Source of the DNA: an uncultured Gammaproteobacteria bacterium
GTDB lineage: Bacteria; Pseudomonadota; Gammaproteobacteria; Pseudomonadales; Litorivicinaceae
Direction of reading: 5' to 3'
Length of the DNA: 64,000 nt
NCBI GenBank assembly: GCA_913042205.1
Contig: CAJWIY010000005.1
Coordinates: forward strand, 1-64,000
In this document: positions 1 through 64,000 of the stretch, in pieces
Position numbering within the stretch: the stretch's first letter is position 1
How the letters are laid out: each line of letters starts with the position of its first letter
Translations under genes and position numbers: made by a program
Notes under the pieces: generated by a model
Databases searched by the model: none
What the model was told of the DNA's origin: nothing
Seen by the model: only the letters and a program-made list of their open reading frames with translations

Positions 1-17
1 TGTTAGCCGGTGATGTG

Positions 18-569
18 CTACCGTTGGACGACTTGGAAACTGAATTTTCGATGCACGTCCGCGAGCCTATCGGCCTCGAGTTTTCCCATGGAGAGTCCGA
101 AGACACCAACGCATTTAGATTCTGGATGTGGGTTATATAGAGCCCTGCTTTGCATGTCCGCAAGAATCACACTGACTAACACTGCGCCGGGATCGAATCG
201 CTCGTAAATCTCAACGAACTGACCGGTACCCGGCTCAAACTCAAACTCCAGCTCGCACTTTAAGACAGAGTCGGGCTCTCGGACGACGATGGTATTGGTT
301 CCGTTTTGTAGCGGCAAATAACGTGCGCCACCGGCTTGGAAGTAAGCAACCGGGCTTCCGTTCAAAAGGAACTCAGCGTCTTGGTTAACCCATGCCTTGT
401 AGCCGCTGGTCCTGAAAACGAGCAACGAGTGATGGGGCGTCGCTGCCGCCTCCCCGGTCGTTTTCACATAATCCTGAGAATACCCTCTTTTCGCTGGCTC
501 AAACACGCATGCTGCGAGCCCAGACATCAACACGATGAATATCGCACGACTGATGTGTCTAGCGGCCAT
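18..569 (-). CDS. Predicted outer-membrane lipoprotein of unknown function
   Basis: About 183 residues. The N-terminus is a short basic stretch, a hydrophobic segment and a lipobox LAAC, so the protein should be lipidated on the cysteine near residue 21 and anchored facing the periplasm. The rest is soluble; a central part rich in short hydrophobic runs with a LLNGSPVAYF segment looks like a beta-sandwich, but I cannot assign a family. I chose the ATG at 569 because a GGAG lies just upstream; an in-frame TTG five codons earlier is possible. It points away from copA with about 225 bp between them. Function is unknown. The lipoprotein call is firm; nothing else is. Confidence 0.7.
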   Translation of the reverse strand: MAARHISRAIFIVLMSGLAACVFEPAKRGYSQDYVKTTGEAAATPHHSLLVFRTSGYKAWVNQDAEFLLNGSPVAYFQAGGARYLPLQNGTNTIVVREPDSVLKCELEFEFEPGTGQFVEIYERFDPGAVLVSVILADMQSRALYNPHPESKCVGVFGLSMGKLEADRLADVHRKFSFQVVQR

Positions 570-678
570 TGAACTCCGTTCCAAAAAATTCTACCTGCCG
601 CGAAAGCTACATGAACTTCGTAAGAGATCAAGACTTTTTTCAAAGAACCGGAAACATAAAAAGATTTTCCTTTACTAA

Positions 679-701
679 AATTGAGAGACTCTCCCTCAAT
701 T
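679..701. promoter_or_regulatory. Inverted repeat upstream of copA (candidate operator)
   Basis: AATTGAG, a 9-nt spacer, then CTCAATT: perfect 7-bp arms in the intergenic region about 95 bp before copA and about 110 bp before the divergent lipoprotein gene. It could bind a dimeric regulator. It does not look like a textbook CueR box, so a copper link is only inferred from position. Confidence 0.3.
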
Positions 702-794
702 AACTAGTCTTCACCGGCGTGCTGATGACAGTTTCAACGCATTAATGCAAACTCTCATTACCGATCCATAGAACCGGTTGTTAATGAAAAAGAC

Positions 795-3110
795 ATGCAA
801 ACCTATTCTCTGCGAATCAACGGGATGACGTGCGGAGGCTGCGCAGCCTCCATCCAACGCAAACTCGAAGCGCTTGATGGCATCAACCAGTGCGAGGTCA
901 ACTTCGCGACCGAGTCAGCGCGCATTAAGTCCGACGCGGTCATACACCCAAAACAACTCATCGATTGGGTTCGTTCGCTTGGATTCAGTGTCCAAACCGA
1001 GGAGCATCGTTTTACGGCGTCTGACAAGCAGTTTGATCGACAGTCGCTCACAAACCTTCTTGATAACGACCAAAATATCGTGGCCTATCAACTCAATACT
1101 CAACTTGAAACAATAAGTTATACCGCATTGCCCGATGCCGATCGCGAATCTCTTGATCAAGCCCTGCTGGCTCTCGGTCTAGTCCAGACGCCCGAGGTAG
1201 CCCAGACTTCAAGCTCCTACAAGACTTCTACAGAACCGCTGCATGCCGGGATCGCCGCGCTCCTCGCCTTCCCTTTGGTATTGCAAATGATTGGGATGTG
1301 GTTTGGATCAGCCTGGCATTTACCGGTGATCCTAGAGTGGGCCCTCGCTACCCCGATACAGTTCTGGCTCGGCCTTCAATTTTACAGGGGAGCGATCGCA
1401 GCGCTCGTTCGTTACGAGGCTAACATGGATACACTGGTTGCGTTAGGTACCACCGTCGCCTACGTATTCAGCCTCTACCAGTGGTCAATACTAGGCGATG
1501 AGGCTGTCGGTAATCTCTACTTCGAAGCATCGGCACTTGTAATAACGCTCGTATTGGTTGGCAAGAGCATTGAGAATCGCGCCAAACAAACCGCCCTTGA
1601 ATCGCTATCGCTGTTACTCGAGCTCGAACCCAAGACAGCGACCTGTCTACGGGCAGGCCGGGAAGTCAGTCTCGCAACCAGCGAGCTAGCCTCAGGCGAC
1701 GTTTTGGTGATCCGCGCAGGAGAACGAATCGGTGCCGATGGGGTTGTGGTCAGGGGCGAGGCAGATATCGACGCGTCCGCGATGACAGGGGAATCTGTTC
1801 CCGAACACAAAACGGCGGGGGATCGAGTCATCTCAGGGACGCTTGTTGTCAATGGTACCCTCCGGGTCAGCGCAGAACGTGTGGGAAAATCCTCGACCGT
1901 GTCACAGGTTGTAGAGCTCGTAAAAAATGCGCAGATGGGTAAGGCCCCGATTCAAAAGCTCGTCGATCAGATAAGCCAGGTTTTTGTACCGGCAATTCTT
2001 CTGCTATCAATAGGCACGCTAGGTGCCTGGCTCGCTCTGGGTCAGACCCTTGAATATGCTCTGATTGCCGCCGTAAGCGTACTTGTCATCGCATGTCCTT
2101 GCGCACTCGGGCTAGCCACCCCGACGGCACTTGTGGCTGGAACCGGACTGGCTGCAAAGAAGGGAATCCTAATCAAAGACATCCAGACACTTGAGGCCCT
2201 ACCCGATGTCGAGGTGATTGCCTTCGATAAAACGGGTACGCTGACCGAGGGGGCACCAACTGTCGTTACGATAGAGTCGTACACAGGCGACCGAGAGACC
2301 ATGATTAGGCGACTGGTTCAAGTGGCCCGCGAGTCGACCCACCCTCTGGCCCAGGCAATCGTGCGTGATCTTGATGACCAATCCACCTCTACGACCGATA
2401 CATCGAATGCGGTGACCACCCCGGGGAAGGGCATTTCTGTCGATGTAGAGGGCCGCAACTATAAGTTAGGGCAGCTTGAGTTCGTCACTTCAGACAGCAC
2501 TGAGATTAGTGATCATGGCAGCGCGACACGGAGTTATCTGAGTCAAGATGGTGCGCTTCTGGGATTTGCAGAGTTTACTGATTCTTTGCGTGAAGGGGCG
2601 CAGACTGTGTTCAAGAGGCTCAAAGCCGAACATAAAAAGACGGCCATGCTTACAGGAGACCACGAACAGGTTGCGCTCGCACTAGGTCGCATCCTCCAGG
2701 TTGATGAGATTCATGCTGGACTGACACCAAATCAAAAAATCGAGCTAATCGAGTCCTTCCAAGATCAGGGGCAACGGGTTGCGATGGTCGGCGATGGGAT
2801 CAACGACGGTCCCGCTCTTGCTAGGGCTGATGTTGGTATTGCGATGGGTGGTGGTAACGAGATCGCTCTAAAGTCTGCACCGGTGGTGCTCATGCGGTCA
2901 GATCTGCGTCTGATTCCTGAGGCCATTCACTATGCGCGACTTACCCGACGAGTGATCAGACAAAACCTTGGCTGGGCCTTTGGATACAATATATTGTGTA
3001 TCCCACTTGCAATGTCTGGACTTCTTACGCCAACGATCGCCGGAGCAGCCATGGCACTCTCCTCGGTCAGTGTTGTTGGTAATGCGCTGAGACTCAAGTA
3101 CTCAGATTAA
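795..3110 (+). CDS. copA: Copper-exporting P1B-type ATPase CopA
   Basis: Inner-membrane pump that exports Cu(I) to the periplasm using ATP. Visible in order: one N-terminal heavy-metal-associated domain with GMTCGGCAAS (residues about 10-19); a degenerate stretch to about residue 140; membrane segments; the actuator motif MTGES near residue 330; the transport-site CPC within IACPCALGLATPTAL near 433; the phosphorylation motif DKTGTLT near 477; and the hinge motif GDGINDGPA near 665. At 771 residues it has the usual length for CopA. The ATG start has only a weak A-rich Shine-Dalgarno. The 3' end overlaps the convergent DUF423 gene by 4 bp. An inverted repeat upstream may be its operator. No CueR gene or copper chaperone is in view. 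Family certain; Cu(I) specificity is inferred from the CPC motif. Confidence 0.95.
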   Translation: MQTYSLRINGMTCGGCAASIQRKLEALDGINQCEVNFATESARIKSDAVIHPKQLIDWVRSLGFSVQTEEHRFTASDKQFDRQSLTNLLDNDQNIVAYQLNTQLETISYTALPDADRESLDQALLALGLVQTPEVAQTSSSYKTSTEPLHAGIAALLAFPLVLQMIGMWFGSAWHLPVILEWALATPIQFWLGLQFYRGAIAALVRYEANMDTLVALGTTVAYVFSLYQWSILGDEAVGNLYFEASALVITLVLVGKSIENRAKQTALESLSLLLELEPKTATCLRAGREVSLATSELASGDVLVIRAGERIGADGVVVRGEADIDASAMTGESVPEHKTAGDRVISGTLVVNGTLRVSAERVGKSSTVSQVVELVKNAQMGKAPIQKLVDQISQVFVPAILLLSIGTLGAWLALGQTLEYALIAAVSVLVIACPCALGLATPTALVAGTGLAAKKGILIKDIQTLEALPDVEVIAFDKTGTLTEGAPTVVTIESYTGDRETMIRRLVQVARESTHPLAQAIVRDLDDQSTSTTDTSNAVTTPGKGISVDVEGRNYKLGQLEFVTSDSTEISDHGSATRSYLSQDGALLGFAEFTDSLREGAQTVFKRLKAEHKKTAMLTGDHEQVALALGRILQVDEIHAGLTPNQKIELIESFQDQGQRVAMVGDGINDGPALARADVGIAMGGGNEIALKSAPVVLMRSDLRLIPEAIHYARLTRRVIRQNLGWAFGYNILCIPLAMSGLLTPTIAGAAMALSSVSVVGNALRLKYSD

Positions 3111-3454
3111 CCAGGGTGCTTCAGGCTGATAGCGGCCAGTAATAGTCCTGCGATCATAAGAGCGCCACCGACCGGAACCACGGCCCCTAGGACACCAAGA
3201 TCCAAAAGCACCAAGGCATATAAGGAACCTGAAAAGACCAGCACCCCGGAGCACACGAGCCAAAATGCCCAACATGACACCCTAAAGGACGACACCCCGA
3301 GTCCGACCATGAGAAGGCTCATCCATGCCTGGTACCGCACCGCTGTCTCCCATGTCTCGAGGCCTTCTTCAGTGACCATCGATTCCAAGCCATGAGCCCC
3401 AAAAGCACCACAAATAACGGCCAGGGCCAGGAAGACTAATCCTGTACGTGTCAT
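3107..3454 (-). CDS. DUF423 small integral membrane protein
   Basis: About 115 residues with four predicted membrane helices. It has the DUF423 family pattern of an N-terminal helix followed by CGAFGAHGL, then W-T-A-V-R-Y-Q and a glycine-rich last helix. Function of the family is unknown. I place the start at the ATG at 3454, which overlaps the stop of the upstream small membrane protein by one base (TGATG), a typical translational-coupling arrangement; an ATG 12 bp upstream is also possible. Its stop overlaps the copA stop from the opposite strand. Confidence 0.85.
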   Translation of the reverse strand: MTRTGLVFLALAVICGAFGAHGLESMVTEEGLETWETAVRYQAWMSLLMVGLGVSSFRVSCWAFWLVCSGVLVFSGSLYALVLLDLGVLGAVVPVGGALMIAGLLLAAISLKHPG

Positions 3455-3708
3455 CAAGATAGCCATTCGATAAGTCCCCAAACTGAGCCACCAAGTAACA
3501 GAACCACTAAACCTATTATTATCATCAGAGTCTGGACCCAGTCTTTGACCATCGCCCCAATCAAATCTCGTGTGGTCTGAGTGCCAAAGGCTAGCCAGCA
3601 CACTAAGAGCGACACCGGAAAGAAAGCCAACACGAGCGCACTGATGGCGGCAAATTCATAAAACTTGAGTTCCAAAAACGGGTTTTGCCGCGGAAATTTT
3701 TTAGTCAT
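3454..3708 (-). CDS. Small two-helix membrane protein, unknown
   Basis: About 84 residues. A basic N-terminus with PRQNP is followed by two hydrophobic helices (about residues 20-42 and 55-80), separated by a short loop with TRDLIGAMVKD. I do not recognise the family. It is directly coupled to the DUF423 gene by a TGATG junction, so the two are likely co-transcribed. I chose the ATG at 3708, preceded by AGG at a fair distance; an in-frame TTG upstream would add nine residues. Judged real because of this coupling and its clean hydrophobic pattern. Confidence 0.6.
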   Translation of the reverse strand: MTKKFPRQNPFLELKFYEFAAISALVLAFFPVSLLVCWLAFGTQTTRDLIGAMVKDWVQTLMIIIGLVVLLLGGSVWGLIEWLS

Positions 3709-3785
3709 TGGGAAGACCTGTTTTCGTGACCACAAGCATAGAACATCTTTTAGCTCCGTCTCAAATAACGTCTAGATCACACTGA

Positions 3786-4463
3786 TCATGTCGGTAATTT
3801 TTCGCGGCCAACAAACCAAGGAACGACAAAGTACCCCATCACAAAGCCGCCTAGGTGCGCTTGCCATGCGATCTGACCACCCATGAAGATATCCATAAAA
3901 ATATGTAGCACTATTAAGCTGATGATAACTACCGACGCTGATCTTGCTGGACGTCCTGTCCGCAAGGCCTCAGCACGTGACGTTTGCAACCACACTCCGA
4001 TTAGAGCGAATACAACACCAGATGCACCCACCATCGGCGCCGCGGTGGTTTCCAACAATCCAAACGTGATACCGCTGCAAACCGCACCCAAGAGCATGGT
4101 CATGAGCGTCAATCTAAGACCGTAGTGCAGCGCTAGCGTTTTTCCTAATGCGATGAAAATCGCAGCGTTCATCAGAACGTGAATCGTGCCCGCATGCAAT
4201 AGCGCGTAAGTGATGAACATCAGATAGGACTGGCCCGGGTAGAGGGTCTGGTCGACGACGCCGGGCGGGAACAAGAAGTCCCAAAAAGCCCCATAGGAGA
4301 TCATAATACCTCGGAGATCTAAGTCACCAAACCAACCGTGATCCGATAACTGGCCGAGACACTCTGTAAGAAGCATTAGCCCGGTCAGCCACCAAAGCGG
4401 TCTCGGTGTAGGCGGACCACCAAAAACAGGAAGAATTTGCAAACTGTTTCCCAAATTAATCAA
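3786..4463 (-). CDS. Rhomboid-family intramembrane serine protease
   Basis: 225 residues with about six membrane helices. Rhomboid landmarks are present: a helix with HAGTIHVLMNA (oxyanion-hole region), the catalytic serine in GASG near residue 147, and the catalytic histidine in QAHLGGFVMGY near residue 200. Rhomboids cleave membrane-spanning substrates inside the bilayer; the substrate here is unknown. The start appears to be TTG with a poor ribosome site, so the N-terminus is uncertain by some residues. About 50 bp separate it from the small membrane protein downstream. Closest functional class: compact bacterial rhomboid without extra cytoplasmic domain. Confidence 0.9.
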   Translation of the reverse strand: MINLGNSLQILPVFGGPPTPRPLWWLTGLMLLTECLGQLSDHGWFGDLDLRGIMISYGAFWDFLFPPGVVDQTLYPGQSYLMFITYALLHAGTIHVLMNAAIFIALGKTLALHYGLRLTLMTMLLGAVCSGITFGLLETTAAPMVGASGVVFALIGVWLQTSRAEALRTGRPARSASVVIISLIVLHIFMDIFMGGQIAWQAHLGGFVMGYFVVPWFVGREKLPT

Positions 4464-4503
4464 CGAATTTTGGCCTTAGTCTACAGATACTAGAGCCAGG
4501 TAG

Positions 4504-4869
4504 TTATGTGGAGTAGCAGTTGGATTCACTGGCTAGTGCGTACAACACCCCAGATACCGCGGAATATTGATGGACTTGCGGCTGGGTCTCCAGGATGCCC
4601 AAAACCACACTCGTAAGGTTCTGACTGTTCCAATCCGATGGCAAACAAACCGGCTCGCCATGAACAACAAATGCGTAGGGTTGAGCCTTCAGTCTCTCAC
4701 GCGTCTGGTGACGGGCCCCCTCAACAACCCCCATCACAAAAGCGATACACGGTTCCATATCCTGACGGCATTCACGCAAGAACTGATCAACGGTGATATA
4801 ACCCCCGCTCGCACTGACGGGTACACTGTATCCCACGACCGCCAGCGTCAGTAGGACGCGAACAATCAA
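4504..4869 (-). CDS. Rap1a/Tai-like small exported protein
   Basis: 121 residues with an N-terminal signal peptide (cleavage likely after VSASG or nearby). The mature part begins with the pattern GYITVDQFLRECRQ and has paired cysteines (C34/C41 region, PVCLPSD, and SNCYS at the end). This matches the Rap1a/Tai-type fold known from type VI secretion immunity proteins and from many unrelated periplasmic proteins. No T6SS or effector gene is nearby, so an immunity role is not supported. The TTG start overlaps the cytochrome stop as TTGA, so it is co-translated with the cytochrome. A periplasmic partner of the cytochrome/PQQ system is a guess from position. Confidence 0.65.
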   Translation of the reverse strand: MIVRVLLTLAVVGYSVPVSASGGYITVDQFLRECRQDMEPCIAFVMGVVEGARHQTRERLKAQPYAFVVHGEPVCLPSDWNSQNLTSVVLGILETQPQVHQYSAVSGVLYALASESNCYST

Positions 4870-5186
4870 ATCTCGGGAACCTTTGCGGTCACCTCAAACG
4901 CTGAATACCAAGCAGCAAGATCTTTTATCTGTGATTTTTTCAGCCCCTGCGCGATGAGACTCATACGGCGATCATGACGCGCGCCTTTTTTATAGTCGAC
5001 CAAGGACTTTTCAATATAAAGAGCGCTCAGACCAGCAAGATTAGGAGCCTCAGGATCTCTTGATAACCCATCCTTCCCATGACACGCAGAGCACTGAGCA
5101 GAGAGTGCTTTCCCGTTTGCCATATCGGCCGCAATCGAAACCGAACTCAAGCAAAGACTCAGGCAAAATACGATCAATTTATTCAC
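4866..5186 (-). CDS. Small class I c-type cytochrome
   Basis: 106 residues: signal peptide, then a haem-attachment motif CSACH and the sequence GKDGLS, with a later methionine in RRMSLIAQGL that is a plausible second haem ligand. Its size and pattern resemble the cytochrome c4/c5-type single-haem electron carriers of the periplasm. It starts at GTG. It follows the PQQ-dependent dehydrogenase gene on the same strand after a strong terminator hairpin, and overlaps the next gene by 4 bp. The likely role is to take electrons from a periplasmic dehydrogenase, plausibly the neighbour, to the respiratory chain; this pairing is inferred from position. Confidence 0.85.
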   Translation of the reverse strand: MNKLIVFCLSLCLSSVSIAADMANGKALSAQCSACHGKDGLSRDPEAPNLAGLSALYIEKSLVDYKKGARHDRRMSLIAQGLKKSQIKDLAAWYSAFEVTAKVPEI

Positions 5187-5205
5187 GAGTATTCTATTCT
5201 CCAGG

Positions 5206-5233
5206 AAAAACCCCGGCCTACGCCGGGGTTTTT
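5206..5233 (-). terminator. Intrinsic terminator after PQQ dehydrogenase
   Basis: AAAAACCCCGGC, loop CTAC, then GCCGGGGTTTTT: a perfect 12-bp stem including the A/T tails, so it can act in both directions. It sits about 10 bp after the dehydrogenase stop and about 20 bp before the cytochrome start. It would separate the two genes or lower cytochrome expression by partial read-through. Confidence 0.85.
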
Positions 5234-5242
5234 TTGACGTGA

Positions 5243-6487
5243 TTAGCTGCCGACGTATGAGATCTTGTAGATCGCACCAGCGTAATCATCAGAGACGAGC
5301 ATCGAACCATCTTTCATCATCGTGATCGACATCGGACGACCGTCGTACTCTTTATTTTCATTCAGCCAGCCCTCAGCGAATGGCTCCATTTTAGCCTTTC
5401 CATCTTTATCGATGAAGGTGACCATGACCCGAGCACCACAAGGCTCAGTTCTGTTCCAGGAACCATGCTGTGCTGAGAAGATTGCGTTCTTATACTTCTT
5501 AGGGAACTGATTCCCTGTGTAGAACGCCATACCCAGGTCTGCGCAGTGCGCCGTTGTTGCAACCGCTGGATGCACGATACCTGCTGGTGGGGTCTCCTTT
5601 GCATACTCGTTAGTACGAGTCTTGCCGCCACCGAACCATGGGTGACCGAAATGTTGACCGGCTTTAGTCTGACGATTCAACTCACCTGGCGGGATGTCAT
5701 CGCCCATACCGTCGACCTGGTTATCAGTCCACCACAACTCACCGGTTACCGGATGGAAGTCCTGGCCGACTGAGTTACGAACTCCGTAGGTATAAACCTC
5801 ACGATTCTTTCCATCACGATCCATGCGGATGATTCCACCGATACCAACCTTCTTGTAAAGATCTAGCTTCTCAGGCGGTGCGACATTATATGGCTGTCCG
5901 AGAGAAATATAGAGCTTGTTATCGGGACCAATATCAACGACACGAGCGGTGTGGTTGTAGCTCTCTTCGCCCTCAGGGATCAGCTCACCTTTCGGCACCA
6001 CGTCAACCGCGACCACGTCTGGGCCCTCATAGAAGAACTCGGCGGCTGGGAAGACCCGGACATGGTTCCGCTCAGCGATGTAGAGGAATCCGTCTTTGGA
6101 GAACTGGACCCCGTTTGGTACGTCAAACTCGAGCGAGGGAGCGAAGTCCTTCACTTCATCCGCGACACCGTTACGGTCACGATCTGACACGACCCAGACC
6201 TTATCCTTACGAGTGCCCACGAAGAGCACCGTTCCCTGTGGGGCCATCGCCATATCACGAGCGTCTGGCACCAGCGCATACAGCTCAATTTTGAAGCCGG
6301 CTGGCATCTTGACGTTCTTTAGAACTTCTCGGATGTTATCAGCTTTAGGGCTGTTTTGATCGATGTAGGTGTGGTCGCCCATTCCTTTTCCGGACGTGCC
6401 GAAAATGCCTACATCATTCTCTTTTGCCACAACGCCTGCAGCGAATGCCATGGCTGCAATCGAAGCTGCAATTTTTTTGAGTTTCAT
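5243..6487 (-). CDS. Soluble PQQ-dependent sugar/sorbosone-type dehydrogenase
   Basis: 414 residues with a clear signal peptide (KKIAASIAAMAFAAGVVA). The mature protein matches the glucose/sorbosone dehydrogenase six-bladed beta-propeller family (COG2133 type): ELYALVPDARDMAMAPQGTV, ERNHVRVF, YNHTARVVDIGPDNKLYISL, GVRNSVGQDFHP, and HGSWNRTEPCG near the C-terminus. Members oxidise sugars, alcohols or aldehydes in the periplasm, using PQQ and passing electrons to a cytochrome. ATG start with AAGGAG 9 nt upstream. A cytochrome gene follows, and the PQQ biosynthesis operon lies about 2.7 kb away on the other strand; together this strongly suggests a PQQ enzyme. The substrate cannot be read from sequence. 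Confidence 0.85.
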   Translation of the reverse strand: MKLKKIAASIAAMAFAAGVVAKENDVGIFGTSGKGMGDHTYIDQNSPKADNIREVLKNVKMPAGFKIELYALVPDARDMAMAPQGTVLFVGTRKDKVWVVSDRDRNGVADEVKDFAPSLEFDVPNGVQFSKDGFLYIAERNHVRVFPAAEFFYEGPDVVAVDVVPKGELIPEGEESYNHTARVVDIGPDNKLYISLGQPYNVAPPEKLDLYKKVGIGGIIRMDRDGKNREVYTYGVRNSVGQDFHPVTGELWWTDNQVDGMGDDIPPGELNRQTKAGQHFGHPWFGGGKTRTNEYAKETPPAGIVHPAVATTAHCADLGMAFYTGNQFPKKYKNAIFSAQHGSWNRTEPCGARVMVTFIDKDGKAKMEPFAEGWLNENKEYDGRPMSITMMKDGSMLVSDDYAGAIYKISYVGS

Positions 6488-6822
6488 TACGAAAGTCTCC
6501 TTATTTATTATAATAAATCGTCACGTCCCATAGCCCGGGGTCTATTAAAGACGGGACTCTGCGCAATCCGTACGCAGACTTACGTGGTACCGTAAACGTT
6601 TCAGGATTACCAAGATCATATTCGTCTAGCATACAGACACGACGGCACATATCTTGGGTTACCTGAGATCATCTATCCGGTAACACAGATTTCTAGTCTA
6701 CGGCTCTTGAAAAATGTAAAGGTAGTAACCCACTAATACGCTTGGAACGTAGTGCAAAACGCGCCACTTAGGTTTCGATCTAATCAAAACGCGGAACCTG
6801 ATCAGACAACACAGGAAATAAC
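6488..6822. promoter_or_regulatory. Divergent promoter region of the PQQ block
   Basis: 335 bp with no gene, between the dehydrogenase (minus) and the beta-propeller gene (plus), so it must hold promoters for both. A perfect 16-bp palindrome ATTTATTATAATAAAT (6503-6518) sits immediately upstream of the dehydrogenase ribosome site. A looser inverted repeat, CAGGATTACCAAGAT (6602-6616) and ATCTTGGGTTACCTG (6651-6665), matches at 12 of 15 positions. Either could be an operator; no regulator gene is nearby. Confidence 0.35.
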
Positions 6823-7812
6823 TTGAAAGCAAATTACAACAAAGCCGTTTTTTACCGCCTATTTATCATGCATGTAATTTTGGTTCTGGCCTTGATTGGG
6901 GGGACTAAGGTGTCGGCGTTCGAGGCGCTCCTCACAAATGAGCGGTCTGGCGACGTCATACACATTGACAGAAGTGGTTCGACCACCCACGTAGTTCCTA
7001 TCTGTAATCGGCCCCGGGGGATGGTTAGTGGCTTGATCGATTCTCACGTGATAATCGCTTGCTCTGACGACCATAAAGTGATTGTGTATGATCGAGCTGC
7101 GCGCGAGATCCACTCAGAGATCAGCCCGGTACAGGGCGCCATGAATGTCGCAGTCCACAAAGCATCTGGCAGATTATTTGTGACCAACGAAGGGGCCGCG
7201 CGAGCCTCGGTTTTCGATTTATCTTCAAGCCAATTAATTGCCGAGTTACCGACTGGGCTCGAGCCTGACGGCATCGCGATCACCGATGATGGCAAGACCC
7301 TTTTTGTTGCCTCCGAAAACGCGGGCCTCGTGCATGTGTTTGACGCAACGACCTATGCACAAGAAGAAGTGATCAAAACAAACCTCCGCCCGCGCAGGAT
7401 TGCACTCTTCAAGAGCGAGCTCTGGGTCTCATCTGAAATGGGTAGTCGGGTCGAGATCTTCGATATCGAAACACGCAAAAAAAAGGATGAAGTCATATTT
7501 GCCCCAAAAGGCTTCCGACCAGAGCAAATGACACCAGTCGATATTCTGTTTAACGACTCCACGAACGAGGCATACGTTGCGCTCGGTAGTGCTAATCACG
7601 TAGCCATTGTGGATGCCACAAAGCGGAAAATCACCAAATACATCCTAGTAGGCAGACGTGCCTGGGGCCTCGGCCTATCTCCGGATCAAAAAACACTCAT
7701 CGTACTTAATGGACTCTCTGACGACTTCACATTGATCGACCTCAAGACTAAGCGGCCACAACTAACAAAGCGCGCTGGGCTGATCCCACATTCTATAAAG
7801 GTATTCGAATGA
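6823..7812 (+). CDS. PQQ-associated YVTN beta-propeller protein
   Basis: 329 residues: an N-terminal signal/anchor helix followed by repeated propeller blades with motifs such as HKASGRLFVTNE, GIAITDDGKTLFVAS and GLGLSPDQKTLIVLN. This is the pattern of the YVTN-repeat proteins found in PQQ-dependent alcohol catabolism clusters (TIGR03866 type). It begins at TTG, with AGGA 6 nt upstream, and its stop overlaps the next gene by 4 bp (ATGA). Likely periplasmic. In other genomes such genes accompany PQQ dehydrogenases and an ABC system, but the precise role is unknown. It may scaffold or bind the dehydrogenase product. Confidence 0.8.
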   Translation: MKANYNKAVFYRLFIMHVILVLALIGGTKVSAFEALLTNERSGDVIHIDRSGSTTHVVPICNRPRGMVSGLIDSHVIIACSDDHKVIVYDRAAREIHSEISPVQGAMNVAVHKASGRLFVTNEGAARASVFDLSSSQLIAELPTGLEPDGIAITDDGKTLFVASENAGLVHVFDATTYAQEEVIKTNLRPRRIALFKSELWVSSEMGSRVEIFDIETRKKKDEVIFAPKGFRPEQMTPVDILFNDSTNEAYVALGSANHVAIVDATKRKITKYILVGRRAWGLGLSPDQKTLIVLNGLSDDFTLIDLKTKRPQLTKRAGLIPHSIKVFE

Positions 7813-8996
7813 GATTATCGATAATCCTTTTCATAGCCGTGACCTCGCTGATGAATCATTCAATAGCGGCCAACCTCCATCTTGCGATCGTAACCGCATC
7901 GAATGCAGAGACACCCGGTCGAGGAAGAAGCTTCGCTGGTATCCTGACTCGGGTCGAGCGCCCCGTGAGACGCGCGGTGGAGCTCGCGTTATTCGAGTCA
8001 AAAACGAGCTTCGAGGCGTTCGGTATCGTTCCGGAGTTGCAGGTGATTGATATGGACGCCACAAAGCCGCTCGATGAACAGCTGAAGGCAATTCGCAGCA
8101 CTGCCTTAACAATATTGGACCTGCCAAGACCCGAGTTCATTGAAGCTGCAAAAATTCTCGACCAGAAGGGACAAACAATCGTCAACGTACGGCACCCGGA
8201 TACTGATCTCCGCGATACACTTTGCCTACCGTCGCTGTTTCACACCATCCCATCAGAGCGCATGTACTTCGACGCCCTCGGGCAGTTTCTGATCTACCGT
8301 GGTTGGCGAAAAGTGCTTATCGTGCACGGACCAACAGAGAAAGATAAGGTCCGTACAAAAATCCTCGAACAAAGCCTAAAAAAATTCGGGGCTGATATTT
8401 CAGACCTTCGGGAATTTACACTGTCTCATCATCCTGATGACCGTGACAAAAATAAACCTGAGTTTCTCACGGGGGGCGCCTCCTACGATGTCGTTGCAGT
8501 CATCGACAGTGCTAGGGATTTTGGACGCTATATTCAATTTAGCACCAGACGAGCGCGTCCCGTGGTCGGGGATGTCGGGCTCACACCAGTCGGCTGGCAC
8601 CGGGCACTCGAACGGTATGGTGCACCACAACTAAACGAGCGGTACCAGCTGTTCGACGAAGACAAACCTTTATCCGCTAGCGAAGCAATGAGTGACCAAG
8701 AATTCGCGGCCTGGAGCGCGGTTAAACTGATAACGAATAGTCTAGGGACTGTTGATTCGATCGCAGAGACGGTCAATCCGAGGGATATTTTGGCACATCC
8801 CGGCGCCCAGGTTGATCTTTATAAGGGAACACGAGGTTCGATCAGGAAATGGAACAACCAACTACGACAACCAATCCTGCTTGCGACAGGTGACGCTGTC
8901 GTTGCCGTGGCTCCGATGCCCAAATTTTTACACCCCAAACATTATGTAGACACTCTTGGTTTAGACGAACCTGAATCGCGTTGTAACCTCAGATAA
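7809..8996 (+). CDS. Periplasmic binding protein of the PQQ-alcohol ABC system
   Basis: 395 residues with signal peptide (SIILFIAVTSLMNHSIAA). The body is a type I periplasmic binding fold like Leu/Ile/Val-binding proteins, and the whole resembles the TIGR03863 family linked with PQQ-dependent alcohol dehydrogenases: an N-terminal LHLAIVTASNAETPGRGR, a central LIYRGWRKVLIVHGP, and a C-terminal VDTLGLDEPESRCNLR. Usual partners are an ABC ATPase and permease; neither is in this locus, so the protein is an orphan here. It is translationally coupled to the propeller gene. It may sense or bind an alcohol or aldehyde for a distant transporter or signalling protein. Confidence 0.8.
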   Translation: MRLSIILFIAVTSLMNHSIAANLHLAIVTASNAETPGRGRSFAGILTRVERPVRRAVELALFESKTSFEAFGIVPELQVIDMDATKPLDEQLKAIRSTALTILDLPRPEFIEAAKILDQKGQTIVNVRHPDTDLRDTLCLPSLFHTIPSERMYFDALGQFLIYRGWRKVLIVHGPTEKDKVRTKILEQSLKKFGADISDLREFTLSHHPDDRDKNKPEFLTGGASYDVVAVIDSARDFGRYIQFSTRRARPVVGDVGLTPVGWHRALERYGAPQLNERYQLFDEDKPLSASEAMSDQEFAAWSAVKLITNSLGTVDSIAETVNPRDILAHPGAQVDLYKGTRGSIRKWNNQLRQPILLATGDAVVAVAPMPKFLHPKHYVDTLGLDEPESRCNLR

Positions 8997-9199
8997 TCGC
9001 CATGTAGTAGAGTTCTACTACCAAAACCTAGGCACATCATGATCAGATAAGGAACAAGGCAAAGGACGCATATGAAAGTAAGATCAGAGGCATGCATGTT
9101 TGTTTCTGGTAACTGCTTGACATCACGTCCGATGTTTTGCAGTGTTAACGTACTGGCGATGCCAGTCCTAGGATAATAAAACCACCGGAGGCGGTAATT
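8997..9199 (+). promoter_or_regulatory. pqqA promoter and leader region
   Basis: Just after the binding-protein stop lies a hairpin GTAGTAG-AGTT-CTACTAC (9004-9021) without a T-run. A perfect -35 hexamer TTGACA is at 9117-9122, but I see no good -10 at 16-18 bp, which would fit an activated promoter. A tight hairpin ACTGGC-GAT-GCCAGT (9152-9166) lies in the presumed leader, and GGAGG (9187-9191) is the pqqA ribosome site. The region is therefore likely to give pqqA its own transcript. Confidence 0.4.
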
Positions 9200-9289
9200 A
9201 TGTGGCAAAAACCAACAGCAATCGAGATGTCATGCGGTTGTGAAATCAATATGTATGCTCCAGCGGAAGGCGATCGTCCTCTCTTCTGA
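9200..9289 (+). CDS. pqqA: PqqA, PQQ precursor peptide
   Basis: 29 codons plus stop: starts MWQKPTAIEM, contains CGCEINMYAPAE and ends GDRPLF. The conserved glutamate and tyrosine that are cross-linked to form PQQ are E15 and Y19, with the required E-x-x-x-Y spacing. PqqE with PqqD forms the C-C bond on this peptide; a protease then releases the dipeptide. A strong GGAGG lies 8 nt before the ATG. Two cysteines (C12, C14) precede E15. It is the first gene of pqqABCDE; a strong hairpin separates it from pqqB, as expected for a substrate peptide needed in excess. No pqqF protease is in the window. Confidence 0.95.
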   Translation: MWQKPTAIEMSCGCEINMYAPAEGDRPLF

Positions 9290-9297
9290 GTCATCTT

Positions 9298-9319
9298 CAG
9301 GGGGGCTTTCGCCCCTCTG
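9298..9319 (+). terminator. Hairpin attenuator between pqqA and pqqB
   Basis: CAG plus GGGGGC, loop TTTC, then GCCCC-T-CTG: nine paired positions, one of them G-T, starting 8 nt after the pqqA stop. It is followed by a pyrimidine-rich tract rather than a clean T-run, so it probably gives partial termination or stabilises the pqqA message, making more pqqA than pqqBCDE. Confidence 0.6.
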
Positions 9320-9352
9320 ATATTCTCTTCTAAAATTGGTGAAAGGTGTTTC

Positions 9353-10258
9353 TTGGAATTAATCGTTCTCGGCTCTGCCGCAGGCGGTGGTCTTCCTCAG
9401 TGGAATTGTGCCGGCGGTCAAAGCGCGCAGGTGTGGAGCCATTCTCGTCCTGCACAGACACAGGCAAGTGTCGCGGTTGGTAATCGAGACTCTGGGTATA
9501 TTGTCATTAACGCCTCCCCTGATTTACGACAACAGATATTACAGACCCCGCAACTACAGCCGACTCGTGATCATCCCGACGGAGTCCGCAATTCCCCAAT
9601 CAAAGGGGTAATTGTTACCAACGCAGATGTCGATAACGTAGCCGGGCTCCTTAACCTCCGAGAGAAACAAAAATTCGATATTTACGGGCCCACGAAAGTT
9701 CTGGAAATTTTAGCTGATAACACCATCTTCTCAGTACTTGACCCAGACTACGTGACGCAGCGTTCGCTGGAAACAGGCGAAGCTATCCAGCCTATCCCTG
9801 GGCTCGAGATCGAACTTTTCACGGTCGCCGGTAAGGCCCCACTCTACCTAGAGGACTCTCTCGGTATTGAAACTGGTGACCTCGGTTTTACAAGTGGCGT
9901 CGAGGTTCGTACCGAGCACAGCAAGACACTCGTCATCTCAAGCTGTGCAGCGATTGACCAGAAACTGCTCGAGCGGATTGAGACGGCAGAGCATCTCTTG
10001 TTTGATGGGACAGTATTTGAGGATAATGAGATGCAGCTTCTTGGCCTCGGGAATAAGACCGGCCAACGGATGGGCCATCTACCAATCACAGGCTCCGACG
10101 GGCCGATGGCCAGGCTCGCTGATTGTGCTCTCAAAACTAAACGTTTCTTCCATATCAATAACTCGAACCCGATCTGGGACAACCAATCAGAGGCGTATCA
10201 AACAATACAAACCGCTGGCTGGGATATCTGTCACGACGGAATGGTTCTCACTCTATGA
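9353..10258 (+). CDS. pqqB: PqqB, metallo-beta-lactamase-fold PQQ biosynthesis protein
   Basis: 301 residues. Opens with MELIVLGSAAGGGLPQWNC, the PqqB signature, and ends with FFHINNSNPIWDN and GWDICHDGMVLTL. PqqB is a cytoplasmic metallo-hydrolase-fold enzyme thought to hydroxylate the tyrosine-derived part of the PQQ intermediate. Start is TTG with AAAGG 6 nt upstream. Two departures from the form I know from Klebsiella: the cysteine cluster after QWNC is absent (QWNCAGGQS, a variant I believe also occurs elsewhere), and the usual D-H of the metal motif reads D-N in NADVDNVAGLLNLRE. The 3' end overlaps pqqC by 4 bp. Confidence 0.93.
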   Translation: MELIVLGSAAGGGLPQWNCAGGQSAQVWSHSRPAQTQASVAVGNRDSGYIVINASPDLRQQILQTPQLQPTRDHPDGVRNSPIKGVIVTNADVDNVAGLLNLREKQKFDIYGPTKVLEILADNTIFSVLDPDYVTQRSLETGEAIQPIPGLEIELFTVAGKAPLYLEDSLGIETGDLGFTSGVEVRTEHSKTLVISSCAAIDQKLLERIETAEHLLFDGTVFEDNEMQLLGLGNKTGQRMGHLPITGSDGPMARLADCALKTKRFFHINNSNPIWDNQSEAYQTIQTAGWDICHDGMVLTL

Positions 10259-11019
10259 CTACCAAACTTCCACGAGATGAATTTGAGACAAAGCTGCGTG
10301 AAATTGGTGAGGCCCAGTATCACAACAACCATCCCTATCATCACAGGATGTATCAGGGTCAATGCTCGATCGACGAGATCCGAGCGTGGGCATTGAACCG
10401 GTTTTGCTACCAGAGAATCATTCCCGTGAAAGATGCGTTGATTATGGCTCGCCTCGACGGTGTCGAGGACCGGCGTGAGTGGCGGCAACGGGTCGTTGAC
10501 CATGACGGCGAAATCGATGACCACCCCGAAGGCGGCCTGCGTCGGTGGCTCGCTTTAACGAGCCAGCTCGGTTTCAGTAAAGACTATGTGATGTCGATGC
10601 AGGGTGCCTTGCCGGCGACTCAGTTCGCGTCGAATGCATACCTTACCTTTGTTCAGGAGAAGACCACCCTTGAGGCTGTCGCATCGTCACTGACCGAGTT
10701 ATTTTCTCCCAACATCATTGCCGAACGCGTGCAGGGTATGCTCAAAAACTACGACTTTATCACTGAAGACAGTCTTACCTACTTCTCGTACCGGAAAGCG
10801 CAGGCAAATAGAGATTCCAATTGGGCTCTTGACTATATCGATCAACATGCCGAAACCCTGGAGCAACAAGAGCTCTGCATCGACGCGTTAAAATTCAAAT
10901 GTAGCATGCTGTGGGCGATGCTAGACGCGCTAGCATCGGCATATTATCTTGGTGGCACGATCCCACCAGGCGCTTGGGACCCTCAAGACCTGACCGGGCT
11001 GATGGATAAGAGCCAATGA
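10255..11019 (+). CDS. pqqC: PqqC, pyrroloquinoline-quinone synthase
   Basis: 254 residues, the normal length. PqqC is a cofactorless oxidase that catalyses the final ring closure and oxidation to PQQ in the cytoplasm. Typical segments seen: YHNNHPYHHRMYQGQC, AWALNRFCYQRIIPVKDA, DHDGEIDDHPEGGLRRWL, and LKFKCSMLWAMLDA. The histidines in YHHRMYQG and the arginine/histidine region around VVDHDGE belong to the PQQ-binding pocket of the family. Start and stop both lie in ATGA overlaps with pqqB and pqqD, so translation is coupled across the operon. Confidence 0.96.
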   Translation: MTTKLPRDEFETKLREIGEAQYHNNHPYHHRMYQGQCSIDEIRAWALNRFCYQRIIPVKDALIMARLDGVEDRREWRQRVVDHDGEIDDHPEGGLRRWLALTSQLGFSKDYVMSMQGALPATQFASNAYLTFVQEKTTLEAVASSLTELFSPNIIAERVQGMLKNYDFITEDSLTYFSYRKAQANRDSNWALDYIDQHAETLEQQELCIDALKFKCSMLWAMLDALASAYYLGGTIPPGAWDPQDLTGLMDKSQ

Positions 11020-11300
11020 ATGTCGAGTTAATTTCATCATCAGCAGTACCAAAATTTGAACGCGGCGTCCGTTTAAAACACGACAGGGTGCGCGAACGGC
11101 ATGTCGTACTAGGGCCCGAAATGTTGATCGAGCTCAATCAAACCGGCACCGCAATCATGAGTGAAATCGATGGTCAATCGAACCTCTCTGAAATCGTCCA
11201 CCGGCTTGCTGAGCGGTTCGAGGTGAATCCCCAAGACATTAACCAAGATGTCAGTGAATTCTGTACAACGATGGTCATGAGACGGGTACTTCACACATGA
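11016..11300 (+). CDS. pqqD: PqqD, PqqA peptide chaperone
   Basis: 94 residues. PqqD is a small RRE-fold protein that binds PqqA and presents it to the radical SAM enzyme PqqE. Family features: RGVRLKHDRVRERHVVLGPE at the N-terminus, ELNQTGTAIMSEIDG in the middle, and a helical C-terminus. Separate from PqqC and PqqE here, whereas some organisms fuse it. ATGA overlaps on both sides. Confidence 0.95.
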   Translation: MNVELISSSAVPKFERGVRLKHDRVRERHVVLGPEMLIELNQTGTAIMSEIDGQSNLSEIVHRLAERFEVNPQDINQDVSEFCTTMVMRRVLHT

Positions 11301-12391
11301 ACCAAGTGACCACACCAGCACCACAAGTCCTTTTAGCGGAAGTAACGCACCGGTGTCCGCTGCAATGTCCATACTGCTCTAACCCGACAGAATTGATCAA
11401 AAAAGATGTTGAACTCTCAACCGCTGACTGGGCGAGGGTATTTGAGGAGTCGGCCGAACTGGGTGTCCTACAGGTGAGCATTTCCGGCGGAGAGCCCGCG
11501 GCTCGTCGCGACCTAACCGAACTGATCGGCGCCGCCCACGAGGCCGATCTTTACGTCAACCTAATCACCTCAGGCATAGGGATCACTAAAGATCGACTGA
11601 ATGATTTAGTCGGCGCGGGCTGCGATCATATCCAATTATCACTACAGGACGTGGACCCCGATGGCGCAAAATTGATCAGTAATTTAAACAAAAGCCTCGA
11701 ACGGAAGCTCGAGTTTGCTAAGTGGGTAACAGATATTTCCGTGCCTTTGACAGTGAACGCGGTGATGCATCGATTAAACCTCGACCGTTTGCCTGAGACA
11801 ATCAAGCTGGCGCAGGAGTTGGGTGCAAGGAGACTGGAAATTGCCAATGTCCAATATCACGGTTGGGCCGCACTGAATAAGAATTTACTGATGCCAACGC
11901 AAGAACAATCTGACCGCACCAATCAGATCGTGAAAGAGGCCCGCGAATCTTTAGAGGGCCAGTTACTCATCGATTATGTGCCTGTAGATCACTACGCCGA
12001 ATATCCCAAGCCTTGCATGAATGGTTGGGGTCGCGTCGCTTTAATTGTGGCACCAGATGGCTCAGTCCTTCCCTGCCACAACGCAACCACCTTGACGCAT
12101 CTCGCATTTCCGAACGTGATTAATCATTCACTGGAGAATGTGTGGTACGAGTCGGATGCCTTCAACGCATACCGGGGTGATACCTGGATGCACGACATCT
12201 GCCGAACATGTGATCGTAAAGAGATCGATTTTGGTGGATGCCGCTGTCAGGCCCTTTCTATTCTTGGTGACGCGTCTGCAGCCGATCCTGTCTGCTCGAG
12301 AGCACACCCCCACGCGTTGGTCATTGATGACGATACACAGGTCCTTGAATTGGTCGAACCCGATCTGATCACATACCGTCCCAACGCATAA
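11297..12391 (+). CDS. pqqE: PqqE, radical SAM PqqA peptide cyclase
   Basis: 364 residues. Catalyses the C-C cross-link between the glutamate and tyrosine of PqqA. The N-terminal radical SAM cluster motif is CPLQCPYC (C-x3-C-x2-C) within a TIM-barrel half containing SISGGEPAARRDL. The C-terminal SPASM region supplies auxiliary iron-sulfur ligands: CMNGWGR, VLPCHNA, DICRTCDRKEIDFGGCRCQA and VCSRAHPH. Last gene of the operon; the following 230 bp contain no clear terminator before ettA. Confidence 0.96.
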   Translation: MNQVTTPAPQVLLAEVTHRCPLQCPYCSNPTELIKKDVELSTADWARVFEESAELGVLQVSISGGEPAARRDLTELIGAAHEADLYVNLITSGIGITKDRLNDLVGAGCDHIQLSLQDVDPDGAKLISNLNKSLERKLEFAKWVTDISVPLTVNAVMHRLNLDRLPETIKLAQELGARRLEIANVQYHGWAALNKNLLMPTQEQSDRTNQIVKEARESLEGQLLIDYVPVDHYAEYPKPCMNGWGRVALIVAPDGSVLPCHNATTLTHLAFPNVINHSLENVWYESDAFNAYRGDTWMHDICRTCDRKEIDFGGCRCQALSILGDASAADPVCSRAHPHALVIDDDTQVLELVEPDLITYRPNA

Positions 12392-12624
12392 AAATGCTGT
12401 GACATCGCCACCAAAAAAGCTATAGCAAGTGAATTGAACGTTCTCTGATATGGTCGAGATAAATGAGGCGCCACGAAAACATTGCCCTGAAGACAGCGAA
12501 TGGAACAGGTAATTAACAATAGACATCTGACAGAGTCAGCCCCAAAACAAATCATCAGACGATTCAATTTCTTGGTATTCTTACTCCTAACTTGATTCCA
12601 ACCCACTAGGACCAGCAAGCTTCC

Positions 12625-14295
12625 ATGGCACAGTTCGTTTACACCATGAATCGGGTGAGCAAAGTCGTTCCCCCAAAACGTGAAATATTGAAAGACATTT
12701 CCCTCTCGTTTTTCCCGGGCGCAAAAATTGGTGTCCTCGGCCTAAATGGTTCTGGTAAATCTACGCTTCTCAAAATCATGGCCGGGGTGGACACTGAGAT
12801 TGATGGTGAGGCACGACCACAACCCGGCATAAACGTGGGATACCTTCCGCAGGAACCGCAACTTGATCCGAATCAGTCCGTGCGGGACGTGGTGGAGGAA
12901 GGCGTTGGAGCCATCAAGCAACTCCTTAGCCGCTTTGACGAAATTTCCGCGGCTTTCGCAGAACCGATGTCCGATGACGAGATGAATGAGCTTCTGATGG
13001 AGCAAGGTGACTTGCAGAATCAGATCGATGCTGTCAATGGATGGGAATTAGATCGGGTCCTCGAGCAGGCAGCGGACGCACTCCGTCTGCCCCCCTGGGA
13101 TTCCAAAATCGAGCACCTCTCGGGGGGTGAAAGACGCCGTGTCGCGCTCTGTCGGCTGCTTCTACAGAAGCCGGACATGTTGCTGCTTGACGAGCCGACC
13201 AACCACTTGGACGCAGAATCTGTGGCGTGGCTTGAACACTTCTTGGTCGACTTTGACGGGACCGTGGTCGCCATTACGCACGACCGCTATTTCTTGGACA
13301 ACGCCGCCGGTTGGATTCTAGAACTCGACCGGGGCCGCGGTATTCCATTTGAGGGTAACTATTCGACATGGCTTGAGGCCAAAGAGAAACGCTTAGAGCA
13401 GGAGCAGAAATCTGAGGAGGCCCGCCAGAAGACAATAAAGAGTGAGCTTGAGTGGGTTCGTCAAAATGCAAAAGGCCGACAGGTAAAGTCGAAAGCACGT
13501 CTGAAAGCGTTTGAAGAGTTACAGAGCCAGGACACTCAAAAACGTAACGAGACGCAAGAGATCTACATACCACCTGGGCCCCGTCTTGGCGACAAGGTGA
13601 TCGAATTTAGCCAGGTCAGTAAGGCATTTGACGACAAGATGCTGATCGATGACCTGAGCTTTGCGGTGCCCGCGGGCGCGATCGTTGGGGTGATCGGTGG
13701 TAACGGTGCCGGTAAGTCAACACTTTTCAAGATTATCACGGGCCAAGAGTCTCCAGACTCTGGAACCGTTGAGGTCGGTGATACGGTGCAATTGGCCTAC
13801 GTGGACCAGTCCCGTGACACACTGGATGGTTCAAAAACTGTGTGGGCCGAGGTATCTGATGAGCAAGATATTATCAATGTCGGTAACTACTCAATCCCAA
13901 GTCGCGCCTATCTGGGCCGTTTCAACTTCAAAGGCGGTGACCAGCAGAAGTTCGTTAAGGATCTGTCAGGTGGCGAAAGAAATCGTCTACACCTGTCCAA
14001 AACACTGAAACAAGGTGGTAACGTCTTGCTACTTGACGAACCGACCAACGACCTCGACGTCGAGACCCTGCGGGCGCTAGAGGAGGCACTACTCGTGTTC
14101 CCCGGGACCGTCCTGGTGATCTCGCACGACCGCTGGTTCCTAGACCGAATCGCGACGCACATATTGGCATACGAGGGTGATTCACAGGCAACCTTCTTCG
14201 AGGGTAATTACTCTGAGTATGAAGAGGATCGAAAGAAACGACTGGGAGGAGAAATCATTCCCACTCGTGTGAAATATCGTCGTCTGGCTGATTAA
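12625..14295 (+). CDS. ettA: EttA, ABC-F translational throttle
   Basis: 556 residues with two ABC cassettes: Walker [12 protein letters not shown] (near 39) and [11 protein letters not shown] (near 357), signature LSGGERRR and LSGGERNR, and a charged inter-domain linker with [17 protein letters not shown]. The insert in the first cassette ([20 protein letters not shown] region) is the EttA arm that contacts the ribosomal L1 stalk. EttA binds the ribosomal E site and gates entry into elongation according to ATP/ADP ratio. ATG start; AGGA lies 12 nt upstream, a rather long spacing. Its stop overlaps the start of the downstream exporter (TAATG). Confidence 0.95.
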
Positions 14296-15194
14296 TGGCG
14301 CGCTCTTGGCCGTACATTGTGTTGTTACTACCACCGTTGTTCTGGGCCGGTAATTTCATCGTTGGCCGAGCATTTTCGTCCGATCTCGGCGCCATAACCA
14401 TGTCCTTTCACAGATGGCTACTGGCGTTTGTTTTGCTCCTCCCGGTTACGTTCCAGACTGTACGTGTCGAGTTACCAATTATCCTAAGAAATCTGCCGAT
14501 ACTAAGCCTATTGGCACTGCTGTCAGTGGCAAGCTTCAATGTTTTATTGTACCTCGGTCTGAGGCACACCGAGGCCACCAACGCGCTATTAATCAACTCT
14601 TCCATTCCCGTCTGGATTGTTCTCTTTGGCGTCATTTTTTATGGCGATTCGCTCACAACACGACGTGGTCTTGGTATCACTATCTCACTCGGTGGGGTGA
14701 GTTTTTTAATTTTAAGTGATTTAAACGATCATCTTCAGATTAATTCGGGGGACCTGTGGGTAATCTCCTCATCGATCGGTTGGGCGCTGTACTCCCTGAC
14801 ATTGAGAAAAAAACCAAGTGAGCTTTCGGGACTTGGCTTTCTAACCTACATCGTCTTCTTTGGAGTCTGCTTCAATGGCCTCCTACTATGCATCAATCCT
14901 CTCAATGAACCGCCACTGCCCATGAACTTGGATACACTCTTCGCCATAGGCTATGTAGCTGTATTCGCGTCACTCGGTGCGTATATCTGTTGGAACTATG
15001 GAGTCGCTCAACTTGGCGCACAGGTCGCGGGACAATACATTCACTTGATGCCTCTTTATGGCGTGGTCCTAGCGTTTTTATTTTTGAATGAATCACTCAC
15101 CTCCAATCACTGGATCGCCGGTTTATTGATTGCAACCGGTCTAATACTCGCACTAAGGCAACCGAAGCGTGATTTGGCATCCGACCCCAGCTGA
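14295..15194 (+). CDS. EamA/DMT-family transporter
   Basis: 299 residues, about ten membrane helices arranged as two EamA repeats; each repeat starts with a helix resembling PPLFWAGNFIVGRAF and GDLWVISSSIGWALYS, and the second ends ESLTSNHWIAGLLIATGL. Inner-membrane exporter of metabolites, with substrate unknown. Coupled to ettA by a one-base TAATG overlap and to the following PLP enzyme by a 26-bp overlap, so likely co-transcribed. Its neighbour, a MalY-type enzyme, hints at export of an amino acid or sulfur metabolite, but that is conjecture. Confidence 0.9.
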   Translation: MARSWPYIVLLLPPLFWAGNFIVGRAFSSDLGAITMSFHRWLLAFVLLLPVTFQTVRVELPIILRNLPILSLLALLSVASFNVLLYLGLRHTEATNALLINSSIPVWIVLFGVIFYGDSLTTRRGLGITISLGGVSFLILSDLNDHLQINSGDLWVISSSIGWALYSLTLRKKPSELSGLGFLTYIVFFGVCFNGLLLCINPLNEPPLPMNLDTLFAIGYVAVFASLGAYICWNYGVAQLGAQVAGQYIHLMPLYGVVLAFLFLNESLTSNHWIAGLLIATGLILALRQPKRDLASDPS

Positions 15195-16284
15195 GCGGAG
15201 CGCTCACGCGAGCAAGAAGTGGTCGACTTCTCCAGAAAACGTCTTGCCACTTTGGGTTGCCGATATGGATTGCGCTCCACCGGACTGCGTCACACACACT
15301 ATCAAACATGCGCTAGCTCATGGAATTTTTGGTTATGGAGAGGAACCTAAAAGCTTTCGCACCGCTTGGGTTCAGCATCTAAAAACTCGCCACAGATGGT
15401 TAATTGATCCAGATTGGATTGTGCCAATTCCAGGTGTGGTGCCAGGTATGCGCTTTTCATTGATGGCGAGTCCCCAAGTCCGCCACGTGCTGACCCCAAC
15501 GCCTGCTTATCCATACTTCAAGACAGTACCCTCAATTGAAAACCGAGTGGAGCACCCAATCCAATTGGACCAAACGGGTGAAACCATCGAGACCTCTATA
15601 GGAGTTATTGAGGAGAGACTTAGAACGATCAAAGAACCGACGGCAATTCTCTGGTGTAATCCACACAACCCTGGTGGTACGGTCTACTCCAAAGATTTCA
15701 TCCGAGGCCTAGTTAAACTGGCCGCCAACTACGACGCCCTGCTCGTTAGTGATGAGATCTGGGCTGACTTAATTTTGGATGACAGACAACACATCCCTTG
15801 CGGCCTCGTGGCCCCCAACGATCAACCCACGATCACGCTGATGGCCGCAACCAAAACATTCAACATCGCAGGATTTGCGTGCGCTATTGCGATCATTCCA
15901 GATCCCGACACTAGGCAGCGATTCCTGGCTACGCAGACTGCCATGCCACACGTCACGCCGCTTGCGTATGCCGTGACAACGTCATGCCTGACAGACGGAT
16001 GGTCTTGGCACGATGCGCTGCTTAAAGCTTTAAAAAACAACCGACAACTGGTTATGGACTGGTCTGTTTGTTATCCAGAGATGACGGTAATAACCGGGCA
16101 TTCGACATTTCTAGCTTGGATCGAATCGTATCACTACACCGACCTGTTCGAACGGTTCCTGGATCACGGCGTCCGGCTTTCGCCGGGAGCGCCCTTCGGA
16201 TCAGATACCGCTGTCCGCTTAAATTTTGGTTGCAGTCCCGCGACCCTGACCGAGGCATTAAACCGCTTGGATAGCGCGTTATGA
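15169..16284 (+). CDS. MalY/PatB-type PLP aminotransferase or cystathionine beta-lyase
   Basis: 371 residues of the fold-type I PLP family. Hallmarks: KWSTSPENVLPLWVADMDC near the N-terminus, WCNPHNPGG, SDEIWADL, the PLP-binding lysine in AATKTFNIAG near residue 230, and FGCSPATL with a final arginine region SDTAVRLNFG. Members are C-S beta-lyases or aminotransferases. The start is GTG at 15169, inside the previous gene, because the conserved N-terminal region begins within a few codons. Exact substrate cannot be told; cystathionine beta-lyase (PatB) is the best general label. Confidence 0.88.
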   Translation: MIWHPTPAERSAHASKKWSTSPENVLPLWVADMDCAPPDCVTHTIKHALAHGIFGYGEEPKSFRTAWVQHLKTRHRWLIDPDWIVPIPGVVPGMRFSLMASPQVRHVLTPTPAYPYFKTVPSIENRVEHPIQLDQTGETIETSIGVIEERLRTIKEPTAILWCNPHNPGGTVYSKDFIRGLVKLAANYDALLVSDEIWADLILDDRQHIPCGLVAPNDQPTITLMAATKTFNIAGFACAIAIIPDPDTRQRFLATQTAMPHVTPLAYAVTTSCLTDGWSWHDALLKALKNNRQLVMDWSVCYPEMTVITGHSTFLAWIESYHYTDLFERFLDHGVRLSPGAPFGSDTAVRLNFGCSPATLTEALNRLDSAL

Positions 16285-16314
16285 ACTACCAAGATACACG
16301 AGGAAAGTGGCGAT

Positions 16315-17358
16315 ATGATTGAGAAGCGTAATTTAGGTAAAACAGATATCGAGGTCACATCTATTTGTCTCGGCACCATGACCTGGGGCGAACAAAATAC
16401 AGAATCAGACGCTCATCAACAGTTGACTTATGCCTGCGACGAGAGGGGTGTTAACTTTGTCGATGCGGCAGAGCTCTACCCCATACCCCCTAAAGCAGAG
16501 ACGCAGGGACGTACTGAGCAGTACATTGGTTCCTGGCTTAAAAAACGGGGCCAGCGCCATGATTTGGTTATCGCTACAAAGGCCTGTGGACCGGGTGTGT
16601 GGGTCAATTATTTTCGGGGCGGCCCTAGGCATAACAAACAGCATCTGGTGGAAGCGGTTGACGCCTCACTTAGGAGGCTTCAAACCGAGTACATCGATCT
16701 CTATCAATTGCATTGGCCCGATCGTCAGACCAACTTCTTTGGGCGTCTGGGTTACCGCCATGACGATGATGCCGACGAGACCCCGATCGACGAAACCTTG
16801 GCCGCTCTTGAGTGCTTGGCCGAGAGTGGTAAAATTCGTGCAGTTGGTCTGTCCAACGAGACCCCGTGGGGGGTCATGACTTTCCTAGAGATTGCTCGTC
16901 GCGAGGGACTACCTGTGGTCGCCTCGATTCAAAATCCATACTCGCTGTTGAACCGGACATTTGAGATAGGCCTGTCTGAGATCGCGCATCGAGAGTCTGT
17001 TGGCCTGTTAGCTTACTCACCGCTCGCGTTTGGTGTCCTTTCTGGCAAGTATCTGGGCGGACAGCGTCCGGAGGGCGCTAGGTTAACATTATTTGATAGG
17101 TTTTCTCGTTATTCGAATCCGGAGGCAACCCGAGCTACTGAAGCATATGCCGCGCTTGCAAAACGGCACGGCTTAACGCTAACTGAAATGGCGCTCGCGT
17201 TTGTCACCTCGAGACCATTTCTGACCTCTAATATTATCGGGGCGACCACGATGGATCAGTTAAAAGAAGATATCGACACACACGGTTTAATACTTCCCCA
17301 AGAGGTGTTGGACGGTATCGAGGCAATTCACGTCGCCCAACCGAATCCGTCGCCTTGA
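16315..17358 (+). CDS. Aldo/keto reductase, Tas-like
   Basis: 347 residues, TIM-barrel NADPH-dependent oxidoreductase. Visible: RNLGKTDIEVTSICLGTMTW, catalytic D and Y in NFVDAAELYP, K in VIATKACGPG, and H in LYQLHWPDR. The long loop after LYQLHWPDRQTNFFGRLGYR and the AELYP form resemble the Tas protein. Cytoplasmic; physiological substrate unknown. Lies 30 bp after the PLP enzyme on the same strand with GAGG upstream of the ATG, so probably the last gene of the ettA operon. It is convergent with psiE. Confidence 0.9.
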   Translation: MIEKRNLGKTDIEVTSICLGTMTWGEQNTESDAHQQLTYACDERGVNFVDAAELYPIPPKAETQGRTEQYIGSWLKKRGQRHDLVIATKACGPGVWVNYFRGGPRHNKQHLVEAVDASLRRLQTEYIDLYQLHWPDRQTNFFGRLGYRHDDDADETPIDETLAALECLAESGKIRAVGLSNETPWGVMTFLEIARREGLPVVASIQNPYSLLNRTFEIGLSEIAHRESVGLLAYSPLAFGVLSGKYLGGQRPEGARLTLFDRFSRYSNPEATRATEAYAALAKRHGLTLTEMALAFVTSRPFLTSNIIGATTMDQLKEDIDTHGLILPQEVLDGIEAIHVAQPNPSP

Positions 17359-17431
17359 GAACTTGCTTTGACATCATTTCGTGCTGTTTCTTGCTCTATG
17401 CCGGATCCCAGATGCCTTGAATACCAGAGGT

Positions 17432-17830
17432 CTAATCCTCATCAGCAATAACGGATTTTAGCTTCTGTGTTTTAAAGTTGGCCCAGGTCAAGATTCCATA
17501 GGCAATCGCCAAAAGAAAAATGGCTCCAGCCTCATACAGTAAAATAGAAGGTTCAAAATCTTTACCCTGTAAAATAATCAATCGGGTAATACCTGTAATA
17601 GCGATCAAAACTGGCAATGTGACAGGAAGTGTCTGAGCTCGGTAATAAACCACCGCCATCCCAAAAACTTCCAGGTAGATAAACAGTAAAAGTAAGTCAG
17701 CCAATTCGAGTCTGAGTTCTGATCCAAGGGTTATTAATTCAAGTGCAACTGCGATGCACGTCAAACCTGCGATAATTATCAGGAGGAGTTTCTCACCTGC
17801 TTCGAATAACTTATCTACCCATCTTTCCAT
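17432..17830 (-). CDS. psiE: PsiE-family membrane protein
   Basis: 132 residues, four hydrophobic helices, with the PsiE pattern GEKLLLIIIAGLTCIAVA, YLEVFGMAVVYYRAQTLP and ITRLIILQGKD. PsiE is named for induction by phosphate starvation in enterobacteria; its function is unknown. ATG start. No pho box was identified upstream by eye. It converges on the aldo/keto reductase with about 70 bp between them and no obvious terminator. Confidence 0.85.
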   Translation of the reverse strand: MERWVDKLFEAGEKLLLIIIAGLTCIAVALELITLGSELRLELADLLLLFIYLEVFGMAVVYYRAQTLPVTLPVLIAITGITRLIILQGKDFEPSILLYEAGAIFLLAIAYGILTWANFKTQKLKSVIADED

Positions 17831-18180
17831 CTGATTTTGTCTCTCACTTCTATATCGAAGGGCCTACGGATCCATGCGCGACCCTATAGGTAAGAGCCTA
17901 CCCCGATTCTTTCCTTTGATCACTCTTTTGCAAATCTGGGCAAGCACTAGCACAATTAAAGACTGATCAGCCCCTCCTCGTTGTGTTGTGTTGCGCTACC
18001 TATTCATGGTGCCGTTGAAGTTGAACTGGATCACATGAGTTGGGCTTGTGATGCGATGACATTGGCTTGGAAAGCAGGAGATTGAGGGGATTCATAGGAG
18101 TGCTAATGCGGTCATTAGCACCAGGATCGCTAACTAAAACTTCTCGCAATTTGCTCTAGTTCAGGAAGGTCCCTATCAGC
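17831..18180. other. Non-coding stretch with a strong hairpin
   Basis: 350 bp without a credible gene. The notable feature is GTGCTAATG, loop CGGT, CATTAGCAC (18100-18121): a perfect 9-bp stem with a 4-nt loop. There is no T-run on either side, so it is not a standard terminator. It lies 60 bp beyond the last small ORF of the DUF2905 group. Confidence 0.4.
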
Positions 18181-18318
18181 TTAACCTTCACTTTCTAAAT
18201 TCCATTTCACTTTATTCGGTGGTGATGGTGGACTATGGACCCGTATCTTTCTCAAAAGCATATACGTGCCGATAATTACTACAATCAGTGATGTAAAGAA
18301 TATTTCGATCGGTGTCAT
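18181..18318 (-). CDS. Candidate 45-residue membrane peptide
   Basis: Reads MTPIEIFFTSLIVVIIGTYM then a basic, proline-rich tail (RKIRVHSPPSPPNK). One predicted transmembrane helix at residues 5-22 with a positively charged C-terminal side, so the N-terminus would be outside. Its ATG overlaps the stop of the preceding small ORF by one base (TGATG), and GGAGG lies 12 nt upstream. I do not recognise it. Single-helix peptides of this kind often act as accessory subunits of membrane complexes, but nothing nearby identifies a partner. Confidence 0.4.
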   Translation of the reverse strand: MTPIEIFFTSLIVVIIGTYMLLRKIRVHSPPSPPNKVKWNLESEG

Positions 18319-18509
18319 CACACGATGATACCTCCAATTCCGTCTCTCTGATACCTGTAGTACCCACCACTGAATAAGCTAGGAACATCTTTGAAGCTCG
18401 TGTAATAGAGACCCTCGCCCTTCGCCGAGTCGTACATTGATTCAGCGAAAGAGGTTCGGAACGATAAAGGTAAAATGAAGAGGAATGGGAATCTGAGTCG
18501 CGTCGGCAC
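18318..18509 (-). CDS. Candidate 63-residue exported protein
   Basis: From a GTG at 18509 the product begins with PTRLRFPFLFILPLSF, a good signal peptide with cleavage plausible after SFA, then a short mature part rich in tyrosine and glycine (GLYYTSFKDV, GGYYRYQRDG). The GTG lies 8 bp beyond the DUF2905 stop with AGG at a suitable distance, and its stop overlaps the start of the next ORF. The longer frame from a TTG would overlap DUF2905. Unknown family; plausibility rests on spacing and signal-peptide shape. Confidence 0.38.
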   Translation of the reverse strand: MPTRLRFPFLFILPLSFRTSFAESMYDSAKGEGLYYTSFKDVPSLFSGGYYRYQRDGIGGIIV

Positions 18510-18516
18510 AGCCCAA

Positions 18517-18714
18517 TTACCTGAAAAAATTGAGAACGAGTGATAGAACAATACTTATAACGATACAGGTGACGATGGGGAAGAAGAACGAGGTATCGCC
18601 AGATTTGAATGCAATGTCCCCCGGCAGTCGACCAAAAGGCAACTGCTTCAAGTAGGGGTAAAGCAATCCTGCTATCACTAAAACTATCCCTGTGCCGATA
18701 AGTAGATTCTGCAT
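18517..18714 (-). CDS. DUF2905 family membrane protein
   Basis: 65 residues, two helices separated by a loop LPFGRLPGDIAFKSGDTSFF, which is the DUF2905 signature. Function unknown. ATG start. Followed at 8 bp by a possible exported peptide and then a membrane peptide. One of the two long direct repeats lies 47-135 bp upstream of its start, so the repeat might be part of its leader. Confidence 0.85.
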   Translation of the reverse strand: MQNLLIGTGIVLVIAGLLYPYLKQLPFGRLPGDIAFKSGDTSFFFPIVTCIVISIVLSLVLNFFR

Positions 18715-18760
18715 TGATTCCTCTTACCTAATCACTACGTTCAAAGGCTACGCGAACGGT

Positions 18761-18849
18761 CTTCTAAAAGCACTCCCTAGAAAACCTAGGCAGGTGGTAC
18801 TGGTTACAAAAAGTGGTCTAGGGGCCCCCGATGGGTTGCTTAGGGGTGG
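18761..18849 (+). repeat. Long direct repeat, copy A
   Basis: 89 bp, matching copy B (21904-21995) at about 80% by eye: the first 36 bp (through CCTAGGCAGGTG) and the last 17 bp (GGGTTGCTTAGGGGTGG) are almost identical, while the middle has diverged. Within each copy AAGCACTCCC near one end can pair with GGGTTGCTT near the other, with a small bulge. Together the copies bracket three minus-strand genes. Confidence 0.8.
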
Positions 18850-18892
18850 TCTGTGGTCCAAACCCCATCAGAGCGGCTATGTTAACCGGTTC

Positions 18893-20089
18893 CTAGTCTG
18901 GCAGTTTTCCTTCTTTGATCACTCTATGTTGCAGGTTACGCACATCCCATCCCGCCGCGATAGCGTGAGTCACCACAATTCGAGAGTTATCCAGGTCAAT
19001 AAGTATGTTCTGCCCATTCTTGCCATCGGTGCCGAGGATGTTTCGGTTTCTCATACCATCAAAGCTCCAATAGAATTGGCCTCCGTAGTGACGCGAGAAA
19101 TTCATCAGGAGCACAGTTTGCTTGTCGTGAGGACCATAATTTGGCCAAAGCTTTTTTTGCGCTTGAAGGTCTTTGAGATATTGACCCACACAATTTCCAG
19201 CCTGGTAGTCTTCCATCATCGCAATGGCCACCCTCAACAGGTCCTTCCGTGTAATCCAATACGAATACGAGGCTCTGTGTTTCCGTTCGTAGTAAACCGG
19301 TTTCTGAATCTTCGCTTTGTCTTGAAAGATTTTTCTGACCAACCCATCGTAACCTTCGCCAGTTTTATATTCGGTGTAATTGGCAATCAAATCCGTCAAC
19401 GTGTTGTTATAGAAGACTCCAGATCCCCGCTTTTCTGTCCCCTCTAGGATTTTTGCAACCTCACTCAACGACAGTCCTCTATGGTGACCGGGATGGCCCT
19501 TCCACCTAGTCGTTCCTTTCTCCATAAGGTGCGAATCGCCGGCCGACATGTTCAATAGATCAATGAGTGGCTGCCCTTGATACAAGGTTTTGCTCAGTAC
19601 CGGCCAGTCAACCAGCTCGTTAATCGATTCGATGTGGCCGTCACAAATGGCATGTCCGACGATGTAGGACGTAATGCTCTTCCCTGTTGAATGGGTAAAG
19701 AAATAAGTATCGTCGTTAGGGCTTTTTTTGAACCGTCCCTGTACTGGCAGACCATCGTATTTGACGACGCCATTGTCGTAATAGAGGTAACTGAGTAGAG
19801 AGCCAGTCTCAAACTCTTTCTGAAGTTTTTTGCTAGGTGGATTGGCTTGGGCTTGGAACGGCTCGGCATTCCCCGAGGGTGCAATTCTATAACCTCGGCC
19901 ACGACGAATGTTTGTCCTAATCCAGTAGTTTTGGGCCCTCAGGTAGTATCGCTTCGTCGCCTCGTTTGGCCGTGCCCGCTCTGGAATTTCTACACCATCT
20001 CCATAGTCTGTGATGTGTTGCCCGTTAGTCGATGTGGTCTTGCAGCCAGTTAAGGTTAGGATGGCAATTGCCAGAACAGCTAACTTCAT
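18893..20089 (-). CDS. Serine hydrolase lipoprotein (beta-lactamase / class C fold)
   Basis: 398 residues. Signal peptide ends with lipobox LTGC, so a membrane-anchored periplasmic lipoprotein. The body is a serine beta-lactamase-like hydrolase: nucleophile motif S-x-x-K as STGK in FTHSTGKSITSYIVG, a Y-x-N as YNN in GVFYNNTLTDL, and a later H-Y-G in FSRHYGGQFYW that could stand for the third motif. Family members are esterases, D-amino peptidases or PBP-like enzymes; substrate unknown. GAGG precedes the ATG. Last of three minus-strand genes within the repeat-bounded islet. Resistance to beta-lactams is not implied. Confidence 0.8.
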   Translation of the reverse strand: MKLAVLAIAILTLTGCKTTSTNGQHITDYGDGVEIPERARPNEATKRYYLRAQNYWIRTNIRRGRGYRIAPSGNAEPFQAQANPPSKKLQKEFETGSLLSYLYYDNGVVKYDGLPVQGRFKKSPNDDTYFFTHSTGKSITSYIVGHAICDGHIESINELVDWPVLSKTLYQGQPLIDLLNMSAGDSHLMEKGTTRWKGHPGHHRGLSLSEVAKILEGTEKRGSGVFYNNTLTDLIANYTEYKTGEGYDGLVRKIFQDKAKIQKPVYYERKHRASYSYWITRKDLLRVAIAMMEDYQAGNCVGQYLKDLQAQKKLWPNYGPHDKQTVLLMNFSRHYGGQFYWSFDGMRNRNILGTDGKNGQNILIDLDNSRIVVTHAIAAGWDVRNLQHRVIKEGKLPD

Positions 20090-20178
20090 TTAGGGCCTCG
20101 CGATTGTTACGCCTTTCGTTTCGAGTGTCTTAATCCGGTCTTCCAATGTGTTGGCCCAAACTTTTCTAGCGTTCAAAT

Positions 20179-20562
20179 TTATATTACCGCCTGCATCGCA
20201 TGAGCCATCTTTTGTGAGTCATCGAAAGCGATGAATTCCACAATCTTGCCGTCTTTACACCGCATATAATGACCAAAGAGTCCCTTCAAACCGTCGGCCT
20301 CGGCATCTACGATAACGAACGCCTTCGTACCATCCTCAGAACCAAAAGAATCGACGACTTTTAGTGAGAAATTGGGAAGTGCGGCCGGAATATTGGCAAG
20401 CAGGTCTTGAACAAAAGAATCCGCCCCGCGGTAAGTACCTGATAGCCTATGCATCCCATTCAGGGTCATTGTGTAATCATCGTGACACAGGGCTTTAAGG
20501 CCCTCTATGTCTCCATTTTTGAATAATTGATAACTTTGAAGTGCGACTTCGTGGGCAGTCAT
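20179..20562 (-). CDS. SnoaL/NTF2-like protein
   Basis: 127 residues with the SnoaL-like cone fold pattern: an N-terminal helix HEVALQSYQLFKNGDIEGLK, then LCHDDYTMTLNG, GTYRGADSFVQDLL and a C-terminal strand FGHYMRCKDGKIVEFIAFDD. Such proteins are small isomerases, hydratases or ligand-binding domains; no catalytic assignment is possible. AGGAG precedes the ATG. The neighbours are a reductase upstream and a hydrolase lipoprotein downstream on the same strand, which could suggest a small catabolic or modifying pathway. Confidence 0.8.
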   Translation of the reverse strand: MTAHEVALQSYQLFKNGDIEGLKALCHDDYTMTLNGMHRLSGTYRGADSFVQDLLANIPAALPNFSLKVVDSFGSEDGTKAFVIVDAEADGLKGLFGHYMRCKDGKIVEFIAFDDSQKMAHAMQAVI

Positions 20563-20692
20563 TTCTTCTCCTATGGTTCATCGTTTGGATTTGATATACC
20601 GACCCAAAGGTCTCTTGATCTAGTCATGAGTACTCTCCTCTTTAGTACTTCTGGCGTAATGCCATGGCGCACAAGCTGGAATCAAATGCCAT

Positions 20693-20734
20693 ACAAGATG
20701 TTAACAACTCTATTTTTCTTTTAACACATCTTGT
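20693..20734 (-). terminator. Stem-loop after the reductase gene
   Basis: ACAAGATGTTAA and TTAACACATCTTGT form an imperfect hairpin about 60 bp beyond the stop of the reductase on its strand. The stem is AT-rich and the T-run is weak, so it is at best a modest terminator. Confidence 0.3.
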
Positions 20735-20795
20735 CGAGCGTAAACATGGCTGTATTCAAATCAGGAAATTCGGCAGGCAAAGCATGTGATCTAGT

Positions 20796-21839
20796 CTATT
20801 TTTTCCTGTTTTTGATTTCGTCTATAGCCGATGCGGTTTCTAATAACGAACGCCTGAATGGTATTGGTAACCAGTTGAAGACTTCGCATGTTGTTGAATT
20901 ATCTGCGGTTGGCCTGATTCCAACTAAAGCAAGCATTCCCTTAGCCTCTCTATCAAATATCGATAGTATTTTTAATACCCACCTCGGAGCTATTTTAGTA
21001 CTTGGTCCCTTATAACCGTCATCTATTAACATCTGAGCGGCATCCGCAAAACTCACCGGTTCAGTCCCGGAAGCAATAAATCGTGATCCCGCGACTCCTG
21101 CTTTTTTCAAGGCCATAACATGAAGTCGCGCTACGTCCCTTACGTCTACCATCGGAAAGGCAGCATCCGGAACCATGGGTACTTTCCCATCCAGCATCTT
21201 GGCTAAGACGGTCAATGATTGACCTGAAATATCACTGCCGAGGGGCGGACCGAATACTCCTCCCGGGGCGATAACCACCAAATCCGGCAACAATGAACCT
21301 TTATTTTCATCTAAAAACGTCCACGCTGCTCGTTCAGCTAGGGTTTTGCTTTTTATGTATGTACTCAGATTTGGATAATTAAGGTCAGTCCAATCATCTG
21401 GCTTAAAAATACCACGACGAATACTAGCCATCATCGCGACAATTGAACTCGTCAATATAACTCTTTTTATTTTGGCATTCTTGGCAGCGCGCATCACGCG
21501 GTTTGTGCCATCTACTGCCGGAACCATCATTTCCGCGTCATTTTTCGGATTCGCAATCCGAAAAGGTGAGGCTATGTGCATCACATAATCGCAGCCTTGC
21601 ATCGCGGATTCCCAACCGTTATCCGACGTTAGGTCCAATAGCGCAAACTCAAGATTGTCCAAGTCAGCATTTTCAGTGGCCATAACCTCCTGGACTTGTT
21701 TTTGCTTTCTGGAGTTCCTTATTGTTCCCCGAACCTTGAAGCCCGATAGAAGTAGCTCCTTGGCGCAGTGAAGGCCTATATAGCCTGATATTCCAGTTAA
21801 TAGAACTTTTTCTGGATCGGCTTTGCCGGCTCGTATCAT
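20796..21839 (-). CDS. NAD(P)-dependent epimerase/reductase (dihydroflavonol-reductase-like)
   Basis: 347 residues, extended short-chain dehydrogenase. N-terminal Rossmann motif GISGYIGLHCAKELL (G-x-x-G-x-x-G), specificity region RGTIRNSRKQ, HIASPF, and the catalytic YIKSK (Y-x-x-x-K) preceded by serines in VILTSS. This pattern is that of dihydroflavonol-4-reductase-like enzymes acting on ketones or aldehydes. ATG start. First gene of the islet on the minus strand; direct repeat copy B lies 65-156 bp upstream of its start. Substrate unknown. Confidence 0.87.
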   Translation of the reverse strand: MIRAGKADPEKVLLTGISGYIGLHCAKELLLSGFKVRGTIRNSRKQKQVQEVMATENADLDNLEFALLDLTSDNGWESAMQGCDYVMHIASPFRIANPKNDAEMMVPAVDGTNRVMRAAKNAKIKRVILTSSIVAMMASIRRGIFKPDDWTDLNYPNLSTYIKSKTLAERAAWTFLDENKGSLLPDLVVIAPGGVFGPPLGSDISGQSLTVLAKMLDGKVPMVPDAAFPMVDVRDVARLHVMALKKAGVAGSRFIASGTEPVSFADAAQMLIDDGYKGPSTKIAPRWVLKILSIFDREAKGMLALVGIRPTADNSTTCEVFNWLPIPFRRSLLETASAIDEIKNRKK

Positions 21840-21903
21840 TTGTGGGTTTCCTACCTTTTTTAGCGAGCTTCATCGTGTGGCTTGAACCTCAGTCTGCCAA
21901 GAT

Positions 21904-21995
21904 CTTCTAACAAAAGCACTCCCCAGCAAACCTAGGCAGGTGTTAATAATTGCGGAAAAGTGTTCCAGGGCCCCCATTGGGTTGCTTAGGGGTGG
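21904..21995 (+). repeat. Long direct repeat, copy B
   Basis: 92 bp partner of copy A, with a 3-bp insertion (CAA) near one end. It lies between the reductase start and a row of TTTTGCTACA boxes. Both copies sit upstream of a minus-strand gene at similar distance, so two readings are open: a duplicated attachment-type site flanking an inserted segment, or a shared leader element. Confidence 0.8.
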
Positions 21996-22003
21996 CCCAT
22001 GTC

Positions 22004-22052
22004 TTTTGCTACATTTGTGCTGCAAAAAACTACTTTGTTACATTTTGCTACA
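22004..22052 (+). repeat. Four iterated TTTTGCTACA-like boxes
   Basis: Boxes start at 22004 (TTTTGCTACA), 22015 (TTGTGCTGCA), 22033 (CTTTGTTACA) and 22043 (TTTTGCTACA), with the outer two identical. Iterated short boxes between a repeat and a start codon resemble arm-type sites of tyrosine recombinases. The comparison is by pattern only. Confidence 0.5.
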
Positions 22053-22066
22053 GGGGAAAGATAGGT

Positions 22067-22177
22067 ATGGTGTCAATAAATACGTCGTGTTTAGAGACGA
22101 ATTCGATAATACCAAGGGACTCATTCTCCATATATTTCTATGGCTTTAGAGTCAAAGCCTCACGCAAGAGACATTGA
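22067..22177 (+). pseudogene. Short ORF, possible remnant of an integrase N-terminus
   Basis: 36 codons from an ATG, with AGGGG upstream, immediately after the iterated boxes. The middle, SFSIYFYGFRVKASRK, faintly resembles the beta-hairpin of arm-binding domains at the start of phage-type integrases. It then stops, and nothing downstream before the transglutaminase gene continues it. It may be a decayed integrase start or a chance frame. The rest of the 220 bp before the next gene shows nothing else. Confidence 0.2.
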
Positions 22178-22227
22178 GGTCCGCAGTAGACAGCACCTGC
22201 CGGGGCCCGAACCCGATCATTAATCGT

Positions 22228-23082
22228 TTACTCGAGCGCTGTCACGTCCACTGACACCTCAAGTGCGTGCTGACTGCCGCCCGTCATCAAGCCTTTTAGT
22301 GGTACAACATCACTATAATCACGACCCCAGGCCAAGGTCACATGGCGTTCAGACGGTAAGAGACCATTAGTGGGATCGAAATCAATCCAACCTGTTCCAG
22401 GTAAAAAAACACTAACCCAGGCGTGTGACGCGTCTGCTCCCACGAGCTTCGGTTGATCAGGTGAGGGATCGGTCTCTAGGTATCCAGAGACATATCGACA
22501 GGCGATGCCCTTACAACGCAGTGCCGCAAGCATTAGATGAGCGAAGTCCTGACAAACGCCGCGTCTCTCCGATAAAACGAGGCCCACTGGAGTCTCAATT
22601 TCGCTGAAATTCTGGTCATACACAAATTCGTGGAATATATACTCGTTCAGAGCCTTGGTGGCCTCTAGAAGCTTGGAAGTCCTCGCAAAGAACTGCTCCG
22701 CAAATTGTTCGATCGCCTGATTTCTTATAGAGACATATAAACTTGGCCTAAGAAACAGACGCGTCTTTGCGGGTATCGCTGAACTGTCTACCCACTCTGT
22801 ATCACGATCCAGATCTATTCGATTTGGCCGCACTTCAACCTCAGACTCAGCGAGCACATTAAGCTCGGTGTGCACTTCGTCGATTGAAAATTGTGACACC
22901 CGGTTCCCGAATAAATCCTGACGTTCATGCACGTCTTCAATCATAGGGAATATGGTCATACGCGCACCCAGAACTTGCTGGTTGAGCGTATCACGCGGCA
23001 ACAAGGTTGCATGACTGTGGCAGAGACTGACTGGCTGGCCGTATTTATAACGGTTGCGGTGTCTGACCCGATAGCGCATCAA
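22228..23082 (-). CDS. Transglutaminase-like cysteine protease
   Basis: 284 residues. N-terminal bacterial transglutaminase-like domain (RVRHRNRYKYGQPVSLCHSH), then the transglutaminase core with catalytic cysteine in ERRGVCQDFAHLML, histidine in ASHAWVSVFLPG and aspartate in DFDPTNGL. No signal peptide, so cytoplasmic. Its ATG overlaps the stop of the ATP-grasp/Alpha-E gene by 4 bp. Comparative genomics has proposed that these proteins together form and cleave peptide or amide bonds on an unknown substrate; biochemical function is unproven. Confidence 0.92.
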   Translation of the reverse strand: MMRYRVRHRNRYKYGQPVSLCHSHATLLPRDTLNQQVLGARMTIFPMIEDVHERQDLFGNRVSQFSIDEVHTELNVLAESEVEVRPNRIDLDRDTEWVDSSAIPAKTRLFLRPSLYVSIRNQAIEQFAEQFFARTSKLLEATKALNEYIFHEFVYDQNFSEIETPVGLVLSERRGVCQDFAHLMLAALRCKGIACRYVSGYLETDPSPDQPKLVGADASHAWVSVFLPGTGWIDFDPTNGLLPSERHVTLAWGRDYSDVVPLKGLMTGGSQHALEVSVDVTALE

Positions 23083-25499
23083 CTCACCTTGACTAACTGT
23101 TGCGGTACATCGGCGTGACTGAAATAGGCGAGCGTGATGGCTTCACTCAAACTCGATAAGGTGTCTATCATTTGATCCAGTGAGTCAAATAGCGGCTTCT
23201 TTGGTGACCCCTGACTGGTCATTAAATCTTCGGTCTGTGCCATTTGCAGGTGAGCGTGAATCCGAAACGCTAACTGCTGTAGTTGCGTCTTACGCCCGAC
23301 CAATTGCTGTACAGGCAACCCATGGACAAGATTTTCAAGGCGAGCCACTAAGAACCCGATGGCTCGTGGCGTCTCGACGTCGAGCAATAGTAAATCCAAA
23401 ATCGCCGTAGGATGGAGCCGAGTCCTGTAACGTCGCCGGTAAGTCATCACGGTATCTGTTACCTCGAGGACCAACTCCCATTGATTGATATCCTGCGGCT
23501 TTAACGTCTTGAACGCATGATTCAAGAGCATCAAGGTCTTACTGGCGCGTTCTATGTGGCGCCCAATATCCATGAATCGATTAGCAAAAGTGCGACTCAT
23601 GGTATCGTTGTTCAGCCCTGAGAAGGTTGCTAACTGCATCAAAATGGAATCGACCTGGTCCAGCAAGCGACCTGCATCGGCATGCTTCATCCAACCGATA
23701 CGATCGATCATTTGTTCAAGATTGACCAACGCGCGCCACGCATCATCGCTCAAATAATCCGGTGTAGCTCGAGCATTGCGCATGATCGCGTTGATCAGTT
23801 CAGTTAACCCGCCAGGTGCGGTACTTGAAAACATCAATTGATGAATCTCGCCCGCGGCGTTATCAAAGTCGATACCGTCAGTCTGAAATTTGGCGCCCAG
23901 AAGCCATAGCGCGGCCTGCTGACGTTCTGTCCGTACATCGATAGCACCCGCCAGCACTTCGCGCACCAAGCGAGTCAGACCATCGGCTCTCTCCACATAA
24001 CGTCCCAACCAGAACATCGCATCAGCGACTCGACTCGGCGTCATGGACTGATCTATAGGACCTAACGCAGGTGCATCCATCTCGGCAAACATCGATAATT
24101 GATTATCAGGCTCCGTGCCCATCACCCAGAGATCTTTGTAGCGCTCCGGGGTATTTGGACGGAGCTGCGCCCAAGAAGCGTCATGGTTACAAGCAGCTAG
24201 ACCTCCCGGCATCACGTCTACTTTCAGGTCCTGTGATTGTGCGGTATACATGCGTAGTACCGCGTGAGACTCCGTGCGTGTGTTTTCTTCAGCTACCGGG
24301 ACAACCTCAAGGTCAATGGCTTTCCATGCGACCCAGCTCGATGTATCTGTTTGTATGCGAGCCTTAAGCGCATCGCGCTCTGAGTCGGGTAAGTCGCGAA
24401 CCACAAATGACTCACTCGCTGGGAATGCAGATGCGTACCGCACTAATACATCGGGCCAGAGCGCATCAAACTCCTCTCGCTCATCTGGGTCACCGAGCCA
24501 CAATGCTGGTAGGGTTTTCAGCAACAGCTCCTCACCCAAAAGTTTTTGGCACAGACCCTCGAGGCGTCCCATCCATAATGGTGAGTCGATAACAGAAGCG
24601 CCTGGTACATTGCCCATGCGAATGCCTCCCCGGCGAACGGTATTCATCAAACCCGGTGTCCCCTGTCGACTCAGACCATTCAATTCCAGGGGATCAACGT
24701 CCTGATCGGCAACACGCCGCAATACCCCAGAAACAGGACGCAGCCCACTTAAGGTTTTAAGCATCAAACGATTATTTCGAACCGTCAGGTCGTCCCCTTC
24801 CGCCAGTATAAAATCTAGATGGTTGGCTAAAAATGCGTGCTCAAAGTAGCTCTCAACCGACTGGCCGGGGGTTAGCAGAATCGAGAGATCACGATCGTGG
24901 CTGTCAGCCCGTAAGAATTGCCTCAACGTTCTAAAAAATCCTGATAGCCGCTTAACCGACATGCGACGTAAAAGATAACCCATGACGCGCGACATTATTA
25001 ACCGACGCTCGAGCACGTAGCCGAGCCCAGCCGGCGCGCGAGTGCTTTGGCCCAAAACAAACCACTGTCCGTTGGAGTCACGTAACAAATCATGCGCCAG
25101 AAAACTCACCCAAGGGGTTTGCGGACTCAAGCCATGGGCTGCGATCAGATACTCAGGGTTCGAAAACAATAGATCGGGGGGTATGGATCCATCGGCAAGC
25201 AAATTCCGCTCACCATAGAGATCATTGAGAAGTGCTTCGAAGAATCGCATACGCTGAGACAGGCCTCGCGCGAGGTGCTCAAACGTGGACTCGTCCATCA
25301 AATAAGGAACGACGTCAAGCTGTCCTTGACGGTTCTGGTGATGCTCCGATGTATGCGCCTGGTAGGTCAGACCATTTTCTTTAAGCCTTCGCTCGACCTC
25401 TTCCGACCAGCGTGCCTGTTGATTACCCTCGTCATAGTCGAGTGCTTCAAACAAGGTCTCCAAGGCGTGATCGATTGATTGAGCTAAAGTCTCAGGCAT
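23079..25499 (-). CDS. Circularly permuted ATP-grasp protein fused to Alpha-E domain
   Basis: 806 residues. Residues about 60-460 match the circularly permuted type 2 ATP-grasp (DUF404/DUF407): FFEALLNDLYGER, PEYLIAAHGL, WFVLGQSTRAPAGLGYVLE, DLSILLTPG and a distal RNNRLMLKTL. Residues from about 485 match Alpha-E (DUF403): ADAMFWLGRYVERADGLTRL, ARATPDYLSDDAWRAL, MDIGRHIERASKTL and RLHPTAILDLLLLD. These are usually two adjacent genes; here they are one polypeptide. Predicted amidoligase acting with the downstream transglutaminase. ATG start; the LysR gene lies about 70 bp upstream on the same strand. The proteasome-like Anbu gene often found with this set is absent. Confidence 0.92.
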   Translation of the reverse strand: MPETLAQSIDHALETLFEALDYDEGNQQARWSEEVERRLKENGLTYQAHTSEHHQNRQGQLDVVPYLMDESTFEHLARGLSQRMRFFEALLNDLYGERNLLADGSIPPDLLFSNPEYLIAAHGLSPQTPWVSFLAHDLLRDSNGQWFVLGQSTRAPAGLGYVLERRLIMSRVMGYLLRRMSVKRLSGFFRTLRQFLRADSHDRDLSILLTPGQSVESYFEHAFLANHLDFILAEGDDLTVRNNRLMLKTLSGLRPVSGVLRRVADQDVDPLELNGLSRQGTPGLMNTVRRGGIRMGNVPGASVIDSPLWMGRLEGLCQKLLGEELLLKTLPALWLGDPDEREEFDALWPDVLVRYASAFPASESFVVRDLPDSERDALKARIQTDTSSWVAWKAIDLEVVPVAEENTRTESHAVLRMYTAQSQDLKVDVMPGGLAACNHDASWAQLRPNTPERYKDLWVMGTEPDNQLSMFAEMDAPALGPIDQSMTPSRVADAMFWLGRYVERADGLTRLVREVLAGAIDVRTERQQAALWLLGAKFQTDGIDFDNAAGEIHQLMFSSTAPGGLTELINAIMRNARATPDYLSDDAWRALVNLEQMIDRIGWMKHADAGRLLDQVDSILMQLATFSGLNNDTMSRTFANRFMDIGRHIERASKTLMLLNHAFKTLKPQDINQWELVLEVTDTVMTYRRRYRTRLHPTAILDLLLLDVETPRAIGFLVARLENLVHGLPVQQLVGRKTQLQQLAFRIHAHLQMAQTEDLMTSQGSPKKPLFDSLDQMIDTLSSLSEAITLAYFSHADVPQQLVKVS

Positions 25500-25566
25500 G
25501 AATATTGTTCTATGGCCGATGAATCCAGAGTTTACCTTCTTGTTTCAGCGACCGATAGTTAAAGAA

Positions 25567-26451
25567 CTAGTGCACCGCGTTCCTGAGGCTACGCATAAAA
25601 TCAAGTACCGTATGAATTCTCGGAATTCGATCTATGTTCGGATGCCATACTAGAAAAAATTCCCGGCTTAAATCTAGGTCGGGGAATACGGGTAACAAAT
25701 CATCTTTATTATCCAATAAGAAATCATGCAACACCCCAATGCCAAGACCTACTTTTACTGCTGCGACCTGACCTACCGGCGAAGAAATCGCAATATTAGA
25801 TTGCCAACTGCTCCATACGTTTCGTGCGACGTTGAGCCGCTCACTGAATAGCAGATCCTCGACATAGCCAATCAATCGATGCCTAGGAAGCTGGTCAATG
25901 CGCCCTGGCAGGCCGTGTCGTTCCGCATAATCACGACTGGCGTAGAGTCCGAGTCGGTAGATTCCTAAACTTTCGAAATAAAGCTGGGGTTCAGTAGGCT
26001 TCCCCACCATCACAGCCACATCAGCCTCACGGCGAGATAAAGAGAAGCCTGGTGTCTGAGAAACAATTTCAAGATTCAAGTCTGGATGCATTGAAGTGAT
26101 TGCGTTGAGCCGGGGAGTCAAGACTTTTAATGCGAAGCCCTCAGGTGCTGCAATCCTAACGGTGCCAGAGACTGACCGACCTGTCTGATCGAAAATCGAA
26201 CTGGCTGCCTCTATTTCAGCCTCGGCCCGCTCCAAATATTCTACTAATCGGCTTCCCTCATTCGTCAGCTGCATCCCCTTACTGTGTCGCGTTACCAGTG
26301 TTGAACCGAGCCGGGTTTGCAGTTGATTGAGGTGGCGTGACAGCGTCATGACTGACACACCCAGCGACTCGGCTGCCTTACCAAGTTGCCCAAGCCTTGC
26401 AATAGACAGCAGATACCTCGCGTCTTCCCAATTTATTTGCCGGTGGTTCAT
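25567..26451 (-). CDS. LysR-family transcriptional regulator
   Basis: About 294 residues. N-terminal winged helix: INWEDARYLLSIARLGQLGKAAESL then SVMTLSRHLNQLQTRLGSTL; C-terminal effector domain with GSRLVEYLERAEAEIEAA linker. Divergent from mmsA with a short AT-rich spacer containing TTGAT-GT-ATCAA (26472-26483), so probably the regulator of mmsA. I use the ATG at 26451; an ATG six codons upstream is equally open because neither has a clear ribosome site. Inducer unknown; a valine or propionate-pathway acyl compound would be natural. Confidence 0.88.
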   Translation of the reverse strand: MNHRQINWEDARYLLSIARLGQLGKAAESLGVSVMTLSRHLNQLQTRLGSTLVTRHSKGMQLTNEGSRLVEYLERAEAEIEAASSIFDQTGRSVSGTVRIAAPEGFALKVLTPRLNAITSMHPDLNLEIVSQTPGFSLSRREADVAVMVGKPTEPQLYFESLGIYRLGLYASRDYAERHGLPGRIDQLPRHRLIGYVEDLLFSERLNVARNVWSSWQSNIAISSPVGQVAAVKVGLGIGVLHDFLLDNKDDLLPVFPDLDLSREFFLVWHPNIDRIPRIHTVLDFMRSLRNAVH

Positions 26452-26556
26452 AGTGATAAAATACAACATAATTGATGTATCAAAAAATAAATTTTTGCTA
26501 TTGAAATATCATTTTTGAGCTTTTTTAATATAGACATTAACAATAAGGGGAAGAGT

Positions 26557-28056
26557 ATGATGACCTTAGGTAACTTTATCGATGGCGAACGAGTTGCTTC
26601 TAATTCCAGCCGCAAAGCCGTCGTATTCAACCCAGCGACCGGCGATAAACGACTCGAGGTCGCACTATCATCCGCAAATGAAACTCGTGCAGCAATCGCT
26701 AACGCATCGGCAGCATACTCATCTTGGAGTAAAGTTACGCCACTTAGTCGCGCACGTGTGATGTTTAAGTTTAAAGAGTTGGTAGAAAAACACTCCGATG
26801 AATTAGCAGAACTGATCACATCAGAGCATGGCAAGGTGTTTTCTGACGCGAAAGGCGAGCTGATACGTGGACTTGAGGTAGTCGAGTTCGCTTGTGGGAT
26901 TCCACATTTGCTCAAGGGCGAGCACAGCCTCAACGTCGGCCGAGATGTCGATAGCTATAGTCAAATGATGCCATTGGGAGTATGCGCCGGGATCAGCCCA
27001 TTCAATTTCCCAGCTATGGTGCCAATGTGGATGTTCCCTGTCGCTATCGCCTGCGGAAATACCTTCGTGATGAAACCGTCTGAGAAGGACCCATCAACGC
27101 CGATTCGTTTGGCGGAGCTTTTGAAAGAAGCGGGACTCCCGGATGGTGTCTTCAACGTTGTGAATGGCGACAAAGAATCGGTGGACGTATTGCTCACAGA
27201 TGACCGCATACAGGCGGTAAGTTTTGTCGGTTCGACACCCATCGCCGAATATATTTATTCAACGGCAAGCGCCCATGGTAAGAGGGTACAAGCATTGGGA
27301 GGGGCGAAGAACCACATGGTGATCATGCCAGATGCGGACCCCGATCAGGTCGTTAGCTCGCTGATGGGCGCCGCCTATGGTTCTGCTGGCGAGCGCTGTA
27401 TGGCTATCTCAGTTGCGGTCTGTGTGGGCCAAGCAGTGGCCGACAAACTTGTGAGCGATCTCACCACAGAGATTAGTGCGATGAAAATTGGCGCAGGCGA
27501 CGGTGCTGATGAACCCAATATGGGTCCACTTGTGACTCGGGAACATGCAAATAGAGTTTTAGGATACATCGATCAGGGTATTTCTGAAGGCGCAAGTCTT
27601 GTCGTTGATGGGCGTGATTTTGCCGTAGTCGGGAACGAAAAAGGCTTTTTCGTAGGTCCGACACTGTTTGACCACGTAAAGCCGGGGATGCGCATCTACA
27701 ATGAAGAGATCTTCGGTCCGGTTTTATCCATTGTTCGCGTTGATAGCTACGAAGAGGCCGTAGGACTTGTTAATGCCCATGAGTATGGTAACGGCACCGC
27801 GATTTTTACGCGCGACGGAAATACCGCACGTCAATATACTGAAACGGTTCAGGTCGGCATGGTTGGCGTCAATGTGCCGATACCGGTTCCCATGGCTTTT
27901 CATAGTTTTGGTGGCTGGAAGCGGAGTCTTTTCGGCCCACTGCACATGCACGGACCGGATGGAGTGAGGTTTTATACTCGGATGAAAACTATCACCGCGC
28001 GCTGGCCAACTAATCTTCGAGCAGGCGCGCATTTCTCGATGCCCACTATGAATTGA
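26557..28056 (+). CDS. mmsA: CoA-acylating methylmalonate-semialdehyde dehydrogenase
   Basis: 499 residues of the aldehyde dehydrogenase superfamily. Opens LGNFIDGERV, as MmsA does; catalytic cysteine in GSAGERCMAISVAV; NAD-binding segment ACGNTFVMKPSEKDPSTP; EEIFGPVLSIVRV near the C-terminus. Converts methylmalonate or malonate semialdehyde plus CoA to propionyl- or acetyl-CoA in valine, inositol or beta-alanine catabolism. The ATG chosen follows AAGGGG; upstream in-frame codons are AT-rich intergenic sequence. The usual partner mmsB is absent. Confidence 0.93.
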   Translation: MMTLGNFIDGERVASNSSRKAVVFNPATGDKRLEVALSSANETRAAIANASAAYSSWSKVTPLSRARVMFKFKELVEKHSDELAELITSEHGKVFSDAKGELIRGLEVVEFACGIPHLLKGEHSLNVGRDVDSYSQMMPLGVCAGISPFNFPAMVPMWMFPVAIACGNTFVMKPSEKDPSTPIRLAELLKEAGLPDGVFNVVNGDKESVDVLLTDDRIQAVSFVGSTPIAEYIYSTASAHGKRVQALGGAKNHMVIMPDADPDQVVSSLMGAAYGSAGERCMAISVAVCVGQAVADKLVSDLTTEISAMKIGAGDGADEPNMGPLVTREHANRVLGYIDQGISEGASLVVDGRDFAVVGNEKGFFVGPTLFDHVKPGMRIYNEEIFGPVLSIVRVDSYEEAVGLVNAHEYGNGTAIFTRDGNTARQYTETVQVGMVGVNVPIPVPMAFHSFGGWKRSLFGPLHMHGPDGVRFYTRMKTITARWPTNLRAGAHFSMPTMN

Positions 28057-28067
28057 CCCACGGAGGA

Positions 28068-28102
28068 GCGGCCGGGCCACCGCTAGCGTGCCATCCGGCC
28101 GC
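28068..28102. terminator. GC-rich inverted repeat between convergent mmsA and ppsA
   Basis: GCGGCCGG, 19-nt loop, CCGGCCGC; within the loop is a second palindrome CGCTAGCG. Lies 12 bp after mmsA and 20 bp from the ppsA stop. No T-run on either side, so it is either a factor-assisted terminator or an RNA end-stabilising structure serving both genes. Confidence 0.5.
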
Positions 28103-28121
28103 AGTTTGTGGCCAAGGGCTG

Positions 28122-30497
28122 TTACTTACCAGCCTGCGCATCGGCTAAAAAGAACCAGGTCTCCAAAACTGTATCGGGATTAAGGGAGATCGAGTCTATG
28201 CCCTGCTCCATTAACCAAAACGCGAGATCCGGGTGATCCGATGGGCCTTGGCCGCAAATTCCGATGTACTTACCTGCCTTGTTACAGGCCGCTATCGCGC
28301 GGGCAAGAAGGAACTTTACCGCCGGGTTTCGCTCATCAAAAGCGTCCGCAATAATTCCAGAGTCACGGTCAAGGCCAAGCGTTAACTGAGTCAAATCGTT
28401 TGAACCAATTGAGAATCCATCAAAATACTCGAGAAATTCATCTGCCAATACAGCGTTGGACGGTAACTCGCACATCATAATAATCTCCAACCCGTTCTCT
28501 CCACGCTTGAGACCGTTGACGTCCAATAATTCGATCACTGCCGCCGCTTCCTCGAGGGTCCTAACAAACGGCACCATAATTGCGACGTTCTTCAGCCCCA
28601 TTTCATCACGTACTTTCTTCAGCGCACGACATTCAAACTCAAAACATGGTCGAAATGACTCAGAGACGTAGCGAGAGGCACCACGAAATCCGAGCATTGG
28701 GTTCTCTTCTTCTGGCTCGTACAGCGGTCCACCGATAAGGTTTAGATATTCGTTGGATTTGAAATCCGACAAACGGACGATCACACGTTCGGGAGCAAAT
28801 GCTGCCGCAAGAGTTGCAATACCCTCAACCAATTTCTCAACATAGAAGTCTGTGGGATTGGCATACCCGCCCGTCCGTTCAGCGATCTCTTCTTTCAAAT
28901 CGGCGGGTAATGAGTCGAAATCTATCAACGCGCGAGGATGAACCCCAATCATTCGGTTGATTATAAATTCTAACCTCGCCAGACCAATACCCGCGTGCGG
29001 CAAACGCTGGAAATCAAACGCTCGATCTGGGTTACCCACGTTCATCATGATCTTGAACGGGAGTGCAGGCATCGCATCCACGCTCGTCACTCGATGGTCA
29101 AACTCCAGCAAACCGGCATAAATTCTACCGGTATCACCCTCTGAACAACTAACTGTCACCTCAGTCCCTGTGGATAATTGTTCAGTCGCATCACCACAAC
29201 CAACGACAGCAGGGATACCCAATTCGCGGGCGATGATTGCTGCGTGGCAAGTGCGACCGCCTCTATTCGTAACGATGGCAGAGGCGCGCTTCATTACCGG
29301 CTCCCAGTCTGGATCTGTCATATCAGTGACCAAAACATCACCAGGTCGGACTTCATCCATTCTCGAAAGGTCCTTCACCAAACGGACGGGCCCTTGACCG
29401 ATCTTTTGGCCAATGGCTCGACCCTCTACGAGGACGCTTCCCTTGCCCTTAAGAACAAATCGCTCCATCTGACGACCGTCTTGCTGGCTTTGCACCGTTT
29501 CAGGACGGGCCTGCACGATATACAGCTGGCCATCGTCACCATCGCGGGCCCACTCGATATCCATTGGACGACCGTAGTGTTTTTCTATAATTAACGCCTG
29601 CCGGGCTAATGCCTCGACTTCAGCATTGGTGACACAGAACTGTCGACAATGGGCCGTTTCAACGTCCACCGTTTGGACCGAGCGACCTGGCTTCGACGAA
29701 TCTGCATAAACCATTTTGATCAATTTCGAGCCGCGTGTCCGACGAAGCACTGCCGGGCGTCCAGCTTCTAGCGTTGGCTTGTGAACATAAAATTCGTCAG
29801 GGTTCACGGCACCCTGAACAACTGTTTCACCCAAACCATATGCCGCGGTTATAAATACGACATCGCGGAAACCGCTCTCAGTATCCATGGTAAACATGAC
29901 ACCAGCAGCGCCGGTTTCAGAACGAACCATGCGCTGGACACCTGCAGATAAAGCGACTAATTCGTGCGCAAAGCCCTGATGCACACGGTAGGAAATCGCA
30001 CGATCGTTAAATAAAGACGCAAAAACTTCCTTTATCGCATGCTTAATATTCTCAATTCCCGAAATATTTAGGAATGTTTCCTGCTGTCCGGCAAATGATG
30101 CGTCCGGGAGATCCTCGGCTGTTGCCGATGATCGAACCGCAACTTTCATGTCAGTATGAGAGGCTGTCATCGTGGCAAACGCCAGTTCAATCGCCTGATC
30201 GAGTTCTGGCTGGAAAGGTGTGTTAACGATCCATGAACGAATTTCGGCACCAGTTTTGGCAAGCGCGTTTACGTCGCCTACGTCCAATGCGACCAGCGCT
30301 TTATTGATGCGATCTGCCAGCTTATCGTGGGCCAGAAATTCCCGATACGCATGCGCTGTTGTGGCAAACCCGTTTGGCACGCTCACCCCAGCCCCGTCCA
30401 AATTCGAAATCATTTCGCCAAGTGATGCGTTTTTTCCGCCCACTCGCTCAACATCATCCATGCCGAGCTGATTAAACCAAAGGATGTAATCGTCCAA
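28122..30497 (-). CDS. ppsA: Phosphoenolpyruvate synthase
   Basis: 791 residues, the usual length. Converts pyruvate, ATP and water to PEP, AMP and phosphate in gluconeogenesis. N-terminal ATP-binding domain from [15 protein letters not shown], with [20 protein letters not shown]; phosphohistidine swivel domain with [15 protein letters not shown] near residue 415; C-terminal TIM barrel with [18 protein letters not shown] and the catalytic cysteine in [15 protein letters not shown] start. The gene faces away from ppsR with about 130 bp between them, so both are probably controlled from that spacer. Confidence 0.97.
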
Positions 30498-30630
30498 TAG
30501 TTATCCCCTTGCAACTTGTGTCTGCGATACCGCTGACGCAGACTAATCAAATTCGCGTACTTGAACTGCATCGAAAAATCTTAGGCGGTCACCGGTCGAG
30601 CACGATATTATAAATGAATTGGATCTAAAT

Positions 30631-31458
30631 ATGACCTCAGAAATTCGTCCGGTATTCTTTATTTCCGATGGCACTGGTCTGACCGCAGAGGGATTGGGTC
30701 AAGCCCTACTCAGCCAATTCGACACGATACCGTTCGAGAAGACAACCTTGCCCTACATCGACAGCGTCGAGAAAGCAAAAAAAGCTGTCGCAGAGATCAA
30801 TGCAGCTGGTATCGAATGCGGAACTACACCCATCGTTTTTGACACCATCGTTAATCAGGAAGTCCGAGACGTATTTGCAAATTGCGACGGATTTTTAGTC
30901 GACATATTCCAAACATTCCTAAAGCCACTCGAGCGCGAACTAGGCAAGGGGTCGAGTTATTCTGTAGGCATGAGTCACGCTGTTGCCCCAGATGGTCAAT
31001 ACGCGAGGCGCATCGATGCGATTAATTTTGCGCTTGATAACGACGACGGTGCTCGCATCCGCTACTACGATCAGGCCGATTTGATTTTGGTTGGGGTTTC
31101 ACGTTCGGGAAAGACACCGACAAGTCTATATTTGGCTATGCAGTATGGCCTAAACATTGCAAACTATCCGTTGACTGAAGATGATATCGGTGACGATCAA
31201 TTACCGGATTCTTTACGAAAATACAAAACCAAGCTTTTCGGACTAACAATAGATCCCGAGCGACTTCAAGCAATCCGTGAAATGCGGAGACCAGATTCAC
31301 GCTATGCTTCACTCAAACAGTGCCAGTATGAGGTCAACGAGGTGGAGGCCCTATACCGTCGTCATGCGGTTCCATTTTTATCGACCACCGAGCGTTCAGT
31401 AGAAGAAATCAGTGCTCGTATTCTCCAAGTCACAGGTAAACGTAGGTCCGTGTCCTAA
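30631..31458 (+). CDS. ppsR: PEP synthase regulatory protein (kinase/pyrophosphorylase)
   Basis: 275 residues of the DUF299 family. Switches PEP synthase off by ADP-dependent phosphorylation near its catalytic histidine and on by phosphate-dependent removal. Opens [18 protein letters not shown]-loop [15 protein letters not shown] near residue 155; [15 protein letters not shown] in the C-terminal half. Pairing with divergent ppsA is the standard arrangement. I use the ATG at 30631; a TTG four codons upstream is in frame. Confidence 0.95.
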
Positions 31459-31505
31459 CGCCAAAAGTGCCGTAAAACTGGTGAAGCGTATAGACTAGGC
31501 TTTTG

Positions 31506-31778
31506 CTAAGACAACGCGTGATTTACCCGGGAGACCGCGCGATAGGTTGAATCATCCCTCGAATCGGAAAACATCTGAAGCAGCGTATGTATTGGGCCAG
31601 CACTCTTCGGCCCGATCAGACTCAAAACGCGAGGCGCTGCATCAATAAGCGCCTGTCTATCTAAATTCTCGGCTGCTTCATTAATCACTATTAGTGAATA
31701 GGCCACCCCGTCGGCCTGACTCACTAACCGCTTAATTGTCGTCCGCTCGACTCGTGGATAAGTTGACCGGTTAGGCAT
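31506..31778 (-). CDS. Hypothetical protein, 90 residues
   Basis: Soluble, no signal peptide or membrane segment. Contains a helical run VERTTIKRLVSQADGVAYSLIVINEAAENLDRQ (only part conserved-looking) and PRVLSLIGPKSAGPIHTLLQM. No family recognised. ATG at 31778 without a good ribosome site; a TTG two codons earlier is in frame. Lies between ppsR (convergent) and cysB upstream on the same strand. Judged real because of its balanced composition and fit in the gap; confidence is moderate. Confidence 0.5.
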   Translation of the reverse strand: MPNRSTYPRVERTTIKRLVSQADGVAYSLIVINEAAENLDRQALIDAAPRVLSLIGPKSAGPIHTLLQMFSDSRDDSTYRAVSRVNHALS

Positions 31779-31855
31779 AACCAAATCGAAAAGTGGACCG
31801 TTCTTCTAAAATCATCAATCTTAAGTAAAGCGTAATTGGATGGATTAGCTGGTCG

Positions 31856-32833
31856 TTAAAGTGTTGGAATTTCGATCGATTCGAAGATCTTTTTCGCCTC
31901 GCCCCGGCCTTGGCTTTCCATAAAAGCACTAATTACCTTCTGGGATAGATGAGGCGCAAATAAATTAACAAACCGATACATGTAGCCCCTCAGAAATGTT
32001 CCGCGACGAAATGCTATCGAGGTGATACTTGGTTTGAACAAATGACCCGCGCTAATCGCGACAAGATCTCTGTCGGTCTCGGGGTCATGGGCCATATCAG
32101 CCACAATCCCAACCCCTAACCCCAGCCTCACATAGGTCTTAATCACATCAGCGTCCGCTGCTGTAAACACCACTTTTGGCGTTAAACCCTCTTGTGCAAA
32201 TGCCTCGTCTAGTCTCGAACGGCCGGTAAAACCAAAAACGTAAGTCACGATCGAGTACTCTGAGAGTTCATACAACGACAGTGGCCTGTCAATCTGCGTG
32301 AGTGGATGATCCTTAGGAACAATAATCGCCCGGTTCCATTGATAACACGGCATTAGCAAAAGATTAGAGAAATGCTCCAGTCCTTCCGTTGCAATCGCGA
32401 AGTCAACATTCCCAGAAGCCGCCATTTCTGCTATCTGAGACGGAGTGCCTTGCTGCATTTGTAATGATACGTCTGGGTAGTCACGCATGAACTCATTAAT
32501 TGTTGATGGCAACACATAGCGTGCTTGCGTGTGCGTGGTCGCAATCGAAAGCACACCTTTGGTCTCATTCGCGAACTCTTGTGAGATCTGTTTAATTGTC
32601 TCTACCTTGTGCAAGATCTCATTCGCTACATGGAGCACCTCCTCACCGGCTGGGGTGATGGAAACCAAATGTTTTCCGTTCCGCGCAAAGATCTGGATTC
32701 CCAGTTCGTCCTCTAGCAAACGAATTTGTTTTGAGATGCCCGGCTGTGACGTGAACAAGCTTTGAGCCGTGGTGGAAACGTTCAGTTCGTGTTTGGCGAC
32801 TTCACAGATATATCGAAGTTGTTGCAATTTCAT
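31856..32833 (-). CDS. cysB: CysB-type LysR regulator of sulfur assimilation
   Basis: 325 residues, the CysB length. N-terminus MKLQQLRYICEVAKHELNVS with helix-turn-helix TAQSLFTSQPGISKQIRLLE is diagnostic of CysB/Cbl. Effector domain has ATTHTQARYVLP, TEGLEHFSNLLLMPCYQWNR and a C-terminus RRGTFLRGYMYRFV typical of CysB. Activates sulfate uptake and cysteine biosynthesis genes with N-acetylserine as coinducer in enterobacteria. ATG start, followed at 70 bp by the small hypothetical. No cys structural genes in view. Confidence 0.95.
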   Translation of the reverse strand: MKLQQLRYICEVAKHELNVSTTAQSLFTSQPGISKQIRLLEDELGIQIFARNGKHLVSITPAGEEVLHVANEILHKVETIKQISQEFANETKGVLSIATTHTQARYVLPSTINEFMRDYPDVSLQMQQGTPSQIAEMAASGNVDFAIATEGLEHFSNLLLMPCYQWNRAIIVPKDHPLTQIDRPLSLYELSEYSIVTYVFGFTGRSRLDEAFAQEGLTPKVVFTAADADVIKTYVRLGLGVGIVADMAHDPETDRDLVAISAGHLFKPSITSIAFRRGTFLRGYMYRFVNLFAPHLSQKVISAFMESQGRGEAKKIFESIEIPTL

Positions 32834-33024
32834 CTTTTTTAGGCTGTACGTACCCTATTTACCCAAATGGAACGAAAGGTTGTCTATCCATTCCGAACTA
32901 AAAAGTCTATTTATAATAACCAAATTTATACTCTAAGCAGTATTTTTTAGAATGAATACGCGCTACGGACAGTGCACATCAGGGTCTCGAACTAGATTCG
33001 CCGCTTAGGTTCAATCTCCCCAGT

Positions 33025-34005
33025 CTATCCCGATCCCTTGCTACTCCCCAATGGCTTTTGGCTGTTGCTACTATAATCATTTAGTTCAAGAAGCTGAGGT
33101 CCTACATTTGGCATTTGTACCCAAGGGTTCAATTCAGCCTCGGCCAATAATTCCTGAATTTCAGATGCGTCACTATTCAAGGGATTATCGCGACGATAAG
33201 TTAGGAGTTCTTCAGGTTTAGGACTGTCAAAGCTATTCAACTTGTTATCCATCAAATGCGACGGCACAACGTTCTGCAGTCCGCGAAATAAGTTATCGAC
33301 GCGCCCCGGATACTGTTTCTCCCATTCTGAGATCATGGCCTTGATCTCACTACGTTTAAGATTCGGTTGCGATCCACAAAGATTACAAGGAATGATGGGG
33401 TAATTTCGATCAACCGCAAATTGCGCCAGATCCGCTTCTTTACAATACGCAAGCGGACGAATCACCACATAGCGACTATCATCTGATACCAACTTAGGTG
33501 GCATCGTTTTCAGTTTTGAGCCAAAGAATAAATTAAGAAATAGCGTTTCTAGAATATCATCGCGATGGTGTCCCAGAGCGATTTTAGTTACACCATTGGC
33601 TTCCGCGAAACCATAGAGGGTTCCGCGCCGTAACCGAGAGCATAACGCACAGGTAGTCTTACCCTCTGGAACCAAGCGCTTCACCGTCGAAAAAGTATCT
33701 CGCTCGATCACATAAAAGGGTACATCTTTTTCGGCCATGTAGGTCGGTAACACATCTTCCGGAAAGCCAGGCTGTTTTTGATCGAGATTTACGGCGATGA
33801 GATCGAAAGAGATGGGCGCCGATTTGCGCAATAGGATCAACATATCGAGTAGCGCGTAACTATCTTTCCCACCTGAAAGACACACCATCACTTTATCGCC
33901 CTCTTCAATCATGTGATAGTTACTGATCGCCTGCCCTACCAACCGTCGCAGTCGTTGCAGTCGTCTCGCGCGCTCGAGCCCCTGCTTGTCATTGGCCCTA
34001 GTCAT
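33025..34005 (-). CDS. ttcA: tRNA 2-thiocytidine biosynthesis protein TtcA
   Basis: About 326 residues. ATP-dependent thiolation of cytidine 32 in tRNA. PP-loop [16 protein letters not shown] near residue 45, [10 protein letters not shown] and [12 protein letters not shown] supply the C-x-x-C motifs that bind the iron-sulfur cluster, and [20 protein letters not shown] is the family hallmark. I choose the ATG at 34005 because GGAGG lies 8 nt upstream; an in-frame ATG five codons earlier has no such site. Cytoplasmic. No operon partner downstream. Confidence 0.95.
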
Positions 34006-34020
34006 TAAATCCACCTCCAT

Positions 34021-34361
34021 TCGGATCAGGAAATTTCCACATTATCGTTCCCCGTTAAATACCGCCGGGAGTTGTTCCGGCATCGGCGAGTCAAGATGAT
34101 TGAGTCTCTTATTACCCTGATAGCGAAATAGTGTGACCCACCGATCAAAAACTATTTCTCGGTATTCATACGCAAACCTTTTGATCAGATATAGACTACC
34201 AAAGTCCCGGTAGAGTCTGGTTTAGCTATCTGAAAATCTAATTTGCAGTAATATCTGATCGAAGGATAAGGCGGATACAGCTAGATTCAATCGCATAGCC
34301 AGTCAAAAACACGGTTTCGGACAACCTTTTTCAAGCAGGTTTTTCAAAATGGAGGGTATTT
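34021..34361. promoter_or_regulatory. Intergenic region between ttcA and the hybrid kinase
   Basis: About 340 bp holding divergent promoters for ttcA and the kinase. No clean promoter hexamers or operators stand out. On the minus strand a frame runs open from about 34221 to a TAA at 34042-34044, about 60 codons of protein-like sequence, but it has no ATG, GTG or TTG. A CTG at 34188 would give 48 residues. GGAGGG at 34351-34356 is the kinase ribosome site. Confidence 0.4.
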
Positions 34362-37300
34362 GTGTCCATTAGTTGGCAGCTAATAATGCTCTCACTAGCA
34401 TACGTGAGCGTGCTTTTTATCATTGCGTGGCATGGCGATCGGAACACAGCATCCTTCGGCGGAAATCGGGCAGCTCGCTGGGTCTACCCTCTATCGATTG
34501 GTGTTTATGCGACGAGCTGGACGTATTATGGAGCCGTCGGTTCTGCTGCTAATCATGGCTGGGAATTTCTACCCATATACCTCGGTCCAATGTTAGTTTT
34601 TATTTTTGGATGGCCCGTCCTATCTAAGTTTAATGCCGTAGTGAAGACACATCGTATCGGATCGCTGGCAGACTTCATGTCCGCTCGCTACGGCCGATCG
34701 CAACCACTGGCTATTTTAACTACTCTGGTAGCTCTTCTTGGTACGATCCCATACATCGCATTACAACTCAAAGCCGTCGGTCAAACCTTCAACATCATGG
34801 CAGGGGCTCCGACCGCAACTGATCCCACCATCTTTGATACCGCATTTTTCGCTGCACTGTTTCTGACGGTATTTGCGATATTATTTGGAACTCGCCTACC
34901 TGGCCGACGCAGGGATAGTAATCGAGGGATGATGATCGCAATTGCATTTGAATCCGTGGTCAAGCTCGTGGCGTTCGTACTGGTTGGTTTTTTCTGCACC
35001 TTCGAACTATACGACGGGTTCGATAATCTCTTCACACTAGCTAAGCAAGACCCTCAAGTCGCCACCGTATTTAGTACAAACTTCTCACAGTGGGGTCTCA
35101 TAACACAACTCATCCTCGCGAGCTTGGCCATCATTTGTCTACCTCGACAATTCCACGTAACGTTCGTTGAGTCGCCCGATGAGGAGGGTTATCGCGACAA
35201 TGCCCGCTGGTTCTTTCCCCTCTACCTCCTCGGCTTTGTCATTTTCGTCATACCCATCGCTGCGGCTGGCCTATTGAAATTTGGAGGGCTCGCACCTCCA
35301 GACGCATTTGTACTTCTACTGCCAATGACATTCGATAACGAACCGCTAGCGGCGCTCGCATTTCTTGGAGGATTATCTGCTGCAACAGGCATGATTCTCG
35401 TGTCGACTTTAGCCCTAGCGATCATGGTAGCCAACGAGATGTTACTCCCCCTCATGTTCAGATCGTCATCTAATGAGTTGAGACAGCGCCAAGACCTATC
35501 CTGGATCATGTTAATGGTGCGTCGTCTGTGCATCATCGGCATCATGGCACTAGCCTGGCTCTACTATCAATCCGCAACCAATGAGCGCTCCCTGGCATCG
35601 ATTGGCCTCGTTGCATTCGTAGCGGCAGCCCAATTTTCACCCGCCCTTCTTGGTGGCCTGTATTGGCGGCACGGAAACCGCTACGGTGCGCTGGCGGGTA
35701 TGCTGATCGGCCTAGTTAGCTGGTCTTTTATGCTACTACTACCAGCAATAGACACTGACCAAACTGAAGTCGTCCAACAAATAGTTCTAATTCCATTTGA
35801 TCCACTCACAAATGGTGTTCTGGTTTCTCTGGGACTCAATCTACTCACTTATATTTTAGTTTCATTATCGACCACCTCCCGTCTCGTGGATCGCGTGCAG
35901 GCAGCCACATTCGTGGACGTAACATCGCCAACCTCAAAGTCTGGTCGGTATTTCAAAGAAGACTTGCGTATTGATGACCTGACCACCCTTGCATCCCGCT
36001 TTATAGGAACTGATCGAGTCCAAGCCGTGGTTAATAACTACGCGTCTGAGCGTCAAATACAACAACTTAATGAGAAAGATCCCGCGCCCGCAGAGCTTAT
36101 TGGATCTGTTGAATCAATTCTTGCCCAAGAAATTGGCTATACTTCAGCGCGGTTGATGATTCGCTCGGCATCTCGTAGCCGCCGCATTCACCTGGGCGAA
36201 CTCGTCTCGTTGGTTGACGAGGCATCAACACTCGCTAAACAGAATCAGGAGCTCTTGCGTAAGGCCATCGAACACCTTTCGCAAGGGATCAGTGTCGTAG
36301 ACCAAAATCAGAACCTCGTTGCGTGGAACCGTCGGTACCAAGAACTTTTCGACTACCCGGATGAACTCTTGACTGTCGGACGACCCGTCGCCGACTTGTT
36401 CCGGCACAACGCTGCAAACGGTATCGTTGGTAACTTTTCAACCCATGAGCATATCGAACAAGCTGTCCAGAAACGTCTCGATCACCTGAATCGGGGTAGC
36501 GCCTACCGACGCGAGTCAGTTCTGTCCAGCGGTATTACGCTCGAGATTATCGGCGAACCCATGCCTAACGGTGGCTATGTCACTAGTTACTCAGACATCT
36601 CGTCGTATAAGGAGGCTGAAACAGCACTCCGTGAATCAGAACAGGCCATCAGAGTCTATACCGACAATGTGCCCGCAATGATTGCGTACGTCGATCGAGA
36701 ATATCGACTTCAGTTCATCAATAAAGCATTCGAGCGAACCATGCGTGTCTGGAGAGACCAAGTCATCGGACGACCCAATAAGGATATCTTCACCGAAGCC
36801 GAGTATGAAGCTCGAATTCCCTTTCTCAAACGCGCGTTTGAAGGACGTCGCCAAAGGTTTGAGGTTTCGGTTGATCGCGCCGGTGAGCATCGTGAATTCG
36901 AGGCACTCTATGTTCCACACCGAACGGAGAACGGCGAAATTCAGGGTATTTTTGTTTTATATCAGGATGTAAGTGATCGTAACGAGGCCAAGCGTGCACT
37001 CGAGACTGCCAATGAAACACTGGAGGCGCGAGTGGGTGAACGGACGGAGGAATTGCAGGCGGTTAACGATGCTTTAGAGGCCGAAAACCACCGTCGGGCC
37101 GCTACAGAAAAAGCCCTGACAAACGCAATGAAAGCCACCGAGGAGGCAAATTTGTCCAAGACCCGCTTCCTCGCTGCGGCATCTCATGATCTTCTTCAGC
37201 CACTAAATGCAGCAAGGCTGTTCACAACCTCGCTCGCCGAACGATCGAATAATGAAGAAGTCAGAGAATTAACGAACCATCTTGAGGGAGCATTAAGCTC

Positions 37301-38264
37301 TGCCGAAAACCTCATATCTACACTACTAGAGATTTCAAAATTGGACGCAGGTGCGCTACGGGCGGAACCGCAACCGTTTAGGTTATCAGAGTTGTTTGGG
37401 CAACTTTCGCAAGAATTCCAATTACTTGCTGAGCAACGCAATATCCGATTCAAGGCCAAATCACGCGACGTTATCGTCGATACAGACCCCAAATTATTAC
37501 GTCGCGTACTGCAGAATTTCCTATCCAACGCACTTCGTTATACCGGTCATAATGGTCGCGTCCTCTTTTCTGTTAGAACTTTCGGAGGAGATATTAGAAT
37601 CGAAGTTTGGGATACGGGAATTGGAATACACCCAGATGATTTACCTTCTATTTTTGATGAGTTTAAACGACTATCTGAAGGCGTTCAGACCGAACAGAAA
37701 GGTCTTGGACTTGGTCTCTCAATTTCGAAACGAATTTGTGACCTACTAGGGCTCAAGTTAGATGTACATTCCACTCCCGGTATGGGCTCCTGCTTCTCAG
37801 TTACCCTTACGCGTTCAACATCTAAACCGGAACCACTCACCAAGCGCAAAGTAAAGCGCGGTGATTCGTTAGTACAGCCATTAACCGGGCGAACGATTTT
37901 GGTTGTCGATAATGATAAAGATATTTTACTGGGAATGAGGAGTCTCCTTAGCGGCTGGGGAGCAACTGTCATAACCAGTGCTTCAATCGAGGACGCCAAA
38001 AAATCCATCCGTGCGAACCCAAGCATCCAGATCGCTTTGGTAGACTATCACCTAGACGACGAAGCGCTTGGTGTCGATGTGATAGCGATTATTCGTGCGC
38101 TCCGCGGGGACATCGCTTGTGCCCTCATTACAGCAGACAGAGGCGATTTAATGAAAAGCCAGGCTAAAGAGCTGGGAACGACGGTATTTTATAAGCCCCT
38201 AAAGCCTGCACCTTTGCGCTCATGGATTACTCAGAAGATTCGGGGGAAGCCTCTTCCACCATAG
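34362..38264 (+). CDS. SSS-type hybrid sensor histidine kinase (CrbS/NahK-like)
   Basis: 1300 residues. An N-terminal sodium:solute-symporter-like membrane domain of about 13 helices (to about 520), a linker, PAS domains near 635 (GISVVDQNQNLVAWN) and 765 (PAMIAYVDREYRLQFIN), a coiled coil, the HisKA histidine in AAASHDLLQPLNAAR near 940, the HATPase motifs NALRYTG, WDTGIGI and GLGLGLS, and a C-terminal receiver with VVDNDKD near 1176, phospho-aspartate in LVDYH near 1226, and KPLKP. In Vibrio and Pseudomonas such proteins control acetate or carbon use. GTG start with GGAGGG 5 nt upstream. No response-regulator gene is adjacent. Tail overlaps grxD by 38 bp. Confidence 0.92.
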   Translation: MSISWQLIMLSLAYVSVLFIIAWHGDRNTASFGGNRAARWVYPLSIGVYATSWTYYGAVGSAANHGWEFLPIYLGPMLVFIFGWPVLSKFNAVVKTHRIGSLADFMSARYGRSQPLAILTTLVALLGTIPYIALQLKAVGQTFNIMAGAPTATDPTIFDTAFFAALFLTVFAILFGTRLPGRRRDSNRGMMIAIAFESVVKLVAFVLVGFFCTFELYDGFDNLFTLAKQDPQVATVFSTNFSQWGLITQLILASLAIICLPRQFHVTFVESPDEEGYRDNARWFFPLYLLGFVIFVIPIAAAGLLKFGGLAPPDAFVLLLPMTFDNEPLAALAFLGGLSAATGMILVSTLALAIMVANEMLLPLMFRSSSNELRQRQDLSWIMLMVRRLCIIGIMALAWLYYQSATNERSLASIGLVAFVAAAQFSPALLGGLYWRHGNRYGALAGMLIGLVSWSFMLLLPAIDTDQTEVVQQIVLIPFDPLTNGVLVSLGLNLLTYILVSLSTTSRLVDRVQAATFVDVTSPTSKSGRYFKEDLRIDDLTTLASRFIGTDRVQAVVNNYASERQIQQLNEKDPAPAELIGSVESILAQEIGYTSARLMIRSASRSRRIHLGELVSLVDEASTLAKQNQELLRKAIEHLSQGISVVDQNQNLVAWNRRYQELFDYPDELLTVGRPVADLFRHNAANGIVGNFSTHEHIEQAVQKRLDHLNRGSAYRRESVLSSGITLEIIGEPMPNGGYVTSYSDISSYKEAETALRESEQAIRVYTDNVPAMIAYVDREYRLQFINKAFERTMRVWRDQVIGRPNKDIFTEAEYEARIPFLKRAFEGRRQRFEVSVDRAGEHREFEALYVPHRTENGEIQGIFVLYQDVSDRNEAKRALETANETLEARVGERTEELQAVNDALEAENHRRAATEKALTNAMKATEEANLSKTRFLAAASHDLLQPLNAARLFTTSLAERSNNEEVRELTNHLEGALSSAENLISTLLEISKLDAGALRAEPQPFRLSELFGQLSQEFQLLAEQRNIRFKAKSRDVIVDTDPKLLRRVLQNFLSNALRYTGHNGRVLFSVRTFGGDIRIEVWDTGIGIHPDDLPSIFDEFKRLSEGVQTEQKGLGLGLSISKRICDLLGLKLDVHSTPGMGSCFSVTLTRSTSKPEPLTKRKVKRGDSLVQPLTGRTILVVDNDKDILLGMRSLLSGWGATVITSASIEDAKKSIRANPSIQIALVDYHLDDEALGVDVIAIIRALRGDIACALITADRGDLMKSQAKELGTTVFYKPLKPAPLRSWITQKIRGKPLPP

Positions 38265-38553
38265 GTTTAAGCTCGCCGGATTGATACATCTCCAGCACAA
38301 TATCGCACCCACCAATCAACTCACTATTGATCCAAAGCTGTGGGAACGTGGGCCATTCGGCGTACTTGGGTAGTTCGGCCCGGATATCGGGATGATCAAG
38401 GATGTTCACAAAAGAAAACGGACGACCGCAGGCCATCAAGGCCTGCACAGTTTGTGAGGAAAATCCACACTGTGGTTGTTCTGGCGTTCCTTTCATATAT
38501 AAAAGTACAGGATTTTCCTTGATTTGTGACTTAATTGTTTCAATTGTGCTCAT
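38227..38553 (-). CDS. grxD: Monothiol glutaredoxin Grx4
   Basis: 108 residues with the monothiol CGFS motif (C29), preceded by MKGTPEQPQ and followed by the glutathione-binding WPTFPQLWI and GGCDIVLEMYQSGEL. Grx4-type proteins bind and transfer [2Fe-2S] clusters with BolA partners in the cytoplasm. ATG start. The C-terminal coding end overlaps the 3' end of the kinase on the opposite strand by 38 bp. Confidence 0.96.
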   Translation of the reverse strand: MSTIETIKSQIKENPVLLYMKGTPEQPQCGFSSQTVQALMACGRPFSFVNILDHPDIRAELPKYAEWPTFPQLWINSELIGGCDIVLEMYQSGELKPMVEEASPESSE

Positions 38554-38622
38554 CTCATCCTCTCTGTGCTCGCTTGGGTCGACCCGCGATGCTACACTGC
38601 GTCGCTTTTCCGGAATACGGTT

Positions 38623-39531
38623 ATGGCTAAAACAAACTTCCTTACGCTCAATGATTTGTCCCCGCGAGCACTTTTTAAAGTGCTAGAGCGAGCGCATGCG
38701 TTAAAAAACTCATATCAAGCGAAGGAATTCAGTCAGACCCTCAAGCAACATGTACTAGCGATGATCTTTGAGAAGTCATCCACCCGCACCCGTGTTAGTT
38801 TTGAGGCTGGTATGACGCAGCTCGGTGGCTCGGCAATCTTTTTATCCCCTACAGATACGCAGCTCGGGCGAGGTGAGCCGTTGGAGGACACTGCACGTGT
38901 TTTGTCAGAGATGGTCAGTGCAGTCATGATCCGAACTGATGATCACAATAAACTCGAGCGCTTCGCCGAGGCCGCAACAATTCCGGTGATCAATGGTTTA
39001 TCTGATAGTTGCCATCCATGCCAACTTCTGGCTGACGTACAAACAATGCAAGAACGATTCGGTGACGTTAGGAATCTACGTGTCACATGGATCGGCGACG
39101 GCAACAACGTATGTCACAGCTATCTCGAGGCCGCGAATATATTCGAATTTAATCTTACCGTCGCGGTTCCATCGAGCTATAAACCAGCACCAGAGTGGGT
39201 CGAGAAGGCAAATGGACGGGTTACGTTCATCGATAGTCCGGAAGAGGCAGTGAAGGGCGCACAGGTGGTAACCACCGACGTGTGGACAAGTATGGGCCAA
39301 GAGAACGAAATCAAAGATCGTCTGCGAGCATTCAATGGATATCAGATCACTCCCGCGCTCCTCGATTTCGCGGCAAAAGATGTCTGCTTCCTTCATTGTT
39401 TACCCGCCCACAAGGGCGAGGAGATCTCCGAAAACTTATTTGCTGATAGCCGGACTAACTCAGTCTGGGCTCAGGCCGGCAATCGCCTGCATGCGCAGAA
39501 AGCATTACTCGAGCACCTCATTAACGGGTGA
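38623..39531 (+). CDS. argF: Ornithine carbamoyltransferase
   Basis: 302 residues. Makes citrulline from ornithine and carbamoyl phosphate in arginine biosynthesis. Carbamoyl-phosphate motif SSTRTR near residue 50, SDSCHPCQLLADVQTM (the H-P-x-Q motif), and HCLPAHKGEEI near the C-terminus. I use the ATG giving MAKTNFLTLNDL because family homology starts there; an upstream frame extension runs into the grxD promoter. Typical length. The gene immediately precedes lexA with 36 bp between stop and start. Confidence 0.96.
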   Translation: MAKTNFLTLNDLSPRALFKVLERAHALKNSYQAKEFSQTLKQHVLAMIFEKSSTRTRVSFEAGMTQLGGSAIFLSPTDTQLGRGEPLEDTARVLSEMVSAVMIRTDDHNKLERFAEAATIPVINGLSDSCHPCQLLADVQTMQERFGDVRNLRVTWIGDGNNVCHSYLEAANIFEFNLTVAVPSSYKPAPEWVEKANGRVTFIDSPEEAVKGAQVVTTDVWTSMGQENEIKDRLRAFNGYQITPALLDFAAKDVCFLHCLPAHKGEEISENLFADSRTNSVWAQAGNRLHAQKALLEHLING

Positions 39532-39550
39532 TTCCATTTTGGCTTGGATA

Positions 39551-39566
39551 CTGATAATTTATACAG
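39551..39566 (+). promoter_or_regulatory. LexA-binding SOS box
   Basis: CTG-ATAATTTATA-CAG, with the 16-bp CTG-N10-CAG spacing and AT-rich core expected of the gammaproteobacterial SOS box; the flanks TA and TA extend the symmetry. It ends one base before the lexA ATG, so bound LexA would cover its own promoter or start. Confidence 0.88.
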
Positions 39567-39567
39567 T

Positions 39568-40191
39568 ATGAGTGAAATTAAACTTACCAAGGCCCAGACG
39601 CGTGTCCTTGGAGTGATTCAGCAATCAATTCGCGATGAGGGACGTCCACCGACTCGCGCAGAGATAGCCGAAGCCCTCGGATTTCGATCTATTAACGCGT
39701 CGGAATCACATCTTCGTGCACTGGAGCGGCGCGGAGCTATCCGGCTTCAAAGCGGTGCTAGTCGTGGGATTCAGTGCCTAATCTCGCTAGATGATCAATC
39801 AAACGAAGCCGTTGGATTACCTGTAGTTGGCAGGGTGGCTGCCGGCGTGCCTATCGATTCAGTAGCTCACATCGAAAAAATGGTTCCGATCCAAGCCGAA
39901 CTCTTTTCAGCCGCACCAGACTTCTTACTGCGAGTTCAGGGTGAATCAATGATTGATGTTGGGATCTTTGATGGCGATCTACTCGCGGTCCGAAAATCAA
40001 ACACCGCGAAACACGGGGAGATTGTCGTTGCGCGGATCGATGGTGAAGTCACGGTAAAACGATTGGACAAAAGCGATAAAGGCATCAGACTGCTCGCAGA
40101 AAATCAGCTATTCGAGCCCATTGTGATCGAGCCAGAGAGCGAATTTTTCATCGAAGGACTCGCGGTAGGTGTTATACGAACGGTTCTCTAA
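39568..40191 (+). CDS. lexA: LexA repressor
   Basis: 207 residues. N-terminal winged helix (PPTRAEIAEALGFRSINA), self-cleavage site Ala-Gly in VGRVAAGVP near residue 91, catalytic serine in GESMIDVGIFDGD near 127 and lysine in GEVTVKRL near 164. Represses SOS genes until RecA stimulates self-cleavage. The ATG gives the N-terminus expected from other LexA proteins, yet there is no Shine-Dalgarno: the SOS box abuts the codon. The message may be leaderless. A TTG at 39544 is the alternative start. The stop overlaps the opposite-strand gene by 4 bp. Confidence 0.95.
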   Translation: MSEIKLTKAQTRVLGVIQQSIRDEGRPPTRAEIAEALGFRSINASESHLRALERRGAIRLQSGASRGIQCLISLDDQSNEAVGLPVVGRVAAGVPIDSVAHIEKMVPIQAELFSAAPDFLLRVQGESMIDVGIFDGDLLAVRKSNTAKHGEIVVARIDGEVTVKRLDKSDKGIRLLAENQLFEPIVIEPESEFFIEGLAVGVIRTVL

Positions 40192-40673
40192 GACTCATCG
40201 AACCTTACCTGGAACTCTGCCACTAAATCGGAGAGTTCCTCGACCCATTCGCTGTATCGCTCATTTTTAAGTCGATCGACGCCTGCGGTGTCTGTCAACG
40301 GAATTCGGTCAGTATCGGCTGTTCCTGACGCATCATCAGGGCAACTAACGTTGGCGCAATGTGTTCGAAACGCGCTCCACCAACCCTCTGGATCTGTGAC
40401 CAATGTCTGCATCCTCTGAACTTCAAGCGACACTAGATCACGCTGCAATAATTGGGCGATTAGGTCATCAAGACTGCCAATTTGTTCGGGCTTAAATCCA
40501 TGTGCATCACCAACCTGCCGGACTAAGGCAAGAAAAGTTGCATCAATTTGGTGAAGTACGGCTTCGCAAAGTGCGTGATGCTGCAAACGATTCTCAACTT
40601 TGACCGCAACGAGCGCTTTGGCCTTTGCCAACGACTCAAGAACACGTCGACGCGTTCTTACCGGACGCATCAA
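40188..40673 (-). CDS. Conserved hypothetical (DUF6586-like) beside topA
   Basis: 161 residues, helical, no signal peptide. Starts with a basic segment, then [26 protein letters not shown] and [17 protein letters not shown]. Proteins of this type sit between lexA and topA in pseudomonads and relatives, where I know them as DUF6586; function unknown. The ATG overlaps the topA stop by 4 bp, so it is translated with topA. Confidence 0.75.
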
Positions 40674-43231
40674 CTAGCCGTCCAGCGCTCGTTGTCAAAG
40701 GTTGCTTTCCACTTGGTTGATTTCCCTTCCGACTCACTCATAACGTACTGTGCTTTCTCTTTCCTGGAAAATCTAACCTGGGCCGGATTTCCGTCAGGAT
40801 CTGTAACCGGAGCCGTCAGTATGAAGTGGTATTTCGGATCCAATTGGTCTTTCACTTTGAGTAACTCAGACACTAACGGGGCGCGAGTCTCTCTATTTTT
40901 TGGAAACCCACTGGCGGCAAGGAATAAACCACTCGCCCCATCACGCAATACATACGTGTCGTCCACTTTCAAACATTTCAGCCAAGGCATCGGAATTGGA
41001 TCCATTTTTGGTGGTGCGGGCTGTCCGTTCTTCAATAGCTTTCGAGTATTTTTACACGCGGAATTGGTGCAACCAAAGAACTTCCCAAAGCGGCCAGTCT
41101 TCAACTGCATTTCATTTCCACATTTGTCACACTGAATCGATGGTCCCTCATAACCTTTGATCTTGAACCGCCCTACCTCGATAGTGTGCCCCGAGCAGTC
41201 AGGATTATTACCACAAATGTGGATCTTGCGCGTCTCATCGATAAGATATGAGCTCATCGCTGTTTGACAGAGGGGACAGCGTTCCTTCTCCATCAATGCA
41301 AGCGTCTCAGCGTCATCACCGTCTTGGATCGCCTCGTCTCCTGGCCCCAGATTTATCGTAGTCTTACACCGTTCCTTCGGCGGCAGTTGATAACCCGAAC
41401 AACCTAGAAACACCCCGGTTGTTGCGGTCCGAATCATCATAGGTCGGTCACATGTCGGACAAGGTATATCGGTCTCGGTGGGACTATTCGGTCGCATTCC
41501 CTCTGGACTAGCCGCCGAATCAAGCTGCTGTTTAAACTGGGCATAGAAATCGTCAAGTAGACCAATCCAGTCTTTACGGCCTTTAGCTACATTATCCAGT
41601 GAATCCTCCATGCTTGCAGTAAAATCGTAGTTCATTAAATCACTGAAATTCTCAATCAGCCGGTCGGTAACGATCTCGCCTATCTTGGTAGCGAACAATC
41701 GTCGGCCATCCATCTCGACATACCCTCGGTCTTGCACCGTGGAAATGATCGCCGCATAGGTTGAAGGACGTCCGATCCCCTGCTTCTCGAGCTCACGAAC
41801 TAATGATGCTTCGTTGTATCGTGCGGGTGGTGAAGTAAATTTTTGTTGTGGATCGAGAGTAATCAAGTCCAATTGATCACCCACGTGCACATCGGGGAGC
41901 TCCGCATCGTCGCCTTTACCGCCAATCGGAAGGACAGCCTGATAACCGGCAAAAGTTGTGACTTTTCCTCTAGCTTTTAGTCCATAGCTGTCTGCTTGAA
42001 CCTTGATCGTGGTCGACAAGTACTCGGCTGCAGTCATCTGACAGGCAACAAACTGACGCCAAATGAGTTCGTATAGTCTTTGCGCATCTCGTTCAATCGA
42101 ATGAAGATCCGCACCCCTTTTGCGGACATCTGACGGCCTTATCGCCTCATGAGCCTCTTGAGCGTTGTCCCGGCTCGCGTAAAAATTTGGCGTCTCGGGC
42201 AGGTAATTAGACCCAAACTCAGAACCTACTAACGCCCTAACTGCGTGAATTGCATCTTTGGAGAGGTAAGTGGAATCGGTTCGCATGTAGGTAATTAGAC
42301 CAGCCTCATACAATCGTTGAGCTAGCGTCATAGTCTTTTTAACTCCAAATCCAAGACGCTGACTCGCGGCCTGTTGAAGAGTTGACGTGATAAATGGCGC
42401 AGGTGGACGCGTTTTGCCGGGCTTACTCTCTCGCTCAACAACGTGATAGGTCGCAGTATTTAATGCATCGGTGGCCGACTTAGCCTGATCGCCATTTACC
42501 GGTTTGAAGGCCTTACGTTGGTATTCGACGACCTGAAAGCGTGACTCACTGCTCTGATGCGACAGGTCTGCAAAAATCTCCCAGTACTCCTCTGGTACGA
42601 ACGCCCGGATTGCACGCTCACGCTCAACGACTAATCGAACCGCAACAGATTGTACCCTTCCAGCAGAGAGGCCGCGGGCAATCTTAGCCCACAACAATGG
42701 TGAGACCATATATCCCACTATACGATCCAAGAAGCGTCGTGCTTGCTGTGCGTTAACGCGATCAACGTCGACATTTGATGGGCTATCGAAGGCTGCCTCG
42801 ATGGCTGTTTTGGTGATTTCAGAAAACGTAACCCGCTGGTATTTGTCAGCATCGCCGCCAATGGTCTCTTGCAAGTGCCAGGCGATGGCCTCCCCCTCTC
42901 TATCCAAGTCAGTCGCAAGGTAAATACGGTCTGCTTGATCCGCTAGCTTCTTGAGCTCGGAAACTACTTTCTCTTTGCCCGGTAAGATTTCATAACGCGC
43001 AGTCCAGCCATGCTCAGGATCAACGCCCATGCGGCGTATCAACTGCCTTTTCGCTTTTTCCTCTTTTGATAGGCTCGACGTCTTGGCAGTTTTTTCTGCC
43101 GATATAGTCCCGGCGGTCGGGAGGTCCCGGATATGACCTACACTCGATTTCACAACGAAGTTTGAACCAAGGTACTTGTTGATAGTCTTGGCCTTGGCCG
43201 GAGACTCTACGATAACCAGCGATTTTCCCAT
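40670..43231 (-). CDS. topA: DNA topoisomerase I
   Basis: 853 residues. Type IA enzyme that relaxes negative supercoils. N-terminal Toprim from [19 protein letters not shown] with [14 protein letters not shown], active-site tyrosine in [14 protein letters not shown] near residue 317, and several C-terminal zinc-finger repeats: [16 protein letters not shown] with CGNNPDC, and CDKCGNEM with CTNSAC. I use the ATG giving [10 protein letters not shown], as in other TopA proteins. Coupled with the downstream hypothetical gene. Confidence 0.97.
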
Positions 43232-43377
43232 GGAATTTCTGAATACTCTCTCTGCGGTCGTTTGATCAAGTAGCGCATTGAAAAGCCAAAACACTCTCCG
43301 ATGCAAGCGTCTCTTTCTTTTTTAGAGATACGGTAGAACGAATACAGACTCAAGCCCCACAAAAAATAAAAAAGCTA

Positions 43378-43839
43378 TCATTGCGTCAGCAATGCTAAAA
43401 CCTCTTCTAAAAGGCGCTTAATCGCTCTAGGCTCAATATTGGACCTTGCATCATCCAATGCAACCCAGACATAACCGTTTTCCGAGCCGATCCCGATTAT
43501 ATCTGGTGGGAGGTTTTTAAGAATGACTGAGAAATCGCCCGATAGTAAGTCCCAACTCCCTGAGCCCGGTGGAGACGCCCAGGCATCATCACGGCCTGGG
43601 ATCCGCCAGAAAGAAGTTGGTCGCGGCTTCTGATCGCTCCAAATAAGATACTGAGATGACCTATCGATATTCAGCCGCGCCTTGACCCAATCGTCCACGA
43701 TCAAGATCTTTACTTTCATACCAAGCCTTAATGCCTCCATCCGACGTTCGCCCTGACGTCGCTCAATAGGCGATGGGAGGATCCAGGTAATCGATCCCAT
43801 TACGGCTAGTAATCCGAGTACAATCCAGAACCATGCCAT
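43378..43839 (-). CDS. Hypothetical protein with one N-terminal membrane helix
   Basis: 153 residues. AWFWIVLGLLAVMGSITWIL forms one helix, followed by a basic region SPIERRQGERRMEALRLG and a soluble domain with FWRIPGRDDAWASPPG, IGIGSENGYVWVALDD and IKRLLEEVLALL. The N-in topology would put the soluble part in the periplasm or cytoplasm depending on charge; the basic segment after the helix suggests cytoplasm. No family known to me. ATG with AAGGAG 10 nt upstream. Divergent from epmC with only 16 bp between start codons. Confidence 0.7.
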   Translation of the reverse strand: MAWFWIVLGLLAVMGSITWILPSPIERRQGERRMEALRLGMKVKILIVDDWVKARLNIDRSSQYLIWSDQKPRPTSFWRIPGRDDAWASPPGSGSWDLLSGDFSVILKNLPPDIIGIGSENGYVWVALDDARSNIEPRAIKRLLEEVLALLTQ

Positions 43840-43855
43840 CGATGAGCGTCTCCTT

Positions 43856-44371
43856 ATGAAACAAGATGCCTTGATATCCGCTGTATTACATGTGTGCCAG
43901 CGAGTGCTCCCCACACTTCATATTCAGGGTGGAGCGTCGGAGCCCTTCTATCAAGCACCAAAAGGAAATCGACCTGCAATCCTTTTTTTCCGGGAAGACT
44001 TTGTTAGAAGTTTGTTTCACGAACTGGCACATTACAGCCTCGCGGAAGACATGCGACGGCAAATTGATGATTTTGGCTACTGGTACTCGCCCTGCGGCAG
44101 GTCATCGCGGGAACAAGAGCAATTTGAGCAGGTTGAGGCGAGGCCACAGGGACTTGAGAAATTATTTTGTGAGATTTGGGCGGTTCCATTCTCACCGAGT
44201 CTCGATGATTTTTCTGGGAGGCAAGCTTCGACTGGGTTTCTTGAGAAATTGGAAAATGCATACATTGAAATGAAAACAACCCCACCAAATACATCGCAGC
44301 GAGTCCTGGAGGGCATGCGCTATTTTATCTCGAATATTTCCACTTATCGCTATTTTTCTAGCAGGCTGTAA
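43856..44371 (+). CDS. epmC: Elongation factor P hydroxylase EpmC
   Basis: 171 residues of the EpmC (YfcM) family. Adds a hydroxyl group to the beta-lysylated lysine of EF-P. Family motifs: ILFFREDFVRSLFHELAHYS with the metal-binding H-E-x-x-H, then DFGYWYSPCGRSSREQEQFE and VEARPQGLEKLFCEIW. Cytoplasmic. The ribosome site on this strand is weak because the AAGGAG of the divergent gene occupies the region. EpmA, EpmB and EF-P are not in the window. Its last 50 bp are shared with the start of the next gene. Confidence 0.93.
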   Translation: MKQDALISAVLHVCQRVLPTLHIQGGASEPFYQAPKGNRPAILFFREDFVRSLFHELAHYSLAEDMRRQIDDFGYWYSPCGRSSREQEQFEQVEARPQGLEKLFCEIWAVPFSPSLDDFSGRQASTGFLEKLENAYIEMKTTPPNTSQRVLEGMRYFISNISTYRYFSSRL

Positions 44372-45359
44372 CGAGCTAGAGCGGTCGATTACTCCGAGCC
44401 AAAGCGATCTAGATCGAGTTGCAGGGATTCTAGGCCAACCGCCGGAAAAAATGGTTACCAATCCATTTTCGAGGGTTGGTCCACCCCAGATACGACTTAG
44501 CGAGACCCGAATTCGTTTCGCGAACGCACTTGAGCTAGCTGAGTGCGGTCTTCTCCCACTAATCGCAGAGCGTAATTCCGGTCTCGGTAAGCAAAAACAG
44601 GAATCGAGCCGACTTATTTATGAGTGGAAGGTTCGAGCAGGCTTATCCAAATGTTTGGAATTACAAGACAAAGAGTGGTTCCAACTTGCGTTAAATGCCA
44701 AGCAACATGACGTGGAGGCGGCTGTTATCGAACTCCTAACTAACAGCGAAGAGGCAGATCGAATCCACACAAAGGTATCCCCCCCGTTCAAGACTCTGAA
44801 CGAGAGCACGTCCGTATACACCAGGACAACAGTAAATATTCTGCGGACACTCAGTAGGGCGCTATCCAACGCCGACACTGCCGATGAATCGACAATCAGT
44901 GATTTCGAGGAATCCTTAAAGGAGTGGGGCGGGACCCAGCACCATGGAACACTCCATAAGGCTATCGGTCAGACCCTTTCTTGGATCTCGAGGGCCAACC
45001 GTATCCAAGAAACGGCCATCAAATCAGGTAGGCTTTGCCCTATGGGCACACCAACCGAGCATGGCCGTAATCTCCAAGCCTTCATGCAAGGGTTCTTCAA
45101 AAATACTCTACAACCAAAAATATCCTCACTATCGCGAGGACTGAAGTCACTTGAGCGGCAATGGTCAGTACTTCCACTTACGCTCATCTCACATGACGAA
45201 CTGATTGACGCCTTGCTACGACTGCCCACGGGCACACGAAACGAGTTGAGTCTCGCGATCAAGTTACACGTCGACCAGTGGCAACTCTTGCTTCAAGGTT
45301 GCAATTTGGCGCCGCGTGCAGAAACCACGAATTCAAAAAAACCCTCGCGTTCTTCTTGA
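44322..45359 (+). CDS. DUF3080 lipoprotein with probable AUU start
   Basis: 345 residues. From the ATT at 44322 the product reads as a lipoprotein signal: L-S-R, then IFPLIAIFLAGC with lipobox LAGC at cysteine 16. The body matches DUF3080: LAECGLLPLIAERNSGLGK, LIYEWKVRAGL, and CPMGTPTEHGRNLQAFMQGF. The frame is open back to a stop at 44271 and holds no ATG, GTG or TTG before codon 44; GGAGGG at 44308-44313 is 8 nt before the ATT. Starting at the first ATG (44451) would remove the signal and lipobox. Function of DUF3080 unknown. It overlaps epmC by 50 bp and the convergent tusA by 67 bp. Confidence 0.75.
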   Translation: MLSRIFPLIAIFLAGCNELERSITPSQSDLDRVAGILGQPPEKMVTNPFSRVGPPQIRLSETRIRFANALELAECGLLPLIAERNSGLGKQKQESSRLIYEWKVRAGLSKCLELQDKEWFQLALNAKQHDVEAAVIELLTNSEEADRIHTKVSPPFKTLNESTSVYTRTTVNILRTLSRALSNADTADESTISDFEESLKEWGGTQHHGTLHKAIGQTLSWISRANRIQETAIKSGRLCPMGTPTEHGRNLQAFMQGFFKNTLQPKISSLSRGLKSLERQWSVLPLTLISHDELIDALLRLPTGTRNELSLAIKLHVDQWQLLLQGCNLAPRAETTNSKKPSRSS

Positions 45360-45559
45360 GACACCAACTCGTGGTGCATGAATCGACACATTGTCGGAAC
45401 ATCACGTAGTGTCGAAGGATCAGTCGCGATCAGTTTGAGACAGGTACCTTTGTCTGCCTTACGCAGGGCGTTTCGGAGCATCATGACAGGCTCAGGACAC
45501 TTCAAACCGGAGGCGTCGACAGTCTCCGCGACTATTTTTTTGTCACTGCAAAGTTTCAT
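45293..45559 (-). CDS. tusA: TusA-family sulfurtransferase
   Basis: 88 residues from the ATG at 45559 (MKLCSDKK); a start 11 codons upstream is possible. The signature GLKCPEPVMMLRNAL carries the sulfur-accepting cysteine, followed by IATDPSTLRDVPTMCRFMHHEL. TusA relays sulfur from IscS for tRNA 2-thiouridine and other uses. Soluble and cytoplasmic. Its 3' 67 bp overlap the DUF3080 gene, so the two mRNAs would be complementary there. It starts about 70 bp from divergent phaB. Confidence 0.92.
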   Translation of the reverse strand: MKLCSDKKIVAETVDASGLKCPEPVMMLRNALRKADKGTCLKLIATDPSTLRDVPTMCRFMHHELVSQEEREGFFEFVVSARGAKLQP

Positions 45560-45629
45560 GAGAGGCACAATACGTATCGTTTCCTGTACCATATCGCACC
45601 GATTTTTTTTATCCAAGGATTTTAATTTC

Positions 45630-46376
45630 ATGTCTAAACGAACCGCACTAGTAACCGGCGGTACCGGTGGTATCGGAACAGCAATCTGCCGAGAGCTTTT
45701 TACTGAAGGGTTTACTGTCATTGCCGGCTACAATTCCGGGGGTAACCATGACAAAGCCAGAGCGTGGCAAGAGGATCAGCGAGCCGCCGGCTATGAGTTT
45801 GATATCGCCTATGGTGACGTCTCAGACTCCGAGTCGTCCCGCCAATGTATCGACGGGATTGTGGAGACGCACGGGAATATTCATTGCCTGGTCAATAACG
45901 CAGGGATCACTCGCGACTCGACCTTCCGTAAGATGACACTAGAGCAATGGGATCAAGTGATGCACGCAAACCTTCGCTCTGTTTTCAACATGACCAAACT
46001 TGTTATCAACGGCATGCTGGAGGAAAGGTGGGGACGCGTGATAAACATCAGCTCGGTAAACGGGCAGAAAGGCCAGTTCGGACAAGCAAACTATGCAGCA
46101 GCAAAGGCAGGAATGCACGGCTTTACTAAATCTCTCGCTCAAGAGGTGGCATCGAAAGGGGTAACCGTAAACACAATCAGCCCCGGCTACATCATGACGG
46201 CCATGGTCGCGGCTATTGGCGATGAAATCCTCGAGAAGATCGCATCAACCATCCCCGTCGGGCGTCTCGGTAACCCTGACGAGGTCGCTTATTCAGTCGC
46301 CTTCCTAGCTTCAGATCGCGCGGCCTTTGTGACAGGCTCGAACCTCGCTATCAATGGTGGTCAACATATGTTCTAA
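45630..46376 (+). CDS. phaB: Acetoacetyl-CoA reductase PhaB
   Basis: 248 residues, short-chain dehydrogenase. Reduces acetoacetyl-CoA to 3-hydroxybutyryl-CoA with NADPH for polyhydroxybutyrate synthesis. ALVTGGTGGIGTAI (cofactor), VNNAGITRDSTF, catalytic YAAAKAG (Y-x-x-x-K) and the C-terminus AINGGQHMF typical of PhaB. ATG with AAGGA upstream. It is followed by phaC 100 bp downstream, so a phaBC unit. The thiolase phaA is not in the window. Confidence 0.95.
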   Translation: MSKRTALVTGGTGGIGTAICRELFTEGFTVIAGYNSGGNHDKARAWQEDQRAAGYEFDIAYGDVSDSESSRQCIDGIVETHGNIHCLVNNAGITRDSTFRKMTLEQWDQVMHANLRSVFNMTKLVINGMLEERWGRVINISSVNGQKGQFGQANYAAAKAGMHGFTKSLAQEVASKGVTVNTISPGYIMTAMVAAIGDEILEKIASTIPVGRLGNPDEVAYSVAFLASDRAAFVTGSNLAINGGQHMF

Positions 46377-46478
46377 CGCCCTTAAATTCCTGTGTGGGTA
46401 GCAAAAGACTCCTCGCAGGCTTTCGTTTTGTTGCGATGCACAATAAACTGTCAACATTAAATCGATGAGGATACTGGC

Positions 46479-48200
46479 TTGAGTACTGAGAACCCAAAAG
46501 CACCAGAGAAACTGTTCGAATCCATAAACGCAGAAAGCAAACGCCTAATGCAAGGCATGATTCGCTCTGAAGACACCGCGGAGATTGCAAGTAATCTCGC
46601 CAGTCTCTGGTCTCAGTTAGTTATGCATTCTTGGACCAATCCTCAAAGTTGGTTAGAGATGGTAAACCAATACCAGAAGGATCAATTCAAACTATGGAAT
46701 GATCTTATACACGGGACGGTGGATTCCCGACCACCCAAAGATCGTCGTTTCGACTCTGATGAGTGGTCAAAACTGCCAGTGTTTGACTTTATTAAACAAT
46801 CATACTTGTTGACAGCCGACGCACTCAGTAAGTCAACAGACGCAATCCCACTGGACGAAAAAGAAAAGAAGAGAGTGAAGTTCTACACGCAGTATTTCAT
46901 TGATGCCATGAGTCCCTCGAATTTCGTCAACTTAAATCCCGACGTCATCACAGAGGCTATGAGGACTAATGGCCAAAGTCTGATCGATGGAATGCAGAAT
47001 CTGATGTCTGATCTCGAAAAAGGTCGGATCACTATGACCGACGAGTCAGCCTTCACGTTAGGTGAAAATATAGGAGTGTCCGAGGGTTCTGTCGTCTTCA
47101 GGAACCATTTGTTCGAGTTGGTACAATATGAACCGACAACCGAAACCGTCCATCAACGACCACTACTAATCGTCCCGCCATGCATAAACAAATTTTATAT
47201 TCTTGACCTTCAGCCACAAAATTCCTACGTGAAGTGGTGTGTCGACCAAGGGAACACGGTGTTCCTAATTTCTTGGGCAAATACAACCCCAGAATATAGT
47301 CACATCGGTTGGGACGATTACGTTCAGGACGGTATTTTTGAGGCGATACGCGTTGTGAAAGAAATCACAAGCGAGAAAAAATTAAATGCGGTAGCTTGGT
47401 GTATTGGCGGTACGATTTTGGCATCAGCGCTGGCGGTCATGCAGAAAAAGCGAGACTCAAGTATCGGCTCTACGACCCTCTTGACGACGCTTCTCGATTT
47501 CTCTGAGCCGGGTGATCTGGGTGTATTTCTCAACGAGGAAGAAGTCAATATGCGGGCTGTCCAGATTGAAAAAGATGGGGTGATGTCAGGGAAAAATCTC
47601 TCCTTAGGGTTTAACTTGATTCGCTCTAATGATCTCATCTGGTCATATGTTGTAAACAACTACCTCAAGGGGAAAACACCCCCACCCTTCGACCTGCTTT
47701 ATTGGAATTCAGACCCGACGAACCTTCCAGCAACTATGTACAACACCTACGTGAGCGAGATGTATGTAAAAAATAATCTCGCAAAGCCTCGTGGCTTCAT
47801 TTGTTGCGGGAGTCCCGTGGAATTGAACAAAATCAAAACCCCGATGTATTTCTTATCGGCAATCGACGATCACATCGCTCCCTGGAAATCCACATTCTCA
47901 GGAACTGAACTTGTGGGAGGGCACCTAGAATTCGTGTTGGGTGGATCCGGTCATATCGCTGGCGTTATCAACCCACCCGAGAAAAACAAGCGCAACTATT
48001 GGACCTCCGGTGAATTAGGCCACGGGCCTGATCATTGGCTTGAAAGCGCAACTAATAACCTTGGGTCTTGGTGGACCCACTGGCATAAGTGGCTCGAGGG
48101 GCAGAATGCTCGTCAGGTCCCTGCTCGTCAAATCGAGACCGTTGGCGACTATAAAGAAATCGTTCCTGCTCCGGGCGACTATGTACGCGTTCGTCTCTAA
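46479..48200 (+). CDS. phaC: Class I polyhydroxyalkanoate synthase
   Basis: 573 residues. Polymerises 3-hydroxyacyl-CoA into PHA granules. Catalytic cysteine in the lipase-like box AWCIGGTI near residue 308, aspartate in LSAIDDHIAPW and histidine in GGSGHIAGVINPP; N-terminal PHA-synthase domain from SWTNPQSWLEMVNQYQKDQ. TTG start with GAGG 8 nt upstream. Length fits class I. No phasin or phaR gene follows; a 455-bp non-coding region comes next. Confidence 0.95.
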   Translation: MSTENPKAPEKLFESINAESKRLMQGMIRSEDTAEIASNLASLWSQLVMHSWTNPQSWLEMVNQYQKDQFKLWNDLIHGTVDSRPPKDRRFDSDEWSKLPVFDFIKQSYLLTADALSKSTDAIPLDEKEKKRVKFYTQYFIDAMSPSNFVNLNPDVITEAMRTNGQSLIDGMQNLMSDLEKGRITMTDESAFTLGENIGVSEGSVVFRNHLFELVQYEPTTETVHQRPLLIVPPCINKFYILDLQPQNSYVKWCVDQGNTVFLISWANTTPEYSHIGWDDYVQDGIFEAIRVVKEITSEKKLNAVAWCIGGTILASALAVMQKKRDSSIGSTTLLTTLLDFSEPGDLGVFLNEEEVNMRAVQIEKDGVMSGKNLSLGFNLIRSNDLIWSYVVNNYLKGKTPPPFDLLYWNSDPTNLPATMYNTYVSEMYVKNNLAKPRGFICCGSPVELNKIKTPMYFLSAIDDHIAPWKSTFSGTELVGGHLEFVLGGSGHIAGVINPPEKNKRNYWTSGELGHGPDHWLESATNNLGSWWTHWHKWLEGQNARQVPARQIETVGDYKEIVPAPGDYVRVRL

Positions 48201-48363
48201 CCAGGATAAAAGAAAAAAATATGGTCTGGTTATTAAACCGACCTGTATCTTTTGGTGCCATTAATTCGTTCATTAGCGTCTAGAGCTGCTATCTCTTCAA
48301 CTGGCGTCAATAACTCCTCTTCAAGAGATGCTCTCTAAAAACATACACACTTGGTTGAATTTT

Positions 48364-48397
48364 ACTCTTCATTTGAAACTAGTTTCAAATGAAGAGT
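48364..48397. repeat. Perfect 34-bp palindrome downstream of phaC
   Basis: ACTCTTCATTTGAAACT followed directly by its exact reverse complement, 17 bp per arm with no spacer, about 165 bp after the phaC stop. As RNA it gives a 15-bp stem with a CUAG loop, AT-rich, followed by GTTTTC. It may be a terminator or a protein site. A perfect match of this length is not expected by chance. Confidence 0.75.
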
Positions 48398-48542
48398 GTT
48401 TTCAATTTCGCTCTAATTTCGGTCATCTTGGGGTTTCTAATTAGCTAAATGAGATTCGAAGCGTGTACTAGGCACTTAAAGATCAGCTTCTACAACGTTA
48501 GCCTACGGTATGGACCATTGTGTTGCGCCGCGATGATCAAAA

Positions 48543-48572
48543 ACTTGACCGCTAAAATTTTGAGTGTCAAGT
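48543..48572. promoter_or_regulatory. Inverted repeat upstream of the sugar ABC operon
   Basis: ACTTGAC, 16-nt spacer, GTCAAGT, about 85-115 bp before the binding-protein gene. A TTGACC -35-like hexamer overlaps the first arm. Candidate operator for the transporter; no regulator gene lies nearby. Nothing else coding is seen between phaC and this point. Confidence 0.3.
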
Positions 48573-48655
48573 CGTGACCAGAAGGCCTATAAACAGCGGG
48601 TCACAAAGTCGGGAAGATCCGACTACTTAACCTTTAATCTTACACAGGAGATTTT

Positions 48656-50005
48656 ATGATGAGACTAATAAATCTAAAAGTTGCGTCTTTAGTAATTTCC
48701 ACGATGTTTATCGGAGGCTCAGTTACTGCCGACACTATCCGGTTTTGGACAATCGAGGACAAACCGCCACGCCTCGCGAAACAGCAAGCCATGGCTGACG
48801 ATTTCAAAGCACTAACCGGCCACGAGGTTGAAGTAATACCAATCGACGAAAAAGATCTGGGCAAACGCGCGACAGCAGCATTCGCCGCCGGTGACCTGCC
48901 AGATGTGATCTACCATACGTTGCAATACGTACTGCCGTGGGCAGAAGCGGGGATTCTCGACGTAGAGACCAACACTGATATCGTCGATTCGTTACGAAAG
49001 AGCACGTTTGCTCCGGGCTCTATCTCGATGGCGCAGTTCGACGGAATGACAGCCGCTGTTCCAGTCGACGGTTGGACACAAATGGTGGTCTACCGTAAAG
49101 ACCTTTTCAAAGCCGCGGGGCTTGAAGCACCTACAAGCTTTGCCGCTATCGAGGCCGCCATTGACAAGCTACATAACCCTCCCTCCATGTACGGTTTTGT
49201 TGCGCCGAATAAGGTCGATGAAAATTTCATGAGCCAGGTCTTAGAGCATGTCTTCCTAGCGAACGGTCTATCACCAGTGGGTTCCGATGGATTCGCTTCA
49301 CTTGATAAACAAAAGACCGTAGAGGTTTTAGATTTTTACAAAAAGATCGCAACCGCGTCGCCTCCGGGTGAATTGTTTTGGAAGCAGTCGAGGGAAGTAT
49401 ATTTCGCGGGTAAGGCTGCGATGATTATCTGGTCACCCTTCATCCTTGACGAACTCGCCGGTCTGAGGGACTCAGCGCCACCAACAATTAACGATGATCC
49501 CACCTCAACAGAGTTAGCCTCTAAAACTGGTATCGTCACTACCTTCGGTGGGCCATCAAACCCGTCAGGTGCGGCTTGGGCTGATATTCGTTACTTTGGT
49601 GTAACAAGCGATGCCAACACAGATGTTGCTACACAGTTCGTGGAATATTCAATGAAAGATGGTTACACAGCAACACTGTCGATCGCCCCCGAGGGCAAGT
49701 TTCCTGTTCGACGAGGAGAGGTCACTGACACGGCAAAATACATAAAAGCGTGGTCAAAATTACCTGTCGGTGTTGATCGAAAAGCGCCTCTCTCGGACGT
49801 TTATGATTCGAGAACTATACGCCGTATCGTTGAGGGCCTAGAGACCGCTGACCGTTGGGGTGTCAAAGAGGGTCAATTAACCCTAGCCTCCAAGATGATA
49901 AACTCTCAGGTGATCAACCGAGTAGTTCGCGGGTATATAGACGGTGAAATCGGTGCTGATGACGCTGTTGCCAGACTTAACAGTGAGTTGAAAGCAATCG
50001 AATAG
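48656..50005 (+). CDS. Sugar ABC transporter substrate-binding protein
   Basis: 449 residues, extracellular solute-binding family 1. Signal peptide KVASLVISTMFIGGSVTAD without a lipobox, so a free periplasmic protein. Mature part begins TIRFWTIEDKPPRLAKQQAM and has DLPDVIYHTLQYVLPWAEAG and AVPVDGWTQMVVYRKDLF, with a hydrophobic/aromatic ligand face. AGGAG upstream. First gene of a binding protein-permease-permease-ATPase set, separated from the permease by a strong hairpin. Substrate is likely a saccharide or polyol; not further determined. Confidence 0.9.
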   Translation: MMRLINLKVASLVISTMFIGGSVTADTIRFWTIEDKPPRLAKQQAMADDFKALTGHEVEVIPIDEKDLGKRATAAFAAGDLPDVIYHTLQYVLPWAEAGILDVETNTDIVDSLRKSTFAPGSISMAQFDGMTAAVPVDGWTQMVVYRKDLFKAAGLEAPTSFAAIEAAIDKLHNPPSMYGFVAPNKVDENFMSQVLEHVFLANGLSPVGSDGFASLDKQKTVEVLDFYKKIATASPPGELFWKQSREVYFAGKAAMIIWSPFILDELAGLRDSAPPTINDDPTSTELASKTGIVTTFGGPSNPSGAAWADIRYFGVTSDANTDVATQFVEYSMKDGYTATLSIAPEGKFPVRRGEVTDTAKYIKAWSKLPVGVDRKAPLSDVYDSRTIRRIVEGLETADRWGVKEGQLTLASKMINSQVINRVVRGYIDGEIGADDAVARLNSELKAIE

Positions 50006-50014
50006 TCTCGTCCC

Positions 50015-50040
50015 AGGCAATCATCTACGGATGATTGCCT
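50015..50040 (+). terminator. Hairpin between binding protein and permease genes
   Basis: AGGCAATCATC, loop TACG, GATGATTGCCT: perfect 11-bp stem 10 bp after the binding-protein stop, with no T-run after it. Such hairpins protect the 5' message and reduce read-through, giving more binding protein than permease, as known for maltose-type operons. Confidence 0.6.
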
Positions 50041-50079
50041 TAGGCCGCTTACAGACGAAAATTAGAAAACGGCGAAAGA

Positions 50080-51363
50080 ATGGGTTCGGTGGATAAGCGT
50101 CAAGGAGCGTTAGCGCGCAGGGAAAAAAGGCTCGCCTACCTCCTTCTTTTGCCGACATTCCTACTCGTTTTCTCGATCGTATTATTCCCCTTGATCGCTA
50201 ACTTCTGGATCTCAGTAAAACCAGTAACACTCTCGGACCTGAGGCCGCCCACTCTTGTTGTCAAAGAAAGGCTTCGTGGGAACTTAACCAATGCCAGTGA
50301 TAACGTAAAGATTGAGTATCGTTTCCGCAACTCATCGGTCAAATATCCACTCTCTTCGGCTTCCTTTTCTGATTCTTTGCCTCTTGGAATAGAGGTCACG
50401 CGTTTAGACCCCGCTTGCTCACTCACGGGTGATGGGATAATACTTCGATGTGACCTTGGCGATCTTGAACCAAAGGCCCGAGGAAAGATAAGAATCGAAG
50501 TCGCCTCAGCAGATAACTTTTCTGGTTCGAAAGAGATATTTCGAGCAAGCGAGCCTCAACTAGAATTTACTTCCTATAACATCCTCACATCTTTCGATTT
50601 CACCTTTGCCAATTTTAGCAAGATCTTTTCGGCCGCAGAGTTTTGGGATGTGCTAAAAGTATCCATTTACTACACCGTTTTTGGCACTGCTGGGGCGTTA
50701 ATCGTTGGTTTGTTCGCTGCACAGATCATGAAAAGATCGTTCCCGGGGCGATCTTTAGTAAGAGGTCTGCTGTTATTCCCATACGTGGCGCCGGTGATTG
50801 CCGTTGCGTTTAGCTGGGTCGTTCTCTTCGACCCATTTTCAGGCATCGTAAATGCGATGTTGATCCAAACAAATATTACAGATAATCCAATAAATTTTTT
50901 TGGTCAGAGGAGTATCGTTGTCGATTTTTTTGGATTTAGTTTCGGTTTGCCGCTCGCTCTGACCATGGTCATCATCTTCGAGATATGGCGTTATTTCCCT
51001 TTAGCTTTTTTATTCATCCTCGCACGCATGCAATCTATCCCGTCAGACATATACGAAGCCGCTGAGATCGACGGTGCCACGCCTCTGCAGCAGTTCTGGT
51101 TTCTTTCCATGCCCTTTATTGCTGGTATTCTGGCCATACTTTTTCTGCTCCGCTTTATTTGGACGTTCAACAAGTTTGACGATATTTTTCTTTTGACGGG
51201 TGGTAACGCCGGAACCCGAACCCTGACGGTCAGTGTCTACGAACAGGCCTTTGCAATTTCGAACCTTGGCGCTGGTGCTGCTGTGGCAGTGGTCATCTTT
51301 GTCCTTTTACTCATCTTCGCGATCATTTTCATTCGGTTCGCACCAAAGGACACCACCCAATGA
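50080..51363 (+). CDS. ABC sugar permease (MalF-like) with inserted DUF11-like periplasmic domain
   Basis: 427 residues, longer than the usual 290-310. Helix 1 at about 18-45. Residues about 48-170 form an extra periplasmic region with the pattern of a DUF11-type beta-sandwich: VKIEYRFRNSSV, FSDSLPLGIEVTRLDPACSL and LRCDLGDLEPKARGKIRIEV; C113 and C124 could form a disulfide. The canonical permease follows, with ANFSKIFSAAEFWDVLKVS, further helices and the ATPase-contact EAA motif EAAEIDGATPLQQFWFLSMP near 326-345. ATG start. Overlaps the second permease by 4 bp. The insert lies where MalF-type proteins contact the binding protein. Confidence 0.85.
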   Translation: MGSVDKRQGALARREKRLAYLLLLPTFLLVFSIVLFPLIANFWISVKPVTLSDLRPPTLVVKERLRGNLTNASDNVKIEYRFRNSSVKYPLSSASFSDSLPLGIEVTRLDPACSLTGDGIILRCDLGDLEPKARGKIRIEVASADNFSGSKEIFRASEPQLEFTSYNILTSFDFTFANFSKIFSAAEFWDVLKVSIYYTVFGTAGALIVGLFAAQIMKRSFPGRSLVRGLLLFPYVAPVIAVAFSWVVLFDPFSGIVNAMLIQTNITDNPINFFGQRSIVVDFFGFSFGLPLALTMVIIFEIWRYFPLAFLFILARMQSIPSDIYEAAEIDGATPLQQFWFLSMPFIAGILAILFLLRFIWTFNKFDDIFLLTGGNAGTRTLTVSVYEQAFAISNLGAGAAVAVVIFVLLLIFAIIFIRFAPKDTTQ

Positions 51364-52589
51364 AAATCTGGATGCACGGTATCTTCGGTGCAATCCTAGC
51401 GGGAAGCTTGTGGACCTGTTTTTGGCAAATAATTGTGACCACGATACTCGTGATATCAACCGGAGCGGCGATCTCAATACAGACGGGACCATCTGTCTTG
51501 GCGGGTGCCACACTGGGTCTGATTGCAATCCTTCTACGTGCCAAAAGGTGCATGTCGCATCATTTCTTGGGATGCACAACAATGGCTGCGTTTCTTTGGG
51601 CCTTTTCATTAGCGACGCCATTTGATCCGAGTGGATTACTACCAGACTGGCAGAGCTGGGTCTCACTCTTAATAGTCGCGGTATTGTCCTGGTTCTGCTT
51701 CACGTCGGTCCTAAAAAATATCTCGCCAACGGTGCAGAATAGATATGTTTCTGAGCAATTTTATCTCAGACTTTTCTGGGGGCTTGGTTTAGTCATCTTC
51801 ATTTTAATTGTGATAGCCCCGTTCTATGTGATGGTAATGACCAGCCTGAAGAGTCAGCAGAGTTTGCTGGCTAATCCGCTCGACCTATCAATCAATATGG
51901 ATGCCGGCGTTACAGTTCTGTTTCGTTCATATATCGAATTATTCACAGAATACAATTTCGGCTTATTGTTAATGAACTCGTCCTTGGTGTCGGTATCTAC
52001 CGTTCTGATAACCCTCTTATTCTCAATCCCTGGTGCCTACGCCGTAGCCAAGCTTCAGTTCCCGGGTCGGAATTTACTTTCCGGTTCCGTTCTATTGATC
52101 TATCTGATTCCTGCAATAATTTTGGTGATTCCACTTTATGCGGTTTTTAGTCAACTGGGCTTGAGGAATTCACTGATCGGTTTATGTATGGTCTACCCGG
52201 CAACCACCATTCCAGTTGCGCTCTATATGTTCCAAGGATATTTTGCGGGACTCCCATCCGAGCTCGACGATGCAGGTTTAATGGATGGACTGACACGATG
52301 GCAAATCATTTTAAAAATCGCTGTGCCATTGTCAAAGCCAGCGATCGCCTCGGTCGCGCTCTATGTATTTATGATTGCCTGGAACGAGTTTCTCTTTGCT
52401 TTTATGTTTTTGGACGACATTAAACTTTTTACATTGTCTAGAGGAATCGTCTCGCTGAACTCATCTGAGGTCCCCCGGGAGCACTTGATGGCTGGGGCTG
52501 TCATAGCGACTATTCCAGTTTTGCTTCTTTTCCTTTGGTTTGAAAAATTTCTTGTGGCTGGGCTGACTTCAGGCAGTGTGAAAGGATAG
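51360..52589 (+). CDS. ABC sugar permease (MalG-like) with extra N-terminal helices
   Basis: 409 residues against about 280 for MalG-type permeases. The first about 130 residues hold about four additional hydrophobic helices (IFGAILAGSLWTCFWQIIV; TGPSVLAGATLGLIAILL; MAAFLWAFSLA; WVSLLIVAVLSWFCF). The canonical part starts near GLGLVIFILIVIAPFYVMVM with TSLKSQQSLLANP, then the EAA region ELDDAGLMDGLTRWQIILK and the C-terminal AGLTSGSVKG. ATG start in an ATGA overlap with the first permease. Forms the other half of the translocation channel. Confidence 0.88.
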   Translation: MKIWMHGIFGAILAGSLWTCFWQIIVTTILVISTGAAISIQTGPSVLAGATLGLIAILLRAKRCMSHHFLGCTTMAAFLWAFSLATPFDPSGLLPDWQSWVSLLIVAVLSWFCFTSVLKNISPTVQNRYVSEQFYLRLFWGLGLVIFILIVIAPFYVMVMTSLKSQQSLLANPLDLSINMDAGVTVLFRSYIELFTEYNFGLLLMNSSLVSVSTVLITLLFSIPGAYAVAKLQFPGRNLLSGSVLLIYLIPAIILVIPLYAVFSQLGLRNSLIGLCMVYPATTIPVALYMFQGYFAGLPSELDDAGLMDGLTRWQIILKIAVPLSKPAIASVALYVFMIAWNEFLFAFMFLDDIKLFTLSRGIVSLNSSEVPREHLMAGAVIATIPVLLLFLWFEKFLVAGLTSGSVKG

Positions 52590-52592
52590 AAA

Positions 52593-52829
52593 GTGTCAAC
52601 ACTGTTTAGAGCATTTCCCACAATCAACGAAATATCCATATTTGTGACCGGACCTCATCAGATCGGTTCCGCATCTACAAACCAGTCCAGAATCCAGCAA
52701 GTTGATAATAGATACAGTCAAAAATATCTCTTGGATGATTCAGGGGCAAAAAATTTGAGATACATAGAGACGTTACGTCTTACGAATTGGAATTTAAGAT
52801 TGACAGTGTCAGAAGGGATAACTGTGTGA
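52593..52829 (+). CDS. Candidate 78-residue protein between permease and ATPase
   Basis: GTG start 4 bp after the permease stop with AGGA upstream. Polar, no signal peptide, with segment NWNLRLTVSEGITV at the end. No family recognised. Its stop overlaps the start of a second small ORF (GTGA). Could be a real small gene, or a decayed gene filling the 369-bp gap in the operon. Confidence 0.3.
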   Translation: MSTLFRAFPTINEISIFVTGPHQIGSASTNQSRIQQVDNRYSQKYLLDDSGAKNLRYIETLRLTNWNLRLTVSEGITV

Positions 52830-52951
52830 CAAGATATTTTGACGCGAAAGCTGGCCGAACTTTTTATTCAATTGATTTCGCTTGGTCTCAAGCAAATTGT
52901 CTGTTTTGCAATCCCACCGCAGTAACGGTGACAAACGAGCGAGGAAACTAA
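52826..52951 (+). CDS. Candidate 41-residue protein with C-x-x-C
   Basis: GTG start in a 4-bp overlap (GTGA) with the preceding ORF; reads T-R-Y-F-D-A-K-A-G then FAWSQANCLFCNPTAV and ends ERGN. The CLFC pair could bind metal or form a disulfide. No family recognised. The stop lies 7 bp before the ATPase start, so it would be part of the operon. Chance cannot be excluded at this length. Confidence 0.3.
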   Translation: MTRYFDAKAGRTFYSIDFAWSQANCLFCNPTAVTVTNERGN

Positions 52952-52958
52952 TAACAAG

Positions 52959-54014
52959 ATGGCTTCAATCCAGCTTAAATATATTCAGAAATCGTTCAGT
53001 GACCTACAGGTCATCAAGGGCATCGACCTCGACATAAGGGAAGGCGAGCTCGTAGTGTTAGTTGGCCCGTCAGGATGCGGTAAATCCACACTCCTAAGAA
53101 TTTTAGCTGGTCTCGAGGATGCTGACTCTGGTTCGGTTTTTATAGATGGCGCAGATGTAACGGACCGGTTGCCGTCAGAACGTGGCCTTTCGATGGTATT
53201 CCAATCATATGCTCTATACCCGCATATGACTGTGAGTGAAAATATAGGTTTTGCATTAAAAACGGCTGGTATGGCCCAGCATGTGATTTCTAGGCGCGTC
53301 CGGCAAGTGGCCAAGATTTTACAATTAGAGCCAGAATTGGACCGACTGCCAAAACAGTTATCAGGAGGACAACGACAACGGGTGGCAATAGGCAGAGCTA
53401 TAGTTCGAGAGCCAAATGGTTTTTTGTTTGATGAGCCGCTTTCTAACTTGGACGCGGCACTACGCGCCAACATGCGTTTGGAAATATCGCGACTGCAGAA
53501 ACAGTTGGGAGTCACAACCGTTTACGTTACCCACGACCAAGTTGAAGCAATGACGTTGGCTGATCGAATCGTAGTACTGAACGAGGGCACCATAATGCAA
53601 GCGGGTAGCCCGCGCGAATTATATACAGCCCCTCGAAATAAGTTCGTTGCTGAATTCATTGGCAGCCCTAAAATGAACATCGCCCGTTGCGAGGTAAACA
53701 ATACATCCGTGTCGCTATTAGGGACTGGGACAATACTTAAGAATTTGTTGACAGAAAAAGCTGAAGCAGTTTGGCTCGGTGTAAGACCAGAACATATTCA
53801 AGTCTGTGATACGGCCAGTGCCTCACTATGCGGCACGGTCGCGGTCGTCGAGTACTTGGGTTCAGAACAGTTCGCATATGTCGATTGTGGTCTCGATGAA
53901 ATGATCACGGTGAGCGCCGATCCGAGCAGTGAAATAATTCTTGGCGCGGAGGTAGGGATAAGCCTGGATCCAAATCAAATACATTTTTTTGATCGGAAAG
54001 AAAGGCGAATTTAG
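52959..54014 (+). CDS. Sugar ABC transporter ATPase (MalK/UgpC type)
   Basis: 351 residues. Walker A GPSGCGKSTLL, Q-loop VFQSYALYPHMT, signature LSGGQRQRVAIGRAIV, Walker B FLFDEPLSNLD, switch VTHDQVEAMT, and a C-terminal OB-fold regulatory region with VWLGVRPEHIQ and VVEYLGSEQF. Energises the two permeases on the cytoplasmic side. ATG with GAGGAA upstream. Last gene of the transporter set; acetoacetyl-CoA synthetase follows after about 240 bp with no clear terminator. Confidence 0.94.
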   Translation: MASIQLKYIQKSFSDLQVIKGIDLDIREGELVVLVGPSGCGKSTLLRILAGLEDADSGSVFIDGADVTDRLPSERGLSMVFQSYALYPHMTVSENIGFALKTAGMAQHVISRRVRQVAKILQLEPELDRLPKQLSGGQRQRVAIGRAIVREPNGFLFDEPLSNLDAALRANMRLEISRLQKQLGVTTVYVTHDQVEAMTLADRIVVLNEGTIMQAGSPRELYTAPRNKFVAEFIGSPKMNIARCEVNNTSVSLLGTGTILKNLLTEKAEAVWLGVRPEHIQVCDTASASLCGTVAVVEYLGSEQFAYVDCGLDEMITVSADPSSEIILGAEVGISLDPNQIHFFDRKERRI

Positions 54015-54256
54015 TTTGCCAACTTCAACCTAGCCGAGATCTCTTCATCTGCAACATCTTGCTACAGCTTTTCTTATTTTCGAACCATCTTAAACTACTT
54101 TTTCAGCAGACAGCTCTCGTGGTTTATGGATAATCAGCACGCCGTCCTGTCCTGTAAGGTGAGATCCATTGATAAATTAATCATCGCTATTCAGTACCCA
54201 AAAAAGACGAGCGGTCTGCTAGCATCTTTGAGGATCTTGTCCGGAGGAGAAAGGCT

Positions 54257-56215
54257 ATGGTTCCGATTTGGGTGCCCACAGCAGAAAGGGTGGCAAACGC
54301 GGCAGTGACTGATTTGATGGCTCACTTCAATGCGAAGCTCGGCCGCTCCATTCACGATTATGCTGGACTGCACAAATTCAGTGTGCATGAACCCGAAGAA
54401 TTCTGGGATGGCATCTGGGAACATGCGAGACTCATTGGCATAAAAAAAGGGCCGACAATGGTCCGTCGCACAGAAATGCCGGGAGCACAGTTTTATCCCG
54501 AATCCCTCATTAATTTTGCTGAAAATTGTCTGGCTCATAATGCCCCAGAAAATGAGATTGCGATCATCTCATACACCGAGACCGGAGCTCGCGCGGAGCT
54601 AACGTGGAAGGAACTCAGACAACGGGTCGCGAATTTCAGGTACACGTTGATCGAGTTAGGTGTGCAATCTGAGGATGTGGTGGCCGGGTTCGTCAGTAAC
54701 GGATCGGAGGCGATCGTAGCATCGTTGGCAACACTGTCACTCGGAGCCATATGGACCAGTTGCTCTCCTGACTTCGGAGTTCAGGGTGTACTTGACCGGT
54801 TCGGCCAAACAAATCCGAAAGTATTGGTCGCCGCCCATAGCGCCCAGTACAACAACAAATCGATCGATTTAACCGATCGCGTTAACGATCTCCTCTCAGA
54901 ACTTCCATCGATCACCGCGAGTATAGTTTTCCTCGGCGCTTGCCCGGATGAAATCTCGGGCCTGATTTATCGTCCAGGTTGCCGCGTTGTTGATTTCGAC
55001 ACGGCAATAACCGGTAACCATCCTCTGGAGTTCGTGGCTACACCCTTCAACCACCCGGGTTTTATACTTTACAGTTCAGGAACAACCGGCGTACCCAAGT
55101 GCATCGTTCACAGCCAAGGCGGGGCTCTCATTCAACTTGTCAAAGAGCACCGCTACCACGTCGATGTCAAGGCTTCTGAACGGGTTTTCTATTACACCAC
55201 CTGTGGCTGGATGATGTGGAACTGGTTGCTCGCCTCTCTGGCGTCAAAAGCTTGTGTGGTTACCTTTGATGGTTCTCCTTTTGTGAGAGGCGCCAAGACT
55301 CTTTGGACACTATGTGATCAGGATCAGTGGCATGTCTTTGGCACCAGCGCCAAATATATAGCTGCGATTGATAAACATGGTTATCAACCGCGTGAAAAAC
55401 ACCAGATGAAATCTCTGAAAGTGATCTTATCGACCGGCTCGCCATTAGCACACGAATCCTTCGATTATGTGTATCGAGATATTAAAAAGGACGTGCTGTT
55501 AGGATCCATATCGGGCGGTACGGACATTGTTTCGTGCTTCTGTCTCTCGTGCCCGATTCTTCCTGTTTACCGTGGTGAATTGCAGTGCGCTGGGCTAGGG
55601 CTCGCCGTCGATGTGGTGGATGAAGCGGGTCAGTCTGTCATCGATGAGAAGGGTGAGTTGGTTTGTGGACAGCCGTTCCCCGTGATGCCGGTTCGTTTCT
55701 TAGGTGACGCTGATGGTAGTATGTACCGCTCTGCCTACTTTGAGCGATTCACCGGTATATGGGCACACGGTGACTTCGCCGAGCGGACCGTGCGTGATAG
55801 TTTCATCATCCACGGCCGTGCTGATGCGACTCTCAACCCGGGCGGGGTTAGGATTGGCACTGCTGAAATATACCGACAGGTGGAATCTGTCCCTGCCGTG
55901 CTCGAGTCACTCGCAATAGGTCAAACTGTCGGTGACGATGTCCGGATTGTTTTATTTGTGGTACTGCGGGAGGAGGTAACACTTGATGACGATCTTCGAA
56001 AAACGATCAAAAACCAGATCCGCAAAAATACGACACCACGCCATGTTCCCGAGATTATTGCGCAGGTACCTGACCTCCCTCGGACCGTAAGTGGTAAGAT
56101 TGTCGAACTAGCCGTGCGCGACACAGTACACGGCCACATTGTAAAAAACATTGAGGCGCTTGCGAATCCAGATGCATTGGACTACTTCAAAAATCACCCG
56201 GACGTTTGTATTTAG
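54257..56215 (+). CDS. Acetoacetyl-CoA synthetase
   Basis: 652 residues, ANL superfamily. Activates acetoacetate to acetoacetyl-CoA with ATP. Family features: FSVHEPEEFWDGIWEHA N-terminus, GAIWTSCSPDFGVQGVLDRF, the AMP motif LYSSGTTGVPKCIVHS near residue 270, TTCGWMMWNW, HGDFAERT, and the lysine region SGKIVELAVRD near the C-terminus; the W-x-SCSPDFG pattern separates it from acetyl-CoA synthetase. ATG preceded by GGAGGAGAAAGG. With phaB/phaC 6 kb upstream it can recycle acetoacetate from PHB breakdown. Confidence 0.93.
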   Translation: MVPIWVPTAERVANAAVTDLMAHFNAKLGRSIHDYAGLHKFSVHEPEEFWDGIWEHARLIGIKKGPTMVRRTEMPGAQFYPESLINFAENCLAHNAPENEIAIISYTETGARAELTWKELRQRVANFRYTLIELGVQSEDVVAGFVSNGSEAIVASLATLSLGAIWTSCSPDFGVQGVLDRFGQTNPKVLVAAHSAQYNNKSIDLTDRVNDLLSELPSITASIVFLGACPDEISGLIYRPGCRVVDFDTAITGNHPLEFVATPFNHPGFILYSSGTTGVPKCIVHSQGGALIQLVKEHRYHVDVKASERVFYYTTCGWMMWNWLLASLASKACVVTFDGSPFVRGAKTLWTLCDQDQWHVFGTSAKYIAAIDKHGYQPREKHQMKSLKVILSTGSPLAHESFDYVYRDIKKDVLLGSISGGTDIVSCFCLSCPILPVYRGELQCAGLGLAVDVVDEAGQSVIDEKGELVCGQPFPVMPVRFLGDADGSMYRSAYFERFTGIWAHGDFAERTVRDSFIIHGRADATLNPGGVRIGTAEIYRQVESVPAVLESLAIGQTVGDDVRIVLFVVLREEVTLDDDLRKTIKNQIRKNTTPRHVPEIIAQVPDLPRTVSGKIVELAVRDTVHGHIVKNIEALANPDALDYFKNHPDVCI

Positions 56216-57638
56216 TGTTCTAGCGAACCTCATCTCTCTAGTATCTGCGACGCCCGGGATGACTAGCCCCGCCGATGTTCGAGTATTGGTAGACGTCTCT
56301 GGTTCTATGAAGAACGCCGATCCCAAGGCCGTTCGTGGGCCCGCGACCGCACTTTTAGCAGCACTGCTCCCCGACCGGTCGAAGGGAGGTATTTGGCTTT
56401 TCGGGTCAGATGTGAGAGAACTCGTTCCCTATGGACCGGTCGACGCCCGCTGGGATGCATTAGGTAAGCCGATTGAGGCATCCATTGGTTCAACAGATCG
56501 TTTTACGCATATGGAAAGCGCTATCAAAACTGGTATACGCGCCGGCGAACAGAAAGTTAGCGGCATCTGTCATGTGATCCTAATAACTGATGGAATTGTC
56601 GACGTTAAGGGCGGCAAAGATGCGTCGAGCATATCGCGCGATAGGATTATTAAATCTGTGTTACCAGAGGCGTCTGAACGAAATTGTCGGATCCACACCA
56701 TCGCACTCTCTGATCAAGCAGACCTACCGCTGCTTCGTCAAATGGCATTAGAGACCGGCGGTCTATTCACTCTCCTTGATCGGCCTGGTGACCTCATCCC
56801 AGTAATGCTTGATGCCTTAGAGTTGGCGCTTCGATCTCAACAACTTCCAATCCGCGACCAGCAGATCAATATTGATCCCGATATCCGACAGCTCCGTGTT
56901 ATCCGACTCGGTAGCGAATCAGATATAGAGCTGAAGACTGACTCAAAAGTCGTTAATTCAACAAGCGAAAATACGGGCGTTGTCTATTATAGGGGTACGG
57001 GATATCAGACGTTAATCTGGTCAAATCCTGCATCTGGTCGTTACACGTTAACATCTGGCCTCGGGCCAACAGATCGAATCTTAATAGACTCTGATGTTCG
57101 TCTAGAGCTCACTGAACTTCCTCCCACCATCAGCTCCGATCAAACACTCGGATTAAGTGCCTCGGTAAGAAATAAGAGTGGTCAGATCACTGCTCTTGAT
57201 CGCGAGTTCCGAGTCGCGTTCGGTAATCATGTCGACCCAGTCCGTTCGAAAGGAAACGAACTATCCATGCAAATTGATAGCCCGACAATAGGCCGTTCAA
57301 TCCTGACAGTACAAAGCTTTGATGAAAAATATGAACGCCAAATACAGCGCGCCTTCGAGGTGTTGGAGACACAACCCGCGCTCGAAATTGCTACAGACTC
57401 ACCGAAAGGGGTGGGGCAGATCGCATCAATCGTTAAACCGAAGGCTCAAGCCGCTGATAATAGAGTAAAAACGTTTGAAGGTCAGACCTTGTTACCGGAG
57501 ATCGTAAAAGAACAATTACCCGAAGATATACGTAACTGGCCATTGTGGCAGCTCGCTGTGAGCGCTCTGGCCGCTATTGGGGTTGTGGCGCTTGTCGTTG
57601 GTTTAGTTCTTCGTCCGAAACATCACTTGCCGGAATAA
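56172..57638 (+). CDS. VWA-domain membrane-anchored protein
   Basis: About 488 residues. N-terminal signal or anchor (KITRTFVFSVLANLISLVS), a von Willebrand A domain with the MIDAS motif in VLVDVSGSMKNADP near residue 40 and the later threonine/aspartate positions around FTHMESAIKTGI and ILITDGIVD, a long beta-rich periplasmic part, and a C-terminal helix AVSALAAIGVVALVVGLVL. Likely periplasmic with both ends membrane-linked. The first codons overlap the acetoacetyl-CoA synthetase 3' end by about 44 bp; a TTG 7 codons upstream is another start. Binding partner unknown. Confidence 0.8.
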   Translation: MHWTTSKITRTFVFSVLANLISLVSATPGMTSPADVRVLVDVSGSMKNADPKAVRGPATALLAALLPDRSKGGIWLFGSDVRELVPYGPVDARWDALGKPIEASIGSTDRFTHMESAIKTGIRAGEQKVSGICHVILITDGIVDVKGGKDASSISRDRIIKSVLPEASERNCRIHTIALSDQADLPLLRQMALETGGLFTLLDRPGDLIPVMLDALELALRSQQLPIRDQQINIDPDIRQLRVIRLGSESDIELKTDSKVVNSTSENTGVVYYRGTGYQTLIWSNPASGRYTLTSGLGPTDRILIDSDVRLELTELPPTISSDQTLGLSASVRNKSGQITALDREFRVAFGNHVDPVRSKGNELSMQIDSPTIGRSILTVQSFDEKYERQIQRAFEVLETQPALEIATDSPKGVGQIASIVKPKAQAADNRVKTFEGQTLLPEIVKEQLPEDIRNWPLWQLAVSALAAIGVVALVVGLVLRPKHHLPE

Positions 57639-57640
57639 TT

Positions 57641-57796
57641 ATGCGCTATCTACCCCACAGCCTCAGCGCAAAAATTTTAGTTTTTCTGGTGGTGGTATAT
57701 CCATCAAACCTAAGAACTAACCAAACTTGTCTAATCCGCTGGTTCCGTTTTTTTGATTCAGGATTCAACAGGAATAATCACTTAATACTGCGATGA
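57641..57796 (+). pseudogene. Possible 5' stub of a sensor kinase gene
   Basis: ATG 2 bp after the VWA stop opening 51 codons. The first 19, RYLPHSLSAKILVFLVVV, read like the cytoplasmic start and first helix of a sensor histidine kinase; the rest is unlike any domain I know. It may be a truncated gene or chance. The remainder of the gap before the phosphoesterase holds nothing visible. Confidence 0.2.
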
Positions 57797-57823
57797 ACCG
57801 TAAACCGATACAGCATCGAAAGC

Positions 57824-58768
57824 ATGTTAATTAACTTCATTGGTGACATTCATGGACACGCCAATGAACTCAAAACACTACTCGCGAAATTGGGCTACCG
57901 AAAATCACCGCGGGGTGGCTGGTCTTTTGGTGAAGGCACCATCGTTTTTCTGGGTGATCTGATCGATCGTGGTCCCCACCAAAAACAGACTGTTGATATT
58001 GTTAGGGAGCTCTGCGAGCTTGGGCAAGCAACTTGTCTCAGTGGCAACCACGAGTTTAATGCGGTGGGATTCGTGACGGAGCGTACGGACGAGCCCGGTA
58101 AATATGTTCGCAGTCATACTGACAACCACATCCGACAACACCAAGCTTTCTTAGACGCGTTCGCGAATGATGCCCATGGCTACCGAGAGACTCTTGCTTG
58201 GTTCCAGACATTACCGATTTGGTTCGATAACTCAGAGGCTCGGGCTGTTCACGCGTGTTGGAACGCCGTCGCACAAAACGATCTTGCGTCTCTCCTAAAT
58301 GATGATCATAGCCCCCGTAGCCGAACTTTTTACGAGCAAACAGGGATATACGGATCCAGAGCGTGGGAGGCACGTGAGACCTTGTTAAATGGGCTCGAGG
58401 TCAAACTTCCAAATGATGTGTTCTTCAGGGATTACTATGGTGTAAAACGTTATCGGATCCGACTTAATTGGTGGCAATCTCAGCAAACAACCTTTCGAGA
58501 GGCAGCGGTCATCGATGACAGTCAACGGACCACCATTCCTGAGCTTCCCCTGCCGAGAAAATCACCAGCCTACGACGGGCCACTCTGCTTCTTTGGCCAC
58601 TACTGGATGAGAGGTACACCACAAATAAACCACCCGCAGGCGGTTTGTCTCGATTACAGCATCGCGCTGCACGACGGCATTTTGTGCGCTTACCAGTTCA
58701 GAGGAGAAACAAAAGCCCACCAGGATCACCTAGTTTGGGTTAAAAAGTCGGTTACGGCCAATAAGTAG
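57824..58768 (+). CDS. Calcineurin-like metallophosphoesterase
   Basis: 314 residues. Metal-binding motifs in order: GDIHGHANEL near residue 7, GDLIDRGP near 43, GNHEFNAVGF near 74, and a late FFGHYWMRGTP supplying histidines. This is the serine/threonine-phosphatase-like or diadenosine tetraphosphatase-like group. Cytoplasmic, substrate unknown. ATG start. Convergent with cspA, 25 bp apart. Confidence 0.88.
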   Translation: MLINFIGDIHGHANELKTLLAKLGYRKSPRGGWSFGEGTIVFLGDLIDRGPHQKQTVDIVRELCELGQATCLSGNHEFNAVGFVTERTDEPGKYVRSHTDNHIRQHQAFLDAFANDAHGYRETLAWFQTLPIWFDNSEARAVHACWNAVAQNDLASLLNDDHSPRSRTFYEQTGIYGSRAWEARETLLNGLEVKLPNDVFFRDYYGVKRYRIRLNWWQSQQTTFREAAVIDDSQRTTIPELPLPRKSPAYDGPLCFFGHYWMRGTPQINHPQAVCLDYSIALHDGILCAYQFRGETKAHQDHLVWVKKSVTANK

Positions 58769-58793
58769 TCAATGTTCCCTCTGAATTAAAGGG

Positions 58794-59003
58794 CTAATCG
58801 ATTACCTTAAGCGTCTTAACCGACATCTTTCCGTTACGACCTTCAGCCAAATCAAATTCAACGCGTTGGTTATCCTCCAAACGTTCGATGCCATTTTCTT
58901 TTACGGCCGTGATATGGACAAAAGCGTCGTCGCCGCCTTCATCAGGGACAATGAATCCGAAACCCTTGGTCTCGTTAAACCACTTTACTTTACCAGTTTG
59001 CAT
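58794..59003 (-). CDS. cspA: Cold-shock domain protein
   Basis: 69 residues, a single cold-shock domain. KVKWFNETKGFGFIVPDEG contains RNP1 (KGFGFI), and DAFVHITAV contains RNP2. Binds single-stranded RNA/DNA and melts secondary structure. ATG start. About 175 bp upstream separate it from the methyltransferase gene; this may contain a long untranslated leader, but I saw no clear cold box. Confidence 0.95.
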   Translation of the reverse strand: MQTGKVKWFNETKGFGFIVPDEGGDDAFVHITAVKENGIERLEDNQRVEFDLAEGRNGKMSVKTLKVID

Positions 59004-59178
59004 GCGTTTTCCTTCGCAACTGCCCGGAGGCCCGACGCTCCGTGCGTTTCACTTAAAATGCCAGTCAGTGTTGCGGTGAGGCGGACACATGCTAAGCATT
59101 CGAGCATATAAAGCCTCGCAGGTTCTCGCGTAAAGTCAATGACGAATCGACGATTATCTGATCGAGATGCTCAAATAT

Positions 59179-59631
59179 TTAAATCCATCGCCTGACCGTT
59201 TGCTTGTATTGCAGGTAGAGATCGCCAAATTTTTCAGCTAATACCCGTTCTTCCGGTACGATCTGAAAGCGAGTGAGGTACCACAATACACCCAGCAATC
59301 CAAACGGACTAAACGGGGTTGGTTGCAAGAGATAATAGGCACTAAGTAGTAGCATGAGACCAAGATACATAGGGTTTCGCGTAAACCGGTACACACCACT
59401 AGTTACTAACACCTCGGTCTCATGAGGTTTCCGAGGATGAATAGTGGTCCCGCGTTGAATACAGGCCAACATACCACCGATCCCGAGTATTCCCGACAAG
59501 ACACCTAGAGCTGAGATCAAAGCCCAAGGCGGCTCAAACAGTGCCGCGCTGTATGTGGTTAATCCTAAGTTTAGAATCCCTACCAAGATGACAATGATTG
59601 GGGGCGGTATTTTACACTCAAGCCAAATCAT
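59179..59631 (-). CDS. Isoprenylcysteine carboxyl methyltransferase-family membrane protein
   Basis: About 150 residues and four to five helices. The C-terminal SAM-binding signature of the ICMT/PEMT family is clear: HPRKPHETEVLVTSGVYRFTRNPMYLGL in parts (TRNPMYLG is the core), then PEERVLAEKFGDLYLQYKQTVRRW. Methylates an unknown substrate at the membrane. I use the ATG at 59631; a longer frame would run into the tRNA gene. Confidence 0.88.
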   Translation of the reverse strand: MIWLECKIPPPIIVILVGILNLGLTTYSAALFEPPWALISALGVLSGILGIGGMLACIQRGTTIHPRKPHETEVLVTSGVYRFTRNPMYLGLMLLLSAYYLLQPTPFSPFGLLGVLWYLTRFQIVPEERVLAEKFGDLYLQYKQTVRRWI

Positions 59632-59660
59632 AAAGGAGCCGTCTCTACTCAATTCCGACT

Positions 59661-59737
59661 TGGTCGGGACGGCAGGATTTGAACCTGCGACCCCTTGCAC
59701 CCCATGCAAGTGCGCTACCAGGCTGCGCCACGCCCCG
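59661..59737 (-). tRNA. tRNA-Pro (GGG)
   Basis: 77 nt with CCA encoded. Acceptor CGGGGCG pairs with CGTCCCG, the D-arm has GCGCAGCCTGGTAGCGC, the anticodon stem CTTGC/GCAAG encloses loop ATGGGGT giving anticodon GGG, and the T-arm has GGTTCAAATCC. The 5' C1-G72 pair is the proline tRNA identity feature. Transcribed from the merR/ihfA side. Confidence 0.95.
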
Positions 59738-59760
59738 AGTGCGGAAAAGTATACAGCGTC

Positions 59761-60132
59761 TTAATCAGACAGCAACCGACGGACTTGCTCGAGATCTCGA
59801 ACGACCTCGCGCAGAGCCATTCCCTTCGAGTCATCCTGAGTTGCGGCAAAACGAGCCTCGTCTTCCTCCTGAATCCGGAGCTTTGCTCCAGAAAGCGTAA
59901 ATCCCTGCTGATGCACCAGTGCACGAATACGACGGATCATTATCAGGTCTTGATATCGATAGTAACGGCGGTTTCCGCGGCGCTTGTCGGGTTGGAGTTC
60001 TGCGAACTCTTGCTCCCAATATCTCAGGACGTGTGGTTTAACTCCACATAAACGACTCGCCTCTCCAATAGTAAAATAGACCCGATCAGGAATCTGTGGG
60101 AGATCGTCATCGAAGAGATCCACAGTACTCAC
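59761..60132 (-). CDS. MerR-type HTH regulator downstream of ihfA
   Basis: 123 residues. The MerR-like helix-turn-helix begins [24 protein letters not shown], followed by RRYYRYQDL and a short C-terminal dimerisation helix. The length is that of the regulator conserved after ihfA in gammaproteobacteria; its target is unknown. It has no effector-binding domain. The ATG overlaps the ihfA stop (ATGA). Confidence 0.9.
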
Positions 60133-60434
60133 TCGTTATCCAGCGGGTGATAGAGCTCAACCTGCGAACGTAGTTTTTGTCCCGCCCTGAACGTTACAAC
60201 CCGACGAGCGCTCACTGGAACCCTCTCTCCAGTTTTTGGGTTACGGCCTGGTCTCTCGTTTTTATCACGCAACTCAAAATTCCCAAATCCCGACAAACGC
60301 ACGGGGTCTCCATCGATCAGCGAAACACTCAATTCCTCGAAAAGAAGTTCAACCATTTCTTTAGCTTCGCGTTTATTTAGACCAACTACATCGTTCAAGT
60401 GCTCTGACAAATCTGCTTTAGTAAGCGCTGGCAT
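60129..60434 (-). CDS. ihfA: Integration host factor subunit alpha
   Basis: 101 residues. DNA-bending nucleoid protein; forms a heterodimer with Ihf[28 protein letters not shown] at the N-terminus in parts (TKADLSE start), then the DNA-binding arm [22 protein letters not shown]. Located after pheT, the standard place for ihfA. ATG start with AGG upstream. Confidence 0.97.
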
Positions 60435-60439
60435 TGTAT

Positions 60440-62809
60440 TTATCCTCTCAATTCTGCATCAGCATTCTTTCGAAGAACGCAAACAATCTGATCAACTAAT
60501 TCCTGAATCGCTTGATCGTCAAGCGTTCCATGCGGGTCCTGCAAGCTGACCGAGAGTGCCAGACTCTGCCGCCCGTCCGGGACACCCGGTCCACGATACA
60601 CATCAAATAATTCAACAGACTGTATGCGGTCATCTGATAGGGTTGCCACCGCGTCCACAATCTGCTGCCATTTGACCATGTCATCAACGACTATTGCCAA
60701 GTCGCGAACGACTTTAGGGTAACGCGAAATCGCTTTAAAAGCAGTAACTTGTCCTCGCAAAAGTGGATCTAACTTTAAGTCCGCCAGGAATAGGGGCTTC
60801 GGTAAATCTAGCTGACGAGCCAATTTCGGGTGTAATCGACCGACGATACCCAGAACCTCCCCATCCAAACTCACGCTAGCTGTCTGACCTGACGCGAACG
60901 ATTGATGCTCTGAAGGAGACCAGATTAACTCACCACCACCGTTGATCATGCTAAGACCATTCAAGATACCCTTCAGGTCAAAGAAATCCACCAATCGATC
61001 AATACTGAAGTGCAGAGGAGTACTTTGGCCATAAATTGCCACACCGATCCGCTCTGATTGATCTAACTCATCGATCTGTGGAATAAAACACTGTCCTGTC
61101 TCAAATAATCGCACCCGTGGGGCTTGACGGTTCACGTTATGACGAACAGCTTCAACAAGACCCGGCATCAGAGAACGGCGCATTTCAGCGAGATTCGACG
61201 CAATCGGGTTCGCGAGACGAACTCCGGCAGTCCCGTCGCCCAAGATTGCCTGTATCTCGGGATCGACAAAGGAGTAAGTGATCACCTCTTGGATATCTTG
61301 GTCCACGAGATAATGCTTCAAACGCATCACTGGTGTCTCAGCCTCTGAGATAGAGGCCATACCCAAGGCCTGTGCTGGTAATGATATCGGTAGGTTGTTG
61401 TATCCGTAGATACGGGCAATTTCCTCAATTAAATCCTGCTCAATCGAGATATCAAATCGCCAACTCGGGACGACACAACGAAACCCTGCATCAACCGTCT
61501 CTACATCGAATCCAAGAGCTCCAAGCATCTGTTGAACCGATGCCGATGGAAGGGAAATCCTAAGCTGCTGCTCGATCCGGGAATGTGAAAGCTCAACCGT
61601 CTGTGTTTTGGGCATGGCATGGTCATCGTCGGTGACAACCACTGGCCCCGGAGTTCCTCCACAAATTTCGAGTATAAGATTTGTCGCACGTTCGCTTGCT
61701 CGCTCAGCCAATCGCCAATCAACCCCGCGCTCAAAACGCGCTGATGCATCCGTGTGGAGGCCAAAACGACGAGCCTTCCCTGCGACAGTAATAGGATTAA
61801 AATATGCGCTCTCAAGGAAGACAGTTGTTGTTTTCTCAGAAATTCCAGACCGCTCACCCCCCATAATTCCTGCCAGAGCCAGCGGCGCTTCCTGATCGGC
61901 GATTACCAGTACATCTTCAGTCAGGGTCAGTTTTTTTCCATCGAGCAGGACTAACTCTTCACCATTCCTAGCCATCCGGACATCGACCGCACCAACTAAT
62001 TGTTCGCGATCAAATGCATGCATCGGTTGCCCGAGTTCGATCATGACGTAATTAGTGATGTCGACGACTGCATCAATCGACCGAATGCCAGAGCGGCGCA
62101 GTCGCTCAGTCATCCATAACGGGGTCGGCCTCGTAACATCAATATTTTCGATTACACGACCGACATAACGAGGACAACCCTCTGGCGCATGTAAATTAAC
62201 ATCATGCGTTTGACTGGACCCGGGATCGATGCTGTCGCAACTGACGGATTGCACCGGCGTTTGACTTAAAACGCTAAGTTCCCGTGCTAGGCCCGTGATA
62301 GATAGGCAGTCGCCACGATTCGGCGTAAGGTCAACCTCAATTAAGTCGTCCGGAAGCGCTAGGATTTCCATAAAATCAGCCCCGGTCGGAGTGGAGTCAG
62401 GTAATTCCATCAACCCAACACGCTCATCAGATAGTCCGAGTTCATCGGCACCACACAACATACCACTAGACTCAACGCCACGAATATTAGCTCGCTGAAC
62501 CTTGAAATCATCACCTAACACGGCGCCAACGCGCGCGAAGGGTACTTTCATGCCGGGTCGGGCGTTAGCGGCCCCACAGACCACCTGATGTATCGCAACA
62601 CCATCACTGACTTCACATACTTTCAGCTTGTCAGCATCAGCGTGCGGACTCGCGGAGATAACTTCTCCTACGACCACGTGCGTAAATGACTTCGCCGCGG
62701 TCTCAACTCCGTCCACCTCAAGTCCCGCCATAGTTAGGCAGCTGACAATTTCATCGACTGATAATTCAGTCGGGCATAAGCTTTTAAGCCAGGAGATACT
62801 TGCTTTCAT
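60440..62809 (-). CDS. pheT: Phenylalanyl-tRNA synthetase beta subunit
   Basis: 789 residues, normal length. N-terminal [19 protein letters not shown], tRNA-binding EMAP-like domain with [20 protein letters not shown] and [17 protein letters not shown]3/B4 editing region, B5 with [14 protein letters not shown], and a C-terminal anticodon-binding domain [19 protein letters not shown]. Forms an alpha2-beta2 enzyme with PheS. Two bases separate it from pheS; ihfA follows after 5 bp. Confidence 0.97.
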
Positions 62810-62811
62810 GT

Positions 62812-63891
<1,080 letters not shown>

Positions 63892-63912
63892 TCAACAATG
63901 AAGGGTCCTATA

Positions 63913-64000
63913 TTAAGCGCTCGCCTGTTCGAGTGCTTGCTTGGCTTGCTCTGCGAGTGCTGCAAAAGCAACCTTCTCGTGCATAGCCAGATCCGCAAGT
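63913..64000 (-). CDS. rplT: 50S ribosomal protein L20, C-terminal part
   Basis: 28 codons and TAA inside the window; the 5' part lies beyond the edge. Reads LADLAMHEKVAFAALAEQAK then QALEQASA, matching the C-terminal helix of L20. Position upstream of pheST is the standard gammaproteobacterial order. Confidence 0.9.
   Translation of the reverse strand, partial: LADLAMHEKVAFAALAEQAKQALEQASA

Follow-up and report, generated by a model that had tools for sequence, protein, structure and literature searches.

The window, a 64,000-nucleotide stretch of DNA, encodes a sugar importer whose first permease, permF (50080-51363, forward strand, 427 aa), is a CUT1-type ABC permease with a DUF11 insert between its first transmembrane helix and its core. 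The locus raises the question of what this extra domain is, how the permease came by it and what it does there. Our best explanation, to which we assign a probability of roughly 55%, is that permF belongs to a clade of insert-bearing permeases going back to a single capture of the domain, that the domain would act as a docking arm for the solute-binding protein (SBP) in the manner of the P2 domain of MalF, and that the system is a probable osmolyte importer. A more specific scenario falls slightly short of even odds: a DUF11/CLIPPER domain from an adhesin stalk would have been captured once and become an SBP docking arm convergent with MalF P2, losing the isopeptide bond and keeping the disulfide, in a widespread marine family of osmolyte transporters.

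Extent and identity of the permF insert

The only Pfam match in permF is BPD_transp_1 (9.7e-15, residues 207-417), and in the PDB the core matches mycobacterial SugA (5e-28) and E. coli MalF (2.6e-13). This core, an EAA motif, a second permease, an SBP and a MalK-type ATPase place permF among the CUT1 permeases. The cytoplasmic EAA motif (EAAEIDGATP, residues 326-335, 51055-51084, forward strand) was located by sequence and by profile alignment to the EAA region of MalF. The first transmembrane helix (TM1, residues 20-46, 50137-50217, forward strand) was placed by hydropathy, by an AlphaFold2 helix covering residues 10-46 and by profile alignment, which makes it equivalent to TM3 of MalF. The canonical core starts past residue ~175, leaving an extended first loop of residues ~47-175 (50218-50604, forward strand). 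Based on the cytoplasmic position of the EAA motif and the helix count, this loop lies on the periplasmic side.

Related CUT1 permeases from these searches, most of them 290-350 aa long, align only past permF residue ~160-178. For example, SugA of the mycobacterial trehalose importer LpqY-SugABC, the closest solved permease core, has 305-307 aa and no insert. The comparison bears out the original prediction of about 120 surplus residues between helix 1 and the core. The motifs quoted for the insert are likewise all found: DSLPLG at residues 98-103, C113 and C124 with 10 residues between them, and LGDLEPKARGKIRIEV at residues 126-141.

The insert had been proposed to be a DUF11-like domain, and a profile search had been suggested as a check. 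Scanned alone, the window's own insert has no Pfam match even at E 10 and no match to NCBIfam or PDB sequences, whereas the inserts of 48 out of 65 relatives match DUF11 (PF01345; best 5.2e-10). In the permF of Thalassospira lucentensis, BPD_transp_1 and DUF11 each score above the Pfam cut-offs. With hhalign, the insert profile aligns to a DUF11 profile, built from 16 independently collected DUF11 domains, at 95.3% (E 2.1e-8), compared to 1.2% for the reversed alignment against DUF11 and 0.3% for MalF P2 against DUF11. The insert profile also retrieves DUF11 repeats in proteins of 800-3200 aa; against PDB sequences it gives only a chance match to augmin. The DUF11 identity of the window's insert is thus drawn from its relatives together with profile and fold comparison.

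AlphaFold2 models the insert as eight strands (mean pLDDT 88.5, pTM 0.79), and the beta-sandwich covers residues 59-165 (50254-50574, forward strand). It is the best-scored part of the full-length permF model (mean 72.8), in which the core is of low confidence. For both models the top PDB match in Foldseek is 9ifr, the crystal structure of a CLIPPER domain, CLIPPER being the new name of DUF11 (PMC12617251). Foldseek TM-scores are moderate (0.58); the fold class of the insert is secure, its fine topology not. Eight predicted strands fall within the 7-9 of the Ig-like or CnaA-like beta-sandwich that characterises DUF11. The original prediction had staked its case in advance on a beta-sandwich being predicted. 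With PF01345 in relatives, the AlphaFold2 model, Foldseek and hhalign all in agreement, the reading of the first periplasmic loop as carrying a DUF11-type beta-sandwich holds up.

The likeness to the DUF11/CLIPPER domain extends from the fold to the N and DxLP motifs, and to the Cys pair and LGxL motif of bacterial DUF11 repeats. Two differences stand out. First, the insert is a single copy inside a membrane permease, whereas DUF11 usually forms tandem stalk repeats of secreted surface proteins; a domain known as a structural stalk is now placed in a membrane transporter. Second, the insert lacks the Lys-Asn signature of the isopeptide bond that links Lys715 to Asn806 in CLIPPER, a bond that is not universal and is missing from some DUF11 domains (PMC12617251). 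The Lys position is occupied by N in 23, K in 17, R in 17 and S in 7 of 65 inserts, and most members have Ser or Thr at the presumed Asn position, as matched by alignment. Since Lys occurs in only 17/65 and the presumed Asn is mostly Ser/Thr, these sequences suggest that no isopeptide bond is to be expected in the insert family.

The Cys pair, common to the insert and bacterial DUF11 repeats, is a probable disulfide (C113-C124, 50416-50451, forward strand), and both cysteines are invariant, in 65/65 and 78/78 relatives. The presence of the insert in 78/78 relatives with both cysteines invariant, and its folding at pLDDT 88.5, show that it is neither a chance match nor a frame artefact. Elsewhere, in genomes of the window's order, two predicted trypsin-like secreted proteases (L022, L024) carry DUF11-like repeats that share the motif C-x(n)-C-xLGxL.

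The slot of MalF P2 and the origin of the insert

P2 of the maltose transporter permease MalF comprises residues 91-271 and contacts MalE (PMC3150292). Pfam places MalF_P2 (PF14785) at residues 100-260 of MalF and MalF_N_TM at 14-61. So far, P2 has been regarded as something specific to the maltose transporter. The original prediction had assigned P2 to a different loop of MalF, which the permease profile alignment does not bear out: permF 18-49 falls on MalF 61-92, and permF 176 onward on MalF 261 onward. The TM1 segment is weak alone (1.4 bits) but collinear, and TM1 of SugA aligns at 16 bits. By this alignment, insert and P2 share one slot, the TM3-TM4 loop of MalF being the TM1-TM2 loop of permF; two extra helices at the N-terminus of MalF account for the differing loop numbering. 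By analogy with P2, the corrected slot would make the docking idea more plausible.

In both cases a soluble extra domain sits in the same periplasmic loop of a CUT1 importer with a soluble SBP. The two differ in size (~165-180 aa for P2 compared to ~120 for the insert), and MalF lies outside the insert clade. Homology of the insert to P2 was rejected on sequence: hhalign gives 0.2%, and scans of the inserts yield no MalF_P2 match in Pfam. MalF structures are not among the 50 best Foldseek matches of the insert models. MalF_P2 was found in 0/229 genomes of the window's class, with a positive E. coli control.

We collected relatives by scanning genome contigs, which gave at least 482, and used the best 80 for family comparison. 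Among these 80 are members of SAR116, Rhodobacteraceae/Roseobacteraceae, Thalassospira, Roseibium, Stappia, Leucothrix and a Thiotrichales MAG, and most align nearly full length to permF at 55-75% identity. The insert is kept in all 78 usable sequences among them. In a 398-genome sample of the phylum, matches to the insert profile fall into two groups. Strong matches (E < 1e-29) come from reading frames 413-493 aa long, which are permF orthologues; the weak ones sit for the most part in reading frames 800-3200 aa long whose products behave like DUF11 repeat proteins. Permeases outside the clade in the same sample have at most 40% core identity and align from residue ~160-178 only. The insert is therefore not peculiar to the window genome; it characterises a discrete clade of permeases, found in Alphaproteobacteria and some other lineages, and is fixed there.

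In a maximum-likelihood tree of the cores, insert-bearing permeases form one group (support 100/99). The nearest row outside is a Nonomuraea permease with a short loop and no insert (100/98); the long branch of MalF is placed in another part of the tree. Because of this topology, the core sequences show a single gain of the insert, independent of MalF. The earlier suggestion of an independent solution to the task of P2 accordingly stands for its first half: core tree and P2 mismatch support a separate origin, and a shared task is something we infer. In the open-access papers searched, we came across no earlier account of this insert, nor of a permease containing DUF11. If true, an unrelated second domain in the P2 slot of a large importer family would show that accessory docking domains can generally be acquired through this loop.

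Such a wide distribution bears on the possibility that the domain is a neutral ornament, captured once and kept without a dedicated role. The insert evolves faster than the core, and some relatives without it likewise have a GH63 gene next to the transporter, both as this explanation would have it. However, a dispensable domain of 120 residues would be expected to be lost somewhere, whereas all 78 relatives, from Alphaproteobacteria and a few further lineages, retain it with invariant cysteines and near-invariant R81, R83, N84, D98 and P101. We therefore regard a role-free ornament as improbable.

In the core tree, the window's permF itself is nested among sequences of the SAR116 type, and the importer system occurs in few members of the window's own genus and family. 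Since the system-bearing Alphaproteobacteria share only the phylum with the window genome, this nesting makes horizontal acquisition of the importer locus (48656-54014) probable.

A candidate docking arm and its alternatives

According to our proposed mechanism, a DUF11/CLIPPER beta-sandwich inserted once between TM1 and TM2 of a CUT1 permease, in the slot of MalF P2, would project into the periplasm. There it would serve as a P2-like arm that holds the soluble SBP over the transmembrane channel, docking via a conserved outward face that includes R81 and R83. The domain would be stabilised by the C113-C124 disulfide, and not, as in adhesin CLIPPER domains, by an isopeptide bond.

Conservation is lower in the insert than in the core of permF (modal identity 0.51 compared to 0.78), and R81, R83, N84, S86, D98 and P101 are near-invariant among the 78 relatives. 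The motif YRFRNSS (residues 80-86, 50317-50337, forward strand) is the candidate docking face. Conservation of R81 and R83 reaches 0.97 and 0.99, and the same positions are variable in ordinary DUF11. Strand alternation, rather than coordinates, is the basis on which both arginines are predicted to face outward. It is this outward-facing Arg pair, together with the analogy to the P2 slot, that would make docking the best reading of the domain.

Alternatively, the domain could bind glycan, osmolyte or peptidoglycan directly, or otherwise select the substrate, without engaging the SBP. CBM2-type cellulose- and chitin-binding domains are indeed among the Foldseek neighbours of the insert. Nevertheless, these are generic beta-sandwich matches (TM 0.5-0.6, 12-16% identity) and the best match is CLIPPER, while the conserved face is Arg-rich and not aromatic. 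Direct ligand binding is, in our judgement, the least probable of the explanations considered.

Docking by the insert is also to be judged from its presumed partner. The SBP gene (48656-50005, forward strand, SBP_bac_8 1.2e-17) encodes a soluble type with a signal peptide and no lipobox. A lipobox is found in 0/67 testable SBPs of the family, compared to its presence in nearby insert-less relatives from Nonomuraea, two haloarchaea and Enterobacter. We take the consistent lack of a lipobox in the clade (67/67) as suggestive of docking. A stricter version, in which a soluble SBP needs the insert, loses ground because some Gram-negative relatives have a soluble SBP but no insert (Agrobacterium, Paracoccus and L211 of the sister group). 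Based on these relatives, a soluble SBP does not generally need the domain. Mirror-tree comparison is non-discriminating: the insert co-diverges with the SBP at a partial r of 0.26 and with the cytoplasmic ATPase at 0.50.

The second permease offers a different explanation. permG (51360-52589, forward strand) is a MalG-type permease whose MalG-like core begins at residue 142. It is preceded by an N-terminal extension of ~125 residues with ~4 extra hydrophobic or TM segments by family hydropathy (51360-51740) and no Pfam match. A permG of ~400 aa is also found in complete family members. The insert could be a structural or assembly module that packs on the extra helices of permG, or shields the periplasmic face, and so stabilises the heterodimer. 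The permG extension co-occurs with the insert and both are missing in the Nonomuraea and haloarchaeal relatives; in adhesins, moreover, the typical role of DUF11 is that of a passive stalk or of a module for stability (PMC12617251). Yet conservation is low in the hydrophobic extension (mean identity 0.24), whereas the insert has outward near-invariant arginines and sits in a slot that belongs to a known docking domain. An assembly module is the strongest of the alternatives, though still an unlikely one next to a docking arm. The insert would also be a comparison case for what a domain in this slot does, be it SBP tethering, ATPase licensing or partner selection.

Operon context and probable substrate

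The usual operon order is SBP, permF, permG, a GH63 MGH1-like hydrolase and a MalK-type ATPase, and many loci have a LacI regulator ahead of the SBP (56 loci have a match in their stretch). A gene matching the probe hydrolase sits between permG and the ATPase in 69/80 loci (best 80 of at least 482). Two probe hydrolases contain an MGH1-like GH63 domain (7.9e-111 and 1.3e-102), and their PDB matches are T. thermophilus MgH (3.5e-100) and an M. hassiacum hydrolase (1.8e-58), the latter a glucosylglycerate hydrolase (PMC6608630). Because the hydrolase is encoded in 69/80 operons, osmolytes of the mannosyl- or glucosylglycerate type are the probable substrates of the importer family, judging from gene content. 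In Maritalea, a glycerate kinase (DUF4147/MOFRL) lies near the locus. Assignment to the AglF alpha-glucoside family was rejected: the operon includes a gene of the MGH1-like GH63 type, and the searches identified no alpha-glucosidase family. The papers searched describe no ABC importer for mannosyl- or glucosylglycerate in marine Alphaproteobacteria, and the insert clade points to a likely one.

The importer of Nonomuraea gerenzanensis also has an adjacent MGH1-like hydrolase (SBP 38%, permF core 46%, permG core 44% identity). In contrast to the insert clade, it has neither the insert (loop ~22 aa) nor the permG extension, and its SBP carries a lipobox.

In the window, permG is followed by a MalK/UgpC-type ATPase (52959-54014, forward strand, NF008653 9.1e-135) and the hydrolase is not found in the operon (52590-52958), nor does PF22422 match anywhere in the window genome. 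It is also missing in a close relative (L113) and kept in two genus-level relatives (L114, L115). From this gene content, the lineage of the window appears to have lost the hydrolase; uptake may proceed without hydrolysis, or the substrate or its fate may have changed.

Immediately upstream of the importer (45378-48200) are genes for a short-chain dehydrogenase (phaB-like) and a PhaC polyester synthase, the listed start of the 45378 ORF seeming too early. Downstream (54257-56215) lies an acetoacetyl-CoA-synthetase-like AMP-binding enzyme. Finally, we observed a subgroup of eleven operons (L065, L066, L069, L071, L072, L083, L087, L091, L101, L103 and L104) in which the SBP is only ~53-57% identical to that of the window and permF ~60%, possibly reflecting SBP replacement or a different substrate.
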